Assembly (NCBI GenBank): GCA_015061915.1
Contig: SUVR01000007.1
Location: forward strand, 1-64,000
DNA from: Lentisphaerota bacterium
GTDB lineage: Bacteria > Verrucomicrobiota > Lentisphaeria > Victivallales > UBA1829
Direction of reading: 5' to 3'
Length of the DNA: 64,000 bases
Shown here piece after piece: positions 1 to 64,000 of the stretch. Each line of letters starts with the position of its first letter. Within the stretch, counting starts at the first letter, position 1. The notes under the pieces were generated by a model. It saw only the letters and a list, made by a program, of their open reading frames with translations. It ran no database searches and was not told the origin of the DNA. A program made the translations under genes and the position numbers.

Positions 1-1
1 T

Positions 2-253
2 CAAATCGGCAGAGCCGGAACAAGTATCGGAGCCAACATCCACGAAGCGCAATATGCTCACGGGAAAGCTGATTTTGTTTCAAAACTGCAAATTGCCTTG
101 AAAGAAGCCAATGAAACAAGCTACTGGCTGCTGCTATTGGGAAAAACAAATATCCTTTCTTCTGCAGAATATGATCGGTTGGAAACTCTCTGCCGGGAAA
201 TCAGAATAACTCTGATTGCCTCAATCAACACTACGAAACAGAATCTTAAATAA
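2..253 (+). CDS. Four-helix-bundle protein (S23/IVP/Avd fold), 3' part
   Basis: The open frame runs in from the window edge; only the last 83 codons are visible. The fragment is a close paralogue of the complete gene at 3968-4327: 77 of 83 residues are the same, and the DNA is also close. It contains GANIHEAQYAHGKADF, the central signature of the 23S rRNA intervening-sequence protein family, a small all-helical fold shared with the Avd protein of diversity-generating retroelements. No rRNA is visible next to it, so it is not evidently inside a 23S gene. Molecular function is unknown; members form pentameric barrels and are thought to bind nucleic acid. The 3' flank (about 254-298) resembles the 3' flank of the second copy, so the duplicated unit extends beyond the stop codon. 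Confidence 0.85.
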   Translation, partial: QIGRAGTSIGANIHEAQYAHGKADFVSKLQIALKEANETSYWLLLLGKTNILSSAEYDRLETLCREIRITLIASINTTKQNLK

Positions 254-326
254 CCCATTGCGGTAGAGCATTCATCAAACGGCATTTTTGATTTTTATCA
301 AAAAATATCCTCTTGAAAAATAAAAA

Positions 327-379
327 GGCGGCAGGATAATTCCTACCGCCAAAAGCTCTGCTTCGACAAGCAGAGATTT
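327..379 (+). terminator. Double hairpin, likely terminator
   Basis: The first stem pairs GGCGGCAGGA (327-336) with TCCTACCGCC (341-350), with one mismatch. The second pairs CTCTGCTT (356-363) with AAGCAGAG (368-375) perfectly around a CGAC loop and is followed by ATTTT. It lies about 75-125 nt past the stop of the four-helix-bundle gene. Confidence 0.5.
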
Positions 380-699
380 TCCGCCTTTCATACCGACATC
401 CGTTTTCGGGGGTGACAGACATTTATCCCCTTTTCTCTGTTTTGTGACATAAGTGCTTCATTTGCAATGCTGGCAGATGTCGTTTTTTGATCAAACAAGA
501 CATCCAACCTCATATATGCCTTAAGCCGACAAGCGCTCCGCTGAACCACCATAAATGTGCGGAAACGGCATCATCTATATTGTGGTTGCGGTGCGCCGCT
601 GTGCTTTCGATTTTGAACACGATCTTAAATCCGGCAGTGATCACGCTTTTGCCAAACGGCATTCTTTGAAAAATTTTTGAGTTTTTCTGTATATCGCCA

Positions 700-727
700 T
701 TGTATTTATCATAACCCAGAGTAGAGT
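700..727 (+). promoter_or_regulatory. Possible promoter for the SDR gene
   Basis: -35 TTGTAT (700-705), 16-nt spacer, -10 TAGAGT (722-727), 62 nt before the SDR start. The -10 departs from the TATATT seen elsewhere in the window, so this is a weak call. Confidence 0.35.
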
Positions 728-789
728 AAAAGGGTTGAAATATATCCGGTATTTCTGAAAATCAATGAGTTTGTATAGGGAGAGTCATT

Positions 790-1527
790 ATGCTTTTTCG
801 TAATCGCACCGCTGTCATCACAGGCGCCGCAGGCAGAATCGGCAGAGCCACTTCTCTGGCTCTCGGAAAGCAGGGAGTCAAACTTTATCTTGCTGACATC
901 AAGCTTGATGCGCTTCAGGAGTTTGTCAAGGAACTTGCTGCCGAAAATATTGATGCCACAGCGGTGATGATGGATGTAACATCGCTTGAAAGCATCCGCA
1001 ATGCAGCTGATGAAATACTCCGCAGTGCGGGGAAAGTGGATATTCTGGTCAATAATGCCGGTTCGTGGCCTCAAAAAAGTCTCATTGACACCGATGATGA
1101 GTTGTGGAACTTTTCGCTTGAGCTCAATTTGAGCAGCGTATTCAGAGTGACCAAGGCATTTCTGCCTTCTATGCTCGAACAGCAGTACGGCAGAATCATC
1201 AACATTGGGTCGATTGCCGGAATCTGCGGTCTGCCGGGATATTTCGCCTACTCCACCTGCAAGGCAGGAGTTCAGATGATGACAAAAGTAATGGCAATGG
1301 AACTTGCCAAAAAAGGAATAACCGTTAACAGTGTTTCTCCCGGACTCATCGATGATGTGGTAAAAGAGACCACCGGGACCTGGATCGGTAAAACCGGGAC
1401 AGGTGCCGATATCGCCAGAGCGATCGTCTATCTTGCCAGCGACAACAGCTCTTTCGTGACCGGCAGTGATATGGCAGTTGACGGAGCAAGAACCGCCGGT
1501 CCGCTCAATCCCACATTCAAAGGTTGA
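790..1527 (+). CDS. SDR-family oxidoreductase
   Basis: A 245-aa classical short-chain dehydrogenase/reductase, a cytoplasmic NAD(P)-dependent alcohol/ketone oxidoreductase. Visible motifs: TGAAGRIG nucleotide-binding loop (residues 11-18, with Arg where most members have the middle Gly), NNAG (88-91), catalytic Ser141, Tyr154 and Lys158 in YSTCK. Length is typical of FabG-like enzymes. The ATG at 790 follows a GGGAGAG ribosome-binding site. The next gene (1608) begins 80 nt downstream on the same strand and may be co-transcribed; together they suggest sugar or polyol oxidation, but the substrate cannot be read from sequence. It is not clearly fatty-acid FabG because no fab genes are nearby. 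Confidence 0.85.
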   Translation: MLFRNRTAVITGAAGRIGRATSLALGKQGVKLYLADIKLDALQEFVKELAAENIDATAVMMDVTSLESIRNAADEILRSAGKVDILVNNAGSWPQKSLIDTDDELWNFSLELNLSSVFRVTKAFLPSMLEQQYGRIINIGSIAGICGLPGYFAYSTCKAGVQMMTKVMAMELAKKGITVNSVSPGLIDDVVKETTGTWIGKTGTGADIARAIVYLASDNSSFVTGSDMAVDGARTAGPLNPTFKG

Positions 1528-1607
1528 AAAAAGGTATTTTGCAAGGGGGTCGGACAAATTCAATTGAGAACGCTATACGCTGAAAAATGATTGCAGGAGC
1601 TTGGAAT

Positions 1608-3581
1608 ATGAGTGATTCAGCATTTCCTTTTATCATCATCCGCTGTTACGGTACCGGTGAAGAAAACCGCTCTTTTATCACTGCGGTATTTGCTGCCCAG
1701 AAGCAATATCCCGGTCTGGTCAATGAGATATGGTTCAGCGGCAATGTATTGGAGGCGTGGCAGCAAAATGAGCTGCTGGCACGACAATCGCTGCCGTTTC
1801 GCAATGAGTGCCGCCAGCTGGGCATCGACTTCTCCTATCAGCATGGGATAACGCTGAATCACTCCGGCGACGGGAAACACCATGCGGATATTTTTTCTCC
1901 GGAAGCGTGGGCGGTGGATATCGACGGTGAACGCGCCTGGGGGATGTTTTGCGCCAACTCTCCGGAAGCGCGGCAATACACCCTTGAAACAGCCGAAAAG
2001 TTCCTTGCTCTGCTCCAACCGGACTCCTATTGGCCCGATGATGACTTGCGCCTCTACTGCAAAGGAGGCAAAAATTACTGTTTCTGCGATCGCTGTATTG
2101 CTGAATTCAACCGGCGTTTCGGCGGAAGTTTTACCCGTCAGGAGTTGAAAGAGGCCCTTTTCGGCGATATGCCGGATGCCGGAGTGCGGCGGCAGTGGAT
2201 GAAATTCAACGGTGAAACGCTGGGTGAATTTGCAGCACTTTTCCGCGCTGCAGTTGCCAAAGTGCTGCCCCGGTGCCGTCTGGGGATTCAGACAGTATAT
2301 TCCGACTGGCGTTATGACGGTGATGATTTTCGCCCGATGATCGAAGCTCTTGCCGGAGCGGAAAAAGCGCCGGTTGGCGTGCGCCCGGGTGCCTGTTATT
2401 ATGATGAACGCACCCCCCGGGAGATGCTGATGAAGTCGCTCTCTGCCGGAGAGGAAGCCGCCCGCTGCAAAGCGTACAACAACGGCGGTCAAATCTGTTA
2501 TGAAGCGGAAAACTGGCCTCACATCTCCGCCCGGAAAAGTCCGGAAGCGCAGATGATTGAGTGTGCGCTGATGCTGGCGCGGGGCATGGATTCCCTTGCG
2601 CTCTATTGGGGTTCGGATAAAAATGATGAGGGTGAAGCAAATTACCGATTTTACTTTGACACACTGGCGCAGTACAAGGCATATTTTCTGGCGATACGGG
2701 ACGCTTGCAAAAATTCGCATCTTGCCGGGGGAACCTTTTTTCATGGCGGCAATTTTGCTGCCGGAAAAAACTGGTGTTCCGTTGCCGATGAGGATGAGCT
2801 TTTCTGGATGAGCAATGGTGTGCCGATCGTCAGAGAGAGCTGCGAATGTGAATTTTTCATGCTCAATCAGCGGGCGGTGAAAGAGCTTGCAGGGGCGGAT
2901 TTGCCAAAACTTTTCGCCTCCACGGTGCTGATGGATATTGAAGCCTTTGAAGCCTTGAAAGCCGGTTTCCCCGGTTTGAAGTTTCCGGAGAAAGTGGAGC
3001 TGGAGGCTCTTTCTGCATCGTCCAAAGCCGCCGGAGCGGATGAACTTTATGAGTGTTTTGAAAGAAAGTTCCAGGCGTTGGATTTCAGCAAGCTCATTCA
3101 TCCCAAATCCGGAGATGTCAAAAGTTTCAGCACCTTTACCAACAACAGCGATGCCGCCGGCATCTGCACCATCCCCACAGAATACGGCGGTAATGTGGTG
3201 TTGATACAATATATGAACCGGTTTATGCTCAACGGCTTCCGGCGCAAAGCCATTTTGGATGCTCTGGATTCGGTTATTCCCGGCGGAATGGCAGTGCGTT
3301 TGCTGACCAACGGCTTTGCGGTCAATGTCATCGCCCGCAAAGCTGACAGCGGCAAAACTGCCGGAGCGTTTCTGCTCAATCTTTCCATCGGCGCCACCCC
3401 GGAGCTGGAAGTGGCGATCCGCAATCCGGAGTATCAGGAGTATGAACTTATCCTGCCCAAGCAGCCGCCGGTGAAACTGGTTCCGTATACGGCAGGCGAA
3501 AATGAACTTTGCTTCCGCATTCCTGCCCTTTCCGGCTGGCAGTCGGCTTTGATCGCAGGCAGTTCCCGGATGAGCAAATAA
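1608..3581 (+). CDS. Large glycosidase-like TIM-barrel protein, uncharacterised
   Basis: About 657 aa with no signal peptide or membrane segment. I take ATG 1608 because AGGAG (1595-1599) sits 8 nt before it; an in-frame ATG at 1587 lacks such a site. The middle contains a Trp/Asp-rich stretch (SYWPDDDLRLYCKGGKNY) followed by CFCDRC, and later ALYWGSDKNDEGEANY. Combinations like these occur in glycoside-hydrolase-like barrels that Lentisphaerota and Planctomycetes carry in many copies. The C-terminal 150 residues look like a beta-rich domain. The exact family and the catalytic acids cannot be assigned by eye. Its position behind an SDR suggests sugar metabolism. The paired Cys could bind metal. 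Confidence 0.6.
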   Translation: MSDSAFPFIIIRCYGTGEENRSFITAVFAAQKQYPGLVNEIWFSGNVLEAWQQNELLARQSLPFRNECRQLGIDFSYQHGITLNHSGDGKHHADIFSPEAWAVDIDGERAWGMFCANSPEARQYTLETAEKFLALLQPDSYWPDDDLRLYCKGGKNYCFCDRCIAEFNRRFGGSFTRQELKEALFGDMPDAGVRRQWMKFNGETLGEFAALFRAAVAKVLPRCRLGIQTVYSDWRYDGDDFRPMIEALAGAEKAPVGVRPGACYYDERTPREMLMKSLSAGEEAARCKAYNNGGQICYEAENWPHISARKSPEAQMIECALMLARGMDSLALYWGSDKNDEGEANYRFYFDTLAQYKAYFLAIRDACKNSHLAGGTFFHGGNFAAGKNWCSVADEDELFWMSNGVPIVRESCECEFFMLNQRAVKELAGADLPKLFASTVLMDIEAFEALKAGFPGLKFPEKVELEALSASSKAAGADELYECFERKFQALDFSKLIHPKSGDVKSFSTFTNNSDAAGICTIPTEYGGNVVLIQYMNRFMLNGFRRKAILDALDSVIPGGMAVRLLTNGFAVNVIARKADSGKTAGAFLLNLSIGATPELEVAIRNPEYQEYELILPKQPPVKLVPYTAGENELCFRIPALSGWQSALIAGSSRMSK

Positions 3582-3599
3582 AAGATCATTCCGGCGGTG

Positions 3600-3636
3600 C
3601 GACTTTGGTCGTTCATGAGCCACTCATGACCAGTCG
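3600..3636. repeat. Bulged hairpin
   Basis: CGACT (3600-3604) pairs with AGTCG (3632-3636), GGT with ACC, and CATGAG with CTCATG around a CCA loop. It begins 19 nt after the stop of the glycosidase-like gene but lacks the T-tract of an intrinsic terminator. Confidence 0.5.
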
Positions 3637-3674
3637 TAGCGGAGAGAGGTCGAAGGTTCGGATAGCTTGACGCC

Positions 3675-3703
3675 CACCATTTTTGCCAGCGGCAAAAATG
3701 GTG
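3675..3703. repeat. Perfect 13-bp hairpin
   Basis: CACCATTTTTGCC (3675-3687) and GGCAAAAATGGTG (3691-3703) are exact reverse complements separated by AGC. The stem abuts the hairpin array. Confidence 0.85.
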
Positions 3704-3704
3704 A

Positions 3705-3870
3705 ATGAAGCCTGTCAAGGCTTCGCTTCATGCACCGAAAGGTGCGCTTCATGGCACAATGTGCCGCTTCATACGCCGACAGGCGTGCTTCATAAAACAG
3801 CCTTGCCAGATGAAGCAGCTGCATTTCATTCCGCTATGAAGCATTTTCCGTTTTACTTCAAATATGAAGC
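3705..3870. repeat. Array of mini-hairpins spaced by GCTTCAT / ATGAAGC
   Basis: Four GCTTCAT heptamers (3725-3731, 3746-3752, 3766-3772, 3787-3793) recur every 20-21 nt. The three intervals between them are each a different small perfect hairpin: GCACC-gaaa-GGTGC, GGCAC-aat-GTGCC, ACGCC-gaca-GGCGT. The reverse complement ATGAAGC occurs once before them (3705-3711) and three times after (3810-3816, 3836-3842, 3864-3870), so four heptamers face four complements. In the hairpins the pairing is kept while the bases differ, which points to selection on structure. The function is unknown. The intervals are self-complementary and only about 14 nt, so this is not CRISPR. Confidence 0.85.
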
Positions 3871-3916
3871 ATTCGCTCCGCTCATATGATTAGAAAATGA
3901 AAAATGAGAGTTGTGT

Positions 3917-3945
3917 TTGCAAACGTTCCTTGCCTATGCTATATT
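3917..3945 (+). promoter_or_regulatory. Promoter of the four-helix-bundle gene
   Basis: -35 TTGCAA (3917-3922), 17-nt spacer, -10 TATATT (3940-3945). Transcription would start near 3952, giving a leader of only about 16 nt. The hairpin array therefore lies upstream of this transcript, not inside it. Confidence 0.6.
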
Positions 3946-3967
3946 ATTCGGAGGAAAGGAAAATCTC

Positions 3968-4327
3968 ATGGAAAAAGCTTCAAACAAACTCGTTGATCTT
4001 TCGGTTGCCTTTGCAGTTGAAATTCTGAATTTAGTCAAATTCCTGAAAGAGCAAAAAGAAACGATCATCCGCAATCAAATCGGCAGGTCAGGAACCAGTA
4101 TTGGTGCCAATATCCACGAAGCGCAATATGCACATGGGAAAGCTGATTTTGTTTCAAAACTGCAAATTGCCTTGAAAGAAGCCAATGAAACAAGTTACTG
4201 GCTGTTGTTGTTGAGCAAAACAAATATTATTTCACCGGCTGAATATGATCAGTTGGAAACTCACTGTCGTGAAATCAGAATAACTCTGATTGCCTCAATC
4301 AACACCACGAAACAGAATCTTAAATAA
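3968..4327 (+). CDS. Four-helix-bundle protein (S23/IVP/Avd fold)
   Basis: 119 aa, the usual length of the 23S rRNA intervening-sequence protein family. ATG 3968 follows GGAGGAAAGG (3950-3959); the longer frame from 3911 would begin upstream of the -35. The protein is almost entirely alpha-helical, with the family signature GANIHEAQYAHGKADF and the C-terminal helix REIRITLIASIN. Relatives are found inside 23S intervening sequences, as Avd accessory proteins of diversity-generating retroelements, and as free-standing genes of unknown role. No reverse transcriptase or variable repeat is present here, so it is a free-standing type. A second copy lies at the window start. The hairpin array immediately upstream is the natural candidate partner nucleic acid; that link is inference. 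Confidence 0.88.
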   Translation: MEKASNKLVDLSVAFAVEILNLVKFLKEQKETIIRNQIGRSGTSIGANIHEAQYAHGKADFVSKLQIALKEANETSYWLLLLSKTNIISPAEYDQLETHCREIRITLIASINTTKQNLK

Positions 4328-4415
4328 CACATTATTGCTGTGCTTTTATCAAGCGGCATTTCTGACACTTTGTTATTGTATTTTATCATCGAATATCAAA
4401 AAAATCATCTGACAA

Positions 4416-4430
4416 TTTGATTAAATCAAA
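4416..4430. promoter_or_regulatory. Palindrome, possible operator
   Basis: TTTGATT (4416-4422) and AATCAAA (4424-4430) form a perfect inverted repeat with a 1-nt centre, 55 nt before the -35 of the next gene. A repressor or activator site is possible, but AT-rich palindromes also arise by chance. Confidence 0.2.
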
Positions 4431-4485
4431 AATTTTCATAAAAACCAATTTTTACAGAAAATTATCGAAAATCTATAATCCGCAC

Positions 4486-4514
4486 TTGTAAACGCCTGCG
4501 GAAGATGGTATATT
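4486..4514 (+). promoter_or_regulatory. Promoter of the gene at 4551
   Basis: -35 TTGTAA (4486-4491), 17-nt spacer, -10 TATATT (4509-4514). The spacer and flanks closely match those of the promoter at 5503-5531, including the shared CCTGCGG. Confidence 0.65.
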
Positions 4515-4550
4515 CCAACGTCGGTTAATTTTGGCATGGAGGAACAGAAT

Positions 4551-5468
4551 ATGAAAAATAAAAGATTTACAGCCGTTTTCCTGATAAGTATTCTTGTTTT
4601 AAGCTCTGTAATTGCTGCTTTATGGATAAAAAACAGTGACCTGAAAGAAGAGTTGGAAGAGTGTTCCCAATATAAAAGATTTTTTTTCGCCTTTAATGGA
4701 AGCGTTTGTTCCGTCGCTCCAATCAACGCCGGAGATATAAATAAGCCGCTGTATCTCGAATACCACACCAATGGAACTGTTTCAAGCTGGTGCGTCGCTA
4801 AAAATTCTGCCGACTTAAAGAATGGCGGGAAACTCTTTTTCTTGGGAAAATATAGGCTTTTACTGGGTAATTCCGGGCAAATGCAGCATTGGTCGATGGG
4901 CAATATCAATGAGGATCTTCGCCGGTATCCAAATATTTGGAACTACAACCAGCCGGTGTCACCGGGAGAATATTTTGTAAAATTCGGCAACTATGGATTG
5001 ACCACAGATTTTAAGCAACTTTCTCCAAAGGAAAACGGAATAAGGTTGACCTTTAACAAAATAGAGGAGCCTCAGGCAAGTATTGAAAAACGGCAAATAT
5101 CGGAAACATTGCAAAAATTTTTGATTGCAGTGCAAATCCCGGATTATGTAAAACATGGCAAAGCTGATTTTGATGCATTGGAACATCAAGCCGAATCATT
5201 GAGGCTTGTAACGCTGGCGTTCAATTCCGGAGCAGACACATTGGATTCTGTATTGGATGAAGAAATGCGTTTGTTGGATATTCTGATGGCGGATAAAAGT
5301 TTGACCGGACGCGAAAAAGGGTTGTTGATAAAAGAATATGGGACACGCCTGAATCACCTCTGTCGTATAAAAGAAGCGGAATGGAAAGCCGGGGCTTTAC
5401 CGTTAAAGGATCTGGAATCATACCGGAAAAGAGTTTCTGACTTTCAAAAAGCACATAATATAAAGTGA
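4551..5468 (+). CDS. Membrane-anchored protein of unknown function
   Basis: 305 aa. I choose ATG 4551 because GGAGG (4538-4542) lies just before it; an ATG at 4536 overlaps that site. Residues 8-26 form one hydrophobic segment after a Lys/Arg-rich start (signal anchor or uncleaved signal), so the rest is probably periplasmic. A short charged helix (LKEELEE) follows the membrane segment, then a mixed region rich in Tyr/Asn, then a helical C-terminal third with many Leu/Glu/Lys. I recognise no family. It has its own strong promoter and is not in an obvious operon. Confidence 0.7.
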   Translation: MKNKRFTAVFLISILVLSSVIAALWIKNSDLKEELEECSQYKRFFFAFNGSVCSVAPINAGDINKPLYLEYHTNGTVSSWCVAKNSADLKNGGKLFFLGKYRLLLGNSGQMQHWSMGNINEDLRRYPNIWNYNQPVSPGEYFVKFGNYGLTTDFKQLSPKENGIRLTFNKIEEPQASIEKRQISETLQKFLIAVQIPDYVKHGKADFDALEHQAESLRLVTLAFNSGADTLDSVLDEEMRLLDILMADKSLTGREKGLLIKEYGTRLNHLCRIKEAEWKAGALPLKDLESYRKRVSDFQKAHNIK

Positions 5469-5502
5469 AGCTGATTGATTTTACCACAGCAATTTTTTGC
5501 AG

Positions 5503-5531
5503 TTGTAAACACCTGCGGGAGAAAGTATATT
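5503..5531 (+). promoter_or_regulatory. Promoter-like element, target unknown
   Basis: -35 TTGTAA (5503-5508), 17-nt spacer, -10 TATATT (5526-5531). It is nearly a copy of the promoter at 4486-4514. No convincing gene follows within 350 nt. Confidence 0.5.
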
Positions 5532-5687
5532 ATCTTTGAGGTGGTCTGGAAAAGTATTGATTGGTCACGTAAAACAGAAAACGGCATCACGGCATTTCGT
5601 TATACAACAGGGAAACGCTTGGGGATATTTTCGGCAGATGAGTGCTTTTATTTGACAAAAGTTGAGTAATTTTTTTCTTCGGGAAAT

Positions 5688-5716
5688 TTGTAAATTTTTG
5701 TGGAATATGTTATTAT
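5688..5716 (+). promoter_or_regulatory. Promoter-like element, target unknown
   Basis: -35 TTGTAA (5688-5693), 17-nt spacer, -10 TATTAT (5711-5716), in an AT-rich stretch where chance matches are common. Confidence 0.3.
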
Positions 5717-5823
5717 TCTGATAAGAAATCTTTTTAAAGTAGGAACTGCCATTTTTAAGCAATATCAATCTTCAAAAAAATGTGCTTGAATTTTACAAAA
5801 AAACAGTTTTTTCAAAGTTGGTG

Positions 5824-5851
5824 TTGCATAATATGGTATATGCGTTATATT
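5824..5851 (+). promoter_or_regulatory. Promoter of the C45 hydrolase gene
   Basis: -35 TTGCAT (5824-5829), 16-nt spacer, -10 TATATT (5846-5851). The ribosome-binding site AGGAG (5883-5887) and ATG 5895 follow. Confidence 0.6.
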
Positions 5852-5894
5852 ACCCATAGACTGTCTTAACAAAACAACTTTACAGGAGTGTCTT

Positions 5895-7046
5895 ATGAAA
5901 AGAATCAGTTGGATGGGATTGGTCGTTTTTGCGGGGCTGCTCTGCTCCGGCGTTGCGGTGGCGGCTGAAGATTAAGAGATCACGGAACTGCAGCACGAAT
6001 GTACCAGCTGGATCGTGCTTTCCGATCTGACCAAAAACAATACCAATATCCTGCACAAAAACCGGGATGCTCTCTCCAGAAAAAGTTGCGTCATATTCAG
6101 CCCGAAAAATTCGCGGCGCAAGTGGATCGCCATCGGGGACGGCGGTCAAACCGCTATGGGGATGACTTCGACCGGTCTTGCCGGCGCAATGAACAGCGGG
6201 GAATTGTGCATCAATGCCCCCACCGACAACAAGAAAAAGCCGCCGCTGAAATTTTTCCGCGCCATACTGGACAGTTGCGATACTGCAGCGCAGGCGGTCG
6301 AAAAGTGCAAAGAACTGCTCGCCGCCGGTGATTACTGGTGCAAGGACAAAGGCTCCATCTTTTTCTTTCTGGACGCAAAAGAAGGTTATATTTGCGAGTT
6401 CACAGCGAAAAATTTTACGGTCCAGCACATTACATCCGGTTTTTCCGTGCGGGCAAATATCTGGATGAATCCCGGTATGCAGACCTATTCCCGCAATACG
6501 GTCAGCAACTATCTGGACAGCGCCGCGCGGATGTATCGGGCGTACTCCGGTTTGAATGAGCTTCTGGATACAAAAGGCAAGATTGAGCTGCTGGACATTT
6601 TTGAGCTTTCCCGCAGCCACAAAATGCCGAAAGGATCTTCTCAGGGACGCTCCCTCTGCTTCGGCGCGACCAACTCCGCCGTGAGTATGGAAGTCGACCG
6701 TGAATACCCGGATGTGCTTTCCACCATTTATGCGGCGATCGGACACCCCCGGCATACCGTTTATATCCCGTTGCCCGTATGTACGGAACAGGTCCAGGTC
6801 CTGCCGGAAATGCTGAACGGCAAGTGGGACGCCGCTTCGTGGAAACGGTTCAAGGAACTGAAGCTCTCTGCTCCGATCCCGGAAGAATGGACCAAGTTTG
6901 AAGCCGATTCCCTTGCAACCTACAAGAAAGCACAGGCGGATGCCCGCGCCCTGCTGAAACAGGGCAAGCGCACCAAAGCAATCAAACTGCTGAACGATAC
7001 CGCCTCTGCCATCTGGAACGATGGGAAAGTGCTGCTGGGCTTGTAA
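5895..7046 (+). pseudogene. C45-type Ntn-hydrolase gene interrupted by in-frame TAA
   Basis: ATG 5895 with ribosome-binding site AGGAG opens a clean signal peptide (MKRISWMGLVVFAGLLCSG, then VAVAAED). It meets a TAA at 5973-5975. The same frame continues without another stop to 7046. The downstream part resembles the peptidase C45/acyltransferase group of N-terminal-nucleophile hydrolases (isopenicillin N acyltransferase, carcinine hydrolase type). A CTSW motif whose Cys (TGT 6000-6002) would be the nucleophile follows the stop by eight codons, and IGDGGQTAMGMTSTGLAGAMN follows later. A GTG at 6015 could start a shorter protein but would lack the Cys and the export signal. So the gene is either a recent nonsense mutant, a sequencing error, or read through. 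TAA is not a known Sec or Pyl codon. An exported amide hydrolase is the likely ancestral role. Confidence 0.7.
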
Positions 7047-7094
7047 TCAAAAAATATCCTGTAATACCAAAACATTTTTCAAGAAGACGAAAAA

Positions 7095-8117
7095 ATGTTG
7101 AAAAAAATCTTTATTCTCGCCCTCGTTTCTCTCTGTACGGCTGCTGTCTGCGGAGAAAAATACAGCGTCCTTGTCTTCGGGGACACCCACTACGATTCCA
7201 AAGACGTCCGTGTGGAAACAAAACTGACCCGGAACAAGAAACTTGAATTGGCACGCAATTTGGAGATCTGGAAAACGAATATGCCTCTTCTCATCAAAGC
7301 AGCCGCTGAAAAAGGTAATGCCAATGCAGATTTTGCCGTTCAGCTGGGAGACTTGACGCAAGGCGACTGCGGGGCAAGAGAATTGCAGGAAAAATCATTC
7401 CGCAATGTGCTGGAGATCTTTCAGAAGGAACTGAAGATCCCCTTTTATACCATCAAAGGAAACCACGATATCCGGGGGAAGGGCGCACACGCTGCGTACG
7501 ATGCCGTGATGCTTCCCTATATGAGCCAGGTATTGAAGCAGCCGGTCCCGAAAAACCGGAAAGCCAATTTTGCCGTTATGCACAAAGGCGACCTTTACAT
7601 TTATTTTGACTGCATGAAGCCGGATGTGGATTTTGTATATAAAGCGCTTGAAAAATATCCGGATGCCCGCTACACATTTCTGTTGACGCACATTCCTGTT
7701 CTGCCCGGTCATAATGCGGCAGGGCTTGTGCCGGACGAGGCGGAACGCCCGGAATTTCTCAAGGCACTGGCAAAACGGAAAGCGATCGTGTTGTGCGCAC
7801 ACGTTCATATCACAACCATGATCCGCTGTGAGATGGAAGAAGGGGACATCGTGCAGCTTGTCAGTTACAGTCTTCCCCGGGATCTGCATCAGGAATATAC
7901 TGTTATCGGAGGAAGTATTTTTGATTTGTACCGGAAACTTGACAAGCCGGATAAACTGGCACCGCTCAAGCCCTTTTTTGAGTCCCGGCTGAAAGATTTT
8001 GTTTATCACCGGTACGGCGGCGGATTCAATATGCTGAATGTCAGCGATGAAGGCGTTTTTTGCGATCTCTATACCGGCGATATGAAAGCGCCGTTCAAGA
8101 CCGTAAAACTGCGTTGA
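7095..8117 (+). CDS. Exported calcineurin-like metallophosphoesterase
   Basis: 340 aa. Signal peptide MLKKIFILALVSLCTAAVCG, so the enzyme is likely periplasmic. It has the full metallophosphoesterase motif set: GDTH (Asp30, His32), GDLTQGD (Asp86), GNHD (Asn123, His124), His199 in LLTHIPV, and CAHVH (His236, His238). These bind the two metal ions that hydrolyse phosphomonoesters or diesters; the substrate is unknown. It starts 48 nt after the broken C45 hydrolase gene with no promoter evident between them, so the two were probably one transcript. A second, differently built metallophosphoesterase lies at 10375. Confidence 0.85.
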   Translation: MLKKIFILALVSLCTAAVCGEKYSVLVFGDTHYDSKDVRVETKLTRNKKLELARNLEIWKTNMPLLIKAAAEKGNANADFAVQLGDLTQGDCGARELQEKSFRNVLEIFQKELKIPFYTIKGNHDIRGKGAHAAYDAVMLPYMSQVLKQPVPKNRKANFAVMHKGDLYIYFDCMKPDVDFVYKALEKYPDARYTFLLTHIPVLPGHNAAGLVPDEAERPEFLKALAKRKAIVLCAHVHITTMIRCEMEEGDIVQLVSYSLPRDLHQEYTVIGGSIFDLYRKLDKPDKLAPLKPFFESRLKDFVYHRYGGGFNMLNVSDEGVFCDLYTGDMKAPFKTVKLR

Positions 8118-8169
8118 AGAGTGCTTCGACATTTGCAAGGAAAGAATATCCATTCGGGAGAATTATGAT

Positions 8170-9504
8170 ATGCGGAATGTGAAAGATTACGGCGCAAAGG
8201 GCGACGGCATCACGAAAGATACGGCGGCGATCCAGCGGGCGATCGATGAGGGCGGCGTGGTTTATTTCCCGCCGGGAACTTATCTTTCCGGCACCCTTTA
8301 CCTGCGCTCCAACGGCGGTCTGCATCTGGAGCACGGTGCAACGCTGAAAGCATCTCCCGATCCGGCAGATTATAATGCAGATGATTTTTGTCCGCAGAAC
8401 GCCGTTTTTTCCAAAGAGTATGTCAGCGGCGCCCACTTCATCGTGGCGGTGGAGCAGGAAAATCTCGTACTCTCCGGCACCGGAAAGATCGACGGCAACC
8501 GGCAGGCGTTTTACGGCGACAAAACAGAGCCGGACTGCGAAAAGTGCAGCGGAAAATTTTCCAGAGAGGAACTGATCAACTCCTGGCGTCCGGCGCAGAT
8601 GATCTATTTTGTGGAGTGTAAAGACATCCACATTGCCGACCTGAAACTTTACAACGCCCCGTACTGGACCTGTTTCCTCCACGGCTGCGAGGATGTTCAG
8701 ATCCGTTCTTTGCGGATCCTGAACGATCAACGCACCCGCAACGGCGACGGGATCGATATTGACTGCTGCCGCCGGGTGACCATCTCCGACTGCATTATTG
8801 ATTCCGGCGACGACTGCATCACCTTGCGCGGAGCGGAACGGAAGTTGAAAAACAAACTGCCCTGTGAGTATGTGACGGTAACAAATTGTGTGCTGCATAC
8901 CAACTGCAATGCCATCCGCATCGGCGTGGGCAACGGCATTGTCCGGAATGCAACTTTCTCCAATATTGTGATCAACCGGTCCCGCACGGGGATCGCGATC
9001 ATCTCAAACTATCTTGCCACACCGGACACGGGCGTGCAGATCGAAAACATCTCCTTTTCCAATATTCAGATGGAAACGGAAAGTCCGCTGTTCCTTCTTT
9101 CCAACGTCAACGGCGCACAGCCGGAACCGGCGGCAAAGATGATCCGGAACATCTCGCTCCGTCAGATCCGAGGAACATTCAGCAAAAATCTATCGATCAG
9201 CGGCTGTGCGGGGACCGGCGTGGAAAATATTTCATTGGAAGATATGGAGCTGGAGTGCATCGGCAGTTCCCACCCTCATTCCGATGACATCACGGCGTCT
9301 TACGGCGAATGGGGCAAAACGCAATCCGAAGGAGCGTTTTACATTGCCCATACACGGGATGTCCGTCTTCATCGGGTTCGGATCAAGTGGAATGATCTGC
9401 CGGGCTGGAAATACGGCATCGTGAGCTACAACGACTCCGATACCGGAATTACGGATTGTCACTTCGGCAAGCCGCTGAACCGGGGCGGAAACATCATTCC
9501 GTGA
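8170..9504 (+). CDS. GH28-family (polygalacturonase-like) glycosidase
   Basis: 444 aa, no signal peptide. ATG 8170 follows CGGGAG (8155-8160). The N-terminus (VKDYGAKGDGITKDTAAIQ) is the standard opening of pectin-lyase-fold proteins. The GH28 core motifs are NGDGID (191-196) and GDDC (213-216), which supply the catalytic Asp residues, and a later CNAIRIG replaces the usual GHG/RIK region. GH28 enzymes hydrolyse galacturonan or rhamnogalacturonan linkages; a cytoplasmic member would act on imported oligosaccharides. The gene converges on and overlaps the MBL hydrolase gene by 11 nt at its 3' end. Exact specificity cannot be read. Confidence 0.85.
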   Translation: MRNVKDYGAKGDGITKDTAAIQRAIDEGGVVYFPPGTYLSGTLYLRSNGGLHLEHGATLKASPDPADYNADDFCPQNAVFSKEYVSGAHFIVAVEQENLVLSGTGKIDGNRQAFYGDKTEPDCEKCSGKFSREELINSWRPAQMIYFVECKDIHIADLKLYNAPYWTCFLHGCEDVQIRSLRILNDQRTRNGDGIDIDCCRRVTISDCIIDSGDDCITLRGAERKLKNKLPCEYVTVTNCVLHTNCNAIRIGVGNGIVRNATFSNIVINRSRTGIAIISNYLATPDTGVQIENISFSNIQMETESPLFLLSNVNGAQPEPAAKMIRNISLRQIRGTFSKNLSISGCAGTGVENISLEDMELECIGSSHPHSDDITASYGEWGKTQSEGAFYIAHTRDVRLHRVRIKWNDLPGWKYGIVSYNDSDTGITDCHFGKPLNRGGNIIP

Positions 9505-10192
9505 GATGGACTGCCCGGGCAAATGATGCCGGATCGTGACCGCTGATGATATGGAAGCCATCCTCACGCAGGCGCCTGAAATATTCCACTGTCTCCGGGG
9601 AAGTGAAACGTATTTCCCGGTCATCATCCAATGCGCAATCCATATAGAGGGCATCGGCGGCAAGGCAGATCCGGGTCCCGTCATCCAATGTCAGCAGCAG
9701 GGATTGATGTCCGGGGGTATGTCCCGGCGTCGGAACGGCGATGATCCTGCCGTCGTTGAACAGATCCGTTTCCCCGTCGAGGATCTGCCATTTCTTTTCC
9801 GGGAACGCAGAAATCAACTTTTTTCCGGCGGGCGTTTCGACTTCTTTCCGCTGGAAAAAACAGGTGATATTGCCCAGATCTGCCAAGCCGCCGCAATGGT
9901 CGCCATGAGTGTGGGAAAGGATCAGATGTGATACTTTTTTCGCAGAAAGTCCGTGCTGCTCCAACTGCCGGAGGAGTGAGTCTTCCGCCGTCATCACGGG
10001 AATATAATCTGCCGAATCCGCGACCGGCGTTTCCGGCATTTGCTGTCCGCAATCAAAAAGGATCAGGCATTCCCGGTGTTCGATGGCAAAGAACGGCACC
10101 GGCACTTCGATCCGCTCCGGCGTTTCTGTTTCACCCGCCAGCAGATGCCGCCATGTCCGGATCGTTCCGCTTTTCAATATTGTCAAACGCAT
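9494..10192 (-). CDS. MBL-fold metallohydrolase, lactonase-like
   Basis: 232 aa. It has the metallo-beta-lactamase motif HTHGDH (His94, His96, Asp98, His99), His158 in PGHTPGH, Asp180 and His219: a complete dinuclear metal site. The arrangement and length resemble N-acyl-homoserine-lactone lactonases and related sugar or aryl lactonases. Given the neighbouring GH28 gene, a lactone from sugar oxidation is a reasonable substrate, but this is inference. There is no signal peptide. It overlaps the 3' end of the GH28 gene tail to tail and is divergent from the phosphoesterase gene at 10375. Confidence 0.8.
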   Translation of the reverse strand: MRLTILKSGTIRTWRHLLAGETETPERIEVPVPFFAIEHRECLILFDCGQQMPETPVADSADYIPVMTAEDSLLRQLEQHGLSAKKVSHLILSHTHGDHCGGLADLGNITCFFQRKEVETPAGKKLISAFPEKKWQILDGETDLFNDGRIIAVPTPGHTPGHQSLLLTLDDGTRICLAADALYMDCALDDDREIRFTSPETVEYFRRLREDGFHIISGHDPASFARAVHLTE

Positions 10193-10299
10193 ATTGATTT
10201 CCCCGAATGGAATCTTCCTGATCTGTTATCCCGTTATCTTCTTTTGCTGAAAACTATACACGCTCTCCGTAAAAAAACAAGCCGTTTTTTCTTCTGTTC

Positions 10300-10327
10300 T
10301 TGAAAACGCCGGATGCCGCAGTATATT
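10300..10327 (+). promoter_or_regulatory. Promoter of the phosphoesterase gene at 10375
   Basis: -35 TTGAAA (10300-10305), 16-nt spacer, -10 TATATT (10322-10327). An in-frame ATG at 10300 lies within this promoter and so cannot be the start codon. Confidence 0.7.
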
Positions 10328-10374
10328 ACTTCTGTAATGCTCAAACTCAAAACTGTAATGGAAAGGCGAACAAG

Positions 10375-12114
10375 ATGAGTTTTCGTAAGGATATTGTCAA
10401 CTGGAAGTGGAGATATTTTTTCGCACCCGGAATGCCGGACGTATTGGAAAATGTGACCGGTTTTATTGATGAAACGCTTGATCTCGGCAACGGTACGCAG
10501 GTGACCGGTCAGCCCTTTGATTTTTATCCGGAAGGATTTATGAACGTTTTTGATGTGATTCCGGATGCTGAAAAAGGAACCCCCTTGAACCGGACCATTC
10601 TGACCGCTGATTTCGATGCAGACGAACCCGGCGTTCTGACTGTCGGTCTGGCGGCTGACTGGCAATGGTCTTTCCGGTTCAACGGAAAAATGCTGCTGGA
10701 TGCCCGCAGATGTTCCAACAGTGAGTTCCCCATCCATTATACAAATCATACCGTGGAGCTGGCGTATCAGAAAGGACGCAATCAGGTGGTCTTTGAGATC
10801 TTCAGTACCTTCGGGCGCCGGGGGATCGGCGGCGGAATGGATACCACCCTGAAAATCGTGGAGTCGCCTCTTCCGCTGGATTTTAAATACAAAGCCTTCG
10901 TTGCCTTCCCCGATGCGGATGAAAATGCGCTTTCTGTCATCTTTACCGGAAACCGTAAATCTCCCGCCGCTGTCGATTACCGGATCCCCGGAGCGGATGA
11001 ATGGTTGCGGGTCTATGATAATCTGGGCGGGCAGATCCGGCATGACCGTGCGGTCCACAGCGTCCGGCTGGATGAACTGCTGCCGGATACCGTGTATGAA
11101 TACCGTCCGGTGCTTCTGGATGACATCCGGTCCTGGTTTGAGACTTATGGCGAAGTCCGGACGATCCGCACCGCACCGGCTCCGGGAAAAGATTTCACCT
11201 TTACTGCCACGGCGGACCTGCAACTGCCCCATCTCCGTACAGAATATATGCAGAAGATCCTGACAAAGAGCGACTTCAAGCCGGATTTCTTCGCGTTCAT
11301 CGGCGATTTGGAATGGACGACCTTTTTCGATCAGCAGGTGATGGATTCTTTTATCGTTCCCTTCCGGCAGATCACAGATGGAACGATGCCGCTGGTGATG
11401 ACCCGGGGCAACCATGAAATCTACGGGAAAGATTCCAACCGCTACTTTGAATATTTCACACCCCCGTATCCCGGCAGGGAAGGGTACTATATGTTCCGCT
11501 GGGGGGATGTGTGTTTCTTCTCTCTGGATTTCTGCGATGATGCCGGACGGGTCGCCGCTCCCTCCACACGTCAGTTCCATGACTTTGAACCGTACATCGC
11601 CGCTGAAGCCAAATGGCTGAAAAAAGCCGTTGAACTGCCTATGTGCCGGAATGCAAAATACCGTATCGTGCTGGCGCACGGTCTCCCCTCCGGCGATGCA
11701 CAGAAATATTTACCCGGACACGTCCGGCAGGTGATCGATCCCGTTTTCGGCGGCAGTGATCCGGTCTGCCCGATCCATCTGTGGCTGGGGGGACACATCC
11801 ACCGTCCCTTCCGCAGTATCCCCGGAAAACGGGCGTTTTATTCTGCTGTCCCTCCTGAAAAGATCCCTCACGGCGATGCCATCCCGGATGCCTGGAACAA
11901 CTACAACTTCCCTGTCCTTGCCACCGGCGGACCGACGGGACGCCTGGGCGAAAATATGCAGTTTACCAGTTTTGAAGTCGCGGTGACATCTGAAAGCATC
12001 ACGGTACGCTGTCTGGACCGGAATCAGCTGGAATTCGACCGCATTGTGATCGCTCCGGACGGCAAAGTCACGGAAGACGCCCCCGGCACTTCTATGATGT
12101 ACTTTGAATATTGA
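10375..12114 (+). CDS. Cytoplasmic metallophosphoesterase with N-terminal beta domains
   Basis: 579 aa from ATG 10375, preceded by GGAAAGG; no signal peptide. Residues 1-165 look like a beta-sandwich (galactose-binding-like), about 170-268 like a fibronectin-III-type module, and the rest is a calcineurin-like phosphoesterase. Motifs: TADLQL (Asp281), FIGDLEW (Gly310-Asp311), TRGNHE (Asn346-His347), AHGLPSGD and GGHIH. The first metal motif is D-x-Q in place of the usual D-x-H, so one ligand differs from the classical set. Purple-acid-phosphatase-like architecture is possible. It ends 12 nt before the convergent recR stop. Confidence 0.75.
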   Translation: MSFRKDIVNWKWRYFFAPGMPDVLENVTGFIDETLDLGNGTQVTGQPFDFYPEGFMNVFDVIPDAEKGTPLNRTILTADFDADEPGVLTVGLAADWQWSFRFNGKMLLDARRCSNSEFPIHYTNHTVELAYQKGRNQVVFEIFSTFGRRGIGGGMDTTLKIVESPLPLDFKYKAFVAFPDADENALSVIFTGNRKSPAAVDYRIPGADEWLRVYDNLGGQIRHDRAVHSVRLDELLPDTVYEYRPVLLDDIRSWFETYGEVRTIRTAPAPGKDFTFTATADLQLPHLRTEYMQKILTKSDFKPDFFAFIGDLEWTTFFDQQVMDSFIVPFRQITDGTMPLVMTRGNHEIYGKDSNRYFEYFTPPYPGREGYYMFRWGDVCFFSLDFCDDAGRVAAPSTRQFHDFEPYIAAEAKWLKKAVELPMCRNAKYRIVLAHGLPSGDAQKYLPGHVRQVIDPVFGGSDPVCPIHLWLGGHIHRPFRSIPGKRAFYSAVPPEKIPHGDAIPDAWNNYNFPVLATGGPTGRLGENMQFTSFEVAVTSESITVRCLDRNQLEFDRIVIAPDGKVTEDAPGTSMMYFEY

Positions 12115-12126
12115 AAAACAGCCTTT

Positions 12127-12747
12127 TCAGCGGGAAAAATCGGTTCTGCCGGAGAGGGCGGCGGCGATGGTGGCAGGGTCCGCATAGCTCAAGTCTGATC
12201 CGGCGGGCAGTCCCCGGGCAGGGCGGCTGATCCGCAGATCCCGGTCCTTCCAGCGGTTCGCCAGATAGACCGCCGTTGCCTGTCCTTCCACATCCGGGCT
12301 GAGGGCAAGGATCACTTCCTTGATCACGCCTTCATCCAGACGCTTTTCCAATTTGTCGATGGTCAGGCTTTCGATACCTTTTCCTTCCAGCGGCGCGATC
12401 CTGCCACCGAGTACATGATAGACTCCCTTGAACACGCCGCCCGCTTCGATGGCACGGATCTGCAGCGCATCTTCCACCACACACAGACTGGTAACATCCC
12501 GCTCCGTGGAGGCGCAGAAGGGACAAAGCGCATCGGCACCGGTCCCGTCTGCAAGATTCCCGCAGATGGAACAGATCCCCACCCGTTCCCGCAGCGTCCT
12601 CAGGATGTCGGAAAAGGCGATCAGTTTGCTGTCGTCCCACTTCAGCACAGCAAGAGCCATACGCTCGGCGGAGCGTTTGCCCACGCCGGGCAGGGTCTTG
12701 AAGAGTTCCATCATTTCGGCGAGTGCGCCGGGAAAAGGGATCTGCAT
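12127..12747 (-). CDS. recR: Recombination mediator RecR
   Basis: 206 aa from ATG at 12745-12747 (MQIPFPGALAEMMELF); a longer frame to 12792 would run back into the upstream gene. It contains the helix-hairpin-helix LPGVGKRSAERMA, the Cys4 zinc finger CSICG...CPFC, and a Toprim domain (VVEDALQIRAIE). RecR acts with RecO/RecF to load RecA at gaps. Length and order match the family. It starts 1 nt after the stop of the coiled-coil gene, so it is the last gene of the rimO-led operon. No dnaX or ybaB is next to it, unlike many bacteria. Confidence 0.95.
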   Translation of the reverse strand: MQIPFPGALAEMMELFKTLPGVGKRSAERMALAVLKWDDSKLIAFSDILRTLRERVGICSICGNLADGTGADALCPFCASTERDVTSLCVVEDALQIRAIEAGGVFKGVYHVLGGRIAPLEGKGIESLTIDKLEKRLDEGVIKEVILALSPDVEGQATAVYLANRWKDRDLRISRPARGLPAGSDLSYADPATIAAALSGRTDFSR

Positions 12748-12748
12748 C

Positions 12749-15700
12749 TTACTTTTTCGCTTTCTGGATCGCCTGATCCAGCTGCTTTTCATACGCCGGA
12801 TTGCGGTCCATACCGAGACGCAGTGCCTTTTCGTATTCCTGTTTCGCCTTGGCTGCCTTTTCTGCTTTCAGGTAGAGGCGTGACATCGCCAGATGAGGCT
12901 GCCACGCTTCCGGATTCAGGTCCGCCGCGATCAGATATTTCCACATGGCTTCATCCAGTTCGCCGGCTTTTTCCTGCTTTTCCGCTTCGGCAAAGGCGGC
13001 GTTGTACTGCTTCAGCACTTCCGGAGAAAGCTCCTGTTTTGCCGGTTCCGGCGTGACGACCGGAGCAGGGGCAGGAGCGGGCTTCTGAACTGTAACCTGC
13101 TGCGGTTTAACCGGTTTTACGACCGGAGCGGAGGCAGGCTTTTCCACTTTTTTACCGGCGGGGGTAATGCGGATCCCCGTAGTGACGGTTTTTGTCAGTG
13201 CTTCCGTATTGCGCTGCAGTTCTTTGATCTCTTCCAGATCTTCCCGTGCCTTGATCGCATCTTTTCTTGCGGCAGCGGCAAGGGTTTCAGCACTTTCCAG
13301 CGCGCCTTTCAGGCGTTCGATCTCCTGCGCCTGTGCCATGTGTTCTTTCATGATCTGGTCGATCACTTTATCTTTTTCAGCCACTTTGCCTTTGATGACC
13401 GTATCATTTCCGGCGGACCACTTCTGGATCTCCGCCTGGAGAAGATTGGTCTTGCGGAGTGCTGCATCCAGCTGTTTTTCCAACTGATTGTTCTGGCTGG
13501 AAAGTTTTGCTTTTTCCTGTTTCAGTCGCTCCAGAGAGACCTGAGTGGTGCTGTAATCTTTTTCCAGTTTTTCAGCTTTTTTCGTCATGGTATCCAGTTC
13601 GGCGGCAAGCTTTTTGCCCTTGACGTCTGCCGTAACTTCCGAGCGGAGTTTTTCCAGCTGAGCCTTGACGGAGAGCAGTTCTTTCTTGGTCTGGATCAGA
13701 TTTTCTCCTGCGGTCGTTTTTTCATTCCGGAGACTGCGGATCGTTTCATTGAGCTTCAGATTGTCTTCCCGCAGCTTTGCCATTTCAGCCTTGGCTGCCG
13801 CAGAAGAATCTTTCGCCAGCTTGTCCATGGTCTCCCGGATATTTTTCAGGTCGCCCTGCAGTTTGCCGATCGTTTGTTCCCGTTCCGCGATTTTTGCACG
13901 GGCGGTGTTCAGATCTTTTTCCAGGTCTGCCAGATCCTTTTCCAGCTTTTTGACTTTTTCCGCATCGACCGCAGGGGTTGCAGAGGGAACAGATTTCTTT
14001 GCATCCGCCAACTGTTTCTGCAGATCGCTGTTCTGCTTCTTCAGTTCATCGATCGCTTTGGTATCGACAACCGTTTTGACTTCTGTTTTGACCTGAACCG
14101 GAGTTGCTTTCGCCTTTTTGATCGCTTCATTCAGGTCCGCCAGTTGTTTTTTCAGCCGGTCGTTTTCGCCCTTCAGCAGGGAATTCTGTGTTTGCAGATC
14201 TTTTGCTGCTTTTTGAGCCGCAGCCGCATCTCCGGAAGCATCCTTGAGGTCAAGATTGACTTTCCCCGCATCTGCGATCGCTTTTTCGATCTGTGCTTTC
14301 AGTTCGCGGTTTTCCCGTTTCAGATCGTCATTCTGTTTGACCAGCTCGCCTGCAGTTTTTTCAGCGGCAGCGACTTTTTCTTCCAACGCCTTGAGGGCAG
14401 GGGCGGCATTATCCAGTTTTTTCTTGAGGTTGGCATTTTCCTGTTTCAGGAGTTCCGCCACGCGGATCTGGGCATTCTGTTCTTTCTTGAGGGAATCAAG
14501 GAGATTTTCCAGACTGGCGATCTTGTGATCGTTTTCTGTAATCTTGTCCTGAAGAGCTTTTTTCTCGTTTTCAACTGCCTGCTGTTTTTTCAGTGCTTCA
14601 GTGGCAGCGGGATTTTTCTTGAGTTCGGCGTTTTCCGTTTGCAGTGCCTTCAGTTCCTTTTCGAGCGCAACGATGTTCAGACGCAGTTCCAGCTGACTGT
14701 TCTTGACGGCAACATATTCTGCCTGATTCTTCTGCAACTCGTTCTGATAATTTTCGATACTTTCTTTTGCAGCGGCAAGTTCAGCGGCAAATTTTTCATC
14801 CGGCTTGATGTTTCTGGCGTTTTCCAGTTCCACTTTCAGGATCTTGTTTTCCTGCAGGAGCGACCGGGTGAGTGCATCGTTTCCGGCGGAACTTTCATAA
14901 TCTTTTGCCTTGCGTTCGTGATACGCAACAGTCTGCTGAAGCTGTGCTTTTTCGGATGCAAGAGCCGCTTTTTCGGTTTCCAGCAGGATCACGGATTCCC
15001 GGATCGCCAGAAGTTCCTGTTCCATTTGAACCGCGCTTGCTGTGAGCTTGTTCAGTTCGGCAAGTTTTGTTTTAGCTGCGGTATATTCCTTATTTAATTC
15101 AAGGAGTTGTTTTTTCAGCTTTTCGATCTCGAACATCCTGGCGGATTCGATCAGTTTTTTCTGGTCTGCGCTTTCTTTCTTTGCCGCAGCAAGTGCTTTT
15201 TCCAGCTCTGTCCGTTTCTGCTGAAGCGACTTGAGTTCCGCCTGCAGGGGAGCGGCTTTCGCCAACTGGATATTGGCATTATTCAGGGCGGTATCCAACT
15301 GTTTGATCCGGGTATCGGCGGCGGAAAGCTGTTTTTCCAGAGACGCCGATTTTTCAGTTGCTTTCTTGAGAGCAGAATCTTTCTGGAGCAGCGCTTTGAG
15401 TTCGGCTTCAGCTTTTTTCAGTTTTTCCGCCGTTGTATTGCCGGAGGCTTCCAGCGCAGCGATCTGTTTCTTGAACGATTCTTCCTGTTTCCGGGCGTCG
15501 GCGTGAGCTGCTTTCAGTTTTTCGTTGTCTGCGCTCAATGCCTTCAGAAGTGCTTTTGCCTGTGCAAGTTCCGCGGCAGATGATGTTGTACCGTCCACCG
15601 GTTTTTTTGCGATTTCTTTTGCAAAGGAATCCCGTTCTTTTCTCAGTCGGTCTGCATCTGCTTTTGCATTTTTGAGGTCCCGATTGAGACTCTGCAGTTC

Positions 15701-16930
15701 GCTGTTCCGGTTTGCGAGCAATTTTTTTGCTTTCTCAATATCGGCATTGAGAAGGTTGTTCTGTTCCGTAAGATTCCGTGCAAGAGCGCCGGTCTTGGCA
15801 ATGGTTTCGGCATCATCGGCGATCTGTTTCTTTGCTGCGGCAAGTTCGGAGGAAAGTTTTGCCTGTTCCTTCTGAAGCTTGCTGTTTTCCGCCCGGAGTG
15901 CAGCCACCGTCTGTTCCAGCTGGCGGGCGGCATCATTCAGGTTCATGGAGGAACGCAGTTTATTGAGTGCTTCGTTTGCCAGATCGGCTTCCTGCGATTT
16001 CTTTGCCAGATCCTGTTTCAAACGGGCGACTTCTGCCTGATGCTGTGACTTTTCACCGGCAGAAGTTTTCATATCTGCTTTGAGTTTGTTTTGCAGATCG
16101 GCGATTTCCTTTTCCATTCTGGAAAGAGCATTTACCTGATTCTGCAGATCGGCGGCTTTGCGGCTCAACTCATTCTTTTCGCGGGCGAGTTCCGCAAGGT
16201 TTTTCTTGAGTTGTTCCGTCTGGACCCGGTTGTCCTGCAGTTCGGCGGCAAGCGCTTCGCTGCGCTTTTTTGCTTCTTCGTACGCTGCTTTGGTTGCCTG
16301 ATTGATCTCACCGGATGCAGCTTTTTCCTGCAGTTCATTGTATTGGATCAGGAGCAGAGTGTGTTTCTGTTCCAATTCCTCTTTTTCTTTCAGAAGGGCA
16401 GAAACCTGTGCAGCGGACTTTTTTGCCCGATCCAGATTTTCTTTGTAGCGCAGATTTTTCTTCTGTGCATCTTCGAGAGCGATCTTCAGTTCAGAGATCT
16501 CTGCAACGGCATCGGCATTGGCTGCAGCGATCTTATTCTGAATGGATTGGTCTTCGGGAGTCTGTTTCTTGTCAAGCAGATCTTCTCTGCGGCGTTCGGC
16601 AGAAAGTTTTTTCTTTTCCAGCTGGGCAATACGGTCGGCAATGCCTTTTTTGTTCCAGGAGGGTTTGTTTTTCTGAACACTCTGGAAAAGGGCGATCGCT
16701 TTGTCATAAAGGGCGATCGCGTTTGTGTAATTCCGGGATGTGTACGCTTTGTCGGCTTCTTCGCTGGTGATGACGCCGATCCGCCATGAATTCCAGTCTT
16801 CATCGGAAAGGTCGGATGTCCGGACCGGGTGCAGGCGCTGCTGGGCATTGAGGTTAGACACAGAGCCGGAGAGAACAGCGGCGACGGAGAGGACTGCAAC
16901 GAGCAGAATCTTTCTGTTTATGATTGACAT
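12749..16930 (-). CDS. Giant exported coiled-coil protein with terminal TPR-like modules
   Basis: 1393 aa. A signal peptide (cleavage likely after about residue 29, ...NLNA) is followed by a TPR-like pair near 55-80 (NYTNAIALYDKAIALFQ). About 1100 residues of continuous heptad-rich Lys/Glu/Ala/Leu coiled coil follow, then a Pro/Ala/Val linker (about 1280-1310), and a C-terminal TPR-like module (about 1315-1393, EAWQPHLAMSRLYLKAEKA). It resembles no characterised family closely enough to name. The size and design suggest a periplasmic scaffold or tether. It lies between hflX and recR with gaps of 4 and 1 nt, so it is co-expressed with housekeeping genes. Confidence 0.85.
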   Translation of the reverse strand: MSIINRKILLVAVLSVAAVLSGSVSNLNAQQRLHPVRTSDLSDEDWNSWRIGVITSEEADKAYTSRNYTNAIALYDKAIALFQSVQKNKPSWNKKGIADRIAQLEKKKLSAERRREDLLDKKQTPEDQSIQNKIAAANADAVAEISELKIALEDAQKKNLRYKENLDRAKKSAAQVSALLKEKEELEQKHTLLLIQYNELQEKAASGEINQATKAAYEEAKKRSEALAAELQDNRVQTEQLKKNLAELAREKNELSRKAADLQNQVNALSRMEKEIADLQNKLKADMKTSAGEKSQHQAEVARLKQDLAKKSQEADLANEALNKLRSSMNLNDAARQLEQTVAALRAENSKLQKEQAKLSSELAAAKKQIADDAETIAKTGALARNLTEQNNLLNADIEKAKKLLANRNSELQSLNRDLKNAKADADRLRKERDSFAKEIAKKPVDGTTSSAAELAQAKALLKALSADNEKLKAAHADARKQEESFKKQIAALEASGNTTAEKLKKAEAELKALLQKDSALKKATEKSASLEKQLSAADTRIKQLDTALNNANIQLAKAAPLQAELKSLQQKRTELEKALAAAKKESADQKKLIESARMFEIEKLKKQLLELNKEYTAAKTKLAELNKLTASAVQMEQELLAIRESVILLETEKAALASEKAQLQQTVAYHERKAKDYESSAGNDALTRSLLQENKILKVELENARNIKPDEKFAAELAAAKESIENYQNELQKNQAEYVAVKNSQLELRLNIVALEKELKALQTENAELKKNPAATEALKKQQAVENEKKALQDKITENDHKIASLENLLDSLKKEQNAQIRVAELLKQENANLKKKLDNAAPALKALEEKVAAAEKTAGELVKQNDDLKRENRELKAQIEKAIADAGKVNLDLKDASGDAAAAQKAAKDLQTQNSLLKGENDRLKKQLADLNEAIKKAKATPVQVKTEVKTVVDTKAIDELKKQNSDLQKQLADAKKSVPSATPAVDAEKVKKLEKDLADLEKDLNTARAKIAEREQTIGKLQGDLKNIRETMDKLAKDSSAAAKAEMAKLREDNLKLNETIRSLRNEKTTAGENLIQTKKELLSVKAQLEKLRSEVTADVKGKKLAAELDTMTKKAEKLEKDYSTTQVSLERLKQEKAKLSSQNNQLEKQLDAALRKTNLLQAEIQKWSAGNDTVIKGKVAEKDKVIDQIMKEHMAQAQEIERLKGALESAETLAAAARKDAIKAREDLEEIKELQRNTEALTKTVTTGIRITPAGKKVEKPASAPVVKPVKPQQVTVQKPAPAPAPVVTPEPAKQELSPEVLKQYNAAFAEAEKQEKAGELDEAMWKYLIAADLNPEAWQPHLAMSRLYLKAEKAAKAKQEYEKALRLGMDRNPAYEKQLDQAIQKAKK

Positions 16931-16934
16931 TTGA

Positions 16935-18245
16935 TCAACTCCTGATTGAATGATCTTGTTTATTTTTCAATGAATAAGAACCGAACAGACCGAGATACTG
17001 CGGTGCGATCTTTGCGACAGCACAGAATTTGCCGTCGTCACTGTAATTCGATTCAAAAATACGGCACTTTGCGTGAAGCAAAGCGATATGTTCCGCCTTT
17101 TCGGGCGGGATTTGCAATGTCATGATCTGCGCCGAGCCGTTGACTTGACGCATAAGTCTTTCTTTCAGTTCATCCAGACCGGTGCCGTCTTTGCAGGAGA
17201 CGAACAATGCGTCCGGCGCAAGGCTTTTGATCCGGAGCAGAGCAAGCGGGTCCGGCTGAAGATCCATTTTATTAAAGACTGCAAGAATCGTTTTTTCGGC
17301 AGCGCCCAGTTCGTTGAGAACGGAAAGCGTGGTCTCCCAGTGCTCGTGAGCCTGCGGATTGGAAACATCCAGAATCAACAGAATAAAGTCTGCCAGGATC
17401 GCTTCTTCCAGCGTGGACTTGAATGCTTCCACGAGTGCGTGAGGCAGCTTCCGGATAAAGCCCACGGTATCGGTCAGCAGAACTTCTGTGTTATCCGGCA
17501 GAACCAGCCTCCGGGTCGTCGGATCCAAGGTGGCAAAGAGTTTATCTTCTGCCAGAACGCTGGACGCCGTCAGGGTATTGAGCAGCGTGGATTTTCCCGC
17601 ATTGGTGTAACCGACGATCGCTGCGGTTGGCATATTGTTGCGGAATCTGCCTTTCCGCTGAACAGAACGCTGTTTGCGGATAACGCCCAGTTCGCGTTCC
17701 AGTTCTGCGATCCGGTCCTTCAGCTGACGACGGTCATATTCGATCTGTTTTTCCCCGTCACCGCGGGCTCCGGTCCCGCCGCCGCGCTGTCTGGAAAGAT
17801 GGCTCCACGCACCGGTCAGGCGCGGCAGAAAATATTGACAGCGAGCCAGTTCCACCTGCAGTACGGCTTCTCTTGTCTGGGCGCGGTCAGCAAAAATATC
17901 CAGGATCACTTCCTGGCGGTCGATCACTTTCCGGCGGCAGAGTTTTTCCAGATTCCGCTGCTGGGAAGGTCCCAGCGGGTCGTCAAAGATGATCACATCC
18001 GCTTCCGCCGCTGCAGCGGCTTCTTTCAGTTCTTCCGCTTTCCCGCTGCCGATATAAAATTTTGGGTTCGGTTCCCGGATCCGGATCGACATTTCGCCGC
18101 AGACATCCACGCCGAGAGTATCCACCAGCTCGCCCAGTTCGGCAAGGTATTCCCGCACATCGGCAAGGGACCCGTTGGCATCACAACAGCCAACGAGAAA
18201 TGCCTTCAGGCGGATCGGTGCAGTACTTTTGGCGATATATCCCAT
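16935..18245 (-). CDS. hflX: Ribosome-associated GTPase HflX
   Basis: 436 aa. The N-terminal HflX domain includes FYIGSGKAEEL and DPLGPSQQRNLEKL, and a linker carries the Gly-rich SRQRGGGTGARGDGEKQIE. The G domain has G1 GYTNAGKS, switch DPTTRR, G3 DTVGF and G4 NKMD. HflX splits or rescues stalled ribosomes. The length is normal. It begins 6 nt after pgsA and is followed 4 nt later by the coiled-coil gene, all on the reverse strand. Confidence 0.96.
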   Translation of the reverse strand: MGYIAKSTAPIRLKAFLVGCCDANGSLADVREYLAELGELVDTLGVDVCGEMSIRIREPNPKFYIGSGKAEELKEAAAAAEADVIIFDDPLGPSQQRNLEKLCRRKVIDRQEVILDIFADRAQTREAVLQVELARCQYFLPRLTGAWSHLSRQRGGGTGARGDGEKQIEYDRRQLKDRIAELERELGVIRKQRSVQRKGRFRNNMPTAAIVGYTNAGKSTLLNTLTASSVLAEDKLFATLDPTTRRLVLPDNTEVLLTDTVGFIRKLPHALVEAFKSTLEEAILADFILLILDVSNPQAHEHWETTLSVLNELGAAEKTILAVFNKMDLQPDPLALLRIKSLAPDALFVSCKDGTGLDELKERLMRQVNGSAQIMTLQIPPEKAEHIALLHAKCRIFESNYSDDGKFCAVAKIAPQYLGLFGSYSLKNKQDHSIRS

Positions 18246-18251
18246 ACCGTT

Positions 18252-18866
18252 TTACTCCGAAACAAAGAGAGAGGCGAGATAAAGCTTTTTGTGCTTGATG
18301 AAGTAAGATGCCCCGGAAAGGATGGTAAGAGCCGCCACCACGCCGAGGATCGCAAGCCACACATAGTGCAGAACACCATCCGGACGGAGATCCGGGATCA
18401 GACCGACCCAGGAAGCACCGCCGAAAGCGAGTGCCGCCATCTGGCTGGCAGTCTTCAGCTTGCCCCATTTGTCTGCCGAGATCGTAATCCCTTTTGCGGC
18501 GGCAAGGGTACGCAGCCCGGTGACCATGAATTCTCTGCCCAGGATCACAATCAGGATCCATGCCGGCATAAACTGGTAATCCACCATCATCGCAAAGGTC
18601 GCCATAATGAACATCTTGTCTGCCAGCGGGTCGATCAATCTGCCGAAATCGCTTTCGCAGTGGTACTTTCTTGCGAGGTAGCCGTCAAACAGGTCGGTCA
18701 AACCGCCGATGATCGCAAGGATATACGCAATCCAGTGGCAAACGGTTGCGGTTGATTCCGATACCTGGAAACAGTTTGCATTGTGTGCATCGAAATTTGC
18801 CAGAATGACGAACGCAACGATCAGAATGATTCTGCTCATTGTCAGCTGGTTGGGGAGGTTTTTCAT
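18252..18866 (-). CDS. pgsA: CDP-diacylglycerol--glycerol-3-phosphate 3-phosphatidyltransferase
   Basis: 204 aa, with four or more hydrophobic segments in the inner membrane. The CDP-alcohol phosphotransferase signature DG-x2-AR-x8-G-x3-D-x3-D is present as DGYLARKYHCESDFGRLIDP, continuing LADK. N-terminal NQLTMSRI is typical of PgsA. The enzyme makes phosphatidylglycerophosphate, the committed step to phosphatidylglycerol. Its ATG overlaps the stop of rimO by 4 nt (TCAT on the plus strand), showing translational coupling. Confidence 0.93.
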   Translation of the reverse strand: MKNLPNQLTMSRIILIVAFVILANFDAHNANCFQVSESTATVCHWIAYILAIIGGLTDLFDGYLARKYHCESDFGRLIDPLADKMFIMATFAMMVDYQFMPAWILIVILGREFMVTGLRTLAAAKGITISADKWGKLKTASQMAALAFGGASWVGLIPDLRPDGVLHYVWLAILGVVAALTILSGASYFIKHKKLYLASLFVSE

Positions 18867-20236
18867 GCTTTTTCAGCTCCTGTATTGATAAGTTTTCCTT
18901 TAATCTCATATTCTGTGGCGGATTCGACCAGCATCCGGACGAAATCGCCTTCTGTGTGCTTGCGTGCGTTCAAGCCCCGGATCAGTACGGTATTGTCGAT
19001 CTCCGGTGCATCGGTGAACATCCGCCCGTATCCCTTTCCGCCGGTGAGAACGGCATCCAGGATCACATCAACGGTTTTTCCGATCAGGGCAAGATTGGAA
19101 TTCAGGGAGATCTCCGCCTGTGCCTGCATCAGTGTTTCCATCCGTTTTTCAGCAATCGCATCCGGCACCGGATCGGGCAGACTTGCTGCGGGAACGCCGG
19201 ATTCGGCAGAGAATGTGAACGCACCGAGACGAGAGAATTTTGTTTCTTTAACATATTCAAGCAGTTCTGCAAAATCTTCTTCCGTTTCGCCGGGAAACCC
19301 GACCATAAATGTGGTACGGATCGCAAAACCGGATGACTGCAATTTTTTTACGACTTCCCGTGTGGCTGCTCCGCCTGCTTTCCGGTGCATCGCGTGCAGA
19401 ATGTGATCGGAAATGTGCTGGAGCGGCATTTCGATACAGCGGATCAGGTGTTTGCAGCGCGTCATAGCGGCGATCAGCTCATCGTTCACGCTTGCCGGAT
19501 GCAGATACATAAGGCGGATCAGAAAATCACCGTCCAATTTATCCAGTTCATCCAGCAGTTCCGCCAGTTGCGGTTTGCCGGTCAGATCCCGCCCGAAGGC
19601 AGCGGTATCCTGTGCGATCACGATCAGTTCCTTCACCCCATTGGAGAGAAGATTCACTGCTTCAGCGAGGACATCCTCCAGCGTACGGCTTTTCAGGGGT
19701 CCGCGGATATCCGGGATCTTGCAATAAGTACAGCGGTTGTCGCATCCGTCCGAGACACGGAGGTGTGCGTAATGTGGCGGAGTCAGCTGCAGGCGGGGGA
19801 CGGTATGATCCAGTTCGATTCCGGCATCGCAGAGAGCGCCGGATGCGACATTGCCGGAGAGCAGGTCCGCCAGCGTTGAGCCCAGTTCCGCCGCCGTTTT
19901 GATGGAGGTCCAGAGATCGACTTCCGGGTGTGCCGCACGGAAAGAGCCGTCTTTGTCCCACGCAGTAATACAACCACCGACAACGATCTTTCGGACAGAT
20001 GCTTTGCGTTTTTTCCAGATGGCAGCGTGGTGCAGGTGTTCTTCCAGTTCCGCACGGGCAGCGGCAAGAAAAGCGCAGGAATTGATGAACTTGACATCTG
20101 CCTCCCGCTCCTCGGGGGTGAGTCCGAAACCGTGCAGCATCAGGGATGCCGCCGCCACTTCCGTGTCCACAAGATTCTTTGCACAGCCGAGGCTGGTAAT
20201 TTCGACCAGAACCGTCTTCTTCTGATTTTTGCCCAT
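18863..20236 (-). CDS. rimO: Ribosomal protein S12 methylthiotransferase RimO
   Basis: 457 aa from ATG 20236; an ATG at 20278 lies upstream of the -10 and is rejected. The N-terminal MTTase domain has Cys18 (SLGCAKN), Cys54 and Cys89 for one 4Fe-4S cluster. The radical-SAM motif CDNRCTYC (Cys165, Cys169, Cys172) holds the second, and a C-terminal TRAM domain follows. RimO adds a methylthio group to an Asp of ribosomal protein S12. It heads the operon rimO-pgsA-hflX-coiled-coil-recR. Confidence 0.95.
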   Translation of the reverse strand: MGKNQKKTVLVEITSLGCAKNLVDTEVAAASLMLHGFGLTPEEREADVKFINSCAFLAAARAELEEHLHHAAIWKKRKASVRKIVVGGCITAWDKDGSFRAAHPEVDLWTSIKTAAELGSTLADLLSGNVASGALCDAGIELDHTVPRLQLTPPHYAHLRVSDGCDNRCTYCKIPDIRGPLKSRTLEDVLAEAVNLLSNGVKELIVIAQDTAAFGRDLTGKPQLAELLDELDKLDGDFLIRLMYLHPASVNDELIAAMTRCKHLIRCIEMPLQHISDHILHAMHRKAGGAATREVVKKLQSSGFAIRTTFMVGFPGETEEDFAELLEYVKETKFSRLGAFTFSAESGVPAASLPDPVPDAIAEKRMETLMQAQAEISLNSNLALIGKTVDVILDAVLTGGKGYGRMFTDAPEIDNTVLIRGLNARKHTEGDFVRMLVESATEYEIKGKLINTGAEKA

Positions 20237-20268
20237 CTTTACGCTTTCTTTTTTACTATATTCTATGC

Positions 20269-20297
20269 AATATAGCACACGTGCGCGTAAAGTGCAA
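20269..20297 (-). promoter_or_regulatory. Promoter of the rimO operon
   Basis: On the minus strand: -35 TTGCAC (20292-20297), 17-nt spacer, -10 TATATT (20269-20274). It lies 32 nt before the chosen rimO ATG. Confidence 0.65.
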
Positions 20298-20511
20298 ACA
20301 CTCTTCCGGGAAAATTTATGATATTTTTACCTTCCGGACGATCCGGTACCGGAGATGTTCCGGTTCCTCCCTGCGTTATGCCCGTTGCCGTTGAACTTTT
20401 CAAAACAGATGTTACACAACCGGCGAACGGCAGTGCATACGCCGGATTTCCTGCAGCAAAATAATCCGGTTCTGCCGCGCCTGTTGCGATTTAAGGACGG
20501 ATCCGGGTACT

Positions 20512-22842
20512 TCAGATCGTCTTCAGATGCCCGATCAGTTTTTCAGAAATCTCCGCCAGAGATTTGAGCGTGTCGGGCAGGGCGGCTGTCGCTGCTGTGT
20601 GATCTGCCGCAAGATCTTTGAGCGGTGTTTCGTAGTAGTTTTTCCGGATCTCTTCCCGGATGTCCCGCAGGGATTGTGGCTGAGGTCCGAAAGATCGGTC
20701 ATCGGCAAGGATGCGTTTTCTCATCTCCGCCTCCAGTGCCTCATATTCGGGAATACAGCTGCCCTTGAAGAGTTCATGGATGAAGGACCGGCAATAATTG
20801 TTCTCGCCGTTTGCCTTGAGAGTCCGTTCAAAGTACGGATTGGTGGGCTGACATTTCTTCAGCCGTTCCAGCGAATCGTAAAGAGAGTAATCTTCATGAG
20901 CTGCAAGGAGATCGGTCAGCTTCCGGATGAGATCGCCAATGGCAGAGATGCAGTCCAGCAGCGTTTCATTTTCGATTCCTTCCGTATGTTTTTTCCAGCG
21001 GTCAAGCAGAACCTGAGTGCGGAATCCGGCAAAGTTTGACATCCGGAGAGCGGCGGTACGGGCGAGGTCAAGTGCATCCCGGAAGAGCATGGGGTCGATC
21101 CCGTTGAAGTCCAGCGTTGACAGCTTGCGGAAAGTTTCCGGTGCCCGGTCGATGTATGGCGCCATTTCGTTTGTCTGGTAGATGTAATTTTCCTGACAAT
21201 CCACGCCGTCTGTGAAGTACATCCACGATCCGATGGGGGTGAAGATCTGATCGGGATAAATATCCCGCCAGCGTTCGTCCGCCCGTGTCCGCCAGTAATG
21301 GGTGCGGACCAGCGGGAAGAAGGTCCGCCACGCGTCTGCAAGGATGTCGCCCTGAGGAGCGGCGCAGCGTTTCGCAATGAATTTTTCAAGGAAGGATTCC
21401 GCTTTGATATTTTCGGGCGCAGGATTCCAGGAGTTTGCGGCGAGATATTCCAGCATAAAAGTGTCTGCGTGAGAGTTTTCGGGCCACGCCACCATACCTT
21501 TGCACATGGGGTCGGCGGCGGCTTTGGGCAGACGGCGTTCGATCACGGCATAGTTGCCCCGGATGTCCGAGCTGGATTCATAGGCGTGGAAGATCCCGAA
21601 GAAGTAGGGGAACTTGTGCATAACGCCCCAGTTGGTGAAGTTGTTGATCTCGTCGTAAGTATCGGAGATATAGTCAAAGATGATGGTATTTTCCGGGTTC
21701 ATCTCATTGAGCAGAGCCTGAACCATGGCGGGATTCCAGTCATAAACAAAGTCCCATGTACCGATCAGGAGCGGGGCATCCGGATATTTTTCCCGGAGTT
21801 TTGCCTGGATCCGGCGATAGGCAAAAAGTTTCATTTCGTGATTCTTTGCCGGATCCGCGTAACAGCCCCGTTCCGCCAGACCGATGGTGTGGAACATATC
21901 TGCTGCGCCGTATTCCCGGATGCTGGTTTCGGTCAGTTTCCAGTAATAATCCATATACTGATCGATCCGGATATCCCAGACCAGTCCGCTCGGTTCTCCG
22001 TAATTGTTGGTTTTCTGCGGGACAAACGGGGGCTTGATGGTGTCCAGAAATTCCCGGGGAGTCCGGCTGTACCAATGGGTCATAGTTCCGCAGTCTTCGG
22101 GGGAGATCAAGCCCCGTTCCCGGGCGTATGCAAGAATTTTCTTCCGGAGTTCGCCCCGATATTCCAGACTCCAGAACAACGTGCGGTCATCGTAAGTACG
22201 GGGGGCATTTTCTGCTGCTTTCTGATCCCGTTCAGGATAGGGCACCATCTCCGGGAAGGCACGCTGGAAAAGATCATCGATCCCGGTTCGGAGCATAAAG
22301 AAGTCAAAGCGTTTTTTCAGACACCAGTCCAGTTCTTTCTGCCAGTCCGGAAAGTCCCATTGTTCCGCCTGAAAACGGGTCAGGCTGCGGTGAGCGAAAT
22401 AGCGGAGTCCGCGATACTGGAAACGGGGGCGTTCCAGCACATTGATCCCGGAGAGGGGGAGCGTTTCAGCCTGCGGAATACGGTCACCATCCCAGAAATA
22501 GGCGCAGTTGCCGAACCGTTCAAAATAGTCATAGACGGCGTAGAGAATGGCGCGTTTTGAGCCGCCCATCAGGATCAGCAGATCTCTGCCGTTTTCTTTG
22601 AGGGACAGGAGCCGGTATTCATCCGAACCGATCCGGATCCCGTGGGGCGGGAGTTTTTCTTCTTCGATCAGTGTTCGGACATAGGCATTTTCTGCATCAG
22701 ATCCGAGAACGATCATTGTATCGGCGGGATCCGGTTCTGCAACGATCTCCGGGGTTGTTCCGGTGATTTTTTTCCAATAGGAAGCAAAGGTTTCAGCGGC
22801 GATCCGGAAGATCTTTTGTGTGTTCGGAAGCAGGATTTTCAT
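20512..22842 (-). CDS. GH89-like (alpha-N-acetylglucosaminidase-like) protein
   Basis: 776 aa, no signal peptide. The N-terminal ~110 residues (MIVLGSD, ILYAVYDYFERFG) match the small alpha/beta domain that precedes the barrel in GH20, GH67 and GH89 proteins. The barrel starts near RFQYRGLRYFAHRS and includes FPDWQKELDWCLKKRFDFFM, similar in layout to the start of the NAGLU barrel. A helical C-terminal region follows. GH89 enzymes remove alpha-linked GlcNAc, e.g. from mucin or heparan glycans. The catalytic Glu residues cannot be assigned by eye, so the family call is tentative. It stands alone with its own promoter. Confidence 0.55.
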   Translation of the reverse strand: MKILLPNTQKIFRIAAETFASYWKKITGTTPEIVAEPDPADTMIVLGSDAENAYVRTLIEEEKLPPHGIRIGSDEYRLLSLKENGRDLLILMGGSKRAILYAVYDYFERFGNCAYFWDGDRIPQAETLPLSGINVLERPRFQYRGLRYFAHRSLTRFQAEQWDFPDWQKELDWCLKKRFDFFMLRTGIDDLFQRAFPEMVPYPERDQKAAENAPRTYDDRTLFWSLEYRGELRKKILAYARERGLISPEDCGTMTHWYSRTPREFLDTIKPPFVPQKTNNYGEPSGLVWDIRIDQYMDYYWKLTETSIREYGAADMFHTIGLAERGCYADPAKNHEMKLFAYRRIQAKLREKYPDAPLLIGTWDFVYDWNPAMVQALLNEMNPENTIIFDYISDTYDEINNFTNWGVMHKFPYFFGIFHAYESSSDIRGNYAVIERRLPKAAADPMCKGMVAWPENSHADTFMLEYLAANSWNPAPENIKAESFLEKFIAKRCAAPQGDILADAWRTFFPLVRTHYWRTRADERWRDIYPDQIFTPIGSWMYFTDGVDCQENYIYQTNEMAPYIDRAPETFRKLSTLDFNGIDPMLFRDALDLARTAALRMSNFAGFRTQVLLDRWKKHTEGIENETLLDCISAIGDLIRKLTDLLAAHEDYSLYDSLERLKKCQPTNPYFERTLKANGENNYCRSFIHELFKGSCIPEYEALEAEMRKRILADDRSFGPQPQSLRDIREEIRKNYYETPLKDLAADHTAATAALPDTLKSLAEISEKLIGHLKTI

Positions 22843-22882
22843 ATTTTGACTCCTTACGGATGTTATTTTATGTTGTACCTTT

Positions 22883-22911
22883 GTTATACTTTACACAGCC
22901 CGAAATAAAAA
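22883..22911 (-). promoter_or_regulatory. Possible promoter of the GH89-like gene
   Basis: Minus strand: weak -35 TTTTTA (22906-22911), 17-nt spacer, -10 TATAAC (22883-22888), about 40 nt before the start codon. Confidence 0.35.
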
Positions 22912-22980
22912 TCAAATGCTTTTTCAAAAAAAACAGGAAATAAATTTTTTTTGTCTGTAAAAAAGAAAAACAGATGCTAA

Positions 22981-24297
<1,317 letters not shown>

Positions 24298-24324
24298 AAT
24301 TATGGCGGGCGTCCGGAATAAAAC

Positions 24325-24352
24325 TTGAAATTTTGCGATAACGGAGTATATT
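24325..24352 (+). promoter_or_regulatory. Promoter of the EamA gene
   Basis: -35 TTGAAA (24325-24330), 16-nt spacer, -10 TATATT (24347-24352), 40 nt before ATG 24393. Confidence 0.65.
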
Positions 24353-24392
24353 ATTTGCTTTATAAAATTACTCTGTTACCGGAAGATGGATC

Positions 24393-25295
24393 ATGCTTGT
24401 TACGGAACGCTCCAAAGGTTTTTTCTGCGGGATCATTGCCGCTGTTACATACGGGTTGAATCCGTTGTTTGCCAAGCCTCTTTACAAGGCAGGTCTGACA
24501 CCGGATAATGTGTTGTTTTATCGCTATGTCTTTGCATTGATCGGACTTGTGCTGATGGTCAAACTCAATGGCAGCAGCTTCCGGATCAAACGCAATGAAA
24601 TGCCCTGGGCTTTGCTCAACGGGGTGTTGATGTTCCTTTCCTCTCTTTTCCTGTTCCTCAGTTACGAGGTAATGGATGTGGGGATCGCCTCCACGCTGCT
24701 TTTTGTTTACCCCGTTATGGTGGCAGTGATCATGACCATCGGTTTCCGGGAAAAAATGTCTCTGATTGCGATTGCCAGTATTGTGATCGCTCTTACCGGG
24801 GTGGCGGCATTGAGCAGCGGTGACAATGTAAGCTGGCGCGGGATCCTTTATGTGATCCTTTCCGCTCTTGCCTATGCCATTTATATCGTGTGCGTGAGAG
24901 TTTCCCCGCTGAAAAATATGCCGTCCGATACCCTGACAATGTACTGCCTGGCTGTCGGAACGGTCGGTTTTATTGTCCGGCAGGACTTCGGCTGCTCAAT
25001 TCCGATGCTGCCGCCGACTGCGCTCGCCTGGTCCTGTGCCATTCTGCTGGCGCTGCTGCCTACGATGGTTTCCCTCTATACGACAGCGCTGGCGATCCGT
25101 TTTGTCGGAGCCACTGCAACCGGGATCCTGGGGGCGCTGGAACCCCTGACCGGCGTTGCGATCGGGGTGCTGGTATTCGGGGAAGAATTGACGATCCGCC
25201 TCGGTGCGGGGATCGTGCTGATCCTGATCGGGGTGCTTCTGCTGATTCAGGAAAAGGCGATTCTGGAATATTTCCGGAAAAAAAGTCACGGGTGA
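24393..25295 (+). CDS. EamA/DMT-family transporter
   Basis: 300 aa with about ten hydrophobic segments arranged as two EamA repeats. It opens with FCGIIAAVTYGLNPLFAKPLY, ends with ATGILGALEPLTGVAIGVLVFGE (both family hallmarks), and closes with a short Lys-rich cytoplasmic tail. Members of the drug/metabolite transporter superfamily usually export amino acids or metabolites across the inner membrane. The substrate is unknown. It is a single gene with its own promoter, followed by nadA with another promoter. Confidence 0.88.
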   Translation: MLVTERSKGFFCGIIAAVTYGLNPLFAKPLYKAGLTPDNVLFYRYVFALIGLVLMVKLNGSSFRIKRNEMPWALLNGVLMFLSSLFLFLSYEVMDVGIASTLLFVYPVMVAVIMTIGFREKMSLIAIASIVIALTGVAALSSGDNVSWRGILYVILSALAYAIYIVCVRVSPLKNMPSDTLTMYCLAVGTVGFIVRQDFGCSIPMLPPTALAWSCAILLALLPTMVSLYTTALAIRFVGATATGILGALEPLTGVAIGVLVFGEELTIRLGAGIVLILIGVLLLIQEKAILEYFRKKSHG

Positions 25296-25297
25296 TA

Positions 25298-25326
25298 TTG
25301 TAATTTCGGTTGGAGCAGGGTATGGT
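25298..25326 (+). promoter_or_regulatory. Promoter of nadA
   Basis: -35 TTGTAA (25298-25303), 17-nt spacer, -10 TATGGT (25321-25326), 39 nt before ATG 25366. Confidence 0.55.
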
Positions 25327-25365
25327 ATCCCTGTTGAACACAGACCATACGAACAGGAGAGAAAA

Positions 25366-26265
25366 ATGACGATCATTGATGAGATCAGGCAGCTCAAGGC
25401 ACAGCACAATGCGGTGATCCTCGCCCATAACTATGTGAACGGTGAGATTCAGGATATTGCGGATTTCTGCGGCGACTCATTGGAGTTGAGCATCAAGGCG
25501 AAAGATGTGAAAGCGCCCGTGATCGTTTTCTGCGGTGTCCGGTTTATGGCGGAGACTGCCAAGCTCCTGTCCCCGGATTCTATTGTCCTGCTGCCCAATT
25601 CCGATGCCGGTTGCCCCATGGCGGATATGGCGGATGCCGGTGAAGTCGCCGCTTTCCGGAAGGAAAATCCCGATTCCCTGCTGGTGGCGTATGTGAACAG
25701 CACCGCCGCCGTAAAAGCAAATGTGGATATCTGCTGTACCTCCGGCAATGTGGAAAAGGTGCTGAACTCCATCCCTGCCGAAAAAAAAGTTATGTTCCTG
25801 CCGGACCGCAATCTGGGCGGCAATATGGTGAATAAGCTGGAACGCAGTATGGAACTCTGGCGCGGTTACTGTCCGATCCACAACAAAGTTACAGTGGAAA
25901 CGATCACAGAAGCCCGTAAAGCGCATCCCGGTGCAGTGGTGCTTGTTCATCCGGAATGTCAGGTGGATGTGATTGCTGCCTGTGACCACGCTTTGAGTAC
26001 GGGCGGGATCCTGAAATATGTCCGCGAATCGACGGAAACCGAGTTCATTATCGGCACGGAATGTGGTATTCTGCACCGTCTGCGGAAAGAAAATCCCGGC
26101 AAGAAATTTTACTCGCTCCAGCCGGAACTGGTCTGTGTGGATATGAAAAAGATCACATTGGAAAATGTGCGTGACTGCCTCAAAAATATGTCCGAACAGA
26201 TCGAACTGCCGGAAGACCTGATGAAGTCTGCCGTCCGCCCCATCGAAGCAATGCTGGCTCTGTAA
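25366..26265 (+). CDS. nadA: Quinolinate synthase NadA
   Basis: 299 aa. It condenses iminoaspartate with dihydroxyacetone phosphate to quinolinate in de novo NAD synthesis. Motifs: ILAHNY, DFCGDSLELS, and Cys83, Cys169 and Cys257, which match the spacing of the three 4Fe-4S ligands in this family; HPEC and GTECGILHR are also present. nadC is in the window too (35584) but far away, and nadB is absent. The stop codon directly abuts that of the convergent esterase gene with no intergenic base. Confidence 0.96.
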   Translation: MTIIDEIRQLKAQHNAVILAHNYVNGEIQDIADFCGDSLELSIKAKDVKAPVIVFCGVRFMAETAKLLSPDSIVLLPNSDAGCPMADMADAGEVAAFRKENPDSLLVAYVNSTAAVKANVDICCTSGNVEKVLNSIPAEKKVMFLPDRNLGGNMVNKLERSMELWRGYCPIHNKVTVETITEARKAHPGAVVLVHPECQVDVIAACDHALSTGGILKYVRESTETEFIIGTECGILHRLRKENPGKKFYSLQPELVCVDMKKITLENVRDCLKNMSEQIELPEDLMKSAVRPIEAMLAL

Positions 26266-28080
26266 TCATACCGGATCGATCTGCCGGACGGTGCCTTTTG
26301 CCATCCGGCAGAGGTGGGTAATGTCTGCGATCTTCAGAATATCCTGCACATAAAGTCCCATCGTAAAAAAGTCTTTCCGCTCCCGTTGATAAGTGAGTGA
26401 AGCCGGACCTTTTTCCAGAATCGTTTTTATCGGATTGTTCTGAAAAACGGAGTAGAGCAGGGCGGCAGGAGCAAGATCTTTGTATCCGGCGATCACGATT
26501 TCAGTTCCGGGCAGAACCGTGTTCAGAAAATCGCAAACGATCCTGTAATCCTCCACCCATTTTCCCTGCAGGGTCATGCCGAGCCACAGGAGAGAGCGGG
26601 AGTATTCGGCAAAGTTGGAGGCATACGCATTTTCTGTACTGTTTTCTCCGCAGGCGTATGGATCGAACAGGACAATGCTGCCGTTCCCTCCGGTAACTTC
26701 CCGGAACAGTTCCGTTCCGGTGAGAGATTCTTTTCCGCAGGGACCGGCAAAGACCGTGACCGGTTCTCCGGCTGCTCCCCGCTTCAGCAACAGCGGGATC
26801 AGGCGTCCGTCGCTGCCGAGGAGGGCATAGCGTTCCCAACCATCGACCGTGGTATATCGTTTACTACCGGAACAGGTTACGGCTTTCAGTCCCAGTTTTT
26901 GACGGAGCTCAACTTCGCTGACAGAATGACTTAGTTCAGCCAGTTCAGCCGCCTTCTTTTTACAATATTTTTCAATATTGGTGATGTATGCCGGGCGTTC
27001 CTTCAGGGGGAAGACAAGCGCTTCTTCTTCGGTCATGAGGGTGAACTCCGGACGCTTCACCGGCAGCCCGTGTCCGATCCCTTTCAGGTGCAGTTCAAAC
27101 CACCCCAGCATCGTCTCCTGAATTTCCTGCCAGTAGCCGTGTTCCGTGTTGAAAATCTGGTAGGTGCAATGATCGCGTACGCCCATCAGTTCATAGATCT
27201 TTTCCGCCCGTGAAAAAGTCCGGAGCATTTCGGATGGTGCAAACGCGCGGCAGATGTCGTGCAGGGCATTGCAGATCTTTACCGCACGGGGAGCGATGAG
27301 GGCGATCACGCCCGCTTCTTCCGTATAGGTCAACCCGCCCGGCAGCAGTTCGCAGACGCAGTTCGAGGTCATGATGTACGATTCAAACGACCCCACGCTG
27401 ACTACCGGAACCGACGCCCTGATCCGTTCGTCCAGCGCGGTCAGCCACATCGTCTGATTGCCGCCTCCGCTGGCTCCGGTGGCGCCGATCCGTTCCGGAT
27501 CAACACAGGGCAGAGAGCAGAGCAGATCCACACCCCGCATATTATCCACCACCTGGATCCCCATAAGCGTTTCCCCGAAATTCAACAGGGAAAGACCGAG
27601 GCTGAAACCGTGATAATCCCATGTCCCGTGTTCGATGCTCCGTTCTCCTGCACCGAATACATCCGGGCAGAGGCAAACATAACCCAGCTTTGCAAGGGCG
27701 TGTCCCCGCTCCTGAACCCGTCCGGCAAGATGTCCATCCAGATGATGTCCGTGCATATTGATGACTCCGGGGAAGGGGCCTTCGCCATCCGGGATGTAAA
27801 GATTGGCGGTTACATAAAAATCTTTCCGGCTCTGGTAACAGATCTTGTGAATGGAGTAGCCGTCCCGCTGAACGATCCCGGTCGTCCGGACGTCCAGATC
27901 CAGTTTGTGGTCGATCGTGACGCCGAGCGATTTCCAGATTTTTTTGCGCAGTTCTGCCGGATCCCATTCCGCAAGATCCTGCGGAAGTTCGTGCAGACGG
28001 GAATATTCCGCCGCCAGCAGTTCCAGTTTTTTCCCTTCGTGACTGTTGAATCCCTCGCTCCAGACATTCGGTATTTTCAT
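26266..28080 (-). CDS. Acetylxylan-esterase-like alpha/beta hydrolase
   Basis: 604 aa, no signal peptide. Residues about 60-330 form an alpha/beta hydrolase of the AXE1/dienelactone hydrolase group: oxyanion region INMHGHH (108-113), nucleophile elbow GASGGGN with Ser204, and a candidate His near FNTEHGYW. The C-terminal 200 residues look like a second, degenerate hydrolase-like domain without a clear nucleophile (FAGPCGKES). Such double-domain proteins are common in Lentisphaerota and Planctomycetes, where they are thought to deacetylate glycans. No neighbouring glycan genes confirm the substrate. Confidence 0.72.
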   Translation of the reverse strand: MKIPNVWSEGFNSHEGKKLELLAAEYSRLHELPQDLAEWDPAELRKKIWKSLGVTIDHKLDLDVRTTGIVQRDGYSIHKICYQSRKDFYVTANLYIPDGEGPFPGVINMHGHHLDGHLAGRVQERGHALAKLGYVCLCPDVFGAGERSIEHGTWDYHGFSLGLSLLNFGETLMGIQVVDNMRGVDLLCSLPCVDPERIGATGASGGGNQTMWLTALDERIRASVPVVSVGSFESYIMTSNCVCELLPGGLTYTEEAGVIALIAPRAVKICNALHDICRAFAPSEMLRTFSRAEKIYELMGVRDHCTYQIFNTEHGYWQEIQETMLGWFELHLKGIGHGLPVKRPEFTLMTEEEALVFPLKERPAYITNIEKYCKKKAAELAELSHSVSEVELRQKLGLKAVTCSGSKRYTTVDGWERYALLGSDGRLIPLLLKRGAAGEPVTVFAGPCGKESLTGTELFREVTGGNGSIVLFDPYACGENSTENAYASNFAEYSRSLLWLGMTLQGKWVEDYRIVCDFLNTVLPGTEIVIAGYKDLAPAALLYSVFQNNPIKTILEKGPASLTYQRERKDFFTMGLYVQDILKIADITHLCRMAKGTVRQIDPV

Positions 28081-28112
28081 GCTGTTTTCCTTATTCTGTA
28101 TTGAATTTTTAT

Positions 28113-28140
28113 CAAGATAGCATTTCTTTAACTGAATACA
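28113..28140 (-). promoter_or_regulatory. Promoter of the esterase gene
   Basis: Minus strand: -35 TTGTAT (28135-28140), 16-nt spacer, -10 TATCTT (28113-28118), 32 nt before the start codon. Confidence 0.5.
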
Positions 28141-28159
28141 AGTCTATTCCTTTTTTTCT

Positions 28160-28206
28160 TTGATAAAAAGAAAGCGGGGAAATCCTTTTTCAAGGACTTT
28201 CCCCGC
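28160..28206 (-). terminator. Intrinsic terminator of the Pro/His-rich protein gene
   Basis: GCGGGGAAATCCTT (from 28174) pairs with AAGGACTTTCCCCGC (to 28206) with one bulge. On the minus strand the stem is followed by CTTTCTTTTTATC. Confidence 0.75.
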
Positions 28207-28275
28207 AGTTTGCATTTGAAACATCTCTGCTTCTTCATCATTATTGTACATCATACGGTCATGGTTTCTCCTTTC

Positions 28276-28698
28276 TCAGCGGCGTCCGCCTTTGTCCTTC
28301 TTGTTGTTGTGCTTCGGAGCAGGGGCTTTGCCTCTGTTGTCGTGCCGCTGCGGAGCGGGCTTCACGTGCTTCTGCGGCGGCGCGGGGCGGAAGAAATCCC
28401 GGCGGGGTGCAGGCTTGTGAATCACGACCGGTCTCGGCGGTGCGGGCTGGTGAACGATCACCGGAGCGGGCTGAACGTATGCCGGGGGCGGTGCAATGAC
28501 CGGTGCCGGATTGTTTGCCACCACGATGTCCGGACCATCCAGCAGATCCACGATTGCTCTTACAATCTGCACTGCTGTGTTGCCGCCGTCATGATGCCGG
28601 TGATGATCTTTGGCGTTTGCCGTTGCGGTCCCTGCCACTGCGAATACTGCCACTGCTGCCAGGCAGCCGATCCATTTTGCTTTCTTTGTGTTCGTCAT
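28276..28698 (-). CDS. Exported Pro/His/Lys-rich small protein
   Basis: 140 aa from ATG 28698, which follows AAGGAG; the frame to 28764 has no site. A signal peptide (about residues 1-29, GCLAAVAVFAVAGTATANA) is followed by DHHRHHDGG, a short helical part (VQIVRAIVDLLD), then low-complexity Pro/Ala/Val repeats (PAPVI, PAPP, KPAPRR). It ends in a strongly basic tail (HNNKKDKGGRR). I recognise no family. Composition suggests a periplasmic or surface linker that binds metal (His) or polyanions (Lys/Arg). It stands alone with its own terminator. Confidence 0.75.
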   Translation of the reverse strand: MTNTKKAKWIGCLAAVAVFAVAGTATANAKDHHRHHDGGNTAVQIVRAIVDLLDGPDIVVANNPAPVIAPPPAYVQPAPVIVHQPAPPRPVVIHKPAPRRDFFRPAPPQKHVKPAPQRHDNRGKAPAPKHNNKKDKGGRR

Positions 28699-28830
28699 AA
28701 TCCGATCTCCTTGATTGAAGGTTTTTGTTTTCCGGATCGCCTCTTGCGGTCCTTTCATAAACAATAACGCTTCGGAAATCGAATTATTGTATAATCAAAC
28801 GATTATTTTGCGATTTTTTTGTTTTGAGCA

Positions 28831-28873
28831 CAAAAAAAGACTGCTGTTTACCTTTTGAAGATAAACAACAGCC
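28831..28873 (-). terminator. Intrinsic terminator of eda
   Basis: On the minus strand GGCTGTTGTTTATC pairs with GTAAACAGCAGTC (G-T pairs included) and is followed by seven T residues, 18 nt after the eda stop. Confidence 0.7.
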
Positions 28874-28890
28874 GTTATACAGCTTCAAAT

Positions 28891-29547
28891 TTATTTTGCG
28901 AGAAGAGCGGCTTCTGCGATAAGGGAGTCGATCTTGTCCCAATTGTCTGCATCAAGATCTTCCGCTTTGCCCAGCCAGGTGCCGCCGACTGCTGCGACTT
29001 CCTTGATCGCCAGGTAGTCTGCCGCATTTCTGCTGGTGACGCCGCCGGTGGGCATGAAGCGCAGTCCGAGGTGTTTGTAAGGACCGGATACCGCTTTGAG
29101 CATGGTGGCGCCGCCGGCTGCTTCAGCGGGGAAGAACTTGAGGAAACGGCAGCCCAGTTCGCAAGCCTGTTCGATTTCAGAAGGCGTGCAGACGCCGGGT
29201 GCAAAGGGATGTCCGCCCTCGATCGCTGCTTTGACAACACGGGGATTGAAGCCGGGAGCCACCGCAAAACGGGCACCGGAATCAAAGGCGCGCTTCAGGT
29301 CTGCCACATTCAGGATCGTTCCTGCGCCAACATAAAGTTCGGGGAAATTTTTGGAAATACTGGTGATGATGGATGCCGCTTCTTTCGTACGGAACGTGAT
29401 CTCTGCCGCACCGAGCCCACGCTTCATCAGCAATTCACAGAGTTTCAGCGCTTTGGTTTCAGAGGTGAGGACAAGGACGGGGATAATACGGATGGATGCC
29501 AGACGGTCTGCCGCTTCCTGACATCTTTCAACAAAATCCTGATTCAT
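28891..29547 (-). CDS. eda: 2-dehydro-3-deoxy-phosphogluconate (KDPG/KHG) aldolase
   Basis: 218 aa, class I aldolase. Glu49 in AEITFRT and the Schiff-base Lys137 in GCRFLKFFP match the family active site; GAGTI and PTGGV line the phosphate pocket. It cleaves KDPG (or 4-hydroxy-2-oxoglutarate) to pyruvate and an aldehyde, at the end of the Entner-Doudoroff and hexuronate routes. The hexuronate link fits the GH28-type gene elsewhere in the window. It is a single gene with its own promoter and terminator. Confidence 0.9.
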   Translation of the reverse strand: MNQDFVERCQEAADRLASIRIIPVLVLTSETKALKLCELLMKRGLGAAEITFRTKEAASIITSISKNFPELYVGAGTILNVADLKRAFDSGARFAVAPGFNPRVVKAAIEGGHPFAPGVCTPSEIEQACELGCRFLKFFPAEAAGGATMLKAVSGPYKHLGLRFMPTGGVTSRNAADYLAIKEVAAVGGTWLGKAEDLDADNWDKIDSLIAEAALLAK

Positions 29548-29584
29548 GAGAAATCTCCAGTGGTTGTTAACAAGATATAAGGTT

Positions 29585-29612
29585 AAAATACAGCCCTGTT
29601 CGGATTTTGCAA
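29585..29612 (-). promoter_or_regulatory. Promoter of eda
   Basis: Minus strand: -35 TTGCAA (29607-29612), 16-nt spacer, -10 TATTTT (29585-29590), 37 nt before the start codon. Confidence 0.55.
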
Positions 29613-29641
29613 GACGGAAGAAACATTTTTTTTGAAAAAAA

Positions 29642-30193
29642 TCAGCCGAGAATCAGTGTCTTGACTGCCAGAGCGATCAGAACCAAACCGCCAACGATTT
29701 CGCATTTGCTGCCCAACAGCTTTCCGGAGAACCGTCCGCCGAAGCATCCGCCCAGAGAGATCAGAAAAGTCGTGATACCGATGAGTGTAACTTCCGGGAT
29801 AATGTGGACCTCACCCAGACAGGCGAAAGAGATCCCCACCAGAAACGCATCAATGCTGGTCGCAACCGCAAGCAGAAGCAGCGCTTTGATGCCGAAAGAG
29901 ACTTTTTCCTCCTTGCCGCAGTCCCAGATCATCTTCCCGCCGATTCCCGCAAGAAGCAGGGCAGCAATATATTTTCCGTAGGTCCGGATCACACAGCCGA
30001 AAAGATTTCCGCCAAACCACCCGGCCAGAGGCATCAGCGCCTGAAAGAGACCGAACATGGCTGCCGTGAGCAGAATCCGTTTCCAGGTGAAATTTTTGCC
30101 GTCGGCAGCACTCAACGCCACAGAAACAGCCAGCGCATCCATGGAAAGACTTACGCCGATGAGGAAAATTTCAGTCCAGTGGGCAGGTGACAT
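29642..30193 (-). CDS. mntP: Putative manganese efflux pump MntP
   Basis: 183 aa from ATG 30193, which follows AAGGAA. The frame upstream to 30235 covers the promoter's -10 and is rejected. Six hydrophobic segments; the two-repeat pattern with SLSMDALAVSV in helix 1 and SIDAFLVGISF in helix 4 is diagnostic. It exports Mn2+ across the inner membrane. In other bacteria mntP is controlled by an RNA element (yybP-ykoY), but the short leader here (about 37 nt) leaves no room for one. Confidence 0.92.
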   Translation of the reverse strand: MSPAHWTEIFLIGVSLSMDALAVSVALSAADGKNFTWKRILLTAAMFGLFQALMPLAGWFGGNLFGCVIRTYGKYIAALLLAGIGGKMIWDCGKEEKVSFGIKALLLLAVATSIDAFLVGISFACLGEVHIIPEVTLIGITTFLISLGGCFGGRFSGKLLGSKCEIVGGLVLIALAVKTLILG

Positions 30194-30235
30194 TGTGATG
30201 TTCCTTGAAAAGAGGTTAATTGTCCGGGTTTGCAT

Positions 30236-30263
30236 AATATAGCACAGAATGCCGCATTTTCAA
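30236..30263 (-). promoter_or_regulatory. Promoter of mntP
   Basis: Minus strand: -35 TTGAAA (30258-30263), 16-nt spacer, -10 TATATT (30236-30241). It begins 8 nt from the palindromic element at 30272. Confidence 0.65.
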
Positions 30264-30271
30264 GCAGAAAA

Positions 30272-30412
30272 GCACCCGGGGCGGCGCCGCCGGACTGGTG
30301 ACCAGTCCGGCACTGCGCATTTTCAGCAGCGCGGATCACTCCGCTGCTGAAAATACGCACAAAAAAATATGCCGGCGCAGTGCCGGCATATTTTTTGCGC
30401 CGCCCCGGGTGC
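30272..30412. repeat. 141-nt nested palindromic element with two possible folds
   Basis: A perfect 16-bp outer stem (30272-30287 with 30397-30412, GCACCCGGGGCGGCGC and its complement) encloses three hairpins with almost no unpaired bases between them. Arm 1 is 10 bp (30290-30310), arm 2 about 17 bp with a 2-nt bulge (30314-30359), arm 3 a perfect 15 bp (30362-30396). A competing 12-bp pairing, CCGGCACTGCGC (30307-30318) with GCGCAGTGCCGG (30375-30386), would break arms 1 and 3 and turn the whole into one long rod. Both folds are internally consistent. It sits between the 3' end of the Gfo/Idh gene and the mntP promoter. No protein is encoded. It could be a miniature transposon, a protein-binding cruciform, or an elaborate terminator. 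Confidence 0.85.
30362..30396. terminator. Bidirectional terminator arm
   Basis: A15-bp perfect stem (AAAAAATATGCCGGC with GCCGGCATATTTTTT, loop GCAGT). It ends in a T-run on both strands and so can terminate the Gfo/Idh transcript on the minus strand. It is arm 3 of the larger element. Confidence 0.7.
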
Positions 30413-30441
30413 GGGGCATTGCGCCTGTTATTCTTTACCGC

Positions 30442-31707
30442 TTATTTCTTTTTAGCGGCATCTTTTTTTGCTGCGGGCTTTTTAGCGGCTGACTTTTTGG
30501 GTGCTGCTTTTTTCTGACCGTTTGCAAAATATTTCAGCACTTCTTTATCCACGGGCGGAATATCGAATGCTTCGTTTCGGTTGCGGATGGACTTACTGCC
30601 CAGCACGCCGGTCGCCACGGAGTTACGGGCGGCGATGGGGGAGTTGCTGGGGATGGTGCCTTCGTTTTTGGCGAACTTGATGAACGCCTTGACGATTTCC
30701 GGGTCAGCGCCGCCGTGACCACCTACTGATGGCTGCATTCTGTAAACAATATCCGGATCACCGAATTTCCAGTAGCGGTTGGTGAAGACGCCGATATGGG
30801 ATTCGTCCAGATTTTCGATTCTGCCCTTGTCGCCGATGAAGGTGTAGTTGCGGCAGGCATCGGGCGTGTAGTGACACTGCATATAGTTTGCCACGATCCC
30901 GTTATCCAGCTGCATCATCACGGTGCTTTCGTCTTCCACGTCGATGACGGGGGAGTATCCTTCCTGTTCCAGCGGGGGCCAGAAATCGTTGCTCCAGGTG
31001 GTGATCCCGTCTTCTTCGGGTTTTCTGCGTTTTGTGGTGCGGTTGTAGACGGAGAGTCTGCCCATGCCGACTACGCGCTGGGTGTAGCCGCCGCAGAGCC
31101 AGTGGATCACGTCGATGTCATGCGCGCCCTTCTGGAGCAGGAGACCGGTGGTATTTTTCTGTTCAGAGTGCCAGTCTTTGAAGTAGGCATCGCCGCCGTA
31201 TGCGATGAAGTGACGGCACCAGCACGCCTGCACCTGACCGATGATACCGGAGTCGATCAGTTCTTTCATCTTGAGAATATAATCCATGTGACGCATATTG
31301 TGTCCCACGAAAAGTTTGCTGCCGGTTTCCATGGCAGTCTTCAGGATCCGGTCGCAGCCTTCGATGGTGATGGCGAGAGGCTTTTCGCAGTACACGGTCT
31401 TTCCTGCCTTGAGAGCGGCGACCGCCATTTCTTCGTGACAGTAGTCCGGCGTGGTGATAAATACGGCATCCACATCCTTGCGGGCGAGGAGCTTCTTGTA
31501 GTCGTCGGTCTTGTAAAGGGTATCCTTCGTACCGTCTTCCCTGTTCTTGGTATCAATGAACTCCTGATACCTCTTCAGTGCTTCCTCCTTGATGTCACAG
31601 GCGGCAACCACTTTTGCGCCGTTGACATGATGAGCGTTTCTGGAGAGCCCTCCGCGACCACCGGCGCCGATGACACCGATCCGCAATTCTTTCTTCTTTT
31701 CTGCCAT
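30442..31707 (-). CDS. Gfo/Idh/MocA-family oxidoreductase with Lys/Ala tail
   Basis: 421 aa, cytoplasmic. N-terminal Rossmann fold with GVIGAGGRGG (11-20), the family motif EKPL (108-111), and the C-terminal alpha/beta substrate domain with MQLDNGIVANYMQCHYTPDACR. Members oxidise or isomerise sugars using a tightly bound NAD(P). The last ~23 residues are a histone-H1-like Lys/Ala/Pro tail of KKxAAKK-type repeats, not a normal part of the fold. No Tat signal is visible. The start follows AAGGA and a promoter at 31765-31792. Confidence 0.85.
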   Translation of the reverse strand: MAEKKKELRIGVIGAGGRGGLSRNAHHVNGAKVVAACDIKEEALKRYQEFIDTKNREDGTKDTLYKTDDYKKLLARKDVDAVFITTPDYCHEEMAVAALKAGKTVYCEKPLAITIEGCDRILKTAMETGSKLFVGHNMRHMDYILKMKELIDSGIIGQVQACWCRHFIAYGGDAYFKDWHSEQKNTTGLLLQKGAHDIDVIHWLCGGYTQRVVGMGRLSVYNRTTKRRKPEEDGITTWSNDFWPPLEQEGYSPVIDVEDESTVMMQLDNGIVANYMQCHYTPDACRNYTFIGDKGRIENLDESHIGVFTNRYWKFGDPDIVYRMQPSVGGHGGADPEIVKAFIKFAKNEGTIPSNSPIAARNSVATGVLGSKSIRNRNEAFDIPPVDKEVLKYFANGQKKAAPKKSAAKKPAAKKDAAKKK

Positions 31708-31764
31708 AACGGATCAATCCTTCAATTTGATATTGATTTTTTGTTATATGCAAGGCAATGATAT

Positions 31765-31792
31765 AATCTACAGGGCAAATCCCGTTTTTCAA
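31765..31792 (-). promoter_or_regulatory. Promoter of the Gfo/Idh gene
   Basis: Minus strand: -35 TTGAAA (31787-31792), 16-nt spacer, -10 TAGATT (31765-31770). Confidence 0.55.
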
Positions 31793-31818
31793 GCGTAACC
31801 GGTAAGATTTTTCGATAA

Positions 31819-32556
31819 TTACGCTTTCCGGAAGACCGCCACATATTCCTGATTCCCTTTCGGACCCTTGATGGGGGAGGGGAGAACGGCAAGATTTTCC
31901 CAATGCAGCGTTTCCGTGGCAAAGGTTACCACCTTTTCAATGGCAGCCTGCCGTACATTTTCATCGGTCACCACGCCGCCGGGCGGTACATCCCGTTTCG
32001 GAGCCTCAAACTGGGGCTTGACGAGGATGAATGCGTGTGCGCCCGGAGCCATAAGTTTATCTGCCGGTTCCAGTGCTTTTGTTACGGAAATAAAAGAAAC
32101 ATCGGCAGTCACCACATCCACCGGATCCGGCACTTCATCTTCTGTTAAATTTTTGATGTTGATCCCCTCCCGGACGGCAACTCTGGGATCGTTCCGCAGT
32201 TTGCCGTGGAGCAGACCTTTTCCCACATCGGTGGCGTAAACTTTTCCGGCACCGTGACGGAGCATCACATCGGTGAATCCTCCGGTTGAAGCGCCGATAT
32301 CCAGCGCTGTCTTTCCGGTCAGATCCGGCAGAAATTGCTCCAGCGCCTCCACCAGTTTGAATGCGCCGCGGCTTACATATTCCAGTGCGGAATCCACCAG
32401 CAGCGGTGTTTCCGGATCCAGCATCTCGGAAGGTTTGCGCAGAAGCATATCGGCATTGAGCCGCACCTTGCCAGCCATAATGAAACGAGCTGCTTCATCC
32501 GGTGTTTCAAAGTGTCCCCGCTCACAAAGAAGCAGATCTGCCCGTATTTTTTTCAT
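31819..32556 (-). CDS. tlyA: TlyA-family rRNA 2'-O-methyltransferase
   Basis: 245 aa. Residues 1-65 are an S4 RNA-binding domain (RADLLLCERG, AGKVRLNADM). The rest is an FtsJ/RrmJ-type SAM methyltransferase with LDIGASTGGFTD as motif I. TlyA proteins methylate ribose of cytidines in 16S and/or 23S rRNA; in this lineage the role as haemolysin is only a historical name. Length is normal. It is divergent from the SpoIIE phosphatase gene, with about 100 nt between them. Confidence 0.92.
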   Translation of the reverse strand: MKKIRADLLLCERGHFETPDEAARFIMAGKVRLNADMLLRKPSEMLDPETPLLVDSALEYVSRGAFKLVEALEQFLPDLTGKTALDIGASTGGFTDVMLRHGAGKVYATDVGKGLLHGKLRNDPRVAVREGINIKNLTEDEVPDPVDVVTADVSFISVTKALEPADKLMAPGAHAFILVKPQFEAPKRDVPPGGVVTDENVRQAAIEKVVTFATETLHWENLAVLPSPIKGPKGNQEYVAVFRKA

Positions 32557-32592
32557 ATTTTTCTGTCTTTTCTATGTAATTTTATTTGATTT

Positions 32593-32622
32593 TTGCTGTT
32601 TTGCGTATAAAGTTACCATAAT
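32593..32622 (+). promoter_or_regulatory. Possible promoter of the SpoIIE-type phosphatase gene
   Basis: -35 TTGCTG (32593-32598), 18-nt spacer, -10 CATAAT (32617-32622). It overlaps the opposite-facing tlyA promoter. Confidence 0.35.
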
Positions 32623-32638
32623 AAACCCAAAATGTCAA
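32610..32638 (-). promoter_or_regulatory. Promoter of tlyA
   Basis: Minus strand: -35 TTGACA (32633-32638), 17-nt spacer, -10 TAACTT (32610-32615). Confidence 0.6.
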
Positions 32639-32656
32639 GTTCGGAGATGAAAAAAT

Positions 32657-34081
32657 ATGCCCGCTTTGGTTGCAGTTCTACTGGTGACGCTGTTGATCGC
32701 AGCAGTGATCGTCATTGTTTACTGCCGTATCCGTATCCGGATTTTGCGGGTCCGGCTCCGGGCGGAAATGTATAACAAGGCGGAGATCGCCAACTTCCTG
32801 AACCTGTTTTCCCGGAATATCCAGAAAATGGATAACGCAGAAAACTGGATGAATGTCACAGCCCGCTATGTGGCAGACCTGGTGGAAGCCCAGAGTGTCT
32901 GTATTTTTGTATTGGAACCCGAAAGCAATCAGTTGAAGGCTGCCGGTATCGTGGGGGCGTTTCCCTTGCTCCGTCCGGTGGAACTTCAGAACGGGATCAA
33001 GCCGAAATATACATTGGAGGCGGTCCGGCGGGAAAAAATTGCGGTCGGCGATGAAAGCAATATTGCCGGAACTGTCGCCGCTACAATGAACCCGGTGCTG
33101 ATCGATGTTTTTAACGATCCCCGACTTGCCGGGTTGGAGGCGGTCGATCCTGTAACAACTCTTATGGCGGTCCCCATGATCTATGAAGGCAAGTGTACCG
33201 GCGTGATCTGTGCTGTGGAAAACCGCCGTTCTCCGGACAATCCCTTTGAGACGGACCAGTTCAACCGTATGAAGTTTATTGCCGGTCAGATCGTGCTTGC
33301 ACAGAACATTCTTGCGGCGTATTCCAATCTGGGGAAACAGCAGCGTCTGAATCAGGAATTGGACTTCGCACGCAGTCTGCAGAGTTCTCTCCTGCCGGAA
33401 CGGTTCCCGGACTGGGGCAGTTTCCGGATCCACGCTTTTACTCGCGCTTCAAAAGAAGTCAGCGGCGACTTCTACGATTATGTGGAGATTGATGAAAACC
33501 GTTCTCTTGTGGTGATTGGTGACGCCTGCGGTAAGGGGATCCCCGCCTGTATGATCATGGCAATGACACGCAGCTTCATCCGCGCCAATATCAACCGTTT
33601 CACAACATTGAAAAATCTTCTGATCGAACTGAATGAAAATCTTTACCGGGACACCGGTGACGGACGTTATATCACTCTCGGTATCTGCCTGTTGAATAAG
33701 AAAGAATCCACGCTGGAATATGCCCGTGCAGGTCATACGGAGCTGCTGATCTATGTGCGTAATCACATCCGAACCATCAATCCGGATGGCGCAGGACTTG
33801 GGCTGCTGCCATCCGAACTGGCGGATTTTGATACCTTCTGCATTGAATTCTCCAAAGGTATGGAAATTATGATGTTTACAGACGGGATCAATGAAGCGGT
33901 CAGCCCCTTCGGTGAACAGTTCGGCGTGGAACGGATCAAGGAAAACTTTACACGGACTTGTCTCGCAAAAGAGATGCCCGAAGTTTCCACCCGTCGCCTC
34001 ATGGCGGCAGTGGATGACTTTACGGAACGCTCCACGGATCAGGCGGATGACCAGACTGTTGTTATCATTCGCCGTCTCTGA
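32657..34081 (+). CDS. GAF and SpoIIE-type PP2C phosphatase, membrane-anchored
   Basis: 474 aa. One membrane segment (residues about 3-22), a short coiled linker, a GAF domain (about 50-210, VTARYVADLVEAQSVCIFVL), then a SpoIIE/RsbU-class phosphatase. The latter has LDFARSLQSSLLPERFP, EVSGDFYDY, GDACGKGIPACM and MFTDGINEA, including the metal-binding Asp residues. Such proteins sense a signal and dephosphorylate anti-anti-sigma factors (partner switching). No STAS protein or anti-sigma kinase is beside it, so the partner is elsewhere. The lipoprotein gene follows 20 nt later. Confidence 0.9.
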   Translation: MPALVAVLLVTLLIAAVIVIVYCRIRIRILRVRLRAEMYNKAEIANFLNLFSRNIQKMDNAENWMNVTARYVADLVEAQSVCIFVLEPESNQLKAAGIVGAFPLLRPVELQNGIKPKYTLEAVRREKIAVGDESNIAGTVAATMNPVLIDVFNDPRLAGLEAVDPVTTLMAVPMIYEGKCTGVICAVENRRSPDNPFETDQFNRMKFIAGQIVLAQNILAAYSNLGKQQRLNQELDFARSLQSSLLPERFPDWGSFRIHAFTRASKEVSGDFYDYVEIDENRSLVVIGDACGKGIPACMIMAMTRSFIRANINRFTTLKNLLIELNENLYRDTGDGRYITLGICLLNKKESTLEYARAGHTELLIYVRNHIRTINPDGAGLGLLPSELADFDTFCIEFSKGMEIMMFTDGINEAVSPFGEQFGVERIKENFTRTCLAKEMPEVSTRRLMAAVDDFTERSTDQADDQTVVIIRRL

Positions 34082-34101
34082 CAGAAGGGAAAAATGATTT
34101 T

Positions 34102-34500
34102 ATGAAGAAAACGATCTTTTTTATCGCAACTGCAGCTGCGGCACTGTTGTTTGCCGGTGCCTGCACCTCGGCTCCGCCGCCTCCCAAACCGGAAGTCGAT
34201 TTCAGCCGGATGACTCCGGAAGAACGGGAAAATTATGAAGCGCTCCAGCGTGCCAGAAAACGAATTGAAGAAAAACACCGGATCATTCCTGCCAAGTCTC
34301 ACAAAGGAACTCAGATCACGGATAAAAAATCTCCGCTTTTTGAACGGAACAGCGAAGTAAAACGCAAAAAACTCGGCGATCCCTCCCGACCGGTCCTGCT
34401 CAATGACGATTCCAGTATTTTTAACTGGCGGGATGGCGGAAGACGCAGTGATAAACTGCGGGAACAGCAGGAAAAACGCAGAGAAAGTTACACAGATTAA
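34102..34500 (+). CDS. Small lipoprotein, charged
   Basis: 132 aa. MKKTIFFIATAAAALLFAGAC is a lipoprotein signal with AGAC as lipobox, so the mature protein starts at Cys21 and is membrane-tethered. It begins with a Pro-rich linker (SAPPPPKPEVDF). The rest is very hydrophilic and Lys/Arg/Glu-rich with no recognised domain. It lies 20 nt after the phosphatase and 27 nt before hldD, so the three are probably one transcript. An envelope structural or assembly role is a guess from location only. Confidence 0.75.
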   Translation: MKKTIFFIATAAAALLFAGACTSAPPPPKPEVDFSRMTPEERENYEALQRARKRIEEKHRIIPAKSHKGTQITDKKSPLFERNSEVKRKKLGDPSRPVLLNDDSSIFNWRDGGRRSDKLREQQEKRRESYTD

Positions 34501-34527
34501 GACCTCTCAACAAACAGGAGAAAAGAT

Positions 34528-35508
34528 ATGAAATATATCGTTACAGGAGCCTCCGGGCTGATTGGCAGTGCGGCAGTTTGGGCGTTGAACAAAGCCGGTG
34601 AACATGATATCCTTGCTGTTGACCACCTCGGCACTTCCGAAAAATGGAAAAATCTCCGTGCGCTCCGTTTCACGGATTATATGGAACGGGATACTTTTAT
34701 GGAGTATCTGCTTCAAGGGGATATCCTTGATGGCGTACAGGGCATTATCCATATGGGCGCCTGTTCCTCCACCACGGAAACGGACGCCACTTATCTGGTC
34801 CATAACAATTTTGAATACACCAAGACCCTGGCGGAACTCGCCGCCGCAAAGGGGATCCGTTTCATTTATGCTTCCAGCGCCGCCACATACGGCGACGGCG
34901 AGCAGGGGTACAAGGATGACGAAAGCCAGATCGAAAAACTCCGTCCTCTGAATATGTACGGCTACTCCAAACAGATGTTTGATCTGTGGGCAAAGAAGAA
35001 CGGACTGCTGAAGGAGATCACGGGTGTCAAGTTCACCAATGTGTACGGTCCGAACGAACTGCATAAGGGCGGTATGCGCTCTATGGTCTGCCGGTCTTTC
35101 GAGCAGATCCGGGATAACGGTTGCGTCAACCTCTTCAAGTCCTATCATCCGGATTACGCAGACGGCGAACAGAAACGCGACTTCCTTTATGTGAAAGATG
35201 CCGTTGATATGGTTCTCTTCCTGCTGGAACGCAAGAACCTGACCGGTCTCTACAACATCGGCAGTGGCAAGGCGGAAACCTGGAATCAGCTGGCGTCCGC
35301 AGCGTTTGCCGCAATGGGCAGAGAAGTTAAGATCAATTATATCGAAATGCCGGAACACCTGAAGGGCAAGTACCAGTATTACACTTGCGCAGATATGGCA
35401 AAGATGCGGGCTGCCGGCTATACGAAAGAACCCACCAGTCTGGAAGATGCCATCAAGGATGACATTCAGGTATATCTCCAGCCGGGAAAATTCCTCGGCG
35501 ATGAATAA
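34528..35508 (+). CDS. hldD: ADP-L-glycero-D-manno-heptose 6-epimerase
   Basis: 326 aa, extended SDR fold. Nucleotide loop TGASGLIG (6-13), YGYSK active site (Tyr144, Lys148), Ser/Thr in ASSAATYG, and the family-specific HMGACSSTTETDATYL and GPNELHKGGMRSM. It converts ADP-D,D-heptose to ADP-L,D-heptose for the LPS inner core, which implies an outer membrane with heptose. Other hld genes are not in the window. It ends at a bidirectional terminator. Confidence 0.95.
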   Translation: MKYIVTGASGLIGSAAVWALNKAGEHDILAVDHLGTSEKWKNLRALRFTDYMERDTFMEYLLQGDILDGVQGIIHMGACSSTTETDATYLVHNNFEYTKTLAELAAAKGIRFIYASSAATYGDGEQGYKDDESQIEKLRPLNMYGYSKQMFDLWAKKNGLLKEITGVKFTNVYGPNELHKGGMRSMVCRSFEQIRDNGCVNLFKSYHPDYADGEQKRDFLYVKDAVDMVLFLLERKNLTGLYNIGSGKAETWNQLASAAFAAMGREVKINYIEMPEHLKGKYQYYTCADMAKMRAAGYTKEPTSLEDAIKDDIQVYLQPGKFLGDE

Positions 35509-35533
35509 AAAACGATTCTGAAGTCAAATAAAA

Positions 35534-35566
35534 AAGCCACGGCTGTTCTTGAAAACACCGTGGCTT
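35534..35566. terminator. Bidirectional terminator between hldD and nadC
   Basis: AAGCCACGG (35534-35542) pairs with CCGTGGCTT (35558-35566). It has an A-run upstream and a T-rich stretch downstream and serves the two converging genes. Confidence 0.75.
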
Positions 35567-35583
35567 CTCTGTATCGGGAATCA

Positions 35584-36456
35584 TTACTTTTCAATAATGA
35601 TGTCCAGAGAAATATCTGCCGATTTTACGGAGTGGGTCAGGGCGCCGGAGGAAATGTAATCCACGCCGGTTTCCGCAATGGAGGGGATCCGGGTTTCCGT
35701 AATGTTGCCGCTGGCTTCCAGTTTCGCTCTGCCGGCGGTAATACGGACGGCTTCCGCCATCAATTCGTTGGACATATTATCAAGCAGGATATATTCTGCA
35801 CCGGAATCCAGTGCTTCCTGCAGTTCATCCAGAGAGTCGATTTCCACTTCCACTTCAAAGCCGGGGAATGTTTTGCGGGCGCGTTCCACACTGCGGAGAA
35901 TCCCGCCGGAGCCTTCCAGTCCGGCAAGTTCACGGTGATTATCCTTGATCATGACCCGGTCGAAAAGACCGATCCGGTGGTTGTGGGCACCACCGACGGA
36001 GACCGCATATTTTTCCAGATTCCGCCAGCCGGGAGTGGTTTTGCGGGTATCCAGGATCTCGGCTTTGTCTCCGGCGAGGTTCTGGTATTTGTTCGCCATG
36101 GTGGCGGAGCCGCTGAGCCGCTGAATGAAGTTCAACGCAGTCCGTTCCCCGGTCAGCAGGGCGCGGGCGCTGCCGTACATTTCGGCAAGGATATCGCCTT
36201 TCTTACAGACGGCACCATCCTGCACTTTCGCCACAAAGGTGATAGCGGGATCGATCTTCTGGAACAGCCGTTCCGCCACGGGCAGACCGGCGATCACAAG
36301 ATCCTGCTTTGCAAGGAGTACGGCTTTCGCTTTCAGGTCGGCGGGGATCACGGAGTTCGTCGTGATGTCGCCATTTTCGCCCAGGTCTTCCTCCAGGGCG
36401 AGATCGATCAGAATATCGACCCGTTTCCAGTCGATGGGGTGGATTTTGCTGCTCAT
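35584..36456 (-). CDS. nadC: Nicotinate-nucleotide pyrophosphorylase (carboxylating)
   Basis: 290 aa. It converts quinolinate and PRPP to nicotinate mononucleotide, following NadA. Motifs: ALEEDLGENGDITT near the N-terminus, ERTALNFIQRLSG, LDTRKTTPGWRNLEKYAV, GGAHNHRIGLFD, IKDNH, and EVEIDSLDELQEAL: all family landmarks. Length is normal. Third gene of pheA-ymdB-nadC, starting 2 nt after the ymdB stop. Confidence 0.96.
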   Translation of the reverse strand: MSSKIHPIDWKRVDILIDLALEEDLGENGDITTNSVIPADLKAKAVLLAKQDLVIAGLPVAERLFQKIDPAITFVAKVQDGAVCKKGDILAEMYGSARALLTGERTALNFIQRLSGSATMANKYQNLAGDKAEILDTRKTTPGWRNLEKYAVSVGGAHNHRIGLFDRVMIKDNHRELAGLEGSGGILRSVERARKTFPGFEVEVEIDSLDELQEALDSGAEYILLDNMSNELMAEAVRITAGRAKLEASGNITETRIPSIAETGVDYISSGALTHSVKSADISLDIIIEK

Positions 36457-36458
36457 AT

Positions 36459-37271
36459 TCAGACCTCCGTTTCAGGCTGATAAAGTTTGGAATGTGCTTC
36501 AATATTCACGGCTTTTCCCGTGTTCATTTCGTAAGAGACCACACAGAAATCCAGCCGGATCTTATCTTCAGTTACGTTCAGGCGGGTGGGCATTCCGGTG
36601 CGGAATTTGCGGATCACATCTTCCGCATTTCTTCCCAGAATGGAATCGTTGCCGCCGACCATACCCACATCTGTCAGGTATGCCGTACCGTTGGGGAATA
36701 CGCGGGCATCTGCCGTCTGAACGTGAGTATGGGTACCGATCACGGCGGTCACTTTGCCATCGAGGAACCAGCCCATAGCGAGTTTTTCGCTGGTGGCTTC
36801 TGCGTGAAAATCCACTACCACACACTTGCAGGTCACGGGGATCTGCTTGAGGATCTGCTCCACCGTATCGAAGGGATTGTAGGCACTGTCCTTCATAAAG
36901 ACTTTGCCCAACAGAGAGATCACTGCCACATCGCCGCCCGCAGGATTGCGGAAACGCCCCCAGCCGTTGCCGGGCTGCCGTTCACTGAAGTTTGCGGGAC
37001 GCAGCACATTTTTGTAGCGCCGGATCTCTTCTTCAAAGGCTTTCTGATCCCACACGTGGTCGCCGCTGGTGAAAACATCTGCTTCCTGCATTTCGTCCAG
37101 ACAGGTCGCTGTGATGCCTGCACCGGCTGCGGAATTTTCCGCATTGACGATCGCAAATGTGCAGCCGTATTCCTTCTTCAGCTCCGGCAGCAGGGCGTGA
37201 ACCGCTTTTCTGCCGCCTTTCCCGACAACATCACCGATAAATAAAAGTTTCAGAACAGGTCCGTTCGCCAT
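36459..37271 (-). CDS. ymdB: YmdB-family metallophosphoesterase
   Basis: 270 aa. Motifs FIGDVVGKGGRKAV, NAENSAAGAGIT, SGDHVWDQ, VDFHAEATSEK, GTHTHVQTADARV and DVGMVGG identify the TIGR00282 family of binuclear-metal phosphodiesterases. The Bacillus member hydrolyses 2',3'-cyclic nucleotides and affects RNA turnover and development; the role here is inferred only by family. It lies between pheA and nadC with 2-nt gaps on both sides. Confidence 0.92.
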   Translation of the reverse strand: MANGPVLKLLFIGDVVGKGGRKAVHALLPELKKEYGCTFAIVNAENSAAGAGITATCLDEMQEADVFTSGDHVWDQKAFEEEIRRYKNVLRPANFSERQPGNGWGRFRNPAGGDVAVISLLGKVFMKDSAYNPFDTVEQILKQIPVTCKCVVVDFHAEATSEKLAMGWFLDGKVTAVIGTHTHVQTADARVFPNGTAYLTDVGMVGGNDSILGRNAEDVIRKFRTGMPTRLNVTEDKIRLDFCVVSYEMNTGKAVNIEAHSKLYQPETEV

Positions 37272-37273
37272 GC

Positions 37274-38353
37274 TTATTCCGCCTCATTTCCACGGGGATA
37301 GCTGCCGAGAATACGCATTTCGCCGGTCAGCTGTTCCAGGTGATCCAGAGCTTTTTTCACCGGTTCGTCACTGATATGCCCCAGCAGGTCAATGAAGAAC
37401 ACATATTCCCAGTTTTTCAGCTTGGAAGGACGGCTTTCGATCATGGAAAGGGTGATCTCATGTTCCTTGAAGGGCAGGAGGCAGTCATAAAGAGCGCCGA
37501 TACGGTCCTTGATGGAGAAGCAGACGCTGGTTTTATCGGTGCCGGTCGGTTTGGAAAAATCTTTCTTCGCAGAGATGATCAGGAAACGGGTGGTGTTGTT
37601 CACGTTGTCCTCGATCCGTTCGCAGATAATGTTCAGACCGTAGACTTCCGCAGCGAGCGTGGAGGCGATCGCCGCAGAATGTTCTTCGTTTGCAGCGATT
37701 TCTGCAGCTTTCGTGTTGGAGGATGTTTCCACCAGCTCCACGGACCGCAGATTTTCTTCCAGCCAGCAGCGGCACTGGGAAAGAGTCTGAGCGTGCGCAT
37801 AGACTTTCCGGATTTCGGAGGGCTGGCTGTTGGAAAGCAGTGAGTGGTGGATCCGCATATTCAGTTCAGAGCAGATGATCACATCGTCCGCACCGACAAA
37901 CATATCCAGGGTATTATTCACCACGCCTTCCGTACTGTTTTCAACCGGAACGCAGCCGTAATCTGCTTTGCCTTCCCGCACATCCCGGAACACTTCTGCC
38001 ATGTTGCTCTTTGCCACATAGCCCACGCTTCTGCCGAATTTGGACATGGCGGCAAGGTGGGTGTATGTCGCTTCCGGACCGAGATATGCCACACGCAGGG
38101 GAAATTCCAAAGAGAGCGCGCCACTCATGATCTCACGGTAGACCGCCTTCAGCGTGCCGTTGCTCATCGGTCCCTTATTCAGATTCATAACCCGTTCAAA
38201 AACAGCTTTTTCCCGTTCCGGTACATAAATCGCACTGGTTTTGCTCTTCTTCCAGGAACCGATCTCGATCACGGTCTGGTAACGTTCGTTCAGCAGTTCA
38301 ACAATTTTTTCATCGACTGAATCGATTTTTTTTCTCAGATCATCAAGTTCCAT
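37274..38353 (-). CDS. pheA: Bifunctional chorismate mutase / prephenate dehydratase
   Basis: 359 aa. Chorismate mutase of AroQ type (residues 1-85, LRKKIDSVDEKIVELLNER). The prephenate dehydratase domain (about 88-270) has AYLGPEATYTHLAA, VPVENSTEGVVNNTLD and the catalytic Thr in NNTTRFLII. A C-terminal ACT domain (about 280-355) carries the Phe-binding ESRP. It makes phenylpyruvate for phenylalanine and is likely feedback-inhibited by Phe through the ACT domain. Heads the operon pheA-ymdB-nadC. The leader (about 45 nt) shows no Phe attenuator. Confidence 0.95.
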   Translation of the reverse strand: MELDDLRKKIDSVDEKIVELLNERYQTVIEIGSWKKSKTSAIYVPEREKAVFERVMNLNKGPMSNGTLKAVYREIMSGALSLEFPLRVAYLGPEATYTHLAAMSKFGRSVGYVAKSNMAEVFRDVREGKADYGCVPVENSTEGVVNNTLDMFVGADDVIICSELNMRIHHSLLSNSQPSEIRKVYAHAQTLSQCRCWLEENLRSVELVETSSNTKAAEIAANEEHSAAIASTLAAEVYGLNIICERIEDNVNNTTRFLIISAKKDFSKPTGTDKTSVCFSIKDRIGALYDCLLPFKEHEITLSMIESRPSKLKNWEYVFFIDLLGHISDEPVKKALDHLEQLTGEMRILGSYPRGNEAE

Positions 38354-38404
38354 CTTCCGAATACTTCCTGATTATATTATGGAGTTCTGGTATATACTTC
38401 CCAT

Positions 38405-38432
38405 AATATACAACAGACACACAGATTTTCAA
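38405..38432 (-). promoter_or_regulatory. Promoter of pheA-ymdB-nadC
   Basis: Minus strand: -35 TTGAAA (38427-38432), 16-nt spacer, -10 TATATT (38405-38410). Confidence 0.65.
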
Positions 38433-38442
38433 GAGGATTTTT

Positions 38443-39033
38443 TCAGAAACGGCAGAGAATCATGCCCAGAACGATGGCAATCAGAAGTACCAGAAAAAGA
38501 TTGAGTTTCCATTTCAGCTGCAGAAACAGGATCAACGCAAAGATCACACAGCCCTGCCAGCAGAGACCGAATTGATCTGCTGCACCTGTCCACAGATTCC
38601 GGATCGGAGCGGTGAATATGGAAATATTGGCGAAAAATATCACCCCGGCAGCGATCAACCCGATCGTTACCGGACGGATCCCGCCCAGTAACGCTTTGAC
38701 AAAACGGCTTTCTTTGAACGCTGTCAGAAACGTCACTGCCAGTGTCATCAGTACCAACGAGGGCGCCATCGTGCCGAATGTGGCAAAGATCGCACCCGTC
38801 AGACCGAGCTGTTGATACCCGATATAGGTCGCAGCGTTCATTCCCACCGGACCGGGCGTCATTTGTGCCAGCGCAACCAGATCGGCAAACTCATCTGCCG
38901 TCAGCAGGGCACTGTTTTCCACCAGTTCGCTCTGGAACAGCGGGATCATTGCATAGCCGCCGCCGAAGGTGAAAAGAGAGATCTTGGCGAAGATATAGAA
39001 CAGATACAGCGAACCGGTCAGCGTTTCGATCAT
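38443..39033 (-). CDS. Chromate-transporter family protein, second half-size subunit
   Basis: 196 aa from ATG 39033, which follows AGGAG; the longer frame to 39267 reads through the partner gene in another frame. It contains the CHR-domain hallmark FAKISLFTFGGGYAMIPLF and ALAQMTPGPVGMNAATYIGY, with about five or six membrane segments. In short-chain CHR pairs two such genes act together, exporting chromate or, more generally, an oxyanion by proton exchange. The ATG overlaps the stop of the partner gene (ATGA). Confidence 0.9.
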   Translation of the reverse strand: MIETLTGSLYLFYIFAKISLFTFGGGYAMIPLFQSELVENSALLTADEFADLVALAQMTPGPVGMNAATYIGYQQLGLTGAIFATFGTMAPSLVLMTLAVTFLTAFKESRFVKALLGGIRPVTIGLIAAGVIFFANISIFTAPIRNLWTGAADQFGLCWQGCVIFALILFLQLKWKLNLFLVLLIAIVLGMILCRF

Positions 39034-39614
39034 TTCTTTTCTCCTTTCGCCGGAAAGCAGAAATATTTGATAAGACCCGCCGCCGCTCCGCCGAGGATCA
39101 CCCAGACTGCATTCAGCTGCGGGAACAGCACCAGAATCAAAAATGCGATCACAAAAAGCACAATGGGGAAGGGCGTTTTCAGAACACTTTTTCCCAGCTT
39201 GAGCGCGGCAAGAACGAAGAGCGCGCAGATCGCTGCCCGGACTCCGAGAAACGCATCGTTCAGCCACGCAGCATCACTGTAATTCAGAAAACACATTGCG
39301 ATCAGTACGATCACCACAAAGGGCGGCATCGCCATCCCCAGTGTCGCTGCAAAAATACCAGGGATCCCCCCGATGCTCTTCCCGATGGCAACGGACATAT
39401 TGCACCCGATGATCCCCGGCATGGATTGAACCACTGCCACTATGTCAACCATTTCTTCATGGGTCATCCATTTGCGTTTTTCCACAAATTCCGCTTCGAT
39501 CAGCGGCAGCATTGTCAAACCGCCGCCCACCGCAACCATAGAGATCCGGAAAAAGGCGCAAAACAGAACCCGTAAACGGGAAAAACGGCTGTCTTCCGTT
39601 ACCGTCTCATTCAT
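39030..39614 (-). CDS. Chromate-transporter family protein, first half-size subunit
   Basis: 194 aa, homologous to its neighbour: FRISMVAVGGGLTMLPLIEAEFVEKRKWMT, then VVQSMPGIIGCNMSVAIGKSIGG, and several hydrophobic segments. It is translationally coupled to the downstream half. The two together are equivalent to one long-chain ChrA. The physiological substrate in an anaerobe may not be chromate. ATG 39614 follows AAGGATAATCC and its own promoter, divergent from proA. Confidence 0.9.
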   Translation of the reverse strand: MNETVTEDSRFSRLRVLFCAFFRISMVAVGGGLTMLPLIEAEFVEKRKWMTHEEMVDIVAVVQSMPGIIGCNMSVAIGKSIGGIPGIFAATLGMAMPPFVVIVLIAMCFLNYSDAAWLNDAFLGVRAAICALFVLAALKLGKSVLKTPFPIVLFVIAFLILVLFPQLNAVWVILGGAAAGLIKYFCFPAKGEKK

Positions 39615-39651
39615 CTCGGATTATCCTTTCTGCAAGTTAGTCTTTCCTTAT

Positions 39652-39680
39652 AATATACCATAGATCCGGTGTTTTTTCAA
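39652..39680 (-). promoter_or_regulatory. Promoter of the CHR pair
   Basis: Minus strand: -35 TTGAAA (39675-39680), 17-nt spacer, -10 TATATT (39652-39657). Confidence 0.65.
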
Positions 39681-39719
39681 GAGAACACGATTTTTGATAA
39701 AAAAATCACAGTTTTTGAG

Positions 39720-39748
39720 TTGAAAAAATCGGAAAGTTGCAATATATT
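39720..39748 (+). promoter_or_regulatory. Promoter of proA
   Basis: -35 TTGAAA (39720-39725), 17-nt spacer, -10 TATATT (39743-39748), 40 nt before ATG 39789. Confidence 0.7.
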
Positions 39749-39788
39749 TTAGCAAAACTTCATCTCAACAATTCCGGAGACCGAAAAA

Positions 39789-41054
39789 ATGACAGATGAA
39801 CGAACTATGAAGACAACACTGATGGAGATCGGAAAAAGCGCAAAAGCCGCTTCCGCCATCCTTGCAAATACGCCTGCCGCCATCAAAAACCAATGGCTCC
39901 TTGCAATGGCTGATGCTCTGGATTCATCCCACGAAGTGATCCTTTCTGCAAATGCGGAAGATATGGAACGGGGCAGAGCAAAAGGAATGTCCAGTGCCAT
40001 GCTGGACCGCCTCCTGTTGACACCGGACCGCATCAAGGGGATTTCCGATGCTCTCCGTTATGTGACCACCCTTGAAGACCCGGTCGGTCACGTGCTTTCC
40101 TCTGTGGAACGCCCCAACGGGATCAAAATCAACAAAGTTTCTGTGCCGATCGGTGTGATCGGTTTTATCTTTGAATCCCGTCCCAATGTGACCGTGGATG
40201 CCGCAGGTCTCTGCCTCAAGTCCGGGAATGCCGTGATCCTTCGCGGCGGTTCGGAAGCATTCCAGTCCAATATGACCCTGGCAAAATGTATCTCGGATGC
40301 CGGGATCGCCGCCGGTATGCCTGCCGGAGCGGTCCAGCTGATCCCGTTCACGGATCATGCCGCCGTTTCGATGATGCTCAAAATGGATTCCTGTATCAAC
40401 CTGATCATCCCCCGCGGCGGTGAACGGTTGATCCGCACGGTTGTGGAGCAGTCCACTATCCCTGTGATCAAGCATTACAAAGGCGTCTGTCACGTGTATG
40501 TGGATAAGACTGCTGACTTCGATACTGCCCTCAAGATCATTGAAAACGGCAAATGTCAGCGTCCCGGCGTGTGCAATGCGGTGGAAACGGTACTGATCCA
40601 CGAAGCGATCGCCAAAGATTTTGTGCCTGCTTTCGCTGCTTTGATGAAAGAGAAAGGTGTGGAATTGCGGGCTTCGCAGGATGTCCTTGCACTCGCAGAC
40701 GGACTCAATTCTGCCACGGATGATGACTGGAGCGCAGAATATCTCTCCCTGATCCTGGCGGTAAAAACGGTTCCCTCGGTTCAGGATGCCGTCGCACACA
40801 TCAATCAATACGGTTCCGGACACAGCGACGCGATTGTTGCTGCTGATCCGGAAGCGCTGGAATACTTCCTCAATTATGTGGACTCCGCCGCCGTTTATGC
40901 CAATGCCTCCACCCGGTTCACGGATGGCGGTGAGTTCGGTATGGGGGCAGAGATCGGGATCAGTACCGATAAACTCCATGCGCGCGGTCCGATGGGACTG
41001 CAGGAACTGACAACCTATAAGTACAAAATTTTCGGCAGCGGTCAAATACGCTGA
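39789..41054 (+). CDS. proA: Gamma-glutamyl phosphate reductase
   Basis: 421 aa, aldehyde-dehydrogenase fold. PIGVIGFIFESRPNVTVDAA, LKSGNAVILRGGSEAFQSN, IIPRGGERLI, catalytic Cys in GKCQRPGVCNAVET, and the end motif THE-like MGLQELTTYKY are all family landmarks. It reduces gamma-glutamyl phosphate to the semialdehyde in proline synthesis. proB is not adjacent. Start: ATG 39789; the second Met at residue 7 has no better ribosome site. mtaB follows 51 nt later. Confidence 0.95.
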   Translation: MTDERTMKTTLMEIGKSAKAASAILANTPAAIKNQWLLAMADALDSSHEVILSANAEDMERGRAKGMSSAMLDRLLLTPDRIKGISDALRYVTTLEDPVGHVLSSVERPNGIKINKVSVPIGVIGFIFESRPNVTVDAAGLCLKSGNAVILRGGSEAFQSNMTLAKCISDAGIAAGMPAGAVQLIPFTDHAAVSMMLKMDSCINLIIPRGGERLIRTVVEQSTIPVIKHYKGVCHVYVDKTADFDTALKIIENGKCQRPGVCNAVETVLIHEAIAKDFVPAFAALMKEKGVELRASQDVLALADGLNSATDDDWSAEYLSLILAVKTVPSVQDAVAHINQYGSGHSDAIVAADPEALEYFLNYVDSAAVYANASTRFTDGGEFGMGAEIGISTDKLHARGPMGLQELTTYKYKIFGSGQIR

Positions 41055-41105
41055 ATTTGATTTTTTTCTTCCTAAACAGCAACATCCTTAGGATTACAGA
41101 ATAAA

Positions 41106-42425
41106 ATGATGACAAAGAAAACTGCGGCAATCATGACGCTCGGTTGCCGGTTGAATCAGGCGGACAGCGCTCTTTTGAGCGACCGGTTACGGAAACTTGG
41201 CTTTGAGATCGTCTCCACAGATGCTCCCTCCAGCCCCAATTTGATCATTGTAAACTCCTGCGCAGTTACTGCCGTGGCATCCAAAAAGTCCCGGCAGGCG
41301 TTGAAAGCGATCCGGGGTGAAAACCCCCAGTCTTTCATCGTAATGACCGGCTGTTCGGCTGTGGTCGACGGCAAAGAACTGAATAAGCTGGATGAGTGTG
41401 ATCTGATCCTTTCCAATGAACAGAAAAAAGAGATCGAATACATCCTGCCCCGTTATCTGGCATATCTTGATTCCAATAATACCAAGCCGGAAAAAACGGA
41501 TGCGGAGTCGACGATCTTCAATGAACAGACTGAAACTTATTTCCCGTTCAAGACCCGTGCAATCTTGAAAGTGCAGGAAGGCTGCGAAAATTTCTGTACC
41601 TACTGCATTGTTCCCTATGCACGCGGAAAAGAACGGTCCCGGGATCTGGAAGAAACGCTGGCTGACTTTAAACAGTTGGTTGCTGCCGGGTTCAAGGAAA
41701 TCGTCCTTTCCGGTGTCAACATCTGCAACTACAAGTGCGGCGAAACAGATCTCGTGGGCTTGATCGAACGCCTGTTGGAAGTGCCCGGTGATTACCGGAT
41801 CCGCCTCAGCTCCACGGAGCCGGGTCCCATTGTTCCGGCGCTTGTCCGGTGTATGGCGGAAAATCCGGAAAAAATCTGTGCTTTCCTGCATCTGCCGCTT
41901 CAGAACGGATCGGAACGGATCCTGAAGGAAATGGGGCGAAAATATACGGCAGCGGAATATGCGGAAATGATCGCTGATGCACGGAAACTGATCCCGAATC
42001 TCCACCTCGGAACGGACCTGATCGTGGGCTTCCCCGGCGAAACAGAAGCTGATTTCAAGGAATCCTGCGCCTTCATGAAGAAAATCGGTTTCTCCAATAT
42101 CCATGTATTTCCCTTCTCACCCCGTCAGGGGACGCCCGCAGAAAAAATGCCGGGCAGGGTGGTTGGCGATGAACTGGACAAACGGCTGGAAGCACTCAAA
42201 GAGATCAAATCTGCATCTGCCTCTGCCTTTGCGGAATCCATGCTCGGACAGCGGGAGGTTGTTCTGGTGGAGACGAAACGCTCCAACGGCGTCTGTGAAG
42301 GCTGGTCCGGCAACTACATCAAGATCAAGTTTAAAGATGAAAAATCAGAGCCGAAAACGCTCGTTCCGGTCATCTGCAGAAAGATCCTCCCGGATGGCTC
42401 TCTGGCGGCTGAGATTACAGAATAA
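41106..42425 (+). CDS. mtaB: tRNA t6A37 methylthiotransferase MtaB
   Basis: 439 aa. MTTase domain with TLGCRLNQAD, VNSCAVT and TGCSAV (three cluster Cys). Radical-SAM motif CENFCTYCIVPYARG, LSGVNICNY, then a TRAM domain near the C-terminus (VLVETKRSNGVCEGWSGNY). MtaB adds a methylthio group to t6A at position 37 of ANN-decoding tRNAs. A second methylthiotransferase, rimO, is in the same window. Start at the first of two adjacent ATGs; the ribosome site is weak. Confidence 0.93.
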   Translation: MMTKKTAAIMTLGCRLNQADSALLSDRLRKLGFEIVSTDAPSSPNLIIVNSCAVTAVASKKSRQALKAIRGENPQSFIVMTGCSAVVDGKELNKLDECDLILSNEQKKEIEYILPRYLAYLDSNNTKPEKTDAESTIFNEQTETYFPFKTRAILKVQEGCENFCTYCIVPYARGKERSRDLEETLADFKQLVAAGFKEIVLSGVNICNYKCGETDLVGLIERLLEVPGDYRIRLSSTEPGPIVPALVRCMAENPEKICAFLHLPLQNGSERILKEMGRKYTAAEYAEMIADARKLIPNLHLGTDLIVGFPGETEADFKESCAFMKKIGFSNIHVFPFSPRQGTPAEKMPGRVVGDELDKRLEALKEIKSASASAFAESMLGQREVVLVETKRSNGVCEGWSGNYIKIKFKDEKSEPKTLVPVICRKILPDGSLAAEITE

Positions 42426-42458
42426 TCGGGATTTTTCCTCTTTTTCTTGCCGAGCTGC

Positions 42459-42487
42459 TTGCACTTTTGTTGAAATGCGTGTATAGT
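42459..42487 (+). promoter_or_regulatory. Promoter of thrS
   Basis: -35 TTGCAC (42459-42464), 17-nt spacer, -10 TATAGT (42482-42487), 48 nt before ATG 42536. Confidence 0.6.
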
Positions 42488-42535
42488 AAGAGCTTTAATG
42501 ATATTTTAAACCTTGTTGGAAAGGACACAGATAAA

Positions 42536-44284
42536 ATGGCACAATTCCCTCTGGAAACGATCCGGCACAGCGCCGCACACGTGATGGCTGCTGCTGTTCA
42601 GGAACTCTACCCGGATGTCAAGTTTGACATCGGTCCCGCGACTGCTGACGGCTTTTACTATGACTTCGATATCGCTACAACACTCAACAACGAAGATTTG
42701 GTGAAGATCGAAGCAAAAATGGAAGAGATTGCAAAGGCGCATCTGCCCTTTACCTGTACCGAAATGACCCGCGAAGAAGCTCAGAAATTCTTTGAAGAAC
42801 GCGGTCAGAACTACAAACTGGAACGCCTGGCGGACATCCCGGATGGCGCCCCGATCACCTTCTATCAGTGCGGCAATTTCATCGACCTGTGCCGTGGTCC
42901 TCACGTGGATAACACGATCCAGATCGGTGCTTTCAAGCTGATGAATGTTGCCGGCAGCTACTATCGCGGCGATGCAAAGAACAAAATGCTCCAGCGAATC
43001 TACGGCGTGGCGTTTGCCGATAAGAAAGAACTCAAAGCCTATCTGAACCGCCTCGAAGAAGCAAAAAAGCGTGACCACCGCAAACTGGGTAAAGAACTGG
43101 ATCTGTTCAGCATTTCCCAGACCGTCGGTCCCGGTCTTGTTCTCTGGCATCCCCGCGGAGCCTACATCCGCAATGTGATCGAAACGTTCTGGCGCAAAGA
43201 ACATCTGGATCACGGCTATGAACTGCTTTACACACCCCATATCGGACGCAGTCAGCTCTGGGAAACCAGCGGCCACCTGGATTTCTATAAGGAAGGCATG
43301 TACGCCCCCATGGAAATCGATGAAACTCATTACTATGCCAAGCCTATGAACTGCCCGTTCCATATCGAGATCTACAAGAGCGGTCTGCGCTCCTACCGGG
43401 ATCTTCCCTGCCGCTGGGCGGAACTGGGTACGGTGTACCGTTATGAAGAATCCGGCGCGCTGAACGGTCTCTTCCGTGTCCGCGGGTTCACGCAGGACGA
43501 TGCCCACATTATCTGCACCAAAGAACAGATCATGGATGAAATCAAAGAAGTTCTCCAGTTCTGCCTCTTTATCTGGAAAACATTCGGCTTTACCGAGATC
43601 CAGGCATATCTTTCCACCCGTCCCAAGAAAGAAAAGAACGGCAAGGAAAAAGCGGTCGGCGATCCGGAACTCTGGAAGACTGCCACCGAATCCCTGGAAA
43701 ATGCCATCAAGGCGAGCGGGCTGGATTATCAGGTGGACGAAGGCGGCGGTGCATTCTACGGTCCCAAGATCGACCTGAAGATCAAAGATGCTCTCGGTCG
43801 TGAATGGCAGACCTCCACCATTCAGTTTGACTTCAACCTGCCGGAACGCTTTGACCTCCACTACATCGGTGCCGATGGTCAGCAGCACCAGCCGTATATG
43901 GTCCACCGGGCGCTGTTCGGTTCTCTGGAACGCTTCTTCGGGATCCTCATCGAACATTATGCCGGTGCGTTCCCCCTGTGGCTCTCCCCGGATCAGGTCC
44001 GCCTGATCCCCATCACAGACAGACAGCATGAATACTGTCTTGAAGCGCAGAAGGAACTCCGCAAAGCCGGATTCCGGGTTTCCGTTGACCTTCGCAGCGA
44101 AAGTATGGGTGCCAAGATCAAGGATGCCCGCGGTATGCGTATCCCGGTCATGGCTGTGGTGGGCGATAAGGAAATGGAAAACAAGACCTTTGCCGTCCGG
44201 ACCCGCCGCGAAGACCAGCTCGGCGAGATGGATCTTGAAACTTTTGTAAAAAAATTAAATTCGGAGCTTGAAAATCGTTTTTGA
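42536..44284 (+). CDS. thrS: Threonyl-tRNA synthetase without TGS domain
   Basis: 582 aa from ATG 42536 after GGAAAGG; the frame upstream to 42467 crosses the promoter. The protein opens directly in the second domain (ETIRHSAAHVMAAAVQELYP), so the ~60-residue N-terminal TGS domain of typical bacterial ThrRS is missing. The editing domain (HSAAH, YYDFD), the class II core (motif 2 ELGTVYRYEESGALNGLFRVRGFTQDDAH, motif 3 MVHRALFGSLERFFGILIEHY) and the anticodon-binding domain are complete. It charges tRNA-Thr in the cytoplasm. infC follows, as in many bacteria. Confidence 0.95.
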   Translation: MAQFPLETIRHSAAHVMAAAVQELYPDVKFDIGPATADGFYYDFDIATTLNNEDLVKIEAKMEEIAKAHLPFTCTEMTREEAQKFFEERGQNYKLERLADIPDGAPITFYQCGNFIDLCRGPHVDNTIQIGAFKLMNVAGSYYRGDAKNKMLQRIYGVAFADKKELKAYLNRLEEAKKRDHRKLGKELDLFSISQTVGPGLVLWHPRGAYIRNVIETFWRKEHLDHGYELLYTPHIGRSQLWETSGHLDFYKEGMYAPMEIDETHYYAKPMNCPFHIEIYKSGLRSYRDLPCRWAELGTVYRYEESGALNGLFRVRGFTQDDAHIICTKEQIMDEIKEVLQFCLFIWKTFGFTEIQAYLSTRPKKEKNGKEKAVGDPELWKTATESLENAIKASGLDYQVDEGGGAFYGPKIDLKIKDALGREWQTSTIQFDFNLPERFDLHYIGADGQQHQPYMVHRALFGSLERFFGILIEHYAGAFPLWLSPDQVRLIPITDRQHEYCLEAQKELRKAGFRVSVDLRSESMGAKIKDARGMRIPVMAVVGDKEMENKTFAVRTRREDQLGEMDLETFVKKLNSELENRF

Positions 44285-44295
44285 TGTGCTACATT
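44268..44295 (+). promoter_or_regulatory. Promoter of infC-rpmI-rplT inside the thrS end
   Basis: -35 TTGAAA (44268-44273), 16-nt spacer, -10 TACATT (44290-44295). It overlaps the last codons of thrS and gives a leader of about 50 nt. Confidence 0.5.
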
Positions 44296-44353
44296 ATAGC
44301 TCATTACGATTTTTCGGAACTCTGTTAACACCTTAATATAGGAGGGCGATACC

Positions 44354-44872
44354 ATCGCCAAGCTGCTGAAAAGTAACGATCGGGCTTTCGCCGACGTCGA
44401 TCTTCTTGTGATCGGCGCAACGGGCGAACAGCTGGGGGTCATGAAACTTGCTCCGGCGTGCCAGAAGGCACGTGAGGCGGGGCTTGATCTTGTGTTGGTT
44501 GCAGAAAACGCCACACCGCCGGTGTGCCGTATTCAGGACTTCGGGAAACTGGTCTATGAACAGAAGAAAAAACTGAAAGACCAGAAGAAGAACTCCGCTG
44601 CGCAGAAAACGAAAGAGATCAAGTTCAGACTTCACATTGATACCAACGACTACGGTGTGAAGATCAAACACGCAAAAGAATTTCTTGCCGATGGCAACAA
44701 GCTGCGCGTGACGCTGATGTTCAAGGGGCGTGAAATGGCTCACCAGGAAATGGGCTTTGAACTGATCAATCGAGTGATCGAGGACCTCAAGGAGGATTGC
44801 GTTGTCGATTCCCCCGCGAAGTTGTTCGGTAAAAATATTCAAATTTCCTTCAATCCGAAGGGAAACCATTGA
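44354..44872 (+). CDS. infC: Translation initiation factor IF-3, AUC start
   Basis: 172 aa if translation starts at ATC 44354. A strong TAGGAGG (44339-44345) sits 8 nt before that codon, and there is no ATG, GTG or TTG in frame at that distance. The first in-frame GTG (44408) would cut away the first 18 residues of the N-domain. Body motifs are standard: GATGEQLGVMKL, NATPPVCRIQDFGKLVYEQ, EIKFRLHIDTNDYG, KVTL-type LRVTLMFKGREMAHQEMGFEL. IF-3 rejects non-canonical start codons, so an AUC start fits the known AUU-based autoregulation of infC in enterobacteria. Operon infC-rpmI-rplT. Confidence 0.92.
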   Translation: MAKLLKSNDRAFADVDLLVIGATGEQLGVMKLAPACQKAREAGLDLVLVAENATPPVCRIQDFGKLVYEQKKKLKDQKKNSAAQKTKEIKFRLHIDTNDYGVKIKHAKEFLADGNKLRVTLMFKGREMAHQEMGFELINRVIEDLKEDCVVDSPAKLFGKNIQISFNPKGNH

Positions 44873-44942
44873 GGATGGCCGGATGGCGTCTGCCGCCTCA
44901 AAGGATAAACGAAAACCTTAATCAACACACAAGGAGAAAAAG

Positions 44943-45140
44943 ATGCCGAAGCTGAAAACAAGAAAAAGTATCGCAAAGCGCGTGAAACGTACTGCCTCCG
45001 GGAAGTACAAGTTTTGCAAACCGGGCCGTCGCCACCTCATGACTGGTAAGACCGGCAAACAGAAACGTCAGATGAGAAGCGCAGGGGTCCTTTCCACTGC
45101 CCACGCTCAGAGACTGAAAAAGGCTCTCCCCTACGGGTAA
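44943..45140 (+). CDS. rpmI: 50S ribosomal protein L35
   Basis: 65 aa, strongly basic: MPKLKTRKSIAKRVKRTASG, then HLMTGKTGKQKRQMR. It matches L35 in length and in the KxKTRKS start. ATG follows AAGGAG. It lies in the classical infC-rpmI-rplT order, 70 nt after infC. Confidence 0.97.
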   Translation: MPKLKTRKSIAKRVKRTASGKYKFCKPGRRHLMTGKTGKQKRQMRSAGVLSTAHAQRLKKALPYG

Positions 45141-45177
45141 GCAAAAAGCAAAACATTAACACTGGAGACATTTACAA

Positions 45178-45528
45178 ATGAGAGTTACAGCTGCAGTTCC
45201 GTCCAGAAAACGTCGTCGTCGCGCGTTGGAGAGAGCAAAAGGTTTTTACGGTGCAAGTTCCAAGCGTATCCGTACAGTCTATGATGCAATCGACAAGGCT
45301 GATGCCCACGCATATGTGGGTCGCAAACAGAAGAAGCGCCAGTACCGCAGACTCTGGACCGTCCGTATCAATGCCGCCTGCCGTCTGCAGGGCATGACTT
45401 ACAGCAAGTTCATGAACGGACTTAAGAAAGCCAACATCGAAATGAACCGCAAGGTCCTCGCTGATCTCGCAGTCAACGATGCTGCTGCTTTTACGGCTCT
45501 GCTTGAAAAAGCGAAAGCCGCCTGCTGA
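45178..45528 (+). CDS. rplT: 50S ribosomal protein L20
   Basis: 116 aa, basic, all-helical: RRRRALERAKGFYGASSKRI, then YVGRKQKKRQYRRLWTVRIN and NGLKKANIEMNRKVLADLA, as in all bacterial L20. The start MRVTAAVPSRK replaces the more usual MARVKRGV. In other bacteria L20 represses its own operon by binding the leader; I cannot confirm a binding site here. It ends before a terminator. Confidence 0.97.
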   Translation: MRVTAAVPSRKRRRRALERAKGFYGASSKRIRTVYDAIDKADAHAYVGRKQKKRQYRRLWTVRINAACRLQGMTYSKFMNGLKKANIEMNRKVLADLAVNDAAAFTALLEKAKAAC

Positions 45529-45557
45529 ATCACATCAGTACATCACTGAAATTTATT

Positions 45558-45597
45558 GCGCGGTCTCTTTCGCAGAGAGAGGGCCGCGCTTTTTCCT
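45558..45597 (+). terminator. Terminator after rplT
   Basis: GCGCGG (45558-45563) pairs with CCGCGC (45584-45589), with an inner TCTCT/AGAGA stem. The stem is followed by a T-rich run. Confidence 0.7.
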
Positions 45598-45633
45598 TTT
45601 TTACAAAACAAGTAGCAAAGATCAGGGAAAGTT

Positions 45634-46653
45634 ATGCTTGAGGAACTTTTGACAAAACTGCGGGAGATCACTGCCTCCGCCGCTGCAGATCTGGAAGCAG
45701 CGAAGACGGAAGCGGACATCGATGCCGTCAAAAACCGTACGCTTGGCCGCAATGGTGCGGTCACTGCTCTCAGCTCCATGATGGGGAAACTTCCGAACGA
45801 ATCCAAGCGCGATGCAGGTAAAGCATTCAATGAGGCAAAAACTGCCATTCAGGATGCCCTCAATGCCGCCCGTGAAAGACTGGAATCCGTGGTGGATGAA
45901 AAGAATAAGATCGACGTGACTCTGCCGGGCCGCCGCTGGGCGATCGGCACGAAACACCCGGTCAGTCAGGCGATCGAAGATGCCTGCGCTATTTTCCGCC
46001 GTATGGGGTTTATTGCCGTTACCGGTCCCGAACTGGAAGATGTCTGGCACAACTTTGATGCCCTCAATGCGCCCCTGACGCACCCCTCCCGCGACCCGCA
46101 GGATACCTTCTATCTGGAAGATGGCAGACTTCTCCGCACCCAGACCAGTGCAGTTCAGATCCGGACGATGATGGGCAGAAAGCCCCCGCTGCGGATCGTC
46201 TCTCCCGGTCGCTGCTACCGCCGGGATACGCCGGACGCCACCCACGGTGTCCACTTCCACCAGTTGGAAGGACTTTACATTGACAAGCAGGTCTCTCTTG
46301 CTGACCTGAAAAGCACGCTCATGACCTTTGCCAGCGAGTTTTTCGGCAGAGAGATCGAAGTGCGTATGCGTCCCAGTTTCTTCCCCTTCACGGAACCCAG
46401 TGTGGAGTGCGACTTCTCCTGCGTTATGTGTGGCGGTAAAGGGTGCAATGTGTGCAAGAACTCCGGCTGGTTGGAAATCGCCGGGGCAGGGATGGTGAAC
46501 CCGAAAGTGTTGGAAAATGTGGGTTACGATCCGAAAGAAGTTCAGGGGTACGCCTTCGGCTTCGGTCTGGAACGCCTTGCCATGATCAAGCACCGGATCA
46601 ACGACCTGCGTCTGTTCTCCGATAACGACGTGCGTTTCCTGCATCAATTCTGA
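45634..46653 (+). CDS. pheS: Phenylalanyl-tRNA synthetase alpha subunit
   Basis: 339 aa. N-terminal coiled coil (about 1-85) binds tRNA. The class II core has GFIAVTGPELEDVWHNFDALN, HPSRDPQDTFYL, LRTQTSAVQIR, HGVHFHQLEGLYID and FPFTEPSVECDF, with motif 3 FGFGLERLAMIKH. A CVMCGGKGCNVCKNSGW insert, possibly a zinc knuckle, precedes motif 3, as in many bacteria. It starts 106 nt after rplT with no clear promoter of its own and is followed 19 nt later by pheT. Confidence 0.96.
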   Translation: MLEELLTKLREITASAAADLEAAKTEADIDAVKNRTLGRNGAVTALSSMMGKLPNESKRDAGKAFNEAKTAIQDALNAARERLESVVDEKNKIDVTLPGRRWAIGTKHPVSQAIEDACAIFRRMGFIAVTGPELEDVWHNFDALNAPLTHPSRDPQDTFYLEDGRLLRTQTSAVQIRTMMGRKPPLRIVSPGRCYRRDTPDATHGVHFHQLEGLYIDKQVSLADLKSTLMTFASEFFGREIEVRMRPSFFPFTEPSVECDFSCVMCGGKGCNVCKNSGWLEIAGAGMVNPKVLENVGYDPKEVQGYAFGFGLERLAMIKHRINDLRLFSDNDVRFLHQF

Positions 46654-46672
46654 GCGAAGGAGGAACAAGACT

Positions 46673-49048
46673 ATGAATATTTCCTATAATTGGCTGAAAA
46701 AATATATTGATCTTTCCCTGACCGCCGATGAACTGCCTGCAAAGCTGACCATGGCGGGGCTGGAAGTGGAAGGGATCGAAAAGACCGGCAGCATCCCGGA
46801 AGGCGTTGTGACGGCGAAGATCCTCTCCCGTAATCCCCACGAAAACTCCGACCACCTTTCGGTCTGTCAGGTGGATAAGGGCGACGAAGTCCTGCAGATC
46901 GTTTGCGGTGCGCCCAACTGTGATGCGGGGAACATCGTTCCTCTGGCGACCATCGGGACCACTTTCAAGGATGGGGAAGGTACCTTTACGATCAAGAAGG
47001 GCAAACTCCGCGGTGTGGAATCCTTCGGTATGATGTGTTCCGCCCGGGAACTGGGCTTGAGCAATGACCACGATGGTCTGCTGATCCTTCCTGCCGATAC
47101 AAAAATCGGCGTTCCTTTCGGTGAACTGATGGATTCCGATGTGGTGTACGATTGCTCCGTGACGCCCAATCGTCCGGATTGGCTCTCCCACATCGGTGTT
47201 GCCCGTGACATTGCGGCGCTGCTGGATACCAAGCTGGTCATGCCGGAGATTTGCAATGCGGATGCCCCGGTCGTCCCCGGACTGGTTACGGTGAATGATC
47301 CGGATCTCTGCCCCATCTATGCTGCCCGTATCATCCGCGGCGTCAAGGTCGGCGATTCTCCGGAATGGATGCAGAAAGCGCTTTCCGCTGTCGGTATCCG
47401 TCCCATCTCCAATCTGGTTGATATCACCAACTATGTGATGATGGAAATGGGTGTGCCCCTTCATGCCTTTGACATCCGCAATCTGAGCGGGGAAAAGATC
47501 ATTGTCCGCCGCGCTGCTGAAGGCGAAAGCATTGTGGCGCTGGACGGTAAGAAGTACGATTTGACGCCCGAAAACCTTTGCATTTGCGATGCGGAAAAGC
47601 CGGTTGCCATTGCCGGTGTCATGGGTGGCGAATACTCCGGGATCCAGGCGGATACCACTACAGTTGTGCTGGAAAGTGCTTTCTTTGATCCCGATTCCAT
47701 CCGTATGACCTCCCGCAAGCTCGGTCTTTCCTCCGATGCTTCCTACCGTTACGAACGCGGAGTTGACCGTAATGCGGTTCTTGCCGCCGGTCGCCGTGCG
47801 CTGCAGCTGATCCTGGAGATCGCCGGTGGTGAATATGTCGGCTGCTGTGAAGTTGCTGCACCTGCGCCGGAAGTCCGCACCATTGAAGCTGATTACAGCC
47901 GGATCCGCGGTCTGCTCGGTCTGGAAGTGACGGACAGCGACATCGAAAAGATCCTGATCAGTCTCGGTTTCGGTATGACAGCTCCCGGCGTTTTCACTGT
48001 TCCCTCCTGGCGTGTCTATGATGTTGTCGGTGAAGCGGATCTGGCGGAAGAAGTTGCCCGTATCTATGGGCTTGACAAGCTGCCTGCCGTGCCCATCCGT
48101 GCGATTACGGATGATTTCAAACTGGACGGCTGCCATGTGATCGAAAGTTTGCGCAATCAGCTTACCGGGATTGGTCTGGATGAAATTGTCTGCGGCAGTA
48201 TGATCGATGAAAAATCTGCCACTGCCGATAAGATGTTCACGCCGGAAGAACTGATCCGGCCCTACAACCCGATCAGCCTTGATCTGGGTGTGATGCGTCC
48301 CTCGCTGCTGCCGGGGATCCTGAATACGGTGCGCCACAATATCGCCCGTAAAAATCTGGATCTGGCTCTTTTTGAGATCGGTCATGTCTTCTGCAAGAAT
48401 ACGGAAAAGTTCCCGGAAGAACGGGATGAACTTTCCATTGCGGTCACCGGTCGGATCCACCCGGAACGTTTCTCTGCGGAACGTGCTGTGGTTGCAGACT
48501 TTTATGATCTTAAGGGGATTTTGGAATCCCTGCTGACCGCCCGTAAAGTCAAAAACTTCCAGTTCCGTGCGGCGGAAGATCCCCGGTTCCTCAAGGGCCA
48601 TTGCGCAGAAGTGCTGGTCAACAAGCGGGTTGCCGGTGTCTTCGGTGAAGTTGTCCCGGCTCTGACCAAAGGAATGCGTCTTTCCACGCCGCTCTTTGTG
48701 GCGATGATCCAGCTGAAAGAACTGCTGACAGCGGAAGAACGTACCCTTCTGTACGATCCGATCTCTCCGTTCCCCTCCACCAGTCGTGACGTGGCGTTTA
48801 TCGCACCGAAAGAACTGGAACACCGGATCGTGGTCGATTTCATCCAGAAGGCGCACCTGCCGAATCTGGAACGGGTCGAACTCTTTGACATCTTTGAAGG
48901 TGAAGCGGTCGGCGAAGGCAGAAAGAGTATGGCATACAGCCTGATTTTCCGTTCTGCAGAACGCACGCTGACGGATGATGAAGTCAATTCTTCCTACGAA
49001 AAACTGCGTCAGAAACTGGAACGCGGTCTCGGCGTGGAATTGCGCTGA
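46673..49048 (+). CDS. pheT: Phenylalanyl-tRNA synthetase beta subunit
   Basis: 791 aa. Domains in order: B1 start (NISYNWLKKYIDLSLTADEL); EMAP-like tRNA-binding OB fold (about 40-150, PHENSDHLSVCQVD); B3/B4 editing region; B5 (about 400-470, RIRGLLGLEVTDSDIEKIL); catalytic-like core; and C-terminal ferredoxin-like anticodon-binding domain (DPISPFPSTSRDVAFI). Normal full length. ATG follows GGAGG. It pairs with PheS as the alpha2-beta2 enzyme and ends at a strong terminator. Confidence 0.96.
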   Translation: MNISYNWLKKYIDLSLTADELPAKLTMAGLEVEGIEKTGSIPEGVVTAKILSRNPHENSDHLSVCQVDKGDEVLQIVCGAPNCDAGNIVPLATIGTTFKDGEGTFTIKKGKLRGVESFGMMCSARELGLSNDHDGLLILPADTKIGVPFGELMDSDVVYDCSVTPNRPDWLSHIGVARDIAALLDTKLVMPEICNADAPVVPGLVTVNDPDLCPIYAARIIRGVKVGDSPEWMQKALSAVGIRPISNLVDITNYVMMEMGVPLHAFDIRNLSGEKIIVRRAAEGESIVALDGKKYDLTPENLCICDAEKPVAIAGVMGGEYSGIQADTTTVVLESAFFDPDSIRMTSRKLGLSSDASYRYERGVDRNAVLAAGRRALQLILEIAGGEYVGCCEVAAPAPEVRTIEADYSRIRGLLGLEVTDSDIEKILISLGFGMTAPGVFTVPSWRVYDVVGEADLAEEVARIYGLDKLPAVPIRAITDDFKLDGCHVIESLRNQLTGIGLDEIVCGSMIDEKSATADKMFTPEELIRPYNPISLDLGVMRPSLLPGILNTVRHNIARKNLDLALFEIGHVFCKNTEKFPEERDELSIAVTGRIHPERFSAERAVVADFYDLKGILESLLTARKVKNFQFRAAEDPRFLKGHCAEVLVNKRVAGVFGEVVPALTKGMRLSTPLFVAMIQLKELLTAEERTLLYDPISPFPSTSRDVAFIAPKELEHRIVVDFIQKAHLPNLERVELFDIFEGEAVGEGRKSMAYSLIFRSAERTLTDDEVNSSYEKLRQKLERGLGVELR

Positions 49049-49062
49049 TCCATAAAAAACGG

Positions 49063-49100
49063 CAGATATTCCGGTGTGATGCCGGAATATCTGTTTTCTT
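49063..49100 (+). terminator. Terminator after pheT
   Basis: CAGATATTCCGG (49063-49074) pairs perfectly with CCGGAATATCTG (49082-49093) and is followed by TTTTCTTTTC. Confidence 0.85.
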
Positions 49101-49122
49101 TTCAAAAAATCGTTATTTTTAC

Positions 49123-49150
49123 TTGAGTTTTACTGTTTTTGAAGTACATT
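49123..49150 (+). promoter_or_regulatory. Promoter of the LptF/LptG-type gene
   Basis: -35 TTGAGT (49123-49128), 16-nt spacer, -10 TACATT (49145-49150). The -10 directly abuts an in-frame ATG (49151), which is therefore an unlikely start. Confidence 0.5.
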
Positions 49151-49174
49151 ATGGAAACAACCGGAGAAAGCAAC

Positions 49175-50347
49175 GTGGAACAGCAGCAGACAAAACAAAC
49201 GGCAGCCAGACGGACATTCCTCTGGATGCCGAAACTGGATCTTTATGTGGTCAGGGAGTTTATGATTCCCTTTTCCGTTCTGCTTTTTGCGTTTACACTG
49301 CTCTTTCTGATCGGTGACGTGTTCAATGATGTGGATAAATTCATCGAAAAAGACACCGGTACCGGGTTAGCGATCCGCTACTTTATGATGAAGATGCCGG
49401 GAAATCTGCTCTTCGTTATGCCGATCACGGTTCTGCTTTCCTGTATGTATACGCTGGCAAATATGGGACGCCGTCTTGAGATCACAGCTATGCGTGCTTC
49501 CGGGATCTCCCTGTTCCGCTGCAGCGTGCCGATCTTCGTGATCGCGTTTCTCGTGATGCTGGTGAATTTCTGGTTCAGCGAAGCGATCGTGCCGAATTGC
49601 ACCATGGAAACAACACGCATTATGCGGTCCATCGGGGAAGATGATGACGACAATACCTACCGTAAAAACAAGTCTGTTCAGTATCAGACTGCAGACAATA
49701 TGCGCAGCTGGATGTTCGGCAACTTTACGGAAGATAATACCCAGTTCAACGTGCGCCTGAAATTTTTCCGCGAAGAAAAAGCTCCGGATGGTTCGATCCA
49801 ACGGGTGCAGGACCGGGTTTTGAATGCGAAAAAAGCAGAGTATATTGCCGGAAAAGGTTGGAAATTTTACGAATGCAGCGAAAAAACGGTCCTTCAGGAA
49901 AACGGTCTTTTCAACCTGCCGAAACAGCACGATGAGCTTTTTGTTTCCAGCAAAGATATTCCGGAAACACCGGATATGATCGAAACGGCGATCACGAATC
50001 CGGAAATGCTTTCTTCCATTGAAATCTATCAATTTCTGGAACAGAATCCGGACCTGCCCAAGCCGATCCGTGCCCTGTACCAGACCTATCTTTACCGCCA
50101 TCTGGCATTCCCGTGGGCGTGTTTTCTTTGTGCGTTCCTGGCATTGCCCCTTGCTGCGAAAAATCAGCGGTCCGGGATCTTTACTTCCATTATGTCAGCG
50201 GTCGGTGTGATCGTGGCGTATCAGGTGATCTCGGACGTCTTTATTATGCTTGGCAAGAGCGGTCAGCTTCCGCCGGTGATTGCCGGTCTTCTGCCGACAG
50301 TTGTCTTCGCCGCTTACGGGATCATCCTTGCCCGTAAATCCGGTTGA
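49175..50347 (+). CDS. LptF/LptG-family LPS export permease
   Basis: About 390 aa from GTG 49175, preceded by GGAGA (49163-49167). ATGs at 49139 and 49151 lie inside or next to the promoter. The YjgP/YjgQ fold has three N-terminal membrane segments (VREFMIPFSVLLFAFTLLFLI, with FVMPITVLLSCMYTLANMGRRLEITAMRASGISL), a periplasmic beta-jellyroll (about 130-290) and three C-terminal segments. With LptB/LptC it extracts LPS from the inner membrane. LptF and LptG cannot be told apart here, and only one copy is in the window. It is monocistronic. Confidence 0.88.
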   Translation: MEQQQTKQTAARRTFLWMPKLDLYVVREFMIPFSVLLFAFTLLFLIGDVFNDVDKFIEKDTGTGLAIRYFMMKMPGNLLFVMPITVLLSCMYTLANMGRRLEITAMRASGISLFRCSVPIFVIAFLVMLVNFWFSEAIVPNCTMETTRIMRSIGEDDDDNTYRKNKSVQYQTADNMRSWMFGNFTEDNTQFNVRLKFFREEKAPDGSIQRVQDRVLNAKKAEYIAGKGWKFYECSEKTVLQENGLFNLPKQHDELFVSSKDIPETPDMIETAITNPEMLSSIEIYQFLEQNPDLPKPIRALYQTYLYRHLAFPWACFLCAFLALPLAAKNQRSGIFTSIMSAVGVIVAYQVISDVFIMLGKSGQLPPVIAGLLPTVVFAAYGIILARKSG

Positions 50348-50437
50348 TCCACTTTTTTCTGCTGTATCAGTCAGGTGGGCAGTGATCTTCTGTTGTCCGT
50401 ATTTGCAGAAAAAAATTGAAAAAAATCAAAAAAATCC

Positions 50438-50466
50438 TTGTAAAAGTTAAATTGCCGGGATATATT
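50438..50466 (+). promoter_or_regulatory. Promoter of the IclR-led cluster
   Basis: -35 TTGTAA (50438-50443), 17-nt spacer, -10 TATATT (50461-50466), 42 nt before ATG 50509. No other clear promoter is seen up to 57422. Confidence 0.65.
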
Positions 50467-50508
50467 TCTTTGTTTTGATTTTCAAATCATAAGGAATATT
50501 TTTCAAAT

Positions 50509-51252
50509 ATGAAAAATGAACACACAATTCCGGCAGTTGAGAAGACGATCGCCATTCTGGAGCGGATGGCACAGCAGAACGGAAGTTTAACTCATGCTCA
50601 ACTGGCGCAGGAGTGCGGCATTACCGCAAGCACCTGTTACCGGATCCTGCGCAGTCTGATGAAATACGGCTGGATCAATAAAGAAGCGGATGGCTCTTTT
50701 TCTCTTTCCGGCGGGCTGCTTCCTCTCTCTCTGGGGGTGGTCTCTCAAAAAGGGGAAAACTGGGAAAATGCTCAGTCGATCCTGGATTCGCTTGCCGCAG
50801 AAACGGGACTTTCCTGTAAACTTTCCATTCGCAAAGGGGAACTGGAGCAGTATGTACTTGTCCGCGCCGAAGCCCCCGGACCTTTTTCCATATCCGGCAA
50901 GACCGGTGTTGGATTTCCGATCGTGGAAGGTTCGGTGGGGGCGGCACTGCTCGCTGATTCGCTCAAGTCTGAACGGACAGCACTTCTGCGGGCGATCACG
51001 GCGGATATTCCAGAAAAGAAGGATCGTGACCTTTTGGAGCGATCGGTGGAAATGGTACAACAGCAGGGATATATTCTGAATACGGATCACAATCGCTGGC
51101 GGATCGGCGCTCTTTCCGTTCCTTTACGGAACCCTGCGGGAAAGATCGTTGCAGCATTGACGCTGCTCGGCGTGGCGGAAGACTTTGCAAACGAAAACCT
51201 GCCGCATTTGCTCAAGGCGCTTGCTCAAGCACAAAAACAATTTTTATCATAA
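50509..51252 (+). CDS. IclR-family transcriptional regulator
   Basis: 247 aa. Winged HTH at residues about 8-70 (VEKTIAILERMAQQNGSLTH, AQECGITASTCYRILRSL), then the IclR effector-binding GAF-like domain (VQQQGYILN, WRIGALSVPLRNPAGKIVAALTLLG). Such regulators usually bind a small acid or sugar acid and control adjacent catabolic genes. It is the first gene of a seven-gene same-strand run with short gaps (17, 4, -4, 17, 21 and 1 nt), so it probably controls its own operon. The operator was not identified. Confidence 0.9.
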   Translation: MKNEHTIPAVEKTIAILERMAQQNGSLTHAQLAQECGITASTCYRILRSLMKYGWINKEADGSFSLSGGLLPLSLGVVSQKGENWENAQSILDSLAAETGLSCKLSIRKGELEQYVLVRAEAPGPFSISGKTGVGFPIVEGSVGAALLADSLKSERTALLRAITADIPEKKDRDLLERSVEMVQQQGYILNTDHNRWRIGALSVPLRNPAGKIVAALTLLGVAEDFANENLPHLLKALAQAQKQFLS

Positions 51253-51269
51253 CAGAGAAAGGATAAGCA

Positions 51270-52592
51270 ATGAATCCTGAAATCGATCCCTCCACCTTGA
51301 AAATCACTGATGTCCGTTTTGCGGATATCGATGGCGCCCCGAAACGTTGTACGCTCATCAAGATCTACACCAATCAGGGGTTGATCGGTTATGGTGAGGT
51401 GCGGGATGCCTCCAGCCGGACTTATGCTGCTATGCTCAAGAGCCGTATTCTGGGAGAAAATCCCTGCAATGTGGAAAAGATCTTCCGCCGGATCAAACAG
51501 TTCGGCGGTGATTCCCGTCAGGCGGGCGGCGTGTGCGGGATCGAAGTTGCTCTGTGGGACCTGGCGGGGAAGGCGTGGGGTGTTCCTGTGTGGCAGCTCC
51601 TCGGCGGAAAATACCGGGATAAGATCCGGATTTACTGTGACACCGATTCCGAAGGCGGCGGACGTGATATGGGGAAAGCGCTTGCCGACCGTATGAAGCA
51701 GGGCTACACCTTCCTGAAAATGGACCTTGGGATCGAACTGCTGATGGATGTGCCGGGGGCGCTCTCTGCACCGTTGGGATTCCTGGAAAAAATGCGGGAG
51801 TACAAAAAGACTGTTTTCAGCACGCCCCACGGCTCCATTGATCCCAGAGCCATGCGCGGCGAGGCGTATGACCTCTTCAATACCGCCCACCCGTTCACCG
51901 GGATCCACATCACCGAAACCGGGCTGGATTATCTGGAAAATTATATGGCGGAATGTCGTGCCGTGACCGGATACGAGATCCCCATTGCCATCGACCATCT
52001 GGGGCATATTCCGCTGGAAGACTGCATCAAGCTGGCGAAGCGTCTGGAAAAATTCAATCTTGCCTGGATGGAAGACCCTGTACCCTGGCAGATGACCAAT
52101 CAGTACGTCCGCCTTGCCAACTCCACCACCACACCCATCGGGACGGGGGAAGATATGTACCTCAAGGAATCGTTCCTGCCTCTGCTGCAGAGCGGCGCCC
52201 TTGCTGTGATCCATCCCGATGTGCTGACGGCGGGCGGTATTCTGGAAACGAAAAAGATCGGCGATCTCGCCGAAGAACACGGCGTTCAGATGTCCATTCA
52301 TATGGCGGAAAGCCCCATTGCCTGTATGGCGGCGGTTCATGTGGCGGCGGCGACCCGGAACTTTATGGCGCTGGAAGTCCATTCCGTGGATGTGCCCTGG
52401 TGGGCGGATCTCATCAAGCCCGCGCTGAAGATCGAAAACGGCTATATCGCCGTGCCGGATAAGCCCGGTCTCGGCTTCGATGAACTGAACGAAGAACTGA
52501 TCGCGGAAAAACTCCATACCGATTTCCCCGTGGCTTGGGAAAGTACGGAACAGTGGGATAAAGAATGGGCAAATGACCGCCAGTGGAGCTGA
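51270..52592 (+). CDS. Enolase-superfamily (mandelate racemase/MR-MLE) dehydratase
   Basis: 440 aa. N-terminal capping domain (LKITDVRFADIDGAPKRCTL), then an (alpha/beta)7-beta barrel with metal ligands in IAIDHLGH, AWMEDPVPW and GTGEDMY, and a late SIHMAESP. The pattern resembles acid-sugar dehydratases (D-gluconate, D-galactonate and relatives), which remove water from sugar acids. The specific sugar cannot be read. It lies 17 nt after the iclR-type gene. With RraA and SDR genes downstream it supports a sugar-acid degradation role. Confidence 0.85.
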   Translation: MNPEIDPSTLKITDVRFADIDGAPKRCTLIKIYTNQGLIGYGEVRDASSRTYAAMLKSRILGENPCNVEKIFRRIKQFGGDSRQAGGVCGIEVALWDLAGKAWGVPVWQLLGGKYRDKIRIYCDTDSEGGGRDMGKALADRMKQGYTFLKMDLGIELLMDVPGALSAPLGFLEKMREYKKTVFSTPHGSIDPRAMRGEAYDLFNTAHPFTGIHITETGLDYLENYMAECRAVTGYEIPIAIDHLGHIPLEDCIKLAKRLEKFNLAWMEDPVPWQMTNQYVRLANSTTTPIGTGEDMYLKESFLPLLQSGALAVIHPDVLTAGGILETKKIGDLAEEHGVQMSIHMAESPIACMAAVHVAAATRNFMALEVHSVDVPWWADLIKPALKIENGYIAVPDKPGLGFDELNEELIAEKLHTDFPVAWESTEQWDKEWANDRQWS

Positions 52593-52596
52593 CAAA

Positions 52597-53847
52597 ATGA
52601 ACTGTAAGCGAAGGATCAACGGCGAAACGCTTTATCAGCTCTTCCTGCGCCCATTTACGCCCGAAGGGACCATTGCCGCCGCAGAAAAACGCCTGCCGGA
52701 AGTGGCGGATCTGGGCGTGAAGATCCTGTATCTCTGCCCCGTGGCGGTGGCGGATGATGACATGGATCAGGAGAACTGGTCGCCCCGTCAGATTGCCTCC
52801 GGCTGCAACAATCCCCGCAACCCCTACCGGATCTCCGACTATACGAAGATCGACCCGGAATACGGCACGGAAAATGATATGAGATCCTTTATCCGCACCG
52901 CTCATTCGCTGGGGATGAAGGTGCTGCTGGATCTGGTCTATTGTCACGCCGGACCCTCCTTCCTGAAAGATCACCCCGGCTTTGCAAAAGGGCTGACGGA
53001 ATACCGGTTCCCCGAACTGGATTTTTCCAATCCCGCCGTCTGCGAATATCTGCGGGACAATATGCGTTTCTATGCCTTTGAACTGGATGCCGATGGTTTC
53101 CGCTGCGATATGGGGGATAAAGTTCCGCTGGATTTCTGGCAGTCCGCCGCAGAAGAACTCCGGAAGATCAAGCCGGATCTGATCATGTTCTGTGAAGGTG
53201 TCCCCCAACGGGATGATGAATTGGAGCTGGGCGTGTTTGATCTCTATTACAACTGGAGCTGGTCCCAGATCCGGCATGAGATCTTGCGGACCGGAGCGGA
53301 AAAAGTCTCCGCCATCACCGGCCCGATGCTCACAAGTTATCCCTGCGCCCGATATTTTGAGAACCACGACTTTGCGAACGATTGCTATGAAAGCCGGATC
53401 GAAAAAGTCATTGGCGCGGAAGGAATTGAGGCGTTGCTCTTCATGGACTTTATGCTGGATGGCGTGCCGTTTCTTTACAACGGCGTGGAGTTCTGCGATA
53501 CCGCGCGGCACAGCATCTTTGCCAATCCCCGCGAGTTTTCAATCGACCGTTCCAACAACGCAGCAGAGCGCCGGAATTTCATCAAAACTCTGACGCAACT
53601 CCGCCTCAAAACCCCGGAACTTTATCAGGAAAGTGTGGACGCAATCAGTGTGGAAAATGATGTTCTGTGCTTCAATCGCGGCGGAAAAATCTTCTGTTTC
53701 GTCAATCTCGGACAGGAGAAGCAGGAGATCATTACTCCCGCCGGAGCGGATGTTTTCTTTCAGAGTAAAAACGCACAACAACTTGAAAATAAAGTGATAC
53801 TGCCGAAATTTGGATTCGCGGCATTTCAAAGAAAGGAAAAAGAATGA
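52597..53847 (+). CDS. GH13-family alpha-amylase-like enzyme
   Basis: 416 aa from ATG 52597, preceded by GGAG; no signal peptide. The GH13 motifs are complete: LLDLVYCHAGP (region I), GFRCDMG with nucleophile Asp (II), FCEGVP with acid/base Glu (III), FENHDF (IV). The protein is short for GH13, with a reduced C-terminal beta domain. Intracellular members act on imported alpha-glucans or alpha-glucosides. The stop codon overlaps the start of the GH10 gene (ATGA). Confidence 0.85.
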   Translation: MNCKRRINGETLYQLFLRPFTPEGTIAAAEKRLPEVADLGVKILYLCPVAVADDDMDQENWSPRQIASGCNNPRNPYRISDYTKIDPEYGTENDMRSFIRTAHSLGMKVLLDLVYCHAGPSFLKDHPGFAKGLTEYRFPELDFSNPAVCEYLRDNMRFYAFELDADGFRCDMGDKVPLDFWQSAAEELRKIKPDLIMFCEGVPQRDDELELGVFDLYYNWSWSQIRHEILRTGAEKVSAITGPMLTSYPCARYFENHDFANDCYESRIEKVIGAEGIEALLFMDFMLDGVPFLYNGVEFCDTARHSIFANPREFSIDRSNNAAERRNFIKTLTQLRLKTPELYQESVDAISVENDVLCFNRGGKIFCFVNLGQEKQEIITPAGADVFFQSKNAQQLENKVILPKFGFAAFQRKEKE

Positions 53848-55172
53848 GCAAACGGAATGAAGTTTTGCGTTTTGTCAATGCCAAGCGCTCCTACATGGAA
53901 GACCGGATCAAAGACGGAATTGAGACCAATCGCAAAGGCGTTGCCCATGTGACGCTGACTGATGCAGAAGGCAAGGCGCTTTCCGGCACGAAAGTGAAGC
54001 TGGTCCAGAAAAATCATGCGTTCCGCTACGGGGCAAATCTTTTCATGCTGGATGAGTTCGACTCCGCTGAGAAGAATCAGTTGTACCGGAAATATTTTGC
54101 CGAAGGCTGCAACATTGCCACGCTGCCCTTTTACTGGAGCGATCTGGAACCGGAGCAGGGCAAGCCCCGGTTCGCCGCAGACAGCCCGAATGTTTACCGC
54201 AGACCCGCTCCGGATCTGTGTCTGGATTTCTGCGAAGCAAACGGGATCGAACCGAAGGCGCACTGTCTGAACTACGCCGTCTTTACGCCGGAGTGGGCGC
54301 CGAAAGATATCACCGGGATCAAGTTGGCGCTGGAAAAACGTTTTGCAGAACTGGCGGAGCGCTACAAGCACCGGATCGATCTCTGGGAAGTGACCAACGA
54401 AACTTTCTGGGGGGGGACCGGTTTCCGTTGTCCGTTCTACCACCAGCCTGATTTTGTGGAGTGGAGCTTCAAGACGGCTGAAAAATATTTCCCTGCAAAC
54501 CGTCTCGCCATCAATGAAGCCCACAGCCGGATCTGGCAGGAAGAGTATTTTTTCTACGACCGCAGCCCCTATTACATGCAGATCGAACGCGCCATGCTCA
54601 AAGGGGCGCGGATCGATTCCATCGGTATGCAGTATCATATGTTCTACCGAGCGGAGCAGGAGGCGGAACTTGCCGCGCCGTTCTACGATCCGGAACGGGT
54701 CTATGACGTGATGGATACTTATGAAAAACTGGGAAAACCCCTTCATATCACAGAACTTACGATCCCGGCATACAGCAACGGGAAAGATGATGAAGAACTG
54801 CAGGCGGAGATCATCCGCACCATCTATTCCATGTGGTTCAGCCATGCCGCCATGGAGGGGATCCTGTACTGGAACCTCATTGATGGCTATGCTTATAATG
54901 CGGAGCCGGGGGATATGACTGCCGGAGAGAATTACTATCACGGCGGTCTGCTGCGGTTCGACTTTACGCCGAAGCCCGCTTACCACATGATCCGGGATCT
55001 CTTCACAAAAGAATGGCACACCGAGCTGGATGCGGAGTCCGACGCGGAAGGGCAAGTGGTGTTCAAGGGATTCTACGGCGATTATGACGTGGTCACGGAG
55101 GACGGCAGAAAAGGCTCGTTCTCCTTCGGCAAAAATCCGGGACGATTCTATATAAACACAAGTTTGAAATAA
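53844..55172 (+). CDS. GH10-family glycosidase, cytoplasmic
   Basis: 442 aa, no signal peptide. An N-terminal beta domain (about 20-60, GVAHVTLTDAEGKALSGTKV) precedes a GH10 barrel: FRYGANLFMLDEF, the acid/base Glu in LWEVTNETF, and the nucleophile Glu in HITELTIP, with IEPKAHCLNY in the substrate site. GH10 is known for endo-beta-1,4-xylanases; a cytoplasmic location suggests action on imported xylo-oligosaccharides or another beta-glycoside. A paralogue is two genes downstream. Start at ATG 53844, coupled to the GH13 stop. Confidence 0.82.
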   Translation: MSKRNEVLRFVNAKRSYMEDRIKDGIETNRKGVAHVTLTDAEGKALSGTKVKLVQKNHAFRYGANLFMLDEFDSAEKNQLYRKYFAEGCNIATLPFYWSDLEPEQGKPRFAADSPNVYRRPAPDLCLDFCEANGIEPKAHCLNYAVFTPEWAPKDITGIKLALEKRFAELAERYKHRIDLWEVTNETFWGGTGFRCPFYHQPDFVEWSFKTAEKYFPANRLAINEAHSRIWQEEYFFYDRSPYYMQIERAMLKGARIDSIGMQYHMFYRAEQEAELAAPFYDPERVYDVMDTYEKLGKPLHITELTIPAYSNGKDDEELQAEIIRTIYSMWFSHAAMEGILYWNLIDGYAYNAEPGDMTAGENYYHGGLLRFDFTPKPAYHMIRDLFTKEWHTELDAESDAEGQVVFKGFYGDYDVVTEDGRKGSFSFGKNPGRFYINTSLK

Positions 55173-55189
55173 CAGGAAAGGAAGCATTT

Positions 55190-55945
55190 ATGCCGTCATT
55201 GCAGGATATGCGCGAACGCGCGCAGGAAGCCGGTTTGATGAAACTGGATAAACTCATCAAGCTGCGTCAGCACATTCCGACGACCGAATTCCCCATCCCC
55301 GTGAGAGAACTTTGCGAACGCTACGAAAAACTTTATACCGGTTGTATCAACGATGTCCTGCGGGAAAATTGCCTGCTGGACCAGAATCTGCCCAGCGACA
55401 TTATGCCGCTGCGGGATCACATGGTTGTCTGCGGTGAGGCGTTCACCGTCAAGAGCGCTCCCAATGTGATGATCGAGGGCGAAATGACATTCCGGGCTCA
55501 AATGCTGGATGAAATGAAGCCGGAGGGCGTGGTTGTCTGGGACACTTCCGCCGATACGGAAGCCTCTCTCTGGGGCGGTGTCATGACTGCAACAGCCAAG
55601 AGCAAGCAGATCCGCGGTGCCGTCATCGCCGGGGGAATCCGGGATACCAAACAGATTCTGGAGCAGGACTTCCCCGTGTTCTACAAGTACCGCACAAGCA
55701 ATGGCTCTCTCGGTCGCTGTATGATCACCCACTATCAGGTCCCGGTCAAGATCGGGAAGGTGACCGTGCGACCCGGTGATATTATTTTCGGGGACATTGA
55801 CGGCGTTCTCTGCATCCCCCGGGAGATCGCTTACCCCGTTCTGCTCCGTGCGGAGGGGATCGAAAAGAATGAAATCGACATCTTTTCCTGGGTGCGTCAG
55901 GGCGACAGCATTCAGGAGATCATTGCCAAAGGCGGCTATTTTTAA
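55190..55945 (+). CDS. RraA-family aldolase/decarboxylase
   Basis: 251 aa. RraA-fold signature GAVIAGGIRDTKQI with the metal-side RD, GEAFTVKSAPN, and DIDGVLCIPRE at the end. Some members bind RNase E, but the catalytic type (4-hydroxy-4-methyl-2-oxoglutarate aldolase/oxaloacetate decarboxylase and sugar-acid relatives) fits this setting better. It lies between two GH10 genes. The N-terminal extension (about 40 residues, helical) is longer than in E. coli RraA. Confidence 0.85.
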   Translation: MPSLQDMRERAQEAGLMKLDKLIKLRQHIPTTEFPIPVRELCERYEKLYTGCINDVLRENCLLDQNLPSDIMPLRDHMVVCGEAFTVKSAPNVMIEGEMTFRAQMLDEMKPEGVVVWDTSADTEASLWGGVMTATAKSKQIRGAVIAGGIRDTKQILEQDFPVFYKYRTSNGSLGRCMITHYQVPVKIGKVTVRPGDIIFGDIDGVLCIPREIAYPVLLRAEGIEKNEIDIFSWVRQGDSIQEIIAKGGYF

Positions 55946-55966
55946 TCAATACAAGGAGATCAAATC

Positions 55967-57421
55967 ATGGCACTTGATGCAAAACTGAAGAAAGCAATGA
56001 AAGCGGGCTACTGGAAACGCTGGAACGGGAAAATCCAGAAGCAGATCGATGAAAATATTGAAAAATACCGCAAGGCAGATGCCGACTGGAAGATCGACGG
56101 ACTGAAAGCCGGGACCGATGTTAAAGTGGAACAGGTCAGCCACAAATTTATCTTCGGCGCCCACATCTTCAACTTTGATCAGCTCGGCACGGATGAACGG
56201 AATGAAAAGTACAAAGCCCTTTACGGTACGCTGTTCAACTCTGCCACGGTGGCGTTTTACTGGAAAACGCTGGAACCGGAGGAGGGCAATCCCCGTTTTG
56301 CTCCTCAATATCGGGATACCGCCGAGTTCTGGAACACGGTGAAAGATCCGAACGCTGAACCCCACTGGCGTCGCCCCGCTCCCGATCCGGTCATTGATTT
56401 TTGTGAAGAAAAAGGCATCCGCATCCACGGTCATCCGCTTTATTGGGGCAACAACAGATGGATGTATCCGGACTGGATGCTTCAGAAACTTCCCGCCGAA
56501 TGGCGTGACCGCTTTGAGATCAACGAATTTTCAAAAGTGCCGAATCAGGCGAAACTTTTTGAGGCTTACTCCGCCGAACAGCTGGAAAAGATGTTTCCCG
56601 AATACGCCGTTGAGCTTCAGTCCACCATGGCGAAGCGCTTTGCAGAGATCGCTTTCCGGTACGGACACCGCGTCCACAGCTGGGACGTCTGCAACGAAAG
56701 TGCAGTGGACTTTGAACGGGGCGCTATGGTTCCCGGCTCCAAACTTTGCAAAAGCGTGTACGGTCTCATGCCCGGTGACTACACATACCGCTCTTTCAAA
56801 ATGGCGGAATCCCTGCTGCCGGACTGGGTCAAACTGAATATCAACGATTACCACATGGGGCAGCCGTACCCCGATCAGACAAACGACCTGAAAAAGCGCG
56901 GCTGCAAGATCGATATTATGGGCGCCCAGATGCACCTCTTCAATCAGCAGTACTGTCTGGACATCGCCGACGGCAAGAGTGACCTGCAGGATCCGCAGAT
57001 CGTTATGGAGACGATGAAGCGTCTTTCGCAGGCGGACCTGCCGATCCACCTTTCCGAAATCACCATCACTTCCCCGAACAACGACGAACGGGGTCAGGCG
57101 ATCCAGGCTGTGATGACATACAACCTCTATCGCCTCTGGTTCAGCACGGAAAAGATGATGGGCATCACCTGGTGGAATGTGGTGGATGGCTGCGGCGCAC
57201 CCGGCGAACCGGCAGTTTCCGGACTTTTCACCCGCAATATGGAGCCGAAGCCCGCATACTTCGTCCTGAACGATCTCATCAACAACGAGTGGAAGACCAA
57301 AGCCGATCTCAAAGCGGAAAAGGGCGGCAGGATCCAGTTCCGCGGCTTCCGTGGAAACTACCGGATCTCCTGGACCGATCCCAAAGGCGAGATCCACATG
57401 AAGTTCATGGAGTTGGATTGA
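55967..57421 (+). CDS. GH10-family glycosidase, second paralogue
   Basis: 484 aa, no signal peptide. It has the same architecture as the 53844 gene: N-terminal beta domain (DVKVEQVSHKFIFGAHIFNF), acid/base Glu in SWDVCNES and nucleophile Glu in HLSEITITSPN, with IRIHGHPLYWGNN. It differs by a longer insert between barrel strands. The two are not a recent duplication by sequence, but the shared layout implies a common ancestor and perhaps complementary specificities. ATG follows AAGGAG. Confidence 0.82.
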   Translation: MALDAKLKKAMKAGYWKRWNGKIQKQIDENIEKYRKADADWKIDGLKAGTDVKVEQVSHKFIFGAHIFNFDQLGTDERNEKYKALYGTLFNSATVAFYWKTLEPEEGNPRFAPQYRDTAEFWNTVKDPNAEPHWRRPAPDPVIDFCEEKGIRIHGHPLYWGNNRWMYPDWMLQKLPAEWRDRFEINEFSKVPNQAKLFEAYSAEQLEKMFPEYAVELQSTMAKRFAEIAFRYGHRVHSWDVCNESAVDFERGAMVPGSKLCKSVYGLMPGDYTYRSFKMAESLLPDWVKLNINDYHMGQPYPDQTNDLKKRGCKIDIMGAQMHLFNQQYCLDIADGKSDLQDPQIVMETMKRLSQADLPIHLSEITITSPNNDERGQAIQAVMTYNLYRLWFSTEKMMGITWWNVVDGCGAPGEPAVSGLFTRNMEPKPAYFVLNDLINNEWKTKADLKAEKGGRIQFRGFRGNYRISWTDPKGEIHMKFMELD

Positions 57422-57422
57422 T

Positions 57423-58181
57423 ATGACACCTCTGGCAGAACGGTTTTCATTAAAAGGAAAACGGGCATTCGTCACTGGCTCCAGCCGGGGCATCGGACGG
57501 GCGGTGGCGTATGCTCTGGCGGAGGCGGGCGCCCACGTGATCCTGCATGGCACAAAGGACAGCCCCGCGCTGACGGAGTCATTGGAAACCGCCCGCGCCA
57601 ATGGCTGGAGTGTGGAGGTTGTGACCGGTGATCTGGGGTGTGCGGATGATCTGGAAAAGATCATTGCCGCAACGGTTCCGGCAGACATCCTCATCCTCAA
57701 TGCGTCTGCGCAGAAGTATGGGACTTTGGAAGAGTTTACGCCGGAGGAGTTTGACGCGCACTTTGATGTGAATGTGAAACATTCTCTCCGGCTGATCCAG
57801 GCGTTTTTGCCGTCTATGCAGGCAAAACATTTTGGACGCATTATCGCTCTCGGCAGCGTGAACCAGTGGAAGCAATCGCCCCGGCTGGTGATCTATTCCG
57901 CTACCAAGTCCGCTCTTTCCAATGTGATGCAGAACTGCGCCCGGAAATATGCTTGTGACAACATCACTTTCAACACCATTGCGCCCGGTGTGATGGCGAC
58001 GGACCGGAACCGGGAACCGCTGTCTGATCCCGCTACGGTTGAAAAACTTATGACGGTGATCCCTGCAAAACGTTTCGGTGTGCCGGAAGATTGTGCCGGA
58101 CTTGCTCTGCTGCTTTCTTCCGATGCCGGATCCTACATCACCGGCACCGATATTCCGGTCGCCGGAGGTATGCAGCTCTGA
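57423..58181 (+). CDS. SDR-family oxidoreductase
   Basis: 252 aa. TGSSRGIG loop (18-25), Ser145, Tyr158 and Lys162 (YSATK) all present; LNASAQ replaces the usual NNAG. The closest family style is gluconate 5-dehydrogenase or FabG-like. Last gene of the IclR-led run, 1 nt after GH10, and followed by a strong terminator. Likely oxidises or reduces the sugar (acid) released by the cluster; this is inferred from position. Confidence 0.88.
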   Translation: MTPLAERFSLKGKRAFVTGSSRGIGRAVAYALAEAGAHVILHGTKDSPALTESLETARANGWSVEVVTGDLGCADDLEKIIAATVPADILILNASAQKYGTLEEFTPEEFDAHFDVNVKHSLRLIQAFLPSMQAKHFGRIIALGSVNQWKQSPRLVIYSATKSALSNVMQNCARKYACDNITFNTIAPGVMATDRNREPLSDPATVEKLMTVIPAKRFGVPEDCAGLALLLSSDAGSYITGTDIPVAGGMQL

Positions 58182-58210
58182 GCGTCTCTTCTGCAGACAA
58201 AAATTATTCC

Positions 58211-58257
58211 GGGCTGTTGCAAAACCTCAAAAGGTGAGCAACAGCCCTGTTTTTTTT
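58211..58257 (+). terminator. Terminator of the IclR-led cluster
   Basis: GGGCTGTTGC (58211-58220) pairs perfectly with GCAACAGCCC (58238-58247) and is followed by TGTTTTTTTT. Confidence 0.85.
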
Positions 58258-58330
58258 ACTGTTTTTCAGCCGGTGATCGTATTATGCAATAAAACAGGAA
58301 GATTATACAAAAAATCTTTTGCAAAAATAC

Positions 58331-58358
58331 TTGATTTTTTCCGGAACGAAAGTAGCTT
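58331..58358 (+). promoter_or_regulatory. Possible promoter of the M14/beta-helix unit
   Basis: -35 TTGATT (58331-58336), 16-nt spacer, -10 TAGCTT (58353-58358), 40 nt before ATG 58399. Confidence 0.4.
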
Positions 58359-58398
58359 ACAGAAGAACTTGAATTTACGGAAAGGATCAGGTCGAATT

Positions 58399-59958
58399 AT
58401 GATGTCTCCGGATTTGAATGGTGTCGTTGCTGTTTCCTGCAACTATCCCGGTGGAAATGTAAAAGTACATGAAATTACAACCGGTTATGCCAATGTGGAT
58501 GCCGATTTGCGTGATACACCCACAAACTGGTTTTACTGGAACTTTGAAGCGGAAGCGGTAACCCCCGGAACGGTCCGTTTTCAGTTTCCCGCCGGACGCT
58601 GGATGATCAGCCGTCAGGGACCCGCAGTGAGTACAGATAACGGAAAAACCTGGCGTTGGCTGGGCAGAGAGAATACCACTTTCAACGGCTCGGAATCCAA
58701 AGTCAATACCCGTGACAGTTTCGACTGGACTTTTACCCGCACCGGCGAAAAGGTCCGTTTCGCTCAAGGGATTCCCTATCTTCTGAATGATTTTGAAGAA
58801 TATTATTCAACGGTCCGGAACTCGCCTTATCTGAAGCGCTCCGTCCTGACGGTCTCCCGGCAGGGCAGGGAGCTGCCGTTGCTCACGATCGGGAACGGAC
58901 CGCAGAATATGTTGCTGACAGCCCGTCATCATTGTTGCGAAGCAATGGCAAGTTATGCCCTGGAAGGTTTTGTGACGGAAGCACTTTCCGAATCTCCCGC
59001 CGCCGTGGAATTCCGTTCCAATTATACGCTGTATGTGGTGCCGTTTATGGACCTTGACGGTGCGGAGGCGGGCGATCAGGGCAAGAACCGTGCGCCTCAC
59101 GATCAGAACCGGGATTACGGTCTGCTGCATCCGATTTATCCGGAAAACAAAGCTGTCATGGCGCTTCATAAGGAAAAGAAGTTCAAACTGGTGCTGGACC
59201 TGCACGATCCGGCAGTCCGCTATGATGCCCACGAAATGCTGTATTTCGGCGGTTTCAGTACCCCTTCCAACCGTGCCAATACCCGTGAGTTCAAGGCTTG
59301 GGTGGATGAAGAACTGCCGGAAGAGATCAACCCCATTCTGTACCGTCATCCGGAAAAGGACAACATCCCCCCGGTCACGCTGCCGATTACCGGTGATATG
59401 GGAATCCCCAGCAGCCTTTACTTCACGATCGTACCGGATATCGTTTACGGCACAACCGTTGAGATCCCGTACGCCACGGTCAACGGCAGATACAACGAAA
59501 AAAGTTCCCGTAGGATCGGGCAGGCATTCCTGCGTGCGGTCCTCAAAACGGACTTCCGGAAAGATGGCGAACCACGCCCCGGATATAGAGAATATCTGAC
59601 ATTCTGCGCAACTGCCGGAGCTGCCGACATCGTGCGCACGGATATTCCGGAGCATTACCGGATCGCCGCCATGCTGAATGTTGCAGAAAAAACAGCAGAT
59701 CTTTCTCTTTGCGAAAAAGTTATGGCGTCACCTGATGCTATGATACAGCAGAAATACCGGGCTGCCGGAATCAAGACTGCGATCCTTGCCGGAACACCGG
59801 ACCTTGCCGGTTGGATCGAAGAAATGAAACAACGCGATCTGCTGGCGACCCCGGCGGTCCGTGCGCTGCCTGCTGAACTGGCAAAAGAACTGAACGAATA
59901 TTCCAGAGAAATCTACAACATCATACCAAGGGAACCCGGAACTTATGAAGAAAATTAA
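58399..59958 (+). CDS. M14-type zinc carboxypeptidase paralogue, no signal peptide
   Basis: 519 aa. It starts MMSPDLNGVVAVSCNYPGGN, exactly where the mature part of the next protein begins. An N-terminal beta domain (about 1-150) precedes the M14 domain: zinc motif in ARHHCCEA (H-x-x-E), DQGKNRAPHDQNRDY (Asn/Arg), LVLDLHDP (third zinc His), and TTVEIPYA with the catalytic Glu. An open frame extends upstream to 58078 but only across the previous gene and terminator. The next gene overlaps by 14 nt. Whether it is truly cytoplasmic or lost its signal is unclear. Confidence 0.8.
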   Translation: MMSPDLNGVVAVSCNYPGGNVKVHEITTGYANVDADLRDTPTNWFYWNFEAEAVTPGTVRFQFPAGRWMISRQGPAVSTDNGKTWRWLGRENTTFNGSESKVNTRDSFDWTFTRTGEKVRFAQGIPYLLNDFEEYYSTVRNSPYLKRSVLTVSRQGRELPLLTIGNGPQNMLLTARHHCCEAMASYALEGFVTEALSESPAAVEFRSNYTLYVVPFMDLDGAEAGDQGKNRAPHDQNRDYGLLHPIYPENKAVMALHKEKKFKLVLDLHDPAVRYDAHEMLYFGGFSTPSNRANTREFKAWVDEELPEEINPILYRHPEKDNIPPVTLPITGDMGIPSSLYFTIVPDIVYGTTVEIPYATVNGRYNEKSSRRIGQAFLRAVLKTDFRKDGEPRPGYREYLTFCATAGAADIVRTDIPEHYRIAAMLNVAEKTADLSLCEKVMASPDAMIQQKYRAAGIKTAILAGTPDLAGWIEEMKQRDLLATPAVRALPAELAKELNEYSREIYNIIPREPGTYEEN

Positions 59959-61909
59959 AATCCTGTTCGCGGCAGTTATGTTGACTGCCGGTTCGCTCCT
60001 CGGTGCTGCAGAAGGGCTTGTTTCCCTTTCTTGTGATTACCCCGGGGGAAATGTAAAAATCGTCAAGATTCAGCCGGGTTGTGCTGAAATCGCACCCGAT
60101 CTGCGGGATAACAGACTGGATTGGTTCTACTGGAACTTTGATGCCGTCGCCACCCAGCCCGGCACGGTCCACTTCTGCTTCCCCAAAGGGCAGAGCAAGA
60201 TCAGTGCGCAGGGCCCGGCAGTCAGTACCGATGGCGGTAAGACCTGGCAGTGGCTGGGCAAGGCAAAGACTCATTTCCGCAATAAAACGGATAGCCGGGA
60301 CCGCTTTGAATGGACCTTCTCCAAAGCCGGAGAAAAAGTCCGGTTCGCACAGGGGATCCCGTATCAGAAAGAGCGTTTTGAGACTTTCTATGAACAATAC
60401 AAGGCGGTTCCATATATGAAACGCACTGTTCTGACAAAAACCCGCAAGGGAGTGGATTCCCCCATGCTGATTATCGGCAGCGGTCCGAAAAATATTCTTG
60501 TTACCGCCCGCCATCATGCCTGCGAAGCCATTGCCAGTTATGTGCAGGAAGGGTTTGTTACGGAAGCCTTGAGCAATTCCCCCGCCGGAAAAGAGTTCCG
60601 TAAAAAATACACCTTGTATGTTGTTCCGTTCATCGACCTCGATGGCGTGGAAGCGGGCGATCAGGGCAAGAACCGGGCACCCCACGATCACAACCGGGAT
60701 TATGCGCTGGGCGATGCCACAATCTACCCCGAGATCAAAGCCCTTCAGGCGCTTGACAAAGAAAAGAAGTTCTTTATTACGCTGGATATGCACGCGCCCT
60801 CCGTCCGGAATGACATTCACGAAGCGATCTACTTCGCCGGATTCAAGACTCCCTCCAACAAAGTGAATACCGCTGAATTCAAGGCGTGGCTGGATGCGGA
60901 ACGTCCTGCCGATGCCAATGCGATCCTGGTCCTCGGCGGTGGAAATCCGCAACCGCCGGACGGCGTGAACGGCGTGCCGAATGCCCGGTATTTTGCCACC
61001 AATCCCACCACCGTTTACGGTATGACCTTTGAGATCCCTTACGCCAGCGGCAATCCGAACTACAACGAAAAGACCGCTCTCCAGTATGGGAAAGCCATCC
61101 TCAAAGCATTGCTGAAAACGGAGTTCAGCAAGGATCTGACGCCCCGGACTGCCCACAAAGAATATGTAACATTTGTCAAATCCCTCATGATCGGCAGACC
61201 GGATCATGCGGTCAAGGCGTGCAATGAAGCGCTGGCAAAGAAAGATCTGCCGGAACACTACCGCACCGCAGCATTGGTCCGCCGTGCCTTTGCTTACGGC
61301 AGAATGAAAACTTACGCTGCTGCTCTGGCAGACAACGACGCAGTGATCGCCTCGCCCTATGTCATACAGGAACAGAAGTATACCGCCGTCGTTCAGAAGA
61401 CCGCCGCTCTTTGTGCCAAGCCTGAAACGAAAGAACAGGAGGTGGATCGCTGGGCGGAAACGGTACTGACACAGAACCTTGCTTCCGGCAGTTATCTCTA
61501 TGAGGTCAATGAAGCCCTTTACGCCTACTATACCCGGATCGGAAAGGCGGAAAAGGCGGTCAACTGTGCAAAAGCCCAGCTTCCTCTTGCTCCGTTCTAT
61601 GATGTGGGAAAGATCCGGAACCGGATCATGAACTATGAACTGAAACAGGGCAACAAAGAAGGCGCCATTGCCTACGCACGGGAAACGGTGGCATATCTGA
61701 AAAGCAAACTTTACCCCACAGTTCCCACCGGCGTGTTCGGACCCCGTATGGTCATTGACTATGTGGAAGCCCTTGCGGTCCTGCCCGAAACCACCGTTGC
61801 CGATCTGGAAAAAGCGGCGGAACTGGCATTCAATCACAAGATCTGTTATCCCCACCAGAGAGAATATCTGAAAAAGAAAATCGAAACCTTCAAAAACAAA
61901 GGAAAGTGA
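59945..61909 (+). CDS. Exported M14-type zinc carboxypeptidase with helical C-terminal part
   Basis: 654 aa. Signal peptide (MKKIKILFAAVMLTAGSLLG) sends it to the periplasm or beyond. The same beta domain plus M14 core as its upstream paralogue follows: ARHHACEA, DQGKNRAPHDHNRDY, TLDMHAPS, TFEIPYA. About 250 extra C-terminal residues look like TPR-like helical repeats (YRTAALVRRAFAYGRMKTYA, AVNCAKAQLPLAP). M14 enzymes remove C-terminal residues from peptides or cut peptidoglycan peptides. The substrate is unknown. It overlaps the upstream gene and is followed 3 nt later by the beta-helix gene. Confidence 0.85.
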   Translation: MKKIKILFAAVMLTAGSLLGAAEGLVSLSCDYPGGNVKIVKIQPGCAEIAPDLRDNRLDWFYWNFDAVATQPGTVHFCFPKGQSKISAQGPAVSTDGGKTWQWLGKAKTHFRNKTDSRDRFEWTFSKAGEKVRFAQGIPYQKERFETFYEQYKAVPYMKRTVLTKTRKGVDSPMLIIGSGPKNILVTARHHACEAIASYVQEGFVTEALSNSPAGKEFRKKYTLYVVPFIDLDGVEAGDQGKNRAPHDHNRDYALGDATIYPEIKALQALDKEKKFFITLDMHAPSVRNDIHEAIYFAGFKTPSNKVNTAEFKAWLDAERPADANAILVLGGGNPQPPDGVNGVPNARYFATNPTTVYGMTFEIPYASGNPNYNEKTALQYGKAILKALLKTEFSKDLTPRTAHKEYVTFVKSLMIGRPDHAVKACNEALAKKDLPEHYRTAALVRRAFAYGRMKTYAAALADNDAVIASPYVIQEQKYTAVVQKTAALCAKPETKEQEVDRWAETVLTQNLASGSYLYEVNEALYAYYTRIGKAEKAVNCAKAQLPLAPFYDVGKIRNRIMNYELKQGNKEGAIAYARETVAYLKSKLYPTVPTGVFGPRMVIDYVEALAVLPETTVADLEKAAELAFNHKICYPHQREYLKKKIETFKNKGK

Positions 61910-61912
61910 GCT

Positions 61913-63727
61913 ATGAAAAAGAGTTTTCTGCTGACTGCGCTGATGTTTGCCGCCTCTCTCTCCGCACAGGAACGGGCGGCGTGGATGCCGGAAGAAGCCA
62001 CAGCCACGGATCAGGTGGCGGATGGCGGCGAACGGATCGTCCTGCCCGTCACCTTCACCAATCTGCCGAAAGCCACGGCGGACATGAGCAAGTTTACAAA
62101 AGTCTGGACCATTGATCTGGAAAAATTCAAGATCAAAAACGATGCTTCTGTGACTGTCTCCGATGAACTCAACGCCGCGCTGCAGTATGCGAAAGAGCAG
62201 GGCTACAACCGGATCATCTTCCCCAAAGGCAAGTATCTCATCGCCGTTGGCAAGCCCGTTATTCTTGATCACAAAAACACCATCATCGACCTGAACGGCG
62301 CGGAACTGATCATGGAACCCAACGGCAGGCAGTCTTACCAGATCGTTGAGATCATCAACGGTGCGGAGAATCTGCGCCTGACCAACGGCACGATCCGGGG
62401 CGAACGCTATCAGCACGACTTTACCACGGTCAAGGGCAGCCACGAATGGTGTGCAGGTCTTGTGCTCCACAGCGGCAAACAGATCGAGATCGACCACCTG
62501 ACGATTACGGAATGTACCGGTTCCGCGCTGTGCTCCAGCACATCGGGAACGAGGACCCGTCCGGAACTGCTCTCCCGTATCTTCATGAGCATCTACCCGA
62601 AAAAGCATCTGGAGCAGGGCGCGTTCGATGCCAAGGGGAACAAGATCGTTTCTGCGGAAAAGACCCGCACCATCAACATGATCAATCTTGCCAAGTTTGA
62701 GGACCAGTTCGAGATCGGTTATCTCGCCGGTTATCAGGGATTCCCCTTTGTCCTCGGCAGAGTGTACCAGATCTATTTTTACGATAAAGACAAAAACTTC
62801 ATCGGGATGCAGAAATGTCTGCAGTACCGGAAGATCAAGCGCCCGGAAAATGCTGCTTTCATGCACCTGGAGTTCAATCAGCCGGAAGTGACGGATCAAC
62901 CCGCCCACTTCGGCGCCGCTGCCGGAGGCTGGGTCTTGCGGATCAACAACTTCCTGCCGCCTACAGACGTACACGTGCATGACTGTAAGCTCATCAACAA
63001 CCGCAATCTGGGCTTCGGGCTCAGTGGCGGTCAGCGCTGGATCGTGGAAAATAACGAGGTCATCGGCAACGGCGGATGCGCTCCCGGATACGGTATGGAC
63101 CTGGAAGACGGCTGGGAACTGACGCAGGACATAGTCTTCCGCAACAACCTGTTCAAGGGCAACGTTTCCGGCGGGATCGTGATCTGCGCAGGCAGCGAAC
63201 TGCTTTTTGAGAACAACCGCTTTGAAGCCGATGGCGGGCGTCCCAACCGGATCGTCTTCTACGGCCGCACGTACAACTATATCTTCCGTAACAACTACAT
63301 CAAAGACGGGATCGTCTCTTTCGGTTCCCGCACCGGGATCGCCACCTTTGAGGGCAACACCTACGAGAACTGCAAAAGAATCACGGTCTTTTACGATAAC
63401 AAGGGCGTGGCAGACGGCATCTACCGCAAGGAAAAAGGTCAGGCTGTCCGCACGCTGCCTCTGACACTGAAAAAGGAAAAATTCATCAATGTGCAGGAGC
63501 TGAGCGGTACCTATATCTGCCTGGAAGATTGCGAATTGAAAAATGTCAATGCGGTTGTCGGTCCCACCACGGGGCTGGTCTCCGTAAAAAACAGCAAGAT
63601 CGAAGATTCCACTCTTACGAAAGATTGCGAAAAAATGCCCACTGTCATTATGGATGGCAACAGCGGCACATTTACAGAAAAGGTCGCTCCCCCGAAACCG
63701 AAAAAAGGCAAAGGGAAGAAGAAATAA
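61913..63727 (+). CDS. Exported right-handed beta-helix protein
   Basis: 604 aa. Signal peptide MKKSFLLTALMFAASLSAQ. N-terminal part resembles the pectate-lyase-like opening (SDELNAALQYAKEQGYNRIIFPKGKY). Parallel beta-helix rungs are visible as repeated hydrophobic/Asn patterns (LRLTNGTI, DVHVHDCKLINN, IVFRNNLFKGN, YIFRNNYIKDG). It may be a polysaccharide lyase or glycosidase, but no catalytic signature is obvious. The last ten residues are KPKKGKGKKK-like, a basic tail similar in style to that of the Gfo/Idh protein. Third gene of the M14 unit. Confidence 0.8.
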   Translation: MKKSFLLTALMFAASLSAQERAAWMPEEATATDQVADGGERIVLPVTFTNLPKATADMSKFTKVWTIDLEKFKIKNDASVTVSDELNAALQYAKEQGYNRIIFPKGKYLIAVGKPVILDHKNTIIDLNGAELIMEPNGRQSYQIVEIINGAENLRLTNGTIRGERYQHDFTTVKGSHEWCAGLVLHSGKQIEIDHLTITECTGSALCSSTSGTRTRPELLSRIFMSIYPKKHLEQGAFDAKGNKIVSAEKTRTINMINLAKFEDQFEIGYLAGYQGFPFVLGRVYQIYFYDKDKNFIGMQKCLQYRKIKRPENAAFMHLEFNQPEVTDQPAHFGAAAGGWVLRINNFLPPTDVHVHDCKLINNRNLGFGLSGGQRWIVENNEVIGNGGCAPGYGMDLEDGWELTQDIVFRNNLFKGNVSGGIVICAGSELLFENNRFEADGGRPNRIVFYGRTYNYIFRNNYIKDGIVSFGSRTGIATFEGNTYENCKRITVFYDNKGVADGIYRKEKGQAVRTLPLTLKKEKFINVQELSGTYICLEDCELKNVNAVVGPTTGLVSVKNSKIEDSTLTKDCEKMPTVIMDGNSGTFTEKVAPPKPKKGKGKKK

Positions 63728-63751
63728 TAAACTACTGTGCCGGACCGGACA

Positions 63752-64000
63752 TCAGAAGTACGGTCCGGCAAGTCTCATAGACAGCAGATACAGTACCGAA
63801 ACCAGATTGTTCAGGAAGTGCATCCAGATCGCAGTACGCAGGGTGCCGGTCTGTTCTGCTGCTTTCTGAAGCATGATCCCCATCAGAAAAAGGGAAAGAA
63901 AAGTAAGCACATTCCAGTGCAGCAGGGCAAACAGCAGGGAAACGCCGAATATTGCCCCGTTCCTGCCCAGAAGCTTTTGGAACGATTGAAACAGCACGCC
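63752..64000 (-). CDS. CPBP-family intramembrane metalloprotease, C-terminal part
   Basis: 83 codons are visible; the 5' part is outside the window. The fragment reads GVLFQSFQKLLGRNG, then SLLFALLHWNVLTFLSLFLMGIMLQ and TAIWMHFLNN: the typical second and third motifs of CAAX/CPBP (Abi) membrane proteases, with His in FALLHWN and in WMHFLNN. The first motif (EExxxR) would lie just beyond the edge, since GVLFQ normally follows it. Members process prenylated proteins or act in bacteriocin immunity. The gene converges on the beta-helix gene. Confidence 0.85.
   Translation of the reverse strand, partial: GVLFQSFQKLLGRNGAIFGVSLLFALLHWNVLTFLSLFLMGIMLQKAAEQTGTLRTAIWMHFLNNLVSVLYLLSMRLAGPYF

Follow-up and report, generated by a model that had tools for sequence, protein, structure and literature searches.

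An S23 gene and its ladder of unlike hairpins form a unit of a cassette family found behind tRNA genes in gut bacteria

In the Lentisphaerota stretch analysed here (the window, 64,000 nt, which is the first 64 kb of contig C24 in a genome of 2.49 Mb and 31 contigs), a gene for a small four-helix-bundle protein is preceded by a series of short hairpins that differ from one another and are joined by one heptamer and its complement. This arrangement raises the question of what the hairpins are, whether they belong with the protein, and whether they act as RNA or as DNA. We give a probability of roughly 0.55 to the reading that the window unit belongs to a mobile cassette family whose members insert where tRNA genes end (3′ CCA) and accumulate there in tandem.

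The gene at 3968–4327 (forward strand) encodes an S23/IVP protein of 119 aa that matches the PF05635 (E 1.1e-25, 90.4 bits versus a curated cut-off of 33.8) and TIGR02436 (E 1.9e-28, 98.8 bits versus 24) profiles, confirming the S23-fold gene that a first-pass annotation had placed downstream of the array. Its AlphaFold2 model (pLDDT 93.4) is a four-helix bundle, and the closest solved structure is 2RLD (TM 0.90), which contains five chains; 2GSC was also matched. Avd structures match the model more weakly (TM 0.6–0.75). The relation to Avd proposed in the same annotation is therefore one of fold, while the sequence family is S23 (PF05635), and no reverse transcriptase was found among the scanned window genes near the locus that would tie it to diversity-generating retroelements (DGRs). 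On both counts an Avd/DGR identity was set aside.

The array itself occupies 3705–3870 (forward strand). GCTTCAT is found at 3725, 3746, 3766 and 3787, with a spacing of 21, 20 and 21 nt, and its complement, ATGAAGC, at 3705, 3810, 3836 and 3864, so that four heptamers indeed face four complements. As first described, each of the three forward intervals holds a different hairpin (GCACCGAAAGGTGC, GGCACAATGTGCC and ACGCCGACAGGCGT); end stems are weaker in the intervals among the later ATGAAGC units. The heptamers number 26 in the 64-kb window, versus 11.8 expected and a maximum of 20 in shuffles, and eight of them are packed into 166 nt. A 13-bp stem noted earlier (3675–3687 with 3691–3703) is also present and forms a left-end hairpin at 3675–3703 (forward strand). 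The 311-nt region folds far better as RNA than its shuffles on both strands (z −6.35 and −5.88), and folding of 3671–3880 as single-stranded DNA gives a z of −6.69 against shuffles. The facing repeats are able to pair in nested order, which would produce a ladder of four-way junctions resembling the fold predicted for the window array. Downstream of the array lies a sigma-70-like promoter for the S23 gene (TTGCAA-17-TATATT, 3917–3945, forward strand).

The left end of the unit leads to a tRNA. The window array opens with CGCCCACCA (3671–3679), identical to the last nine bases of the tRNA-Val(TAC) of another copy in the genome, and these bases close a decayed repeat of that tRNA's 3′ end, from T-arm to CCA, at 3649–3679 (forward strand, 22 of 31 positions identical). 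Outside the exact 9 nt, 13 of 22 positions agree, versus a shuffle mean of 5.8 (fraction 0.0005). The 5′ arm of the left-end hairpin is made of the tRNA 3′-end copy CACCA plus TTTTTGCC, and relatives have this hairpin in the same place with respect to CCA. The sequence before 3649 does not support a full tRNA pseudogene, the 5′ remainder being at shuffle level, and ARAGORN found no tRNA gene in window positions 1–10000, where the decayed 3′ end alone remains.

The other copy, element 1, is the paralogue previously noticed at the window start, which is real. The first 127 nt of the window are exactly the last 127 nt of contig C30, so the element-1 S23 gene, whose 3′ part is at 1–253 (forward strand) and whose start is at G000:C30:27803, probably spans C30 to C24; to judge by this overlap, the fragment is most likely part of one gene across the join. 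It is 93–94% identical to the window S23. Its array shares the heptamers of the window array, differs in the hairpins and starts at the base after the CCA of tRNA-Val(TAC) (L013:7404-7480), a start that was out of sight for the first-pass annotation. Further arrays of this genome stand behind tRNA-Val(CAC), tRNA-Glu, tRNA-Ser(TGA) and tRNA-Ser(GGA); S23 is absent from them or reduced to a few codons, and in three of the four the cargo is a GNAT or lipoprotein gene. Copying of the unit within the genome, suspected from the start, is supported. The genome also has a third, distant S23 copy (G000:C25:229990-230337, L004; 43% identity, in-frame TAG), in whose flanks (L014) ARAGORN found no tRNA.

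Anchoring at tRNA genes extends well beyond this genome. Scanning 84,980 species genomes yielded 80 loci, mostly from metagenome assemblies, in Lentisphaerae, Clostridia and relatives, the majority from ruminant gut. Among the 71 homologues of at least 60% identity with 800 nt of upstream sequence (a few genomes being counted twice, with one and the same locus), 60 have a same-strand tRNA at most 800 nt upstream and none has one on the opposite strand, the chance expectation being about 0.9%. In close relatives, 220–490 nt separate the S23 gene from the exact CCA end of the same-strand tRNA that precedes it, and the arrays begin immediately after CCA. The linkage is seen in 25 of 28 cases in an order-wide sample; 78 of 197 genomes of one clostridial order have an S23 match of E 1e-30 or better, the best of which are tRNA-linked, and 1 of 18 homologues below 48% identity is linked. 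Nearly all tRNA isotypes are used, one locus is behind a tmRNA, and several close homologues that lack the linkage are second units in tandem. In four loci (L067, L075, L105 and L124), an array and S23 follow protein genes, one of which is groEL-like, and three of the four units come straight after hairpins resembling intrinsic terminators; consequently, tRNA ends are not the sole sites. One Kiritimatiellae genome (L068:3899-5354) has, behind a tmRNA gene, AGTGAATAG-type repeats and a pair of S23 genes, of which the second comes with an ATGAAGC-type array.

Pairing within the arrays is conserved while their sequence is not. End stems of at least 4 bp were found in 113 of 184 distinct inter-repeat intervals from 56 arrays, with 71 different arms, versus 6.9 in shuffles, intervals and shuffles being given the same slack of up to two bases at each end. 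In 20 clostridial arrays with seven hairpins, 88.9% of the cells are paired, 33 of 53 pairs have both partners changed, and the arrays score 0.350 for covariation, versus 0.147 when shuffled and at most 0.108 when slid; a long-range stem that shares one arm with hairpin 1 covaries too. These scores describe relatives and not the window's own small group. Looked for beside homologous genes, both a conserved array and covariation were found, so the earlier proposals that the hairpins vary with their pairing kept and that protein and array are a conserved pair stand. By contrast, the description of the S23 gene as free-standing is not borne out, since it belongs to a cassette at a tRNA 3′ end that occurs in tandem and with variable cargo.

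What such a cassette contains can be read from pairs of units. Near-identical array and S23 units are found at different tRNAs in both Lentisphaerae and Clostridia (for instance, L079 at Arg and L080 at Val, 94% identical; L086 at Ser and L097 at Trp; L058 at Ala and L059 at Val), and they are alike from CCA to about the S23 stop codon, after which they diverge. Of 36 loci in which an ORF lies close downstream, 25 have it starting at −4, overlapping the S23 stop as ATGA. The cargo families are unrelated to each other (NUDIX, His_Phos_1, pyrophosphatase, DUF4279, EEP nuclease, and MazG-like and kinase-like proteins, the last two from matches under the Pfam cut-offs), and S23 far exceeds every other cassette gene in conservation. 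It is absent from some arrays (L195, L196, L200 and the second cassette of L116), which indicates that it is dispensable in individual units. In the window, a 310-aa ORF at 4536–5468 (forward strand), which has no Pfam match and is not assigned to a family, is the probable cargo; positions 4478–5337 are 78% identical to DNA behind another cassette (L106:5777-6632). A motif, TTGTAAAC.CC.GCGGRAGA..GTAT, recurs at 4485–4515 and 5497–5530 of the window and at the end of L070, preceding cargo genes or ending cassettes.

Units also follow one another, with copies of the tRNA 3′ end between them. L070 has two complete units in tandem, and a right-end block of about 110 nt, common to many Lentisphaerae units, is followed within about 12 nt by the GCCGCCA left end of the next unit in L070, L087, L069, L083, L094 and L046. 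In L116, exact 19-nt copies of the 3′ end of tRNA-Ser flank unit 1, which shares a 97-nt right block with unit 2. The idea that the conserved right end is itself a hairpin was rejected, as it folds no better than shuffles (z −0.62). Between copies of the right-end block, the second cassette (L116:6203-7180) has TGTATATCATCA as its spacer, encodes a DUF6782-like putative metallopeptidase and lacks S23. In L082, L118 and L106, arrays are doubled or tripled in tandem upstream of a single S23 gene. Additionally, L247, L160 and L239 have short segments behind the tRNA, each closed by another copy of the tRNA 3′ end, which in L247 and L160 is preceded by an inverted GGGATTCGAA-like sequence and hairpins; these segments look like scars of lost cassettes.

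The repeats that join the hairpins change with the protein. More distant S23 genes (56–74% identity) are also tRNA-linked and have arrays with other repeats (GTGATG, ATGATG, GTGAAAT and GATGAAAT), and the S23 tree shows 11 changes of spacer type, versus 34–44 with shuffled labels. This agreement would be compatible with cognate recognition, and, as S23 and array are physically linked, it is no proof of binding. One of these arrays had been met before under another name. Weinberg et al. (2010, PMC2864571) reported Gut-1 (Rfam RF01706) as an orphan noncoding RNA from human gut sequence only, and where their main text names the motif, it is connected with neither tRNA genes nor S23 nor cassettes. 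Its model exceeds the gathering score of 50 in two GTGAAAT-type arrays (L113:3699-3773, 81.9 bits; L158:2008-2077, 65.0 bits) and matches other arrays weakly, including that of the window (3720–3795, reverse strand, E 0.00076 in 311 nt), where 28.8 bits is below the gathering score. At gathering scores, Rfam reported tRNA alone in the first ten loci, and Gut-1 came up only when weak matches were included. Gut-1 consists of three hairpins joined by GTGAAAT repeats, an architecture that it shares with the cassette arrays, and it spans 77 nt of a single spacer type. To judge by these sequence matches, Gut-1 is a piece of the S23-cassette arrays.

Taken together, a unit begins with a left-end hairpin joined to a tRNA 3′ end and continues with the ladder of unlike hairpins, the promoter and S23, followed by at least one exchangeable cargo gene, often in translational coupling with S23, the right end and a copy of the tRNA 3′ end. 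This anatomy is well established, as are the anchoring at tRNAs, the tandem arrangement, the exchange of cargo behind a fixed S23 and the conserved pairing of the hairpins. In the model that we propose for its working, the ladder, held by its facing short repeats, would act as folded single-stranded or cruciform DNA, an S23 pentamer may bind its repeats, and an enzyme supplied in trans would cut and join. We strongly infer that the cassettes are mobile. In its fullest and more tentative form, to which we would give somewhat less than an even chance, the model describes a new class of gene capture in gut Clostridia and Lentisphaerae, with entry at tRNA 3′ ends, an S23 pentamer that reads a ladder of folded DNA, cognate pairs of spacer and S23, and ordered accumulation, Gut-1 being a recombination site and not an RNA.

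The choice of DNA over RNA depends mainly on where transcription starts. S23 relatives are found in intervening sequences (IVSs) of rRNA and Avd binds RNA, and the array could accordingly be a structured RNA, made as a tRNA trailer or from a promoter of its own, with S23 as its binding partner, as Avd is in DGRs; the unit would then be a small selfish element in tRNA transcripts, like the IVS in 23S rRNA. The covariation, the strong RNA folds and the classification of Gut-1 as a noncoding RNA all agree with this idea, which we nevertheless consider unlikely. Promoter-like sites lie between the array and the S23 gene in 64 of 92 related loci, versus 10.2 expected, and, with the promoter downstream, the array is probably outside the S23 mRNA and its leader, so that a role as DNA is favoured. 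The hairpin that comes first after CCA in Clostridia, with its A-run and T-run, resembles the tRNA's own terminator, and DNA folding accounts for the covariation equally well. Of the structured RNA or DNA originally suggested as partner of the protein, the structure is well supported, while the RNA role is less likely than was implied.

No recombinase was found with the cassettes. Our best guess for the cutting enzyme of the proposed model, a tyrosine recombinase acting on the T-arm and acceptor end, comes from the direct repeats from T-loop to CCA in L116 and L247 and from an integrase at the tRNA-Val of relatives: in L191 and L192, which have no cassette, the orthologous tRNA-Val is followed, after about 120 nt, by the start of a tyrosine integrase gene (PF00589). 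The same observations would suit units that are non-autonomous passengers of known tRNA-targeting elements with shared att sites, S23 being a passenger with an unrelated role. Integrative elements and satellites of this kind also insert at tRNA 3′ ends with T-loop-to-CCA direct repeats (an exact 19 nt in L116 and a decayed 31 nt in the window), but the units described here are tandem, usually 1–2 kb long, present at nearly every isotype and equipped with hairpin ladders. Such a passenger origin is rather doubtful, as no integrase of similar kind was matched near 60 loci (with one query), no integrase is present in the tandem units where the sequence was read throughout, and S23 is the best conserved of the cassette genes by a wide margin. 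Tyrosine recombinases are few in the genomes concerned (0–4 in ten of 11, and 10 in the other), and some of them may be only XerC/D; the window's genome has three family members, two of which are taken to be XerC/D. The orthologous tRNA-Val has no element in four relatives, which are other genera (about 73–80% identity) and not strains; for L116, a search revealed no empty site.

That the array is instead a DNA operator or insulator of S23 and cargo, spread by ordinary homologous recombination among S23, array and tRNA, would fit its end just upstream of the promoter, the break in similarity at the S23 stop and the chimeric S23 remnants fused to cargo that occur, but it is improbable, because the units stand at unrelated tRNAs with homology limited to the T-arm and CCA and usual operators are not conserved as paired hairpins of free sequence.

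Among known systems, integrons come close to the proposed cassettes in their tandem arrangement, the variety of their small cargo genes (NUDIX, GNAT, MazG-like and others) and the hairpins of their attC recombination sites, which vary in sequence while pairing is kept. However, the present cassettes are anchored at tRNA 3′ ends and have a many-hairpin array upstream of a conserved S23, and no integron integrase (TIGR02249) exceeded its cut-off in 11 genomes, the assemblies being incomplete. The attC core is GTTRRRY, from which the spacers GTGAAG, ATGAAGC and GTGATG differ. The IVS of 23S rRNA with its S23p, as in Coxiella burnetii, is likewise small and joins an S23 gene to a gene for a stable RNA, and short repeats upstream of the S23 gene have been reported there too (PMC4990558). 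Nonetheless, the IVS sits inside 23S rRNA and is excised by RNase III, while the cassette lies downstream of a tRNA and has a hairpin array, a promoter and cargo; with no rRNA in window positions 1–12000 and a tRNA as anchor, IVS identity was rejected. A phage or plasmid element was rejected as well (one weak viral contig, and phage and plasmid matches all below 60% identity), as was a defence system, there being no PADLOC match for S23 or the cargo tried.

We found no description of these cassettes in open-access papers, within which the tRNA-anchored S23 family is apparently undescribed. The finding provides a possible role and a genomic setting for two orphans, the stand-alone S23 four-helix-bundle proteins and the Gut-1 motif, and makes the action of an S23 pentamer on folded DNA testable. 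More generally, gut bacteria may gain and exchange small genes by this route, which seems to be widespread.
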